Source: a virus
Reading direction: 5' to 3' (one strand)
IMG/VR virus record: IMGVR_UViG_3300015371_000224
Coordinates: 1 to 20,573 of that record
Length of the DNA: 20,573 nucleotides
Part shown: positions 1 to 20,573 of the stretch, piece after piece
Numbering within the stretch: position 1 is the stretch's first letter
How the letters are laid out: each line of letters begins with the position of its first letter
Translations under genes and position numbers: made by a program
The notes under the pieces: model-generated
The model's input: only the letters and a program-made list of their open reading frames with translations
Databases searched by the model: none
Told to the model about the DNA's origin: nothing

Positions 1-4
1 CATG

Positions 5-225
5 CTATGCCGTCCCCAACCACGCCCACGCAACTTGAGCCACAGCAACCCGCAGCCACCCAAAGCTTGTCAATCCGACCCATCCTGATCCGTAGCGTCG
101 CTGCGTTACCCACCACCATCCATCCCAAACCGAAGCCAAGCCCGCCGGGCCTACCCGACCACCTCCCACCGCCAGCCCTACCGTCCCCAGCCTACCCACC
201 GCTACCCACCGCTACCCACACCGAG
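5..225 (+). repeat. Period-5 C-rich array A (NNN-NY units)
   Basis: From about base 7 the sequence can be cut into five-base units, a variable triplet plus a dinucleotide that is usually CC (otherwise mostly GC, with CT, TC, GT, AC or TT). From 11 to 131 every fifth base (11, 16, 21 ... 131) is a pyrimidine: C except T at 36, 86 and 106. A single six-base step at 132-137 shifts the phase by one, and the pattern continues (142, 147, 152 ...) to about 222, with G only at 147 and 157. The end contains a ten-base motif, gctacccacc, in near-perfect triplicate (191-220). The period is seen directly; its role is unknown. The tract lies just upstream of the ribosome binding site of the next gene, and a related tract lies at 820-1030. 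The left end may lie outside the window. Confidence 0.85.
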
Positions 226-234
226 GAGAGTACT

Positions 235-819
235 ATGCTAATAGATGTAACAGTCGCTGGTATCACCAGCTTGATGGTTGATAAGTTCACAGTCGATTTG
301 CTTGACAAAGGCCCCAAGTCCACCAACAACGGTGAAGAACTGCCACCCAAAGAACAGGCCGCCATGCGGCTATACGTTGACAATCAGGGCGTCCCTATAT
401 GGCCGGTTGACAACCTGTTGGCTTGCATCATCGACGCAGGTCGATACATCAAGGTTGGTAAGCGTCAATTATCAACCCGTGACACCACTATAGTCACGTC
501 CTTCCTTCGTATCACTGAGGAGTTTCTGCTAATCAAAAGTGAAAAAGGCTGGCGTGTTGATGCCCGTGGCGTTGTGAACCAAGCGACCAAAGGCAGGCAC
601 GTTGCTTTCAGGCCCATGTTTGATGATTGGCGTTTGTCATTCACACTGGACATTGATACGAAGGAAGTCAGTGAGAAGGTTACCCGTGAATTGATTGACC
701 GGGCTGGTAAAGCCATTGGTATAGGTGTCATGCGGCCATCAAGAAAAGGCCGTTACGGTATGTTTAAAGTTGAACTATGGAAGTCGAAGGATCAGCCTGT
801 GGCTGGCCCTGATCACTAA
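235..819 (+). CDS. Conserved phage protein, possible RAMP/Cas7-like fold
   Basis: Predicted 194-residue protein. ATG 235 is chosen because GAGGAGAG (223-230) sits just upstream. The frame is open back to base 7, but that extension is Pro-rich and is simply the C-rich array read in triplets. Near the N-terminus is a hydrophobic/Gly stretch (VAGITSLMVD), then RLYVDNQGVPIWPVDNL. A central W-R-V-D-A-R strand follows, then RPMFDDWRLSF, and a Gly-rich loop near the C-terminus (AIGIGVMRPSRKGRYGMF). Strands plus a C-terminal Gly-rich loop resemble RAMP-superfamily proteins such as Cas7. I also recall similar uncharacterised proteins in many phages. The RAMP assignment is an inference from pattern only; no catalytic residue is evident. 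The gene is flanked on both sides by the period-5 arrays, and array B begins at the base after its stop codon, which suggests a functional link. Confidence 0.8.
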   Translation: MLIDVTVAGITSLMVDKFTVDLLDKGPKSTNNGEELPPKEQAAMRLYVDNQGVPIWPVDNLLACIIDAGRYIKVGKRQLSTRDTTIVTSFLRITEEFLLIKSEKGWRVDARGVVNQATKGRHVAFRPMFDDWRLSFTLDIDTKEVSEKVTRELIDRAGKAIGIGVMRPSRKGRYGMFKVELWKSKDQPVAGPDH

Positions 820-1030
820 CCGAACCATGCTGAGCCCAGCCTTCCCTACCCGGACCTTAGCAAACCGACACACACCAAGCTTGGCCGACATATCGCTGGC
901 CGATCCAAGCCGACGTACACCATCCCACGCTCTCGTACCCCGTACCAAGCCCCCGCTAGCCCAAGCCGATCCAGCCCAAACCGGTCCCGTCCCTTCCTGC
1001 CTGCACCTTTCCAAAACAACCCAAACCAGA
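820..1030 (+). repeat. Period-5 C-rich array B (NNN-NY units)
   Basis: Starts at the base after the upstream stop codon. In the register 820, 825, 830 ... the second base of each unit (821 to 946) is always C or T, mostly C; T occurs at 831, 881, 891, 916, 931 and 936. One extra base at 950-952 shifts the phase. After it CC recurs at 961, 966, 971, 976, 981, 986, 991, 996, 1006, 1011, 1021 and 1026. The organisation matches array A: similar length (about 210-220 bases), one slip roughly 60% along, and the shared pentamer ATGCT near the start (827-831; 2-6 in array A). The array ends just before the AGAAAGG ribosome binding site of the small gene at 1043. No function is known to me. Confidence 0.85.
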
Positions 1031-1042
1031 AAGGCCTACACA

Positions 1043-1183
1043 ATGGACCCCCACGAAACCCGCATACCCACACAGGCTGAGATAGACGCATACAAAAAGA
1101 TGATAGAAGCCGAAAAGGCAAAGCAAACGTATAGTAAACCGTCAGTGGTCGGCGGTCTGCCCAATGGCACTGACAAACCGTAG
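1043..1183 (+). CDS. Small hypothetical protein (46 aa)
   Basis: ATG 1043 follows AGAAAGG (1028-1034) at a usual distance, in the same leader style as the gene at 2386 (GGAAAGGCTACAAAC before ATG). The product begins MDPHETRIPTQAEIDAYKK and continues with a Lys/Glu-rich helical stretch and a Gly/Pro-containing tail; it is soluble and highly charged. I do not recognise a family. The frame is open far upstream, but that part is array B and shows no coding character. Because array B forms the whole leader, this gene may share its transcript with the RAMP-like gene. Confidence is moderate because the gene is short. Confidence 0.55.
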   Translation: MDPHETRIPTQAEIDAYKKMIEAEKAKQTYSKPSVVGGLPNGTDKP

Positions 1184-1525
1184 GGTGGTGGCAGCAAAGG
1201 CATAAGTCCACCACTACGCACTACCATGGGGAACCAACGCAGTGCAGCCCTAGTCCACTAATTTCCTTTTGAGGGTGTTGGTAGCTGTCCGTCACACAGC
1301 TTCGAAGCAAGGAAGGCCTTCCGTAGGACGGTGCAGGGAGGTGACCTAGGGGGCTGGCTCCACTCGTTGAGAGCAGTACTTCAGGTCGAGGACTACCTTC
1401 CATACTTCTCAGTAGAAGTATGGGGGTAGGTGTAGCTATCGCTACTCCTGGTCCTTCGACCTAAAAGGCTTCACCACTGTTGAGGTAGTTTAAGCTACTA
1501 CTTCGAGTTAGAAGGAAAACGAACT
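1184..1525 (+). other. Non-coding stretch rich in inverted repeats
   Basis: About 340 bases without a convincing gene. Inverted repeats seen by eye: GTGGTGG/CCACCAC (1185-1191/1208-1214), CTACCA/TGGTAG (1221-1226/1279-1284), AGCTGT/ACAGCT (1283-1288/1296-1301), the palindromes GCTTCGAAGC (1299-1308) and GGAAGGCCTTCC (1311-1322), CTGGCTC/GAGCAG (1354-1360/1371-1376), the nested fold at 1383-1462, and GAGGTAG/CTACTTC with one G-T pair (1482-1488/1498-1504). CAGCCCTAG (1245-1253) can also pair over a distance with CTAGGGGGCTG (1346-1356), which competes with the hairpin at 1354. Such density suggests a structured RNA or a long regulatory 5' leader for the gene at 1526. I found no match to tRNA, tmRNA, RNase P or a riboswitch known to me. 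Confidence 0.5.
1383..1462 (+). ncRNA. Candidate structured RNA: three-way junction
   Basis: An outer stem pairs AGGTCGAGGAC (1383-1393) with GTCCTTCGACCT (1451-1462), with one bulged T. Inside, arm 1 has a ten-base-pair core, CCATACTTCT/AGAAGTATGG (1400-1409/1414-1423) with loop CAGT, and extends through G-T pairs to TACC/GGTA (1394-1427). Arm 2 is AGGTGTAGC/GCTACTCCT (1428-1436/1441-1449) with loop TATC and one T-T mismatch. Almost every base is paired, with the two arms directly abutting. It is tRNA-sized but lacks a T-arm TTCRA loop and a CCA end, and it lacks hammerhead core motifs. The small loops argue against loop-loop kissing as in purine riboswitches or phi29 pRNA. The fold is seen in the sequence; expression and role are unknown. 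Confidence 0.55.
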
Positions 1526-1750
1526 ATGGGTACAAATGTGAACTATGAAAGAAGGAACAAAATCAATGACTGGTTAGTTGATCATGGGTATGAGGCTATC
1601 CCTACTAAGTTAGATTACGTAGGGTTTGCCAACCGGTTAAGAGGGATGATTGAACCTGAGAAGTATCAACCGACATTCAAGTTCAAAGTTGATGCTGTGA
1701 CCTACGTCCACGAAACGGCTGAGAAACTTGGTAAAGTCAGGAGGAAGTAA
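1526..1750 (+). CDS. Hypothetical protein (74 aa)
   Basis: ATG 1526 is preceded by AGAAGGA (1510-1516), a plausible ribosome binding site about nine bases away. The product is small and basic (MGTNVNYERRNKINDWLVDH at the start, ending GKVRRK), with one predicted helix-rich region and no membrane segment. No family is recognised. It is the first gene after the structured non-coding stretch, and its end carries the GGAGGAAG binding site of the next gene, so the two should be co-translated from one message. Confidence 0.7.
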   Translation: MGTNVNYERRNKINDWLVDHGYEAIPTKLDYVGFANRLRGMIEPEKYQPTFKFKVDAVTYVHETAEKLGKVRRK

Positions 1751-1751
1751 A

Positions 1752-2060
1752 ATGTTACAGGATCCCCGTGTTGAGAAGCGTCTGAAGAGAGAACTCAAGA
1801 AGGCACAGGACCCCTTTACCATGCAAGGATTGATTGCATGGCTCAAGACAAAACCAGCGAAGGGACGCTACAATTACTTCGACACCAAAAGGTGTTTAGC
1901 GGCGCAGTACTGCCGCAGTATTAAGGTCCGTTATCCATTTCATTGGTACACAATTGATAGTTTCCAAGATAAGATGGAGAACATAGGGGCAGACCACCCA
2001 TGGACATTTGGGGCTGCCTTGCAACGGGCCAAAGCTGAACTCAAGAGGGAGACCGTGTGA
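1752..2060 (+). CDS. Hypothetical protein (102 aa)
   Basis: ATG 1752 lies next to the upstream stop codon and follows AGGAGGAAG (1739-1745), which favours it over an upstream in-frame GTG at 1728. The protein opens with a charged, Lys/Arg-rich helix (DPRVEKRLKRELKKAQ), followed by a Trp/Tyr-containing globular part (GLIAWLKTKPAKGRYNYFD) and a second basic helix. It may bind nucleic acid or protein, but there is no recognisable motif. Its stop overlaps the start of the next gene in a TGATG junction, indicating translational coupling. Confidence 0.7.
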   Translation: MLQDPRVEKRLKRELKKAQDPFTMQGLIAWLKTKPAKGRYNYFDTKRCLAAQYCRSIKVRYPFHWYTIDSFQDKMENIGADHPWTFGAALQRAKAELKRETV

Positions 2061-2368
2061 TGTTGAATAACCCAAAATGGAACGAAGTCAAAACTGAACC
2101 ATCCGACGCTGACATCTACAATGAGGCGGCGAACCTGATTGAACGGTATGGCCATGCCAAACATGAAGTGCAAAGCCCCACAGGGGCCTTGTGTGTCTAC
2201 GGAGCCATGTCGATGGCTTGCACTGGTGACCCTTGGTTGATTACCCATAGGGGTCACGAGCTTGTAGGAAAGCTCACTGGCAATGACATTTGTAGTTGGA
2301 ACAACCGTGAGGAAACAACACAGGCTGACGCTATTGCTTTACTACGCAAAGCTGCATTAAACGCTTAA
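2060..2368 (+). CDS. DUF6197-like protein (102 aa)
   Basis: ATG 2060 overlaps the previous stop (GTGATG); AGAGGGAG upstream is the likely binding site. A GTG three bases earlier is also possible. The layout fits the DUF6197 family as I remember it: an N-terminal helix with AANLIERYG, a small central motif ending in CVYGAMSMA, and a C-terminal WNNREETTQADAIALLRKAA. This family is common in phages and actinobacteria, with no established biochemical role. The protein is soluble. The assignment is by recognition of the WN-x-RE-x-T-x(4)-A-x-ALLRKA tail and has not been checked by a search. Confidence 0.75.
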   Translation: MLNNPKWNEVKTEPSDADIYNEAANLIERYGHAKHEVQSPTGALCVYGAMSMACTGDPWLITHRGHELVGKLTGNDICSWNNREETTQADAIALLRKAALNA

Positions 2369-2385
2369 CAGGAAAGGCTACAAAC

Positions 2386-2649
2386 ATGATGCGTGTCTCA
2401 CTGGTCCGTTCATGGTGGTTGGGTGGGTTACTTTGGTTGGAAGACGTGGCATGGTACCTTGGCCTTGGGCTGTTCTTGGGGTCCTTCTGTGGGGCATTGT
2501 TGGCCCAGGAATTGACCACTATGAACATCTTATTTATTATGCTGGGGCTGGTGCTGTTTTACGTGGGTGTGTTCCAGCCCATTCACCGCTACTTCGGTTG
2601 GCAACGGTACCATGTGTGGTACTATGAAGCAGAGGATAAGTTCCAATAA
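2386..2649 (+). CDS. Small two-helix membrane protein (87 aa)
   Basis: Start at the first of two adjacent ATGs (2386, 2389), with AGGAAAGG (2370-2377) upstream. Two hydrophobic segments are visible: roughly residues 8-42 (WWLGGLLWLEDVAWYLGLGLFLGSFCGALLA, probably one membrane pass with an amphipathic lead) and residues 47-65 (NILFIMLGLVLFYVGVFQP). A charged C-terminal tail follows (HRYFGWQRYHVWYYEAEDKFQ). Trp and Tyr are abundant at the interfaces. It probably sits in the host inner membrane. It could be a superinfection-exclusion or host-takeover protein, but nothing in the sequence proves this. A holin is less likely here because no lysis gene is nearby. Confidence 0.7.
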   Translation: MMRVSLVRSWWLGGLLWLEDVAWYLGLGLFLGSFCGALLAQELTTMNILFIMLGLVLFYVGVFQPIHRYFGWQRYHVWYYEAEDKFQ

Positions 2650-2673
2650 CCTTGAAAGGAGGAAATGACGACA

Positions 2674-2874
2674 ATGGCCATGACTGAATTTGAATACACG
2701 GAGCGGCTTGGTGTGATCAAAGCGATCTGTACCAAGGTGAAGGAAGCACCCTCATTTACTGAGGAGGAGAAAACCCTGATCAGGGTCTCCCTGGTCGACT
2801 ACATGATTTCACAGATTGAGAGCGATGAAGGAGGGGGCAGTGATCAAGGTGCAAAGCTACCTGCTGTTGGATAA
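2674..2874 (+). CDS. Hypothetical protein (66 aa)
   Basis: Three in-frame ATGs are available at 2665, 2674 and 2680. The strong site AAAGGAGG (2655-2662) is only two bases from 2665 but 11 from 2674, so 2674 is preferred. The product is acidic and helical (EFEYTERLGVIKAICTKVKE, then TEEEKTLIRVSLVDYMISQI) and ends in a Gly-rich tail. No family is recognised. Its 3' end overlaps the next gene by 35 bases and supplies that gene's ribosome binding site. Confidence 0.65.
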   Translation: MAMTEFEYTERLGVIKAICTKVKEAPSFTEEEKTLIRVSLVDYMISQIESDEGGGSDQGAKLPAVG

Positions 2875-3070
2875 CGAAGGAAATATCCTCAGCAAACACC
2901 CAAACGTAGCCGGGTGCCGCTTAAGCAGCCTGTTCAGGATAGGTCACGGTGAAACCGTCACGTGGCACGGTTTCAACGGGAAAGTGAAAGGTAAAATACG
3001 CTTCAGAATTGAAAGGGAGGGAAATGGCAAAACGCAAAAAAGTGACCAAGCCGACAGCGGCCTTGCTTGA
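2840..3070 (+). CDS. Hypothetical protein (76 aa), GTG start
   Basis: The GTG at 2840 is chosen because AAGGAGG (2828-2834) lies five bases upstream; an ATG at 2825 lies before that site and lacks its own. The protein (IKVQSYLLLDNEGNILSKHP ..., then GHGETVTWHGFNGKVKGKIRFRIER) looks like a small beta-rich domain followed by a disordered basic tail that overlaps the next gene by 47 bases. I see no known family. Both flanking overlaps argue for a compact operon with coupled translation. Confidence 0.6.
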   Translation: MIKVQSYLLLDNEGNILSKHPNVAGCRLSSLFRIGHGETVTWHGFNGKVKGKIRFRIEREGNGKTQKSDQADSGLA

Positions 3071-3308
3071 ACCCACCCCGTGGGCTGACCTGCAAAAGAA
3101 AATCGTCCGGACAAAACGTGCCCCCCGCATCAAAACCTTGCGGCGGGCGTTGGGGCTGACCCAGCTTGACTTCTGCTACCGGTATAAGGTCCCCATTGCT
3201 GACTTGCGTAAATGGGAAGCAGGGGTGACCGTGCCTGAGATGGCGACCAAAACGTATATCTATTTGATAGCCAAGCAGCCACACTTTGTAGCCGAAGCAC
3301 TGAAGTAG
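3024..3308 (+). CDS. Cro/C1-type helix-turn-helix regulator (94 aa)
   Basis: ATG 3024 follows AGGGAGG (3014-3020). After a basic N-terminus (MAKRKKVTK) comes a typical Xre-family helix-turn-helix in the C-terminal half: IKTLRRALGLTQLDFCYRYK for the first two helices and VPIADLRKWEAGVTVPE for the recognition helix and following turn, resembling HigA/NadS-type antitoxin and repressor domains. The W-E-x-G-x-x-x-P motif is characteristic. It should bind DNA as a dimer and act as a transcriptional regulator. No toxin partner is recognisable beside it. The ten-base inverted repeat just downstream (3317-3357) is a possible binding site or part of the transcript end. Confidence 0.85.
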   Translation: MAKRKKVTKPTAALLEPTPWADLQKKIVRTKRAPRIKTLRRALGLTQLDFCYRYKVPIADLRKWEAGVTVPEMATKTYIYLIAKQPHFVAEALK

Positions 3309-3316
3309 TAGGGAAC

Positions 3317-3357
3317 CCACTGCGGTATGATACCCACCCCTTGAACCACCGCAGTGG
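3317..3357 (+). promoter_or_regulatory. Perfect 10-bp inverted repeat
   Basis: CCACTGCGGT (3317-3326) pairs perfectly with ACCGCAGTGG (3348-3357) around a 21-base loop. It starts nine bases after the stop codon of the helix-turn-helix regulator and ends eight bases before the terminator stem. It has no T-tract of its own, so it is either an RNA hairpin stabilising the 3' end, an anti-terminator or attenuator element, or an operator for the adjacent regulator. Confidence 0.65.
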
Positions 3358-3364
3358 CACCTTG

Positions 3365-3404
3365 GGGGACTGGTCACAGGCAATGCGGCCAGTCCCCTTT
3401 TTTT
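3365..3404 (+). terminator. Strong Rho-independent terminator
   Basis: A perfect nine-base-pair stem GGGGACTGG/CCAGTCCCC (3365-3373/3389-3397) with a 15-base loop is followed directly by seven T residues (3398-3404). It closes the early gene run that ends with the Cro/C1-type regulator. The next start codon lies only six bases beyond the T-tract. Confidence 0.93.
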
Positions 3405-3410
3405 ACAGCC

Positions 3411-3878
3411 ATGATGATAGACTACGCAACTGCAGCAGAGGTCATCAAGCGGTTATCCCCGCATGGCTCCCCTAACGGTATAGGGCTGCTTGATGCCCGG
3501 CTGGGTGACCGTCAGATCGTTCAAATGGAATGTCATAATCATTCCTCCACTAATTATACTTTGGTAATAGAAGTCCGTGGGCAACCGATGCTGCAGTTCG
3601 GCATTGGTCCAAACGGTGCTGTCTTGTGGAAACCCAGCCCAGGGAATGAATTGTTGGTGCGCCGATTTGATTTTTTTGATATTAAAATCGTACCAGTTCC
3701 AATACTGCCCTGCTTCGCTGGTGAACTCTATATCACCAGCAATATTGAAATGGATGGCCGTAAACGGAAAAAGTACTTCCTTGAACGTTTTATGTGGATC
3801 ACGGGTGTCGCACAACGCACCAGCACTGACGCTATGGACTTGAGGGATGTGCACATACTACAAAACAGGAGCGTATGA
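3411..3878 (+). CDS. Hypothetical protein (155 aa)
   Basis: Two adjacent ATGs (3411, 3414) follow the terminator T-tract, with no ribosome binding site between. The frame is open back to 3354, but that part is the hairpin region. The protein begins MMIDYATAAEVIKRLSPHG and contains alternating strands (NYTLVIEVRGQPMLQFGIGP; RRFDFFDIKIVPVPILP), suggesting a soluble alpha/beta domain, with a basic stretch DGRKRKKYFLERF near the C-terminus. No family is recognised. Expression must come either from read-through of the terminator or from a start inside the terminator region. Codon-like composition and the tight junction to the next gene support it as real. Confidence 0.65.
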   Translation: MMIDYATAAEVIKRLSPHGSPNGIGLLDARLGDRQIVQMECHNHSSTNYTLVIEVRGQPMLQFGIGPNGAVLWKPSPGNELLVRRFDFFDIKIVPVPILPCFAGELYITSNIEMDGRKRKKYFLERFMWITGVAQRTSTDAMDLRDVHILQNRSV

Positions 3879-4076
3879 ATGGCTTACTTCGTAAGTGCCA
3901 GTTGTCAGGGTGAGCGTTGCTATTGTGGGCAGCCTGCCGAACATAAAGTGGAGGAAACCATATTTGATGATGACCCTGACCCTGTTAGACATCCACTCAC
4001 ACAGTATGTTTGCCACTTCCATTTTCGTAGGATTATGGGTCCTGCCGCTGAACGTAGCCCCGGTGAAAAATCATGA
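3879..4076 (+). CDS. Small Cys/His-rich, probably zinc-binding protein (65 aa)
   Basis: ATG 3879 starts at the base after the upstream stop, with AGGAGCG (3867-3873) as binding site. Cys9, Cys14 and Cys16 near the N-terminus and Cys45 with His46 and His48 (QYVCHFHFRRIMG) form a plausible zinc site separated by an acidic loop (EETIFDDDPDPVRHP). Proteins with this CYCG ... CxxHF pattern are familiar as small phage products, but without a function that I know. The stop overlaps the ATG of the next gene (ATGA). Confidence 0.75.
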   Translation: MAYFVSASCQGERCYCGQPAEHKVEETIFDDDPDPVRHPLTQYVCHFHFRRIMGPAAERSPGEKS

Positions 4077-4354
4077 CTGTATTGACAATCTGGAAATCTA
4101 TCCTTGAACCCGTCGGGTTACAGGAAATTGACGTACCCATGGGATCAGAGTTCCTCTGTACCCATACGCAAAATGAGATGTTGTGTGTATGGTACAAGTG
4201 TGATCCTACCGCACCCAAGGAACAACGACGGGTGGCCATTGTTGGGACTGGTCACTCGGCTGAAACTGAGGGGGCTGACTACCTTGGCAGTTGTCTGCTA
4301 ATGGGCGGACGGCTTGTCCTCCACGTATTTGTTTGGGCTGCTTTCAAACACTAG
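4073..4354 (+). CDS. DUF7352-like protein (93 aa)
   Basis: ATG 4073 overlaps the previous stop. The sequence follows the DUF7352 plan: TIWKSILEPVGLQEIDVPMG at the N-terminus, then LCVWYKCDPTAPKEQRRVAIVGTGHS, and LVLHVFV at the C-terminus. This is a small beta-rich domain widespread in phages and often found near replication or morphogenesis genes, with no proven activity. Length (93 residues) fits the family. Call made by recognition of the RR-x-x-IVGTGH and HVF motifs. Confidence 0.8.
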   Translation: MTVLTIWKSILEPVGLQEIDVPMGSEFLCTHTQNEMLCVWYKCDPTAPKEQRRVAIVGTGHSAETEGADYLGSCLLMGGRLVLHVFVWAAFKH

Positions 4355-4363
4355 GGGCTGAAC

Positions 4364-4498
4364 ATGCAACAACAAAAAGAGTACGGATTCAAATACGTGC
4401 ACTGGTTCTTCACGATCCTGGCCATCATCGTATTTGCGTTTTTTCTGTCACTGCTGGCGGTATCACCAGTACTGATCAAGATGCTCGTTGGCTCATAA
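4364..4498 (+). CDS. Single-pass small membrane protein (44 aa)
   Basis: Starts MQQQKEYGFKYVHW, followed by one strongly hydrophobic segment (about residues 15-36, FFTILAIIVFAFFLSLLAVSPV), then LIKMLVGS. A weak AGGGGC precedes the ATG. The start lies nine bases after the previous stop. Too short for most gene finders, but the clear membrane segment and operon spacing support it. The topology is probably N-in with a short tail outside. It overlaps the 3' end of the opposing minus-strand gene by 23 bases. Function unknown. Confidence 0.6.
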   Translation: MQQQKEYGFKYVHWFFTILAIIVFAFFLSLLAVSPVLIKMLVGS

Positions 4499-4946
4499 AC
4501 AGTTGTGCCAACCCTGACTGCAGGTAACCGGGGAAGGCAGCATCAAACACCGTAGCCATACGGGGCAGGTGTGCCACCATTGTCCGCATACTGATTGGCA
4601 GGCCACGCCCCTTAAGGTCATCAGCTAGCAGTTGCAGCAACCGCCCCAGCAACGCCAGCCCGTCAACTTGCCGGGCCATGCCGCCGCTGAAGTTGGTTTC
4701 AGCAAACGCCACAAAGCCCGGGGCGTTTTGCTTGAACACCTGAGCGGTGCTAGCCGGTAGGGCATAGGGGTAGTTTAAAAGGGCCTGTAAAGCCCTAAAA
4801 AGCCATGCCTGAGCGTTTTGCGGCTCATTGGCCTTATTGGGTGCCCCTTCAAGCAATAACCTGCCAGCCAGCGTTTGAATGACTTTCAAGTCCTGCTGGC
4901 TTAGGCTAGGCAGTGCTCCTAAAATTTGGTCCTTCGTGACAGGCAT
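4476..4946 (-). CDS. Hypothetical helical protein, only minus-strand gene (156 aa)
   Basis: Reading right to left, TGAGGAG lies six bases before the ATG at 4946, an excellent binding site. No + strand gene covers this interval. The product is mainly helical: MPVTKDQILGALPSLSQQDL, a Leu/Ala-rich middle (LFRALQALLNYP), then RQVDGLALLGRLLQLLADDL and ISMRTMVAHLPRMATVFDAA. The C-terminal PISMRTM ... FPGYLQSGLAQL motif recalls uncharacterised phage proteins. Its orientation against the whole operon suggests separate control, from a divergent promoter that shares sequence with the + promoter at 4936-4965. It could be a regulator, but no DNA-binding motif is clear. Confidence 0.8.
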   Translation of the reverse strand: MPVTKDQILGALPSLSQQDLKVIQTLAGRLLLEGAPNKANEPQNAQAWLFRALQALLNYPYALPASTAQVFKQNAPGFVAFAETNFSGGMARQVDGLALLGRLLQLLADDLKGRGLPISMRTMVAHLPRMATVFDAAFPGYLQSGLAQLFMSQRAS

Positions 4947-4965
4947 TTCAGCTCCTCAGTATAAT
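4936..4965 (+). promoter_or_regulatory. Sigma70-type promoter, probably leaderless transcript
   Basis: GTGACA (4936-4941, five of six matches to TTGACA), an 18-base spacer and a perfect TATAAT (4960-4965). The expected transcription start falls about seven bases downstream, on or next to the ATG at 4971, so the message would have little or no 5' leader. It lies inside the start of the minus-strand gene and drives the long replication operon. On the other strand TATACT/TATGAT overlaps the same position and could serve that gene. Confidence 0.7.
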
Positions 4966-4970
4966 CATAC

Positions 4971-5210
4971 ATGACCATCAAAGTAACACCACTTGCGAAC
5001 GCTTCACTTCGGGTTGAACGTGGACGCCTCGTTGTTGAGGGGTGGGACTTCCAAATGACAGACATTGATTATGGAGTAGACGATTTACCGGCAGCAACCC
5101 TTGATTACCTTAAACAGAAGGCCGTGCTGGATTGGATAAGTTCTATGTATAAGCCAGCAAAAACGCCTGTACATTTCCTCAGAAACTTTATCTGCTTTAA
5201 TTCAGAATGA
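4971..5210 (+). CDS. Hypothetical protein, first gene of the replication operon (79 aa)
   Basis: ATG 4971 lies five bases after a perfect -10 box, so it probably starts a leaderless mRNA; no ribosome binding site is present. The protein begins MTIKVTPLANASLRVERGRL, with short beta-strands (VERGRLVVEGWDFQM), an acidic turn (TDIDYGVDDLP) and a C-terminal helix with basic and aromatic residues. No family recognised. The stop overlaps the ATG of the replicative helicase (ATGA), so it may act as a translation-coupling leader gene or a helicase partner. Confidence 0.7.
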   Translation: MTIKVTPLANASLRVERGRLVVEGWDFQMTDIDYGVDDLPAATLDYLKQKAVLDWISSMYKPAKTPVHFLRNFICFNSE

Positions 5211-6616
5211 TCGGTGCGCTGCAGGAGAATTTACTGACCCTGCTTGCCTTTGACGAGCAGCGCTTCGCTGTGGTGCGCAACACCATTGACGTCGCCCTCT
5301 ATGGCGGTCCCTACAAAACCGTGGCCGCCCGGGTTTACGATTACATTGACAAGTACAAGCGCCCACCCAAAGCGCATTTGGCTGACATACTGGATGATAA
5401 GGTCAATTCAGACAACAAGCGTGAGGCTGAGTTGTATGTTGATATCCTCACTAGCCTGCATGACGCACAGAAAGGCATCAATGCTGAATACGTCATGACG
5501 CAACTAGATACGTTCATGCGCAGGCAGCATTTACGCACCGTTGCGGTTGAACTGGCCAAAGCCCTGCAGCGTGACACGGAGGACTCAATAGACGAAGCTG
5601 ACGCCCTGATTAAGGACGCCCAACACGCCACCCTCAAGTTGTTTGATCCTGGTTTACGGTTGAGTGACCGCAAACATGCCTTGGACTTCCTTGATATGCA
5701 TGCTGAGTCGTTCAGCACCGGCATAGCTGAACTGGACCGCAGGGGGTTTGGCCCCACCCGCAAGGAACTATGGCTGTTTATTGCCAACACCAAAGGTGGC
5801 AAGACATGGATGCTGATGCATCTGGCCAAACTGGCGGCAGTGCATAGGCTGAAGGTGTGCCACATCACCCTTGAAATGTCGCAAAAGCGGGCCGCCCAGC
5901 GCTACTTTCAGTCCTTCTTTGCCATCAGCAAACGCAAGGAAACATTCAGGGCCACCCGGTTCACCCTTGATAAGCTGGGACGTATTACCGAACTGGACCA
6001 GCAACCTATTCATGCTGCCATGACGTTTGAGGATAGCAACATCAGGGCTAAATTGGAAAAGCGACTGGTGACGGGCCAGCGCATGTTGCACAATATCATC
6101 GTCAAACAGTTCCCTACAGGTTCGTTGACCGTGCCACAGTTGCGGGGTTACTTGGATAACCTCAATGTGACGGAAGCTTTCGTCCCCGACCTTCTCATCA
6201 TAGATTACCCAGACCTGATGAAGCTGGACCGGGCCAATTATCGGCTCAGTTTGGATGAACTGTATAAGGATATCCGTGGCATTGCGGTTGAGCGGAATAT
6301 AGCCGTGGCGGCGGTCAGCCAAAGCCACAGGTCAGCCGCTAAGGCTAAACTCGTTGGGGCTGAAAACGTCTCTGAGGCCTACAGCAAAATAGCCCACGCT
6401 GATACCGTTCTTACACTGTCCCAGACCGCCCCAGAGGCTTCGCTGGGACTGGCCCGGTTGCACGTGGCAGCAGGCCGCAATGACAGCGACAAGGTAACCA
6501 TTGTGATTTCCCAATCATATGGGACCGGCCAATTCCTGGTTGATTCCACAGTCATGCGGGGTAACTATTTTGACTTGATACCGAAAGGAGCAGAGGATGA
6601 TACTACAGGACAGTGA
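5207..6616 (+). CDS. Replicative DNA helicase, DnaB/T4 gp41-like (RecA fold)
   Basis: 469 residues. The RecA-type core carries Walker A AN-TKGGKT (about residues 193-200), the HITLEM-S-Q motif (219-226), Walker B LLIIDYPD (329-336), the SQSHRSA motif (371-377) that couples hydrolysis to DNA binding, and an R-N-D-x-D-K segment (424-429) in the arginine-finger region. The first ~165 residues are helical with an acidic linker, shorter than and unlike bacterial DnaB. It should form a hexamer that unwinds the fork 5' to 3' on the lagging strand and recruits the separate primase encoded at 9651. Walker A is atypical (TKGGKT rather than GxxxxGKT at the first Gly), as in some gp41-like and RadA-like proteins. 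Start overlaps the previous gene. Confidence 0.9.
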   Translation: MIGALQENLLTLLAFDEQRFAVVRNTIDVALYGGPYKTVAARVYDYIDKYKRPPKAHLADILDDKVNSDNKREAELYVDILTSLHDAQKGINAEYVMTQLDTFMRRQHLRTVAVELAKALQRDTEDSIDEADALIKDAQHATLKLFDPGLRLSDRKHALDFLDMHAESFSTGIAELDRRGFGPTRKELWLFIANTKGGKTWMLMHLAKLAAVHRLKVCHITLEMSQKRAAQRYFQSFFAISKRKETFRATRFTLDKLGRITELDQQPIHAAMTFEDSNIRAKLEKRLVTGQRMLHNIIVKQFPTGSLTVPQLRGYLDNLNVTEAFVPDLLIIDYPDLMKLDRANYRLSLDELYKDIRGIAVERNIAVAAVSQSHRSAAKAKLVGAENVSEAYSKIAHADTVLTLSQTAPEASLGLARLHVAAGRNDSDKVTIVISQSYGTGQFLVDSTVMRGNYFDLIPKGAEDDTTGQ

Positions 6617-6875
6617 AGTGAGTGCTGAATACAAAGAGCAGATGATAAAAGTGGTCAGACTGTTTGATACGATCTTCAACGGTGAGGCGAGGGGAGCCGA
6701 CCGTAAGGTCGGTTTCGTGCTTTTAGCCTTCCCATTTGACAATGGAGGGAACCAAGAGCTACTGCAAAAACTCAACTACATGAGCAACGGGGCACGACGT
6801 GAAGACATCGTGTGCCTGTTCAAAGAAATGATTGCCCGCTTTGAAGGGCAACCACAAGTCACTGGAACTGCGTAA
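6597..6875 (+). CDS. Hypothetical protein (92 aa)
   Basis: ATG 6597 lies inside the end of the helicase gene; GAAAGGAG (6583-6590) is a strong binding site six bases upstream. The acidic N-terminus (MILQDSEVSAEYKEQ) is followed by a small alpha/beta domain (KVGFVLLAFPFDNGGNQELL) and NYMSNGARREDIVCLFKEMI. The segment from FPF to the C-terminus resembles small proteins found in many phages, of unknown function. Position directly after the helicase hints at a role in replication, but nothing catalytic is visible. Confidence 0.75.
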   Translation: MILQDSEVSAEYKEQMIKVVRLFDTIFNGEARGADRKVGFVLLAFPFDNGGNQELLQKLNYMSNGARREDIVCLFKEMIARFEGQPQVTGTA

Positions 6876-6899
6876 CGACGTGTAAAACAGGAGAGTACA

Positions 6900-7148
6900 A
6901 TGCACGGTACGTTGATTGGTAAAATGCAGATGGATATTCAGGATCACACAGGCCACACCACCATTGAATGGGACCCCGGTAATTCTGATGAAGTTGCCAT
7001 CGCCCGTCACACCTTTAATGAGATGCTAGGCAAGGGCATGCATGCTTTTGCTATTGAGCGGAAGGGTCAACCGGGCCGACGTATGACCACTTTTGACCCA
7101 CAAGCCGGTGAAATGATCCTGATGGTTGCCCAACTCGTTGGGGGCTAG
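6900..7148 (+). CDS. Conserved small phage protein (82 aa)
   Basis: ATG 6900 follows AGGAGAG (6889-6895). The sequence is a compact beta-rich domain: MQMDIQDHTGHTTIEWDPGN, then EVAIARHTFNEMLGKGMHAF and a C-terminal TTFDPQAGEMILMVAQLVGG. The DHTGHT-x-x-x-W ... AR-x-T/F pattern and the final LVGG motif match a small family I recall from phages and prophages, without assigned function. The next ATG starts two bases after its stop. Confidence 0.75.
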   Translation: MHGTLIGKMQMDIQDHTGHTTIEWDPGNSDEVAIARHTFNEMLGKGMHAFAIERKGQPGRRMTTFDPQAGEMILMVAQLVGG

Positions 7149-7150
7149 TC

Positions 7151-7882
7151 ATGACGTGGTACACGTGGTTTCCAACAGCGTCGACAACGTCATCCACAAC
7201 TGGCTCAATCTACTGGTGGAATACAGCAACAAGCACAAGTACAACAACAACGTCGTCCATATACTACACCAACAGCATCATCCAGGATACGGTCTGGATT
7301 GATGGTACCAATGTGTGGTGTGAGCCAACACAGTCGTTGGTACCACTGCCGAACAGGGCCTATGCCCATCAGTCGAACGTTGCTGCACTGCAAGCCCTGC
7401 AACACCAGCAGCAGATGGCAATTCAACAACAGCAGGAGTACTTAAGGCAACGAGCACTCACACAGCAACAGGGGCTTGCAGCAATGACAGCTTCTCAAGC
7501 TAATGACTACAACGACTTAGTCCGGGCTAACATTGAGTACCATGCCAACGCACAACTGCGTCTCTTCGCTGCTCAACCACAGGATGCCAGAAGCAGGGCC
7601 AAGGAACTGCTTATGTCGCACCTGACCCCTGAACAACAAAGGACCTTCAAAGATAACGGTTGGTTTATCGTTGAGGGCGGTAAGTCAAAGACTAAGTACC
7701 GTATCAGGTGTGATCATTCGACTGCGAACATCTACGCCCTGAAGGGTGATCAAACGACCCACCGGTTGTGTGCTCACTGCCTACCCCACATCCCGTTGGC
7801 TGATCATTTACTGGCGCAAAAAGTCATGCTTGAGATGGCTGAAGAAACGTTCTTAAGGCTAGCAAACCGTCATGCAGCGTGA
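7151..7882 (+). CDS. Low-complexity N-terminus plus conserved Cys/His C-terminal domain (243 aa)
   Basis: Three regions are visible. Residues 1-60 are Thr/Ser/Trp/Tyr-rich (WYTWFPTASTTSSTTGSIYW) and look disordered. Residues 75-110 are Gln-rich with coiled-coil character (LQALQHQQQMAIQQQQEYLR). Residues 145-243 form a conserved domain, starting RAKELLMSHLTPEQQRTF and containing Cys187, His204, Cys207 and Cys210 (RCD...H-R-L-CAHC), possibly binding a metal. I recall this C-terminal domain from other phages, often fused to varied low-complexity N-termini; its function is unknown. GGGGG (7139-7143) precedes the ATG. It could be a structural or scaffolding component rather than a replication enzyme. 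Confidence 0.8.
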   Translation: MTWYTWFPTASTTSSTTGSIYWWNTATSTSTTTTSSIYYTNSIIQDTVWIDGTNVWCEPTQSLVPLPNRAYAHQSNVAALQALQHQQQMAIQQQQEYLRQRALTQQQGLAAMTASQANDYNDLVRANIEYHANAQLRLFAAQPQDARSRAKELLMSHLTPEQQRTFKDNGWFIVEGGKSKTKYRIRCDHSTANIYALKGDQTTHRLCAHCLPHIPLADHLLAQKVMLEMAEETFLRLANRHAA

Positions 7883-7973
7883 TCGCATGGCCCACGCCAT
7901 GACGGTGCTGGTGGTGTTGTCGTTCAGCCTAGCTTCGGTGCTGCTTACTAGGCTGGGCGGCTGCCACCTATGA
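7872..7973 (+). CDS. Tiny membrane peptide (33 aa)
   Basis: ATG 7872 lies in the end of the previous gene, and the stop TGA overlaps the ATG of the helicase gene at 7970. A basic N-terminus (MQRDRM) precedes one hydrophobic segment (AMTVLVVLSFSLASVLLT) and RLGGCHL. A second ATG at 7887 would give 28 residues. The classic positive-inside plus single-helix layout and the perfect coupling to both neighbours are the main support. There is no strong binding site (AAGG about 15 bases upstream). It may be a coupling peptide or a real small membrane protein. Confidence 0.5.
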   Translation: MQRDRMAHAMTVLVVLSFSLASVLLTRLGGCHL

Positions 7974-9487
7974 TCAATAAGAAGACCATTGATAGGTTCC
8001 TGGCCCGCAAGCTTGATAGCTACGACTGGCTGAAGCGTGAGCCACACGGGAAACTGAAAGCTGAGGTTGATACCATGACCCCCAGCGAGGGGTGGTGGGA
8101 CCATCAGCGGGTGTGTTTCCTGTTGCTGGCATTGGTCAAGCGCTTCATGCTTTTTGTCGATATGGGCGGTGGGAAAACCCGAATTGTCCTCTCACTGATC
8201 AGGTACCTCAAGGGAAAACGCAAGACCAAAGCCATTGTGTTCGTGCCTTATGTGACAAGTGTCGCAACGTGGATTGATGAGACGTCCAAGCACTGTCCAG
8301 AACTTGTCTGTGTGCCTTTGTATGGCACCACGGCCAACAATTTGCAGAAGCTGCGCCACGCCAAAGGCGACTTATTTGTGATCAGCTACCCGTCAGCCGT
8401 GGCCCTGCTGAAGCCTGACCGCAAGCACCCATTCACCCCTGACGAAACACGGGACGTTTTTGGTGAGTTTAACATATTGGTGATGGATGAGATTCACCGC
8501 TGTAAGTCAGCAACTTCACTGACCTACCGCATGTGTCGGGCTATTACGGCGATAGTCGACTATTCAGTGGGCCTGACCGGCACCCCCTTTGGCCGTGACC
8601 TACAGGACCTCTGGCCACAGTTTAAACTGATTGATTTTGGTGAAACATTAGGCCCTACCTTCGGGTTTTACCGTGAAGTCTTTTTCAAGAGGAAGGATGC
8701 TTTCCGTGGCTTTGAATGGAAATTTAATCAAAAGCTTTTTGACACCCTGCAGCGTACGTTGAAAAACTGTTCCATTCGCTACAGCATCGATGAATTTTAC
8801 GACCTACCACCCAAAGAGTACATACCCAAAATCATCAAGCCGCACAGCGGCATTGCAGGTTGGGCTGAGAAGACCAAAGCGGTCATACGGGGTATTCAAA
8901 TACAGAAGTCGTTAGGGAACTACCGTGCCCTTGAGTCTGAGTATATTAAGCTGAGGCAACTAGCCTCAGGCTTCATGACCCTGCACGGCGAGGACTCAGC
9001 CAAGCTGAAAATAGCGTTCGATGAAAACCCCAAGCTTGACGCACTGCAGGAACTGGTTGAGGACATGCCATATGGTTGTAAAATGGTGGTCTTCCACCAT
9101 TACCAGTACACCAATCAGTTGATTTGTGAACGCTTAAAACTCATGGGAGTTGGGCATGCCAAGATATACGGTAAAAGTAGAGATCCGCTTGGCGAACTCA
9201 AAAAGTTCGCCACAAACGATAAGTGCCGAGTTCTCGTCATCAATAGCCGATCCGGATCCAGTTCCCTTAACCTGCAACATGCAAATTATACAGTCTTCTT
9301 TGAGCAGCCTGATAGCGCAATTGACCGGCAACAAGCTGAACGGCGTGTATGGCGACCAGGTCAAAATAAGCGTGTCATGATCTATGATTTCCTGATGAAG
9401 GGAACCGCTGACACGCCTATGCACAAAGCCAACAAAGCTGGTGAAAACCTCCTCAGAAATCTGCTAGATGGAAGGGCTGAACTGTGA
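7970..9487 (+). CDS. SNF2-family (SF2) DNA helicase/translocase
   Basis: 505 residues with the complete superfamily 2 motif set: Walker A DMGGGKT (64-70), DEIH box in VMDEIHR (171-177), motif III LTGTP (202-206), and a second RecA-like lobe with VFHHYQYT (374-381) and motif VI QAERRVWRPGQ (455-465). DEIH and QAERRxWRPGQ are typical of SNF2-like phage helicases, which use ATP to move along duplex DNA, remodel protein-DNA complexes or reverse branches. Length matches the phage family. It is likely to assist replication, repair or recombination. The stop overlaps the GTG of the next gene. Confidence 0.92.
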   Translation: MINKKTIDRFLARKLDSYDWLKREPHGKLKAEVDTMTPSEGWWDHQRVCFLLLALVKRFMLFVDMGGGKTRIVLSLIRYLKGKRKTKAIVFVPYVTSVATWIDETSKHCPELVCVPLYGTTANNLQKLRHAKGDLFVISYPSAVALLKPDRKHPFTPDETRDVFGEFNILVMDEIHRCKSATSLTYRMCRAITAIVDYSVGLTGTPFGRDLQDLWPQFKLIDFGETLGPTFGFYREVFFKRKDAFRGFEWKFNQKLFDTLQRTLKNCSIRYSIDEFYDLPPKEYIPKIIKPHSGIAGWAEKTKAVIRGIQIQKSLGNYRALESEYIKLRQLASGFMTLHGEDSAKLKIAFDENPKLDALQELVEDMPYGCKMVVFHHYQYTNQLICERLKLMGVGHAKIYGKSRDPLGELKKFATNDKCRVLVINSRSGSSSLNLQHANYTVFFEQPDSAIDRQQAERRVWRPGQNKRVMIYDFLMKGTADTPMHKANKAGENLLRNLLDGRAEL

Positions 9488-9663
9488 AAACCCCACTTGA
9501 GATGGATGTATACATGGATAGTGTACGGGTTGAGCATCAATGGCTACCCCGCCCTGACCGTGTCCCACGGTCTATATGGATGCGCTTTTGGGAACTGGTG
9601 TCCCAGCGAAGTGAACCCCCTGACTACTGTCAGTACTGTGGCAAACGCACATGGAATGGGTAG
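9484..9663 (+). CDS. Small CxxC protein between helicase and primase (59 aa)
   Basis: GTG 9484 overlaps the helicase stop in a GTGA junction. The product has Trp-rich, Arg-rich character (SIWMRFWELV) and one Cys pair, CQYCGK (49-54), near the C-terminus, suggesting half of a zinc knuckle. The gene overlaps the start of the primase by 13 bases. It is too short for most gene finders, yet the two overlaps leave no gap, which strongly supports it. It may be a partner that completes a zinc site in a complex, but this is inference. Confidence 0.7.
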   Translation: MKTPLEMDVYMDSVRVEHQWLPRPDRVPRSIWMRFWELVSQRSEPPDYCQYCGKRTWNG

Positions 9664-10601
9664 CGTTTCTTACTGAAAATCACATCCCCTTTGTCACACG
9701 TGGCCCCAATACCAAACGGGGTGAGCTATCTGTGAAATGCCCATGGTGTGGCGTGGATGACCCTAGTGAGCATTTGGGCATCAACCTCACCACCGGGTAT
9801 TGGGGGTGTCATCGCAACCAGCAGCACCGGGGGAAAAGTGTCTTTTACTTAATCAAAGGCCTGCTGGGGTGCTCCTATGCGCAAGCCAAGCTGATAGTCA
9901 AACAATACGGGGCGGGTGACCCTGAAACGCTTGAACAGGCCCTAACCGCCCTCACTGAAGCCCCCAAAGCCCCTGAGGCGGCCCCCGGGCCATTAACTAT
10001 GCCGCATGAGTTTAGGCTGATCACTGAAAACGGCAGCGGCATGCGTTTTTTCAACTACATCAGGAACCGTGGCTTCCCACGGCCCGAGAAGGTGGCGCAT
10101 GTTTATAACCTGCGGTACTGCACCACAGGTCGATGGAAGGACCGTATTATTGTCCCCGTGTACCAGCGTGGCAAACTGATTGCATGGACGGGCCGGGCCA
10201 TATCAAGAAGCCCCGCTGCTGCCCGTTATCTATCTACGTCGAATGCCATCAAATCATCTATCTTCAATGAAGATGAAATGTACCTTGGGGGCAAAATACT
10301 GTTCATCACCGAAGGCCCCTTCGACGCTATGAAGGTCGATTATTTTGGTTTCAAGTACGGTGGCAAAGCCACCTGTACCTTCGGCACCTCCATCACCATT
10401 GAGCAAATTTCCATCCTGAAGCAAGTTTCCAAAAAATTCAAAAAGACTGTTCTCCTGTTGGACCCAGAAGCCATAGAAACATCATTCAACGTCCTTGAAT
10501 GGCTTCCCAAGCTGACCTTAGGTCAGGTCCCTGATAAAGCCGAAGACCCAGGTAGCTTGACAGCACAACAGGTGGTTGAACTAGTAAAATCAATGGAATG
10601 A
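9651..10601 (+). CDS. DNA primase (CHC2-type zinc finger plus TOPRIM)
   Basis: 316 residues. An N-terminal zinc-binding domain shows CPWC (30-33) and WGCH (51-54) with His59. The C-terminal half has a TOPRIM domain: LFITEGPFDA (217-226, catalytic Glu221) and LLLDPEA (268-274, acidic Asp271 and Glu273). This is the DnaG-type arrangement without a helicase-binding domain, so primer synthesis would rely on contact with the helicase at 5207. Length is about half of bacterial DnaG (around 580). The link between the domains is Ala/Pro-rich (about residues 96-116). The second acidic motif reads D-P-E rather than D-x-D. ATG lies inside the preceding small gene. Confidence 0.9.
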   Translation: MEWVAFLTENHIPFVTRGPNTKRGELSVKCPWCGVDDPSEHLGINLTTGYWGCHRNQQHRGKSVFYLIKGLLGCSYAQAKLIVKQYGAGDPETLEQALTALTEAPKAPEAAPGPLTMPHEFRLITENGSGMRFFNYIRNRGFPRPEKVAHVYNLRYCTTGRWKDRIIVPVYQRGKLIAWTGRAISRSPAAARYLSTSNAIKSSIFNEDEMYLGGKILFITEGPFDAMKVDYFGFKYGGKATCTFGTSITIEQISILKQVSKKFKKTVLLLDPEAIETSFNVLEWLPKLTLGQVPDKAEDPGSLTAQQVVELVKSME

Positions 10602-10641
10602 AACTAATGCTTGCCTCTGCTCCGGTTTAGGCACAGCGTGA

Positions 10642-11229
10642 ATGTACGTTACCAAACATAAGAGAAAAACCATGCCGCACACCAATCGAGTGCGGGAGCA
10701 TGTGTCATGGAGGCCTGTGTGGGGAAAAGTTTATGAGGGTTATGCCGCCAACTTCTATAGAAGCAATATATGGCGTTGTGATCGACTTCATGAATTAAGC
10801 GACCTGATACAGGATGCTTACGTCATTTTCGCCAAGGTACGTGACACGTACCCCCGGGTAATCGAAGAAAAGCACTTCATGGCCCTGTACAAAAGGGCAC
10901 TCACCAATAATATGCATGATAAGGCGTCCTACCGCAGAAGGAAGGATGCTGTTGAAGTCTATCTATCCTCAGACGTCAGTGAATTCTTTGCCGGACGTAT
11001 AGGTGGAGTAGACAACTCTGGCTACTTAGCAGCGCTTCTTGATGAAATACCCCAAGACCTGAGACGGGCGCTGGACCTATTGGCAATGGGATTGCCGCCA
11101 GAACCGTCAACGCCACGGCAGCGTGGCATGCAGACACGGGAAAGCCTCAGCATGCAGTTACGAAGGCTGCTCAGGCTTCCAATGAACTCTGACCCCTTAG
11201 CCATTCTAAGGCGTCACATCACACAATGA
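10642..11229 (+). CDS. Sigma-factor-like protein (region 2-like helix)
   Basis: 195 residues. The N-terminal half resembles sigma-70 region 2: YAANFYRSNIWRCDRLHELS, then DLIQDAYVIFAKVRDTYP (54-71) and EEKHFMALYKRALTNNMHDK. The DL-x-QDA-x-x-x-FAKV stretch mirrors the core-binding helix. The C-terminal half has Arg-rich helices (EIPQDLRRALDLLA; QLRRLLRLP), perhaps a degenerate region 4. It could redirect host RNA polymerase to later genes, or could be a derived protein with another role. Start 10642 is the longest; 10672 is an alternative. Neither has a strong binding site. The 40 bases between the primase and this gene hold no clear promoter. Confidence 0.65.
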   Translation: MYVTKHKRKTMPHTNRVREHVSWRPVWGKVYEGYAANFYRSNIWRCDRLHELSDLIQDAYVIFAKVRDTYPRVIEEKHFMALYKRALTNNMHDKASYRRRKDAVEVYLSSDVSEFFAGRIGGVDNSGYLAALLDEIPQDLRRALDLLAMGLPPEPSTPRQRGMQTRESLSMQLRRLLRLPMNSDPLAILRRHITQ

Positions 11230-11236
11230 GGGTACA

Positions 11237-11464
11237 ATGTTAGAACTGCTTTTAATGTATCACGAGGACTCAGGCTGGTGCGCCAGTATGGATGGCCCAG
11301 GTGGCAGTGGTGGTCACCGTATCCCCATCATTGACTTCGTTGAACGCTGGCATGCCTTCTTTAAGCTACCGGGGCCGCCATTTGGTCCCTACGTGAAACC
11401 ATCAGCAACACCCCTTCCACAGCCTAAGAAAGCCAAGCGTAAGAAAGCGAGGAGAAAAGCATGA
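11237..11464 (+). CDS. Small protein with basic tail (75 aa)
   Basis: ATG 11237 follows GAGGG. The N-terminal part (MLELLLMYHEDSGWCASMDGP) is a small acidic/hydrophobic domain, followed by a Gly-rich turn, an aromatic stretch (VERWHAFFKLPGPPFGPY) and a strongly basic tail (KKAKRKKARRKA) that would bind nucleic acid or an acidic partner. The next gene encodes a protein with a long acidic stretch and starts with an ATGA overlap, so an electrostatic pair is possible. No family recognised. Confidence 0.7.
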   Translation: MLELLLMYHEDSGWCASMDGPGGSGGHRIPIIDFVERWHAFFKLPGPPFGPYVKPSATPLPQPKKAKRKKARRKA

Positions 11465-12114
11465 CACCAAACTCAGAAATACAGACTGAAATCGTCGATG
11501 CAACAGGCTTTGAGCCTACCAAGAACTATGAGCGGCAGGACTACCTAGCAGCCTTGGCCCGGGCCGCCAACGACCTTGATACGGACGACTTTGATGCGTT
11601 GAGTGTTGACGCACAGGACTGGTTTAACTCAGCCGTCAAAGCCCTTAACAAGAAGGAAGAGCTGCCTGAATTCCCTGATGTTGACGAAAATGCTGAACCT
11701 GAAGGGGAAGAGGAACAAACGGCCGAAGACGCTGATGAAGAAGTTGAGGCTGAGCCACAACCACCGCCCAAGAAGGTCAAGGCTAAAAAGGCTAAGGCAC
11801 AACCTGAGCCTGAAGCTGAAGAAGAGGTTGAGGCTGAACCTGAGCCACCCAAGAAACGGGCGAAACCGTTGCTCCCAGCCAATGCTGATCGGTACGGCGT
11901 TACGGCGGGTAGCAAAAACCATCGGGCCATTCAGATGTTTGAGGATGGATGCCGTATGGGCGATGTCACTGAGAAGGTTGGCGGCACGTATTATAACTTG
12001 TTAGGCAAGCTGAAAAAGGCAGGCCACAAGGTTGAGAAAAGCCCCAACGGGATCACCAGACTCACACACAGTGATGACGTTGCAGCACCTAAGAAAGTCA
12101 AGGCCAAGAAGTAA
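11461..12114 (+). CDS. Acidic-linker protein with C-terminal winged-helix-like domain (217 aa)
   Basis: Three parts are visible. The N-terminal ~65 residues form a small domain (QDYLAALARAANDLDTDDFD). Residues 68-140 form a Glu/Ala/Pro-rich acidic linker interrupted by basic patches (KKVKAKKAKA and PPKKRAK), and the block EEVEAEP is repeated. The C-terminal ~75 residues (ADRYGVTAGSKNHRAIQMFE onwards) resemble a helix-turn-helix or winged helix followed by another KKVKAKK. Resembles phage DNA-binding proteins with a tethered HTH and flexible linker. Probable DNA binder; role unknown. Gene overlaps the previous one by four bases. Confidence 0.75.
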   Translation: MTPNSEIQTEIVDATGFEPTKNYERQDYLAALARAANDLDTDDFDALSVDAQDWFNSAVKALNKKEELPEFPDVDENAEPEGEEEQTAEDADEEVEAEPQPPPKKVKAKKAKAQPEPEAEEEVEAEPEPPKKRAKPLLPANADRYGVTAGSKNHRAIQMFEDGCRMGDVTEKVGGTYYNLLGKLKKAGHKVEKSPNGITRLTHSDDVAAPKKVKAKK

Positions 12115-12117
12115 CGT

Positions 12118-13029
12118 ATGCTGTACCGTGCCAAGGACAAGCACAGCAATAAAACCCTGTATCATTCCAGGTCCCTTCTGCTTAGCCCGGCTCAGGGTTA
12201 TGTCAGGCCGGGGCCTGGAAAGGAGTGGTTTGCTACCACCACCACCGTGTGGCGGGTGGATGAACTGATAAGGAGAAGGGTCCGTGATTGGCGCAGGCTC
12301 ACAGAGGAAACTGGTCACACTGGCGAACGCATGGGCACTTTTAGGGTGGATCATGATTCTGTCTATACTGGTACTCACAGCGTCTTCCCTGCTCCTTTGG
12401 TTGAGTGGATACTACTTCGGTACGGAGGACCTGCCGGTGGACGTGTGCTTGATGCGTTTGCTGGAGGCCCACCACGTGCCGTCGTGTCTAGCGTCATGGG
12501 CTATGATTACCACGGGTTTGAAATACGACAGGAGCAAATAGATGAAAACACACAGGTTCTCAAACGACTCAGACTTCAGGCCACCTACCATTTGGCAGAT
12601 GGGCGGTTTTTGGACACGGGCAGTGATATTCGCCGTTTTGATATCGCTGTTACTTGTCCTCCTTATTACAACCTAGAAGTCTACAGTGATGACCCTGAGG
12701 ACTTGAGCAATTCAGGCAGCTATGACGAATTCAATGCAGGCATGATGTTCTGCGCACAGGCTCACAGGGCAAAAATGAAGCCCGGGGCCTTTGTCTGCAT
12801 AGTGGTTGGCCCATTCCGGGATAAGCATACAGGTGAGCTAGTGGACTTCAGGGCACACACCGTTGATAACTTCCGTGAAGCTGGTTTCATTTTCTGGCAG
12901 GAGATTATCCTCAGCAAGAACTTTGGCAGTGCTGCCAAACGATCAACCAACGCATGGCGGGGCCTCAAGTTGGTGCCCATCCATGAGTACCTGTTAGTGT
13001 TCAGAACGCCGGGGGAACCAGATGCCTAA
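12118..13029 (+). CDS. DNA adenine-N6 or cytosine-N4 methyltransferase
   Basis: 303 residues. A SAM-binding motif I, LDAFAGGPPR (111-120), precedes the catalytic motif IV, TCPPYY (179-184), an [NTS]-x-PPY[YF]-type site of amino-methyltransferases. Motif I before motif IV with a ~65-residue gap suggests the gamma-type order. PLVEWILLRYGG just before motif I matches motif X. The N-terminal ~85 residues are unique, rich in Arg and Trp, and may help recognise DNA. No restriction partner is visible, so it is probably an orphan enzyme protecting or marking phage DNA. Its target cannot be read from sequence. The gene starts three bases after the previous stop. Confidence 0.88.
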   Translation: MLYRAKDKHSNKTLYHSRSLLLSPAQGYVRPGPGKEWFATTTTVWRVDELIRRRVRDWRRLTEETGHTGERMGTFRVDHDSVYTGTHSVFPAPLVEWILLRYGGPAGGRVLDAFAGGPPRAVVSSVMGYDYHGFEIRQEQIDENTQVLKRLRLQATYHLADGRFLDTGSDIRRFDIAVTCPPYYNLEVYSDDPEDLSNSGSYDEFNAGMMFCAQAHRAKMKPGAFVCIVVGPFRDKHTGELVDFRAHTVDNFREAGFIFWQEIILSKNFGSAAKRSTNAWRGLKLVPIHEYLLVFRTPGEPDA

Positions 13030-13303
13030 ATTGGGAAAGGATCAGACTGCAGAGCCAGGGAAGTGTGGGTCATGCCAGTACTTCAGGCACAGGCAATCAG
13101 AATACGACACCTTTGGTATCTGCTCACTTAAACTGCCACCATGGGTCGACAAGAAATATGGTGACCCAAATGAAAGCTGGGAGGTTGACCCCAGAACCGT
13201 CATGGACACTGATGATTGCTCATTCTATGAACCACGGAACGTAGGGGGCGTCCCGGTGCACTTCTCACAAGACCGTGTTTGGAAGGCAGGTGACCCATCA
13301 TGA
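13022..13303 (+). CDS. Small cysteine-rich protein, probable metal or Fe-S binder (93 aa)
   Basis: ATG 13022 lies inside the end of the methyltransferase gene, with GGGGGAA upstream. Four cysteines are arranged C15-x2-C18 ... C34 ... C66 (GKCGSCQYFRHR; FGICSLKLPP; TDDCSFYEP), typical of a family of small proteins with a CxxCxYF-x(n)-GxC-x(n)-D-x-C pattern that bind a zinc ion or Fe-S cluster. It precedes the sliding clamp with an ATGA overlap. Function unknown. Confidence 0.8.
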   Translation: MPKLGKDQTAEPGKCGSCQYFRHRQSEYDTFGICSLKLPPWVDKKYGDPNESWEVDPRTVMDTDDCSFYEPRNVGGVPVHFSQDRVWKAGDPS

Positions 13304-14346
13304 AACGTTCAGAACTAGTGAAAACACTGGAACTTGTAGAGCCGGCTTTGGCCGATGACAACCTCATTGCGGTGTACACCTGCTTTATGTTCAAGCAAAA
13401 GAGCATCTCAGCCTACAACGATAAGCTGGCAATCATTGCCAAGGGTGGCCTACCAACACCGGAACCGTTTGCCACGGCAGGCAAGCCGCTGCTGGGGCTG
13501 CTGCAAAACAGCCATGCTGAGGAGGTTGATTTTGAGGCTACCAAAGAGTGCTTGGTGGTGAAAACCGGCAAAAGCACGTTCAGGCTGCCTTATATGAAAC
13601 AGGATGAGTTCCTGTTTGAGGAGCCGAAAGAAAAGTGGGCCAGTACTCTAACTCTTAATGAGAGCATCTTGAAGGGCGTTGAAATCTGCCTGACCACAGC
13701 CAGTACTGATCTCAGCAAACCAGCCTTCTTGGGCGTTTGCTTTAAGTTTGATAAAAATGGATTGACTATGTTCAGCACTGACGGGGATGCTATCACACGC
13801 TATACCAGCAAAACTAACGTCAAAGGCGACGAATCATTCACGGTGCCTAACGGCTTTTGTGAGGCTTTGCTTAAAATTTGCCGTGAGACAGATACCAACC
13901 AAGGAACCCTGCAGCTTAACACCAATTGGGCTTTGGCCACTTTGAACAACGGCTTCCGTTTGTATGGACGTATGATACTCAACGATAAGCCGGTCAACCA
14001 CCAACAAGTCATAGATGAAACCTTGAATTATGAACAGCCTTTTGTAGACTTGCCTTTGGGGCTACGTGATGCCTTGGCCCGGGCACGTGTTGTCGCTGAT
14101 ATTGAGAGTGCCAAAACAGTGATGCAAGTAGATGGCACCAAGCTTAAGCTAATCACCGATACGCATATGGGTACGGTGCGGGACGAACTGCGTATCAAAA
14201 ACCAAAAAGATATTGCAGCCGTAGTACATGCCTCATTGGTGCAGCGGTCATTGGAAGTGTGTGATCAAATTTCGATCCGTGACAACTGTACCGCCTATAA
14301 ACTGGAGGATAAAGTACTCCAAGTCGTAGCCAATGTAGGTGCGTAA
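13300..14346 (+). CDS. Beta-type DNA sliding clamp (DnaN-like)
   Basis: 348 residues, close to the ~366 of bacterial DnaN. The opening RSELVKTLELVEPALADDNL and the pattern of three repeated alpha/beta units fit the beta clamp; LNESILKGVEICLTTASTD and GFCEALLKICRETDT are typical helices of the second unit. A dimeric ring would tether the polymerase at 15215. The encoded clamp loader (18225) supports this. Phages more often use a gp45-type clamp or none, so a bacterial-style clamp beside gp32-like and UvsY-like proteins is a mosaic. The gene starts with an ATGA overlap. Confidence 0.85.
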   Translation: MKRSELVKTLELVEPALADDNLIAVYTCFMFKQKSISAYNDKLAIIAKGGLPTPEPFATAGKPLLGLLQNSHAEEVDFEATKECLVVKTGKSTFRLPYMKQDEFLFEEPKEKWASTLTLNESILKGVEICLTTASTDLSKPAFLGVCFKFDKNGLTMFSTDGDAITRYTSKTNVKGDESFTVPNGFCEALLKICRETDTNQGTLQLNTNWALATLNNGFRLYGRMILNDKPVNHQQVIDETLNYEQPFVDLPLGLRDALARARVVADIESAKTVMQVDGTKLKLITDTHMGTVRDELRIKNQKDIAAVVHASLVQRSLEVCDQISIRDNCTAYKLEDKVLQVVANVGA

Positions 14347-14699
14347 TGGAGATAAAAATCACTGCTATACAGATTGTGGATGTTCCGCTCCTGCGAGTGT
14401 TTGTGGATACGTTCAAGACCACGTGTCATCCAAATGCCGATGTTTATATTGTAGATGTGCCTGATACGATAACAATGGCTGACATTTGGGATAGGTTTGA
14501 CGACAGGCAGAAAATGTTCATTTGTGGGGCACTATCAAACGACGAAAAGTATAAACACATCCACATTGGAATGTTGGCCTTGGTTAAAGTCACGTCAGTT
14601 TTCCTTGCTTTGAAAAACAGTCTTTTCAACGTGTTTGGTTTGAACCAACGTTCAAGCTACCGATGGGCGCACACGGATCACAAATGGCACATAAGCTAA
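14346..14699 (+). CDS. Hypothetical protein, paralogue of the next gene (117 aa)
   Basis: TAATG overlap with the clamp gene. After an N-terminal beta-rich part (MEIKITAIQIVDVPLLRVFV) comes a segment (TMADIWDRFDDRQKMFIC...HIGMLALVKVTSVFLAL) that aligns with the start of the next gene's product. The C-terminal ~15 residues overlap the next gene in another frame. Function unknown; perhaps a clamp-associated accessory protein. Confidence 0.7.
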   Translation: MEIKITAIQIVDVPLLRVFVDTFKTTCHPNADVYIVDVPDTITMADIWDRFDDRQKMFICGALSNDEKYKHIHIGMLALVKVTSVFLALKNSLFNVFGLNQRSSYRWAHTDHKWHIS

Positions 14700-15214
14700 C
14701 CATGGCCGCTATTTGGCTGGCCCTTAGTGAATACGACAAATTGTCGATCTGCAATTACATGAACGCAGCGCCGCAGAAAGTGGTTGTCCACCCCGGGGTG
14801 TTGGCCCTTATGCGGGTTGAAGAAGTGTTGAATGTCCTCCATTCAGCAGTAGTGCAGGTAATAGCGGCATATGCCCCGGGGACCTATGCTACTGCTCAAC
14901 AATATCAGGCGATGTATCAGCAGGCGTTGAACAATCAGCAAGTTGCAAACCAGCAATATCCATATTATTCAAATTGCTCTAGCTATGGCACCTTAGGACC
15001 CGTTGGCGGATATACTAGCGGATTTGCTCCGGGATATACTAGCGGATTTGCTCCGGCCAATCCATATGGTGGCCACCCTCAAGCACAATCACAATACGGG
15101 GTCGATGGTGCGGCGCTGTCCCTGATAAGGCAGATCACTGCCGCTTTGCTTGCAACAATGGAACGGCAACAGCTTAACGATGAAGAAACTTGGGCTGGGG
15201 AAGTGGCAGCGTGA
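14684..15214 (+). CDS. Paralogue with Gln/Tyr/Gly-rich extension (176 aa)
   Basis: Residues 5-55 (KLTMAAIWLALSEYDKLSIC...HPGVLALMRVEEVLNVL) match the upstream product, sharing TMA-IW, IC, H-G, LAL and V. The rest is low complexity: Gln/Tyr-rich (AQQYQAMYQQALNNQQVANQ), then a GGYTSGFAP-GYTSGFAP repeat, Pro/Gly-rich, then a short helix (ALSLIRQITAALLATMERQQ). Such Tyr/Gln-rich tails often behave as flexible or self-associating linkers. ATG candidates are 14663, 14684 and 14702; none has a good ribosome binding site, so the start is uncertain. Confidence 0.7.
   Translation: MAHKLTMAAIWLALSEYDKLSICNYMNAAPQKVVVHPGVLALMRVEEVLNVLHSAVVQVIAAYAPGTYATAQQYQAMYQQALNNQQVANQQYPYYSNCSSYGTLGPVGGYTSGFAPGYTSGFAPANPYGGHPQAQSQYGVDGAALSLIRQITAALLATMERQQLNDEETWAGEVAA
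15008..15055 (+). repeat. Perfect 24-bp tandem duplication
   Basis: GGATATACTAGCGGATTTGC plus TCCG (15008-15031) is repeated exactly at 15032-15055, encoding two copies of G-Y-T-S-G-F-A-P inside the Gln/Tyr-rich tail. Identity at synonymous positions shows that the duplication is recent. Confidence 0.95.
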
Positions 15215-17896
15215 ATGGGCTTTTTCTTCAGTCAACACAAATCAGAGGAAAAGCGCAGCGGTCAGCGTAAAGGCTTACGCACAGCCACAGCCACTGCAGA
15301 AAACGTTGCTACACTGAACCGATTGGGCTGTAAGGCCTGCCCCCTGAATAATGCCGACGTTGACACCCCTAAAATGCAGCCCACCTTGGGTGAAGGCGGC
15401 ATTTATTTCCTTGCTGAGGCCCCCGGCCAGCATGAGGACGAAAGCAGTGGCAGGCCACTGACCGGCCCCTCAGGCAAACTCCTGCGTGAGTTGATCCCTG
15501 ACGGTGAGGAACAATACTGCTCATTTGACAATGTCGTGCGTGACCGCCCTGAAAACAACAGGACCCCCACATGGGTAGAAGTAGAGTGTTGCCGAAACCA
15601 CATCGTAAAAAGTATCGAGGAGGCAAAGCCGAAGCTCATTGTCGGCTTGGGTGGTACATCACTAACATGGGCATTAGGCTCGACGGATCTTTCTGGTATG
15701 AGAGGGCGTGTGTTTGCCGTAAATGTAGGAAAACATTCGTGTTGGTTCTACCCAACGTACCACCCAAGTTTTATCCTGAAAAGTGCCCACAACAAAGATA
15801 GGCCACTACACTCACGCTTTGGCCATTGCCTCAAAATGGACCTTAAGCGGGCTTTTAGGTTGTTGGACGGATTACCACCCGCAAAGGTTGATACCCCTGC
15901 TGAGGCTAGGGCAGGCCTACAGTGCTTTAACGGGGCAGGGGGCTATGATGAGCTAATGGGGCTGCTAAAACGTGCCAGCAAGGCCCCCATTAAGGCTATT
16001 GACCTAGAAACACAAGGGCTACGGCCCTATGACGGCTTTGCGGCCTATATTCTCACTGCAGCGGTCAGTTTTGATGATGTGAATTTTAGCTTCGCCCTAG
16101 GCCACAACCGTGCCCTTTGGAACCCTAAGGAATTAAACACTATTATAGATGCCTTTGGTTCATTGCTTTTGGATGGCACCAAAAAGGTCGCTCACAACGC
16201 CCCGTTTGAATTAGAATGGCTCATTAACCTCTATGGGAAGGAAATAGTCAATCACCGTGCATGGGAATGTACGATGATGATGGCACACTTTCTTGACGAA
16301 CGGCGGGGTCAGGGCCATGGCGACGATGATGATGGCCGGAGGGCAACATATCAAAGCCTTGATTTTCTCTGTAAGCAGCATTTTGGCATTGCCTATAAAA
16401 AACTGTTTAAACTGAATAAGAAGGATATGGCCAACGCTGATTTGACTGAAATGCTAACCTACAACGCAATGGATACCAAGTACACACTCCGTTTGTGGCA
16501 CCAGCAAAAAGCGTGGCTTGAAAAAGACGGGTTATGGGACGCCTATCAGGAGGCATTGCCCCGTCAACCCACCGTAGCCCTCATGCAGCATTTCGGTATC
16601 AGTGTTGACCAAACTGAGGTCCGCAGGGCGCAGGCAACCCTGCAACAGGAAATATTTGACCTAAATGTGGAAATGAGCAAATTGAAAGTCGTCCAAAAAT
16701 TCGTTGCTGACAATAAGGAATTTAACCCGTTCAGTGACCATGACACGCTCAAGATATTCAAAGACTACCTGCACCGGCCTGAGGTAATTGTATCAGTGAA
16801 CAAAGCTTTAGATTTTGGGGTTTCAGCCAAACAAAAAAAGAAGGCATTGAATGAGGCCCCGACAAAGGTCAAATATTCAACTGACAAAAACGTACTGGCC
16901 AAGATCGACCACCCGCTAGCCGATATCATCATCAACCTACGCAATCGTAATAAACTGAAGTCCACCTATGTGGATAGTTTTATCATTGGTACTGGTAAGA
17001 CGGTTTGGCCTGATAGCAAGCTGCACACATCGTTCAATACCACGTTTGCTGAAACCGGGCGTACCTCCAGCGATGAACCCAATATGCAGAATTTCCCCAA
17101 GCGTACGGACGCTTGGATACGCCGCATTATCGTGCCGCCCAGGAACCACGTGCTGCTGGCTTTCGACTATGGCCAGCTTGAGGGCTGTACTGCTGCCATG
17201 TGTTCAAAGGATAAAGTACTGATCAAGGCGCTGTGGGATGACTATGATATCCACATGGAGTGGGCACAGCGGCTGGTGAAGCGCTACCCACTATGGATTG
17301 GCGGTGGTGAGGACTTCAACGTCAAAACCATTGCTAAGAAGTACCGGTCCATAGCCAAAAATAAGCTGGTGTTCCCGGCCATATACGGGGCCAGCACTGA
17401 TAGCATAGCAGGCTACTTGAAGGTGCCTGAGGATGTCGCTGAAGACATCATGCAGGACTTTTGGGGCATTTTCACCGGCCTGTACAAATGGCAGGAAAGA
17501 ATCCTCAAAAAATACTATGAGACTGGCTATGTCACCAGCCCCACCGGGCGCTGGCACCGCTACCCGTTGAACCGCAATCAGGTGATTAACTTCCCCGTAC
17601 AGGGGGTGGCTGCTGATATCGTCTGTGACAGCATGAATGTGTTATCGGCCCATGCCGTGAAAACTCAGCAGTGGCACCTCCATCCTATTCTGAATGTTCA
17701 TGACGACCTGACGTTCATCGTGCCTGACAGCAAAAGTATAGTCTATGAGGCAGTTGAGCAGATATACCGGGTCATGCTGGACCCGCCGTATGACTTCATC
17801 AACGTGCCCCTGTCAGTTGAGGTCTCACAAGGCCGCAACTGGTATGAGATGAACGAAATTGGCAAATTCTGGTCAAATAAGGACCTTAAGTCATGA
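15215..17896 (+). CDS. Family-A DNA polymerase fused to N-terminal uracil-DNA glycosylase and 3'-5' exonuclease
   Basis: 893 residues. Residues ~37-190 form a family-4/5 UDG-like domain: CKAC (39-42), AEAPGQHED (67-75), NNRTPT (114-119) and YHPSF (182-186). The exonuclease follows with DLE (263-265), HNAPFELEW (327-335) and YNAMD (416-420). The polymerase carries ETGRTSSDEPNMQNFP (613-628), motif A AFDYGQLEG (649-657), motif B RSIAKNKLVFPAIYG (711-725) and motif C VHDD (828-831). It should replicate the phage genome, with proofreading, and may sense or remove uracil. Odd points: the third Fe-S Cys position reads RDRP (109-112) instead of KCRP, exo II has Glu instead of Asp, and motif C ends in Asp rather than Glu. 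Start lies directly after the previous stop. Confidence 0.93.
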   Translation: MGFFFSQHKSEEKRSGQRKGLRTATATAENVATLNRLGCKACPLNNADVDTPKMQPTLGEGGIYFLAEAPGQHEDESSGRPLTGPSGKLLRELIPDGEEQYCSFDNVVRDRPENNRTPTWVEVECCRNHIVKSIEEAKPKLIVGLGGTSLTWALGSTDLSGMRGRVFAVNVGKHSCWFYPTYHPSFILKSAHNKDRPLHSRFGHCLKMDLKRAFRLLDGLPPAKVDTPAEARAGLQCFNGAGGYDELMGLLKRASKAPIKAIDLETQGLRPYDGFAAYILTAAVSFDDVNFSFALGHNRALWNPKELNTIIDAFGSLLLDGTKKVAHNAPFELEWLINLYGKEIVNHRAWECTMMMAHFLDERRGQGHGDDDDGRRATYQSLDFLCKQHFGIAYKKLFKLNKKDMANADLTEMLTYNAMDTKYTLRLWHQQKAWLEKDGLWDAYQEALPRQPTVALMQHFGISVDQTEVRRAQATLQQEIFDLNVEMSKLKVVQKFVADNKEFNPFSDHDTLKIFKDYLHRPEVIVSVNKALDFGVSAKQKKKALNEAPTKVKYSTDKNVLAKIDHPLADIIINLRNRNKLKSTYVDSFIIGTGKTVWPDSKLHTSFNTTFAETGRTSSDEPNMQNFPKRTDAWIRRIIVPPRNHVLLAFDYGQLEGCTAAMCSKDKVLIKALWDDYDIHMEWAQRLVKRYPLWIGGGEDFNVKTIAKKYRSIAKNKLVFPAIYGASTDSIAGYLKVPEDVAEDIMQDFWGIFTGLYKWQERILKKYYETGYVTSPTGRWHRYPLNRNQVINFPVQGVAADIVCDSMNVLSAHAVKTQQWHLHPILNVHDDLTFIVPDSKSIVYEAVEQIYRVMLDPPYDFINVPLSVEVSQGRNWYEMNEIGKFWSNKDLKS

Positions 17897-18228
17897 ACAT
17901 AGATGAGTATCAAAACCGGGCTGTGCAAACGGCCATCTACCCCGGTCAGGGCGGCCTGCATGGGTTAGTCTATTGTGCGCTCAAGCTGAACGGTGAAGCC
18001 GGTGAGGTCGCTGAAAACGTTGGTAAGGTGATACGCGACGATCATGGCTTGGTGACGGATGAACGGCGGCAAAAGCTGATATTAGAGTATGGTGACGTGC
18101 TTTGGTACATAGCCAACGGGCTTAGGGAACTTGAAGCCACAATGGCAGAGGCTGCACAAGCAAACCTCGTAAAACTACAATCACGTAAAGAACGGGGTGT
18201 TCTCAAGGGAAGCGGCAGTGACCGATGA
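17893..18228 (+). CDS. MazG-type nucleotide pyrophosphohydrolase
   Basis: 111 residues with the MazG signature: LNGEAGEVAEN (32-42, E35-x2-E38) and LEYGDVLWYIA (64-74, E65-x2-D68), the E-x-x-E ... E-x-x-D metal-binding pair of helices. Enzymes of this kind hydrolyse NTPs or dNTPs to monophosphates and pyrophosphate; phage versions can alter the host nucleotide pool or lower alarmone levels. Sitting between polymerase and clamp loader with ATGA overlaps on both sides, it fits dNTP control during replication, possibly together with the UDG domain. Confidence 0.92.
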   Translation: MNIDEYQNRAVQTAIYPGQGGLHGLVYCALKLNGEAGEVAENVGKVIRDDHGLVTDERRQKLILEYGDVLWYIANGLRELEATMAEAAQANLVKLQSRKERGVLKGSGSDR

Positions 18229-19172
18229 CGGCCTTGCATGTCACCTACAGACCTGACAAATTTGACGACGTATTAGGTCAGGATGAGGCCATCAAAAGCC
18301 TCAAAAAGGTGGTGAAAGATGGACGAGCCAAAACGTTCATTTTTACGGGACCATCAGGGACCGGCAAAACCACACTTGCTAGAATTCTTTCAAACGCCTT
18401 TGCCGGAGGAGCCGCCACGCAAGCGAACGTGGAAGAGTTTGATGCTGCCACCAATTCTGGTGCTGATGCTATACGGGCTGTTTGTAATCGCAGCGTCTAT
18501 CGGGCTGTGGGCTCTAGTTCTGTCAAGTCTTTCATCATTGATGAAGCACACAGGCTGAGCGCTGCCGCATGGACGGTATTGCTCAAGCCTATAGAGGAAC
18601 CACCGGCCCACGTTTACTGGATGTTCTGTTCAACTGATCCCGGTAAAATACCCAAGCCCATAGTCACCCGCTGCCTGCGCTATGACCTGAAACCGGTCAA
18701 GGAAGAGCTGATTCTAGGCCTGCTTGATGACATCGTGGCCAAGGAAAAGTTTGACATAGCTGAGGAAGTGGTTGACGCCATAGCTGAGAACAGCGGGGGT
18801 TCACCCCGGCAGGCGCTGGTCTTCCTTGAGGAATGCCTGTACTGCGAAACAGCCGCAGAAGCCCGGCAAATCATGCGTACGGCGGGGCAAACCCGTGAAA
18901 TTATTGACCTGTGCCGCTTCCTTGTGGCAGGGACAGGCCAAAACTGGTCCAGCGCCATCAAGCTGATTAAAGGCTTGGAAGGAACTGAGGCTGAAAGCGC
19001 CCGTATAGTGATATGCAACTACCTAGCGGCGACGCTGTTAAACACCAGCAGTGAACGCAAGGCGGCAGGGTTATTGAGGGTTCTAGAGTGCTTCAGAAAC
19101 AGTTACAACGCATCAGACAAAATGGCCCCGCTTCTTTACAGCGTAGGGCTAGCATTGAACATGGACCGCTAG
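18225..19172 (+). CDS. DnaX-like (gamma/tau) clamp-loader ATPase
   Basis: 315 residues of AAA+ type: YRPDKFDDVLGQDE (8-21), Walker A GPSGTGKTT (42-50), EEFDAATNSGADAIR (70-84), Walker B IIDEAHR (104-110), and an STDPGKIPKPIVTRC segment (136-150) holding the arginine-finger region (VTRC versus the usual SRC). A lid and a C-terminal collar (~200-315) follow. It lacks the zinc module of bacterial DnaX between the Walker motifs and has no tau extension. It probably loads the beta clamp encoded at 13300, perhaps alone as a pentamer, since no delta or delta-prime is found here. Start overlaps the MazG gene. Confidence 0.93.
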   Translation: MTALHVTYRPDKFDDVLGQDEAIKSLKKVVKDGRAKTFIFTGPSGTGKTTLARILSNAFAGGAATQANVEEFDAATNSGADAIRAVCNRSVYRAVGSSSVKSFIIDEAHRLSAAAWTVLLKPIEEPPAHVYWMFCSTDPGKIPKPIVTRCLRYDLKPVKEELILGLLDDIVAKEKFDIAEEVVDAIAENSGGSPRQALVFLEECLYCETAAEARQIMRTAGQTREIIDLCRFLVAGTGQNWSSAIKLIKGLEGTEAESARIVICNYLAATLLNTSSERKAAGLLRVLECFRNSYNASDKMAPLLYSVGLALNMDR

Positions 19173-19186
19173 ACGTATTTAAAAGC

Positions 19187-19678
19187 ATGGACAAATTGAT
19201 CATTGAACTGGCGGTCTATCTTGAGATAGACAAGTTTTCGCTTGATGATGAAGTGGTCAGGCAACCCAGCCTGTTCTTCAAGGTCTCTGAGGCGTTTGTC
19301 GAAGCAGCCTCTGAACGTGATGCCTGCAAGGAAGAGCTGGCCACGGTTGATGCAGGTTTGGATGGTAAAATTCGTAAAGACCTGGATGTAGCTGGTGACA
19401 GGATTACTGAGGCTGCGGTCAAAAACGAAATACAGGCACACCCCAAACATAGTGCTGCCTTTGATACCTATATTTTGGCGAAGACACGGGCTGACAAATT
19501 GCAGGCGTTAAAGGAGTCATTCCAGCAACGTGGCTACATGCTGCGGGACCTTGTTTCGCTATATGAGACCAGTTATTACGAGCGCTCTTCAATACAGGGT
19601 AACAGTAAAACAGATGCCATGGCGTATGACAAAAGGCGTGAACGCTTGGCAGAGGCACGGACCCGGAAAGAGCGATGA
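19187..19678 (+). CDS. UvsY-like recombination-mediator candidate (163 aa)
   Basis: The start is placed at ATG 19187, 14 bases after the previous stop; the frame is open upstream to 19088, but that part lies inside the clamp-loader gene. The product is helical: MDKLIIELAVYLEIDKFSLD at the N-terminus, then EAASERDACKEELATVDAGL, a central GD-x-ITEA-x-V segment, and MLRDLVSLYETSYYERSSIQ near the C-terminus, ending in Arg/Lys-rich helices. This pattern fits the UvsY-type family that loads a recombinase onto gp32-coated ssDNA. The gp32-like gene next door supports the idea. No recombinase (UvsX) is visible in the window. There is no strong ribosome binding site. Confidence 0.75.
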   Translation: MDKLIIELAVYLEIDKFSLDDEVVRQPSLFFKVSEAFVEAASERDACKEELATVDAGLDGKIRKDLDVAGDRITEAAVKNEIQAHPKHSAAFDTYILAKTRADKLQALKESFQQRGYMLRDLVSLYETSYYERSSIQGNSKTDAMAYDKRRERLAEARTRKER

Positions 19679-19839
19679 GCGCTGAACTGGCAACGTATAT
19701 CATAGTGACCGGGGTCGTTATCGGTGGCCTGTACGTCATTGGGCATAACCTGATCGACGCATATTTCAGGCGGAAGGAGAAATTCGTGGAAACACTCAAC
19801 AATAAGCTGAGAGGTAGTTCAAATGGCACGTCAGAGTGA
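19675..19839 (+). CDS. Single-pass small membrane protein (54 aa)
   Basis: ATG 19675 overlaps the preceding stop (ATGA), and the end overlaps the ssDNA-binding protein gene by 17 bases. Sequence MSAELATYIIVTGVVIGGLY... shows one hydrophobic segment (residues 5-24), then a charged tail with FRRKEKFVETLNNKLRG that would lie in the cytoplasm. Too short for most gene finders. The overlaps at both ends and the clean membrane helix support it. Its place between two ssDNA-handling genes is unexplained. Confidence 0.65.
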   Translation: MSAELATYIIVTGVVIGGLYVIGHNLIDAYFRRKEKFVETLNNKLRGSSNGTSE

Positions 19840-20573
19840 ACAAGAGGACCGTGGTTTTCGGTATCAGCGTCGATCAGCCGAAGACGTCCGTGAACGGGCC
19901 AACATGCGGGGCGGTGATTTCGACCGTGTGGTGAAGTCCAAATATAAGGTGTTCAAGGTCAAGGATGGCAAAAACCTGATCCGTATATTGCCACCAACAT
20001 GGGATAAAGCCAAACACTACGGCTATGACCTGTGGGTGAATTACGGGATTGGCGTTGATAACCAAAGCTACCTGAGCCTGAGCAAAATGAAGGGTGAGAA
20101 GGACCCTATTGACGAAGCCCGGCGTGAGGCTGAGCGTGACGGTGACAAAGAACTGTCCAAAGCCCTGCAGGCCCGCCGCCGCATTGCCATGTGGGTGGTT
20201 GACCGCAATGACGAGGATGAAGGGCCACAGCTTTTCCTGGCCCCCTTCAGCGTTGACAATGCCCTAGCTGCCCTCAGCTTTGACGAGGACACTAAAGAGG
20301 TCCTGTACATTGATGACCCAAAAGAAGGCTGTGACATACGCTTTTATAAGGAGGGGTCTGGTCTCAAAACCAAATACCCACCTGAAAAAATGCGGATCCT
20401 AAAGTCCAGCCCCCTGCATGAAGACAAAGGCTTAAGCCGTGAGTGGCTTGAGTTTATTCAGGAGAACCCGCTACCTGAGACCCTGCAATTTTATAGCTAT
20501 GACCACATAGCAACCACGTTTGATGGGCATGCCCGTGTTGAGCGTGAAGATGAGGATGACGATGAAAAACCGA
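19823..20573 (+). CDS. gp32-like ssDNA-binding protein, 3' end cut by the window
   Basis: At least 250 residues; the frame stays open to the end of the window. The start has MARQSEQEDRGFRYQRRSAE, a basic cooperative-binding arm, then KNLIRILPPTWDKAKHYGYD and WVNYGIGVDNQSYLSLSKMKG, the core OB-fold region of T4 gp32-like proteins; WVVDRNDEDEGPQLFLAPF follows. A Glu/Asp-rich stretch at the window end (EREDEDDDEKP) suggests the acidic tail that binds replication partners. The zinc loop appears lost: the stretch usually holding a Cys-x2-Cys reads KMKGEKDPIDEA. It should coat ssDNA during replication and recombination alongside the UvsY-like protein. Confidence 0.88.
   Translation, partial: MARQSEQEDRGFRYQRRSAEDVRERANMRGGDFDRVVKSKYKVFKVKDGKNLIRILPPTWDKAKHYGYDLWVNYGIGVDNQSYLSLSKMKGEKDPIDEARREAERDGDKELSKALQARRRIAMWVVDRNDEDEGPQLFLAPFSVDNALAALSFDEDTKEVLYIDDPKEGCDIRFYKEGSGLKTKYPPEKMRILKSSPLHEDKGLSREWLEFIQENPLPETLQFYSYDHIATTFDGHARVEREDEDDDEKP

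What the first reader, a model, noticed from the sequence alone, without database searches (positions are those of the whole stretch)
5..225. Long array with strict five-base period (array A)
From 11 to 131 every fifth base is C or T, 22 of 25 being C, and the phase then shifts once and continues to ~222. Ordinary coding or intergenic DNA does not do this. Five bases is half a helical turn, so cytosines lie on alternating faces of the DNA; in RNA they would be regularly spaced anchor points. I know of no described element of this form.
Basis: seen in the sequence. Interest (0 to 1): 0.9.

Follow-up and report, generated by a model that had tools for sequence, protein, structure and literature searches.

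The report
Phage VIPR guide-RNA arrays, C-type variant
The odd five-base rhythm is the guide-RNA array of VIPR, a recently described CRISPR-like weapon that phages carry, and this copy appears to use C's where almost all others use G's as the fixed marks between its targeting letters.

Summary
Window 1-222 is a run of about 42 CCNNN pentamers, and a twin array lies at 818-1037. Both flank one gene (235-819). That gene belongs to the Vipr family (PDB 36pp, 'SUSP1 Vipr protein'; phrog_4652), and its model folds like CRISPR Cas7/Csm3 RAMP proteins. The locus is therefore a VIPR system, the RNA-guided, phage-encoded DNA-recognition system described in PMC13142463 (2026). It is not a DNA helix-face element and not unprecedented. 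About 120 viral contigs returned by an array-pattern scan mostly hold the same arrays. In Vipr loci found by protein alone, 122 of 140 have period-5 arrays; 120 of these are G-led on the vipr sense strand and none is C-led. The window is the exception: its sense strand reads CC, and the opposite strand does not read GGY either. Its Vipr nests inside a G-scaffold clade (80 viral members, all with Asp at the G-loop position) but has Val there. A distant Vipr group (L151, Microcystis phage Mae-JY09) also has CC arrays, so a C scaffold arose at least twice. I conclude: VIPR guide arrays, confidently; a C-scaffold variant, probably. Targets, transcripts and strand are untested.

The parts
1..222 (+). 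Array A: about 42 CCNNN units, one +1 phase shift near 170; putative vrRNA (guide) array upstream of vipr; cut by the contig edge
223..229 (+). Probable ribosome-binding site (gaggaga) directly after array A
   Evidence: sequence
235..819 (+). vipr gene, 194 aa, RAMP/Cas7-like fold; G-loop 'GIGVMRP...GRYGMF'; Val165 where most Viprs have Asp/Glu
818..1037 (+). Array B: about 43 CCNNN units, one +1 phase shift near 960; putative vrRNA array downstream of vipr
1043..1183 (+). Small ORF (46 aa) with no family match; could be an accessory gene, unproven
1184..1525 (+). Non-coding stretch with strong predicted RNA structure; relation to VIPR unknown
   Evidence: -127.7 kcal/mol, z -2.1; no Rfam or phage match

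Best explanation
The pentamer arrays are the guide-RNA arrays of a phage VIPR system whose effector is the gene between them. By analogy with the published system (inferred here, not shown), transcripts of the arrays are coated by Vipr subunits that each grip one pentamer. The fixed scaffold bases are held by the protein and the variable bases of each unit pair with double-stranded DNA, read with a one-base skip, so that a competing phage's genes are bound and repressed. What is particular here is that the scaffold on the vipr-coding strand is CC instead of GG(Y). I infer that this Vipr has been re-specified to hold a C scaffold; the Asp-to-Val change in its G-loop is a candidate cause. The confidence below is for VIPR guide arrays; the C scaffold on the sense strand is about 0.6-0.7.
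For: The gene abuts both arrays and matches PDB 36pp 'SUSP1 Vipr protein' through profile A1 at E 1e-39 and phiSUSP1 directly by tblastn, 24% identity, E 2e-4. All 47 aligned members hit phrog_4652. The AF2 model (pLDDT 88) matches Csm3/Cmr RAMP subunits at E 1e-6 to 1e-7. An array-only search returned loci in which ORF clustering picked out this same gene family next to the arrays in 55 loci, blind to any annotation. Searches by protein alone gave 140 Vipr hits (about 7 duplicated): 122 exceed the 99% null for period-5 arrays, 120 of them G-led on the sense strand and none C-led. The window scores CC 14.0 and GG 6.5. The base before CC is a purine in 26/54 units, where an antisense GGY array predicts about 90% (p 1e-14). 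The Vipr tree nests the window in a G-scaffold clade (SH-aLRT 99), and well-supported branches force two origins of CC. Asp165 is kept in 80/80 clade members and replaced by Val in the window. Published mechanism: PMC13142463.
Against: No transcript, no target and no accessory (vap) gene was shown for this locus. A decoded-target search against 7.3 Mb (both strands) of held phage DNA found nothing above chance. The CC scaffold is less strict (25/42 and 29/42 exact CC units) than GG in typical arrays, so decay is possible. Acidic-residue loss is not unique to CC systems: Viprs with R, T or A at that position still have GG arrays. The purine after CC (39/55) is partly produced by the choice of phase, so a 'CCR' motif is not established.
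Confidence: 0.93

Rival explanations
1. VIPR arrays transcribed from the opposite strand: the guides keep a GG scaffold, but the arrays are inverted relative to vipr.
For: GG is on the minus strand; one partial locus (L155) has GGC/NN antisense to a Vipr fragment.
Against: The third scaffold base is not conserved: a purine precedes CC in 48% of units instead of about 90%, and T precedes it too rarely for a GGA scaffold. Loci found by protein alone never show this orientation (0 of 122). The weak T and Y columns of the minus strand fit no G scaffold seen here.
Confidence: 0.22
2. A decaying VIPR locus: formerly G- or C-scaffold arrays now drifting, with Vipr under relaxed selection.
For: Long end branch of the window Vipr (1.08 against 0.34 for its sister); imperfect scaffold.
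Against: The ORF is intact and keeps the invariant W132, G158, G162, G175 and the near-invariant R126. Drift from GG to CC at about 60% of units in two separate arrays is not expected without selection.
Confidence: 0.12
3. A DNA-level element (protein-binding or bending element with half-turn spacing), unrelated to a guide RNA.
For: Five bases is about half a helical turn (general knowledge; one search shows the period).
Against: The arrays accompany one RAMP gene family across phages and bacterial genomes; published vrRNAs co-purify with Vipr (PMC13142463).
Confidence: 0.02
4. A simple pentanucleotide satellite expanded by slippage.
For: Tandem period-5 units.
Against: Fixed C's with highly varied other positions is the reverse of a decayed satellite; the tandem-repeat finder sees only weak short arrays.
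Confidence: 0.01

Closest known systems
VIPR (Viral Interference Programmable Repeat), PMC13142463, 2026
   Same: Single small RAMP gene (Vipr) in a phage, flanked by tandem pentamer arrays with two fixed bases and variable bases in between; arrays upstream and downstream of the gene.
   Different: Published scaffold is GGY/NN 'or a related consensus (fig. S17)'; here the vipr sense strand reads CC. Arrays here are about 42 units without visible tails (published vrRNAs: 9-16 units plus a structured tail; staggered overlapping arrays are also mentioned). No vap gene recognised.
CRISPR-Cas class 1 RAMPs (Csm3/Cmr4/Cas7)
   Same: Fold of the predicted protein; G-loop; periodic grip on a guide RNA.
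   Different: No CRISPR repeats, no other cas genes, single short RRM-type protein, 5-nt instead of 6-nt period.
TIGR-Tas and other phage RNA-guided systems (from memory)
   Same: Phage-borne tandem guide arrays.
   Different: Different protein family; not compared here by sequence.

Membership tests
VIPR | Vipr protein (ancestral single-RRM RAMP homolog) | tested here: met
   36pp at E 1e-39 with profile A1, phiSUSP1 by tblastn, RAMP fold by Foldseek
VIPR | Long intergenic regions flanking vipr that hold tandem pentamer repeats | tested here: met
   arrays at 1-222 and 818-1037
VIPR | GGY/NN scaffold on the vrRNA | tested here: not met
   sense strand CC; neither strand gives GGY. The source allows 'a related consensus' (fig. 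S17, supplement not readable here), so this lowers the claim of a standard VIPR, not of VIPR
VIPR | Structured invariable 3' tail on each vrRNA | tested here: inconclusive
   no repeated tail seen in either array; arrays fold no better than shuffles; staggered arrays are known
VIPR | Vipr accessory gene (vap) | tested here: inconclusive
   only a 46-aa ORF follows array B; upstream side is cut by the contig end
VIPR | vrRNA expressed and bound by Vipr | not testable with these tools
   needs RNA data
VIPR | NN letters match dsDNA targets with a 1-nt skip | tested here: inconclusive
   no match above chance in 7.3 Mb (both strands) of held sequence
CRISPR-Cas | CRISPR repeat-spacer array and other cas genes | tested here: not met
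   no repeat of CRISPR type; no other cas hits among the genes scanned

The most novel reading that the evidence does not exclude
A C-scaffold VIPR: a Vipr that grips CC-marked pentamers instead of GG-marked ones. It evolved inside a G-scaffold clade together with loss of the conserved G-loop acidic residue, and independently of a second C-scaffold group (L151 and Microcystis phage Mae-JY09). This would show that the scaffold alphabet of the code can itself be changed.
Probability: 0.6. Interest if true: 0.75.

Novelty: new variant of a known kind. Interest (0 to 1): 0.6.

Why it matters
VIPR is proposed as a forerunner of CRISPR. How Vipr tells scaffold bases from targeting bases is not described in the paper's main text. 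A natural pair in which the scaffold switched from G to C within a clade, with a matching candidate residue change, makes that question directly testable and would give a second guide RNA set that should not cross-react with G-scaffold systems.

Tried and rejected
Rfam search of 1-2000 and of the whole window found nothing relevant. Folding of the arrays gave less structure than shuffles. Single-sequence search for the window Vipr in viral contigs found nothing, and the alignment of all Viprs was too diverse to search with; a clade alignment worked. Plasmids: no match. Target search under three choices of variable pair and skips 0-3 in 7.3 Mb gave only chance-level matches, up to 19/22; the perfect 3-skip hits are the arrays themselves. 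I first suspected that loss of Arg124 explains the C scaffold; rejected, because Ala or Cys is common at that position in G-scaffold members of the same clade. A 'CCR' third-base motif was considered and not claimed, because the choice of phase depletes C after CC. A TRAP-like or Rho-site reading of the array (C-rich, unstructured) was dropped once the Vipr association was found. Supplementary figures of the VIPR paper could not be read, so whether fig. S17 already lists a CC consensus is unknown.

Full report
What is there. The window is a 20.6-kb fragment of an uncultivated phage from IMG/VR that carries a replication module: DnaB-like helicase, second helicase, primase, methyltransferase, clamp, DNA polymerase, clamp loader. 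At its left end lie array A (1-222), a 194-aa gene (235-819, preceded by gaggaga), array B (818-1037), a 46-aa ORF (1043-1183) and a strongly folding non-coding stretch (1184-1525).

The bases at 11, 16 ... 131 are 22 C and 3 T. C autocorrelation peaks at 5, 10, 15 and 20. A dynamic-programming parse gives about 42 units per array, with 25 and 29 exact CC units against 15 and 12 in shuffles, and one +1 phase shift each. An unconstrained cyclic model gains 40.6 and 49.1 log units against at most 7.6 for shuffles.

How the family was found. Relatives sharing the replication genes do not carry the gene or the arrays, apart from one orphan array in G015. Clustering the ORFs near those arrays, with no annotation used, gave one dominant family: 61 ORFs in 55 loci, abutting the arrays, and including the gene between arrays A and B of the window. 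The family alignment shows V.I.G..PL..H, a mid P...AA block and a C-terminal RxRP..W...AG...G.GDxRP...GRF motif.

What the gene is. A profile of that family finds one solved structure, 36pp, 'SUSP1 Vipr protein', E 1e-39. All 47 members match phrog_4652, whose function is not annotated. The predicted structure of the window protein (pLDDT 88) matches CRISPR Csm3/Cmr subunits. The paper behind the name (PMC13142463) describes VIPR: a phage-encoded RAMP with guide RNAs made of 9-16 pentamers, GGY fixed and NN variable, which read double-stranded DNA with a one-base skip and repress competing phages.

What is odd about this one. In Vipr loci, arrays read GG on the strand that codes vipr (80 of 83 loci; average G90 G91 Y90 N N). 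To remove the bias of the array-based search I collected Viprs by protein alone: 24 loci in bacterial genomes, 36 from profile searches of about 1,500 genomes (7 overlap the former) and 80 viral loci of the window's own clade. Of these 140, 122 exceed the 99% null for period-5 dinucleotides (null from 167 stretches of relatives' genomes); 120 are G-led (GG 68, GC 48, GT 4) on the sense strand and none is C-led. The window reads CC on the sense strand (14.0 against 6.5 for GG). It is not simply an inverted G array: GGY on the other strand would put a purine before CC in about 90% of units, and the observed value is 26/54 (p 1e-14).

Is it a one-off? A tree of 73 Viprs places the window inside a clade of G-scaffold Viprs (SH-aLRT 99; sister L384, support 89; quick method, so the exact sister is provisional), while a second, distant Vipr group has CC arrays: L151, with short CC runs separated by a conserved CATAATTGAC, and Microcystis phage Mae-JY09 (L314). 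L151's identification rests on reading the sequence (CC score 8.0 is below the null threshold, because its runs are short; the cyclic model gains 63 against at most 12.4), and Mae-JY09 scores 10.4. Well-supported branches force at least two changes to CC. All 80 clade members keep Asp at position 165 of the G-loop; the window has Val, L151 Gly, and Mae-JY09 reads 'IGALRS' there (translated). The link is suggestive only, because Viprs with R, T or A at that position still use GG. Arg124 is not informative within the clade.

Mechanism. Shown here: two pentamer arrays around an intact Vipr gene; family, fold and genomic association; a C scaffold on the sense strand. Inferred from the published system: arrays are transcribed, bound by Vipr one pentamer per subunit, and the non-scaffold bases read target DNA. 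Not shown: transcription, strand, guide boundaries, tail, accessory gene, targets.

Verdict. The finding is real and not ordinary DNA, but it is a member of a kind described in 2026. Its probable C scaffold makes it a variant. Whether the supplement of the VIPR paper already lists such a scaffold could not be checked.

Noticed in passing
window 1184-1525: Non-coding stretch with strong predicted RNA folding (-127.7 kcal/mol, z -2.1), no Rfam or phage match; could be a guide tail, a leader or an unrelated RNA.
   Followed up: partly
L151 1266-1625: CC-scaffold array made of short runs separated by a conserved CATAATTGAC, next to a divergent Vipr; looks like a repeat-separated guide array.
   Followed up: partly
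L314 3188-3620 (Microcystis phage Mae-JY09): CC-led pentamer array downstream of a Vipr-like gene annotated as hypothetical protein, in a named phage.
   Followed up: partly
L174, L184, L186, L226, L260, L263: Arrays with a GGA/NN scaffold, third base A instead of pyrimidine; all but L184 have a Vipr in the fetched stretch.
   Followed up: partly
L319 downstream of vipr, L316 3078-3640, L318 2866-3545: Vipr-like genes followed by pentamer-like stretches with other apparent scaffolds (CGC-like by eye; G-C/A-A and G-T/A by cyclic model); scaffold diversity seems wider than GGY.
   Followed up: partly
L045 4576-4724 (G015): Orphan GGY-type array in a relative of this phage with no Vipr found in the fetched 54.8-kb contig.
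   Followed up: partly
L389 downstream of vipr (about 3570-4570): Several guide arrays each separated by a near-identical hairpin (CCCAGTAGCCGTTTGACCGCGGCTACTGGGATTT), a clear example of repeated guide tails.
   Followed up: no
L065 3752-4207, L093 4047-4505, L101 4654-5109 and others: Second gene family often beside the arrays (motif HxxFEWDDxxAA), 15 loci; candidate vap.
   Followed up: no
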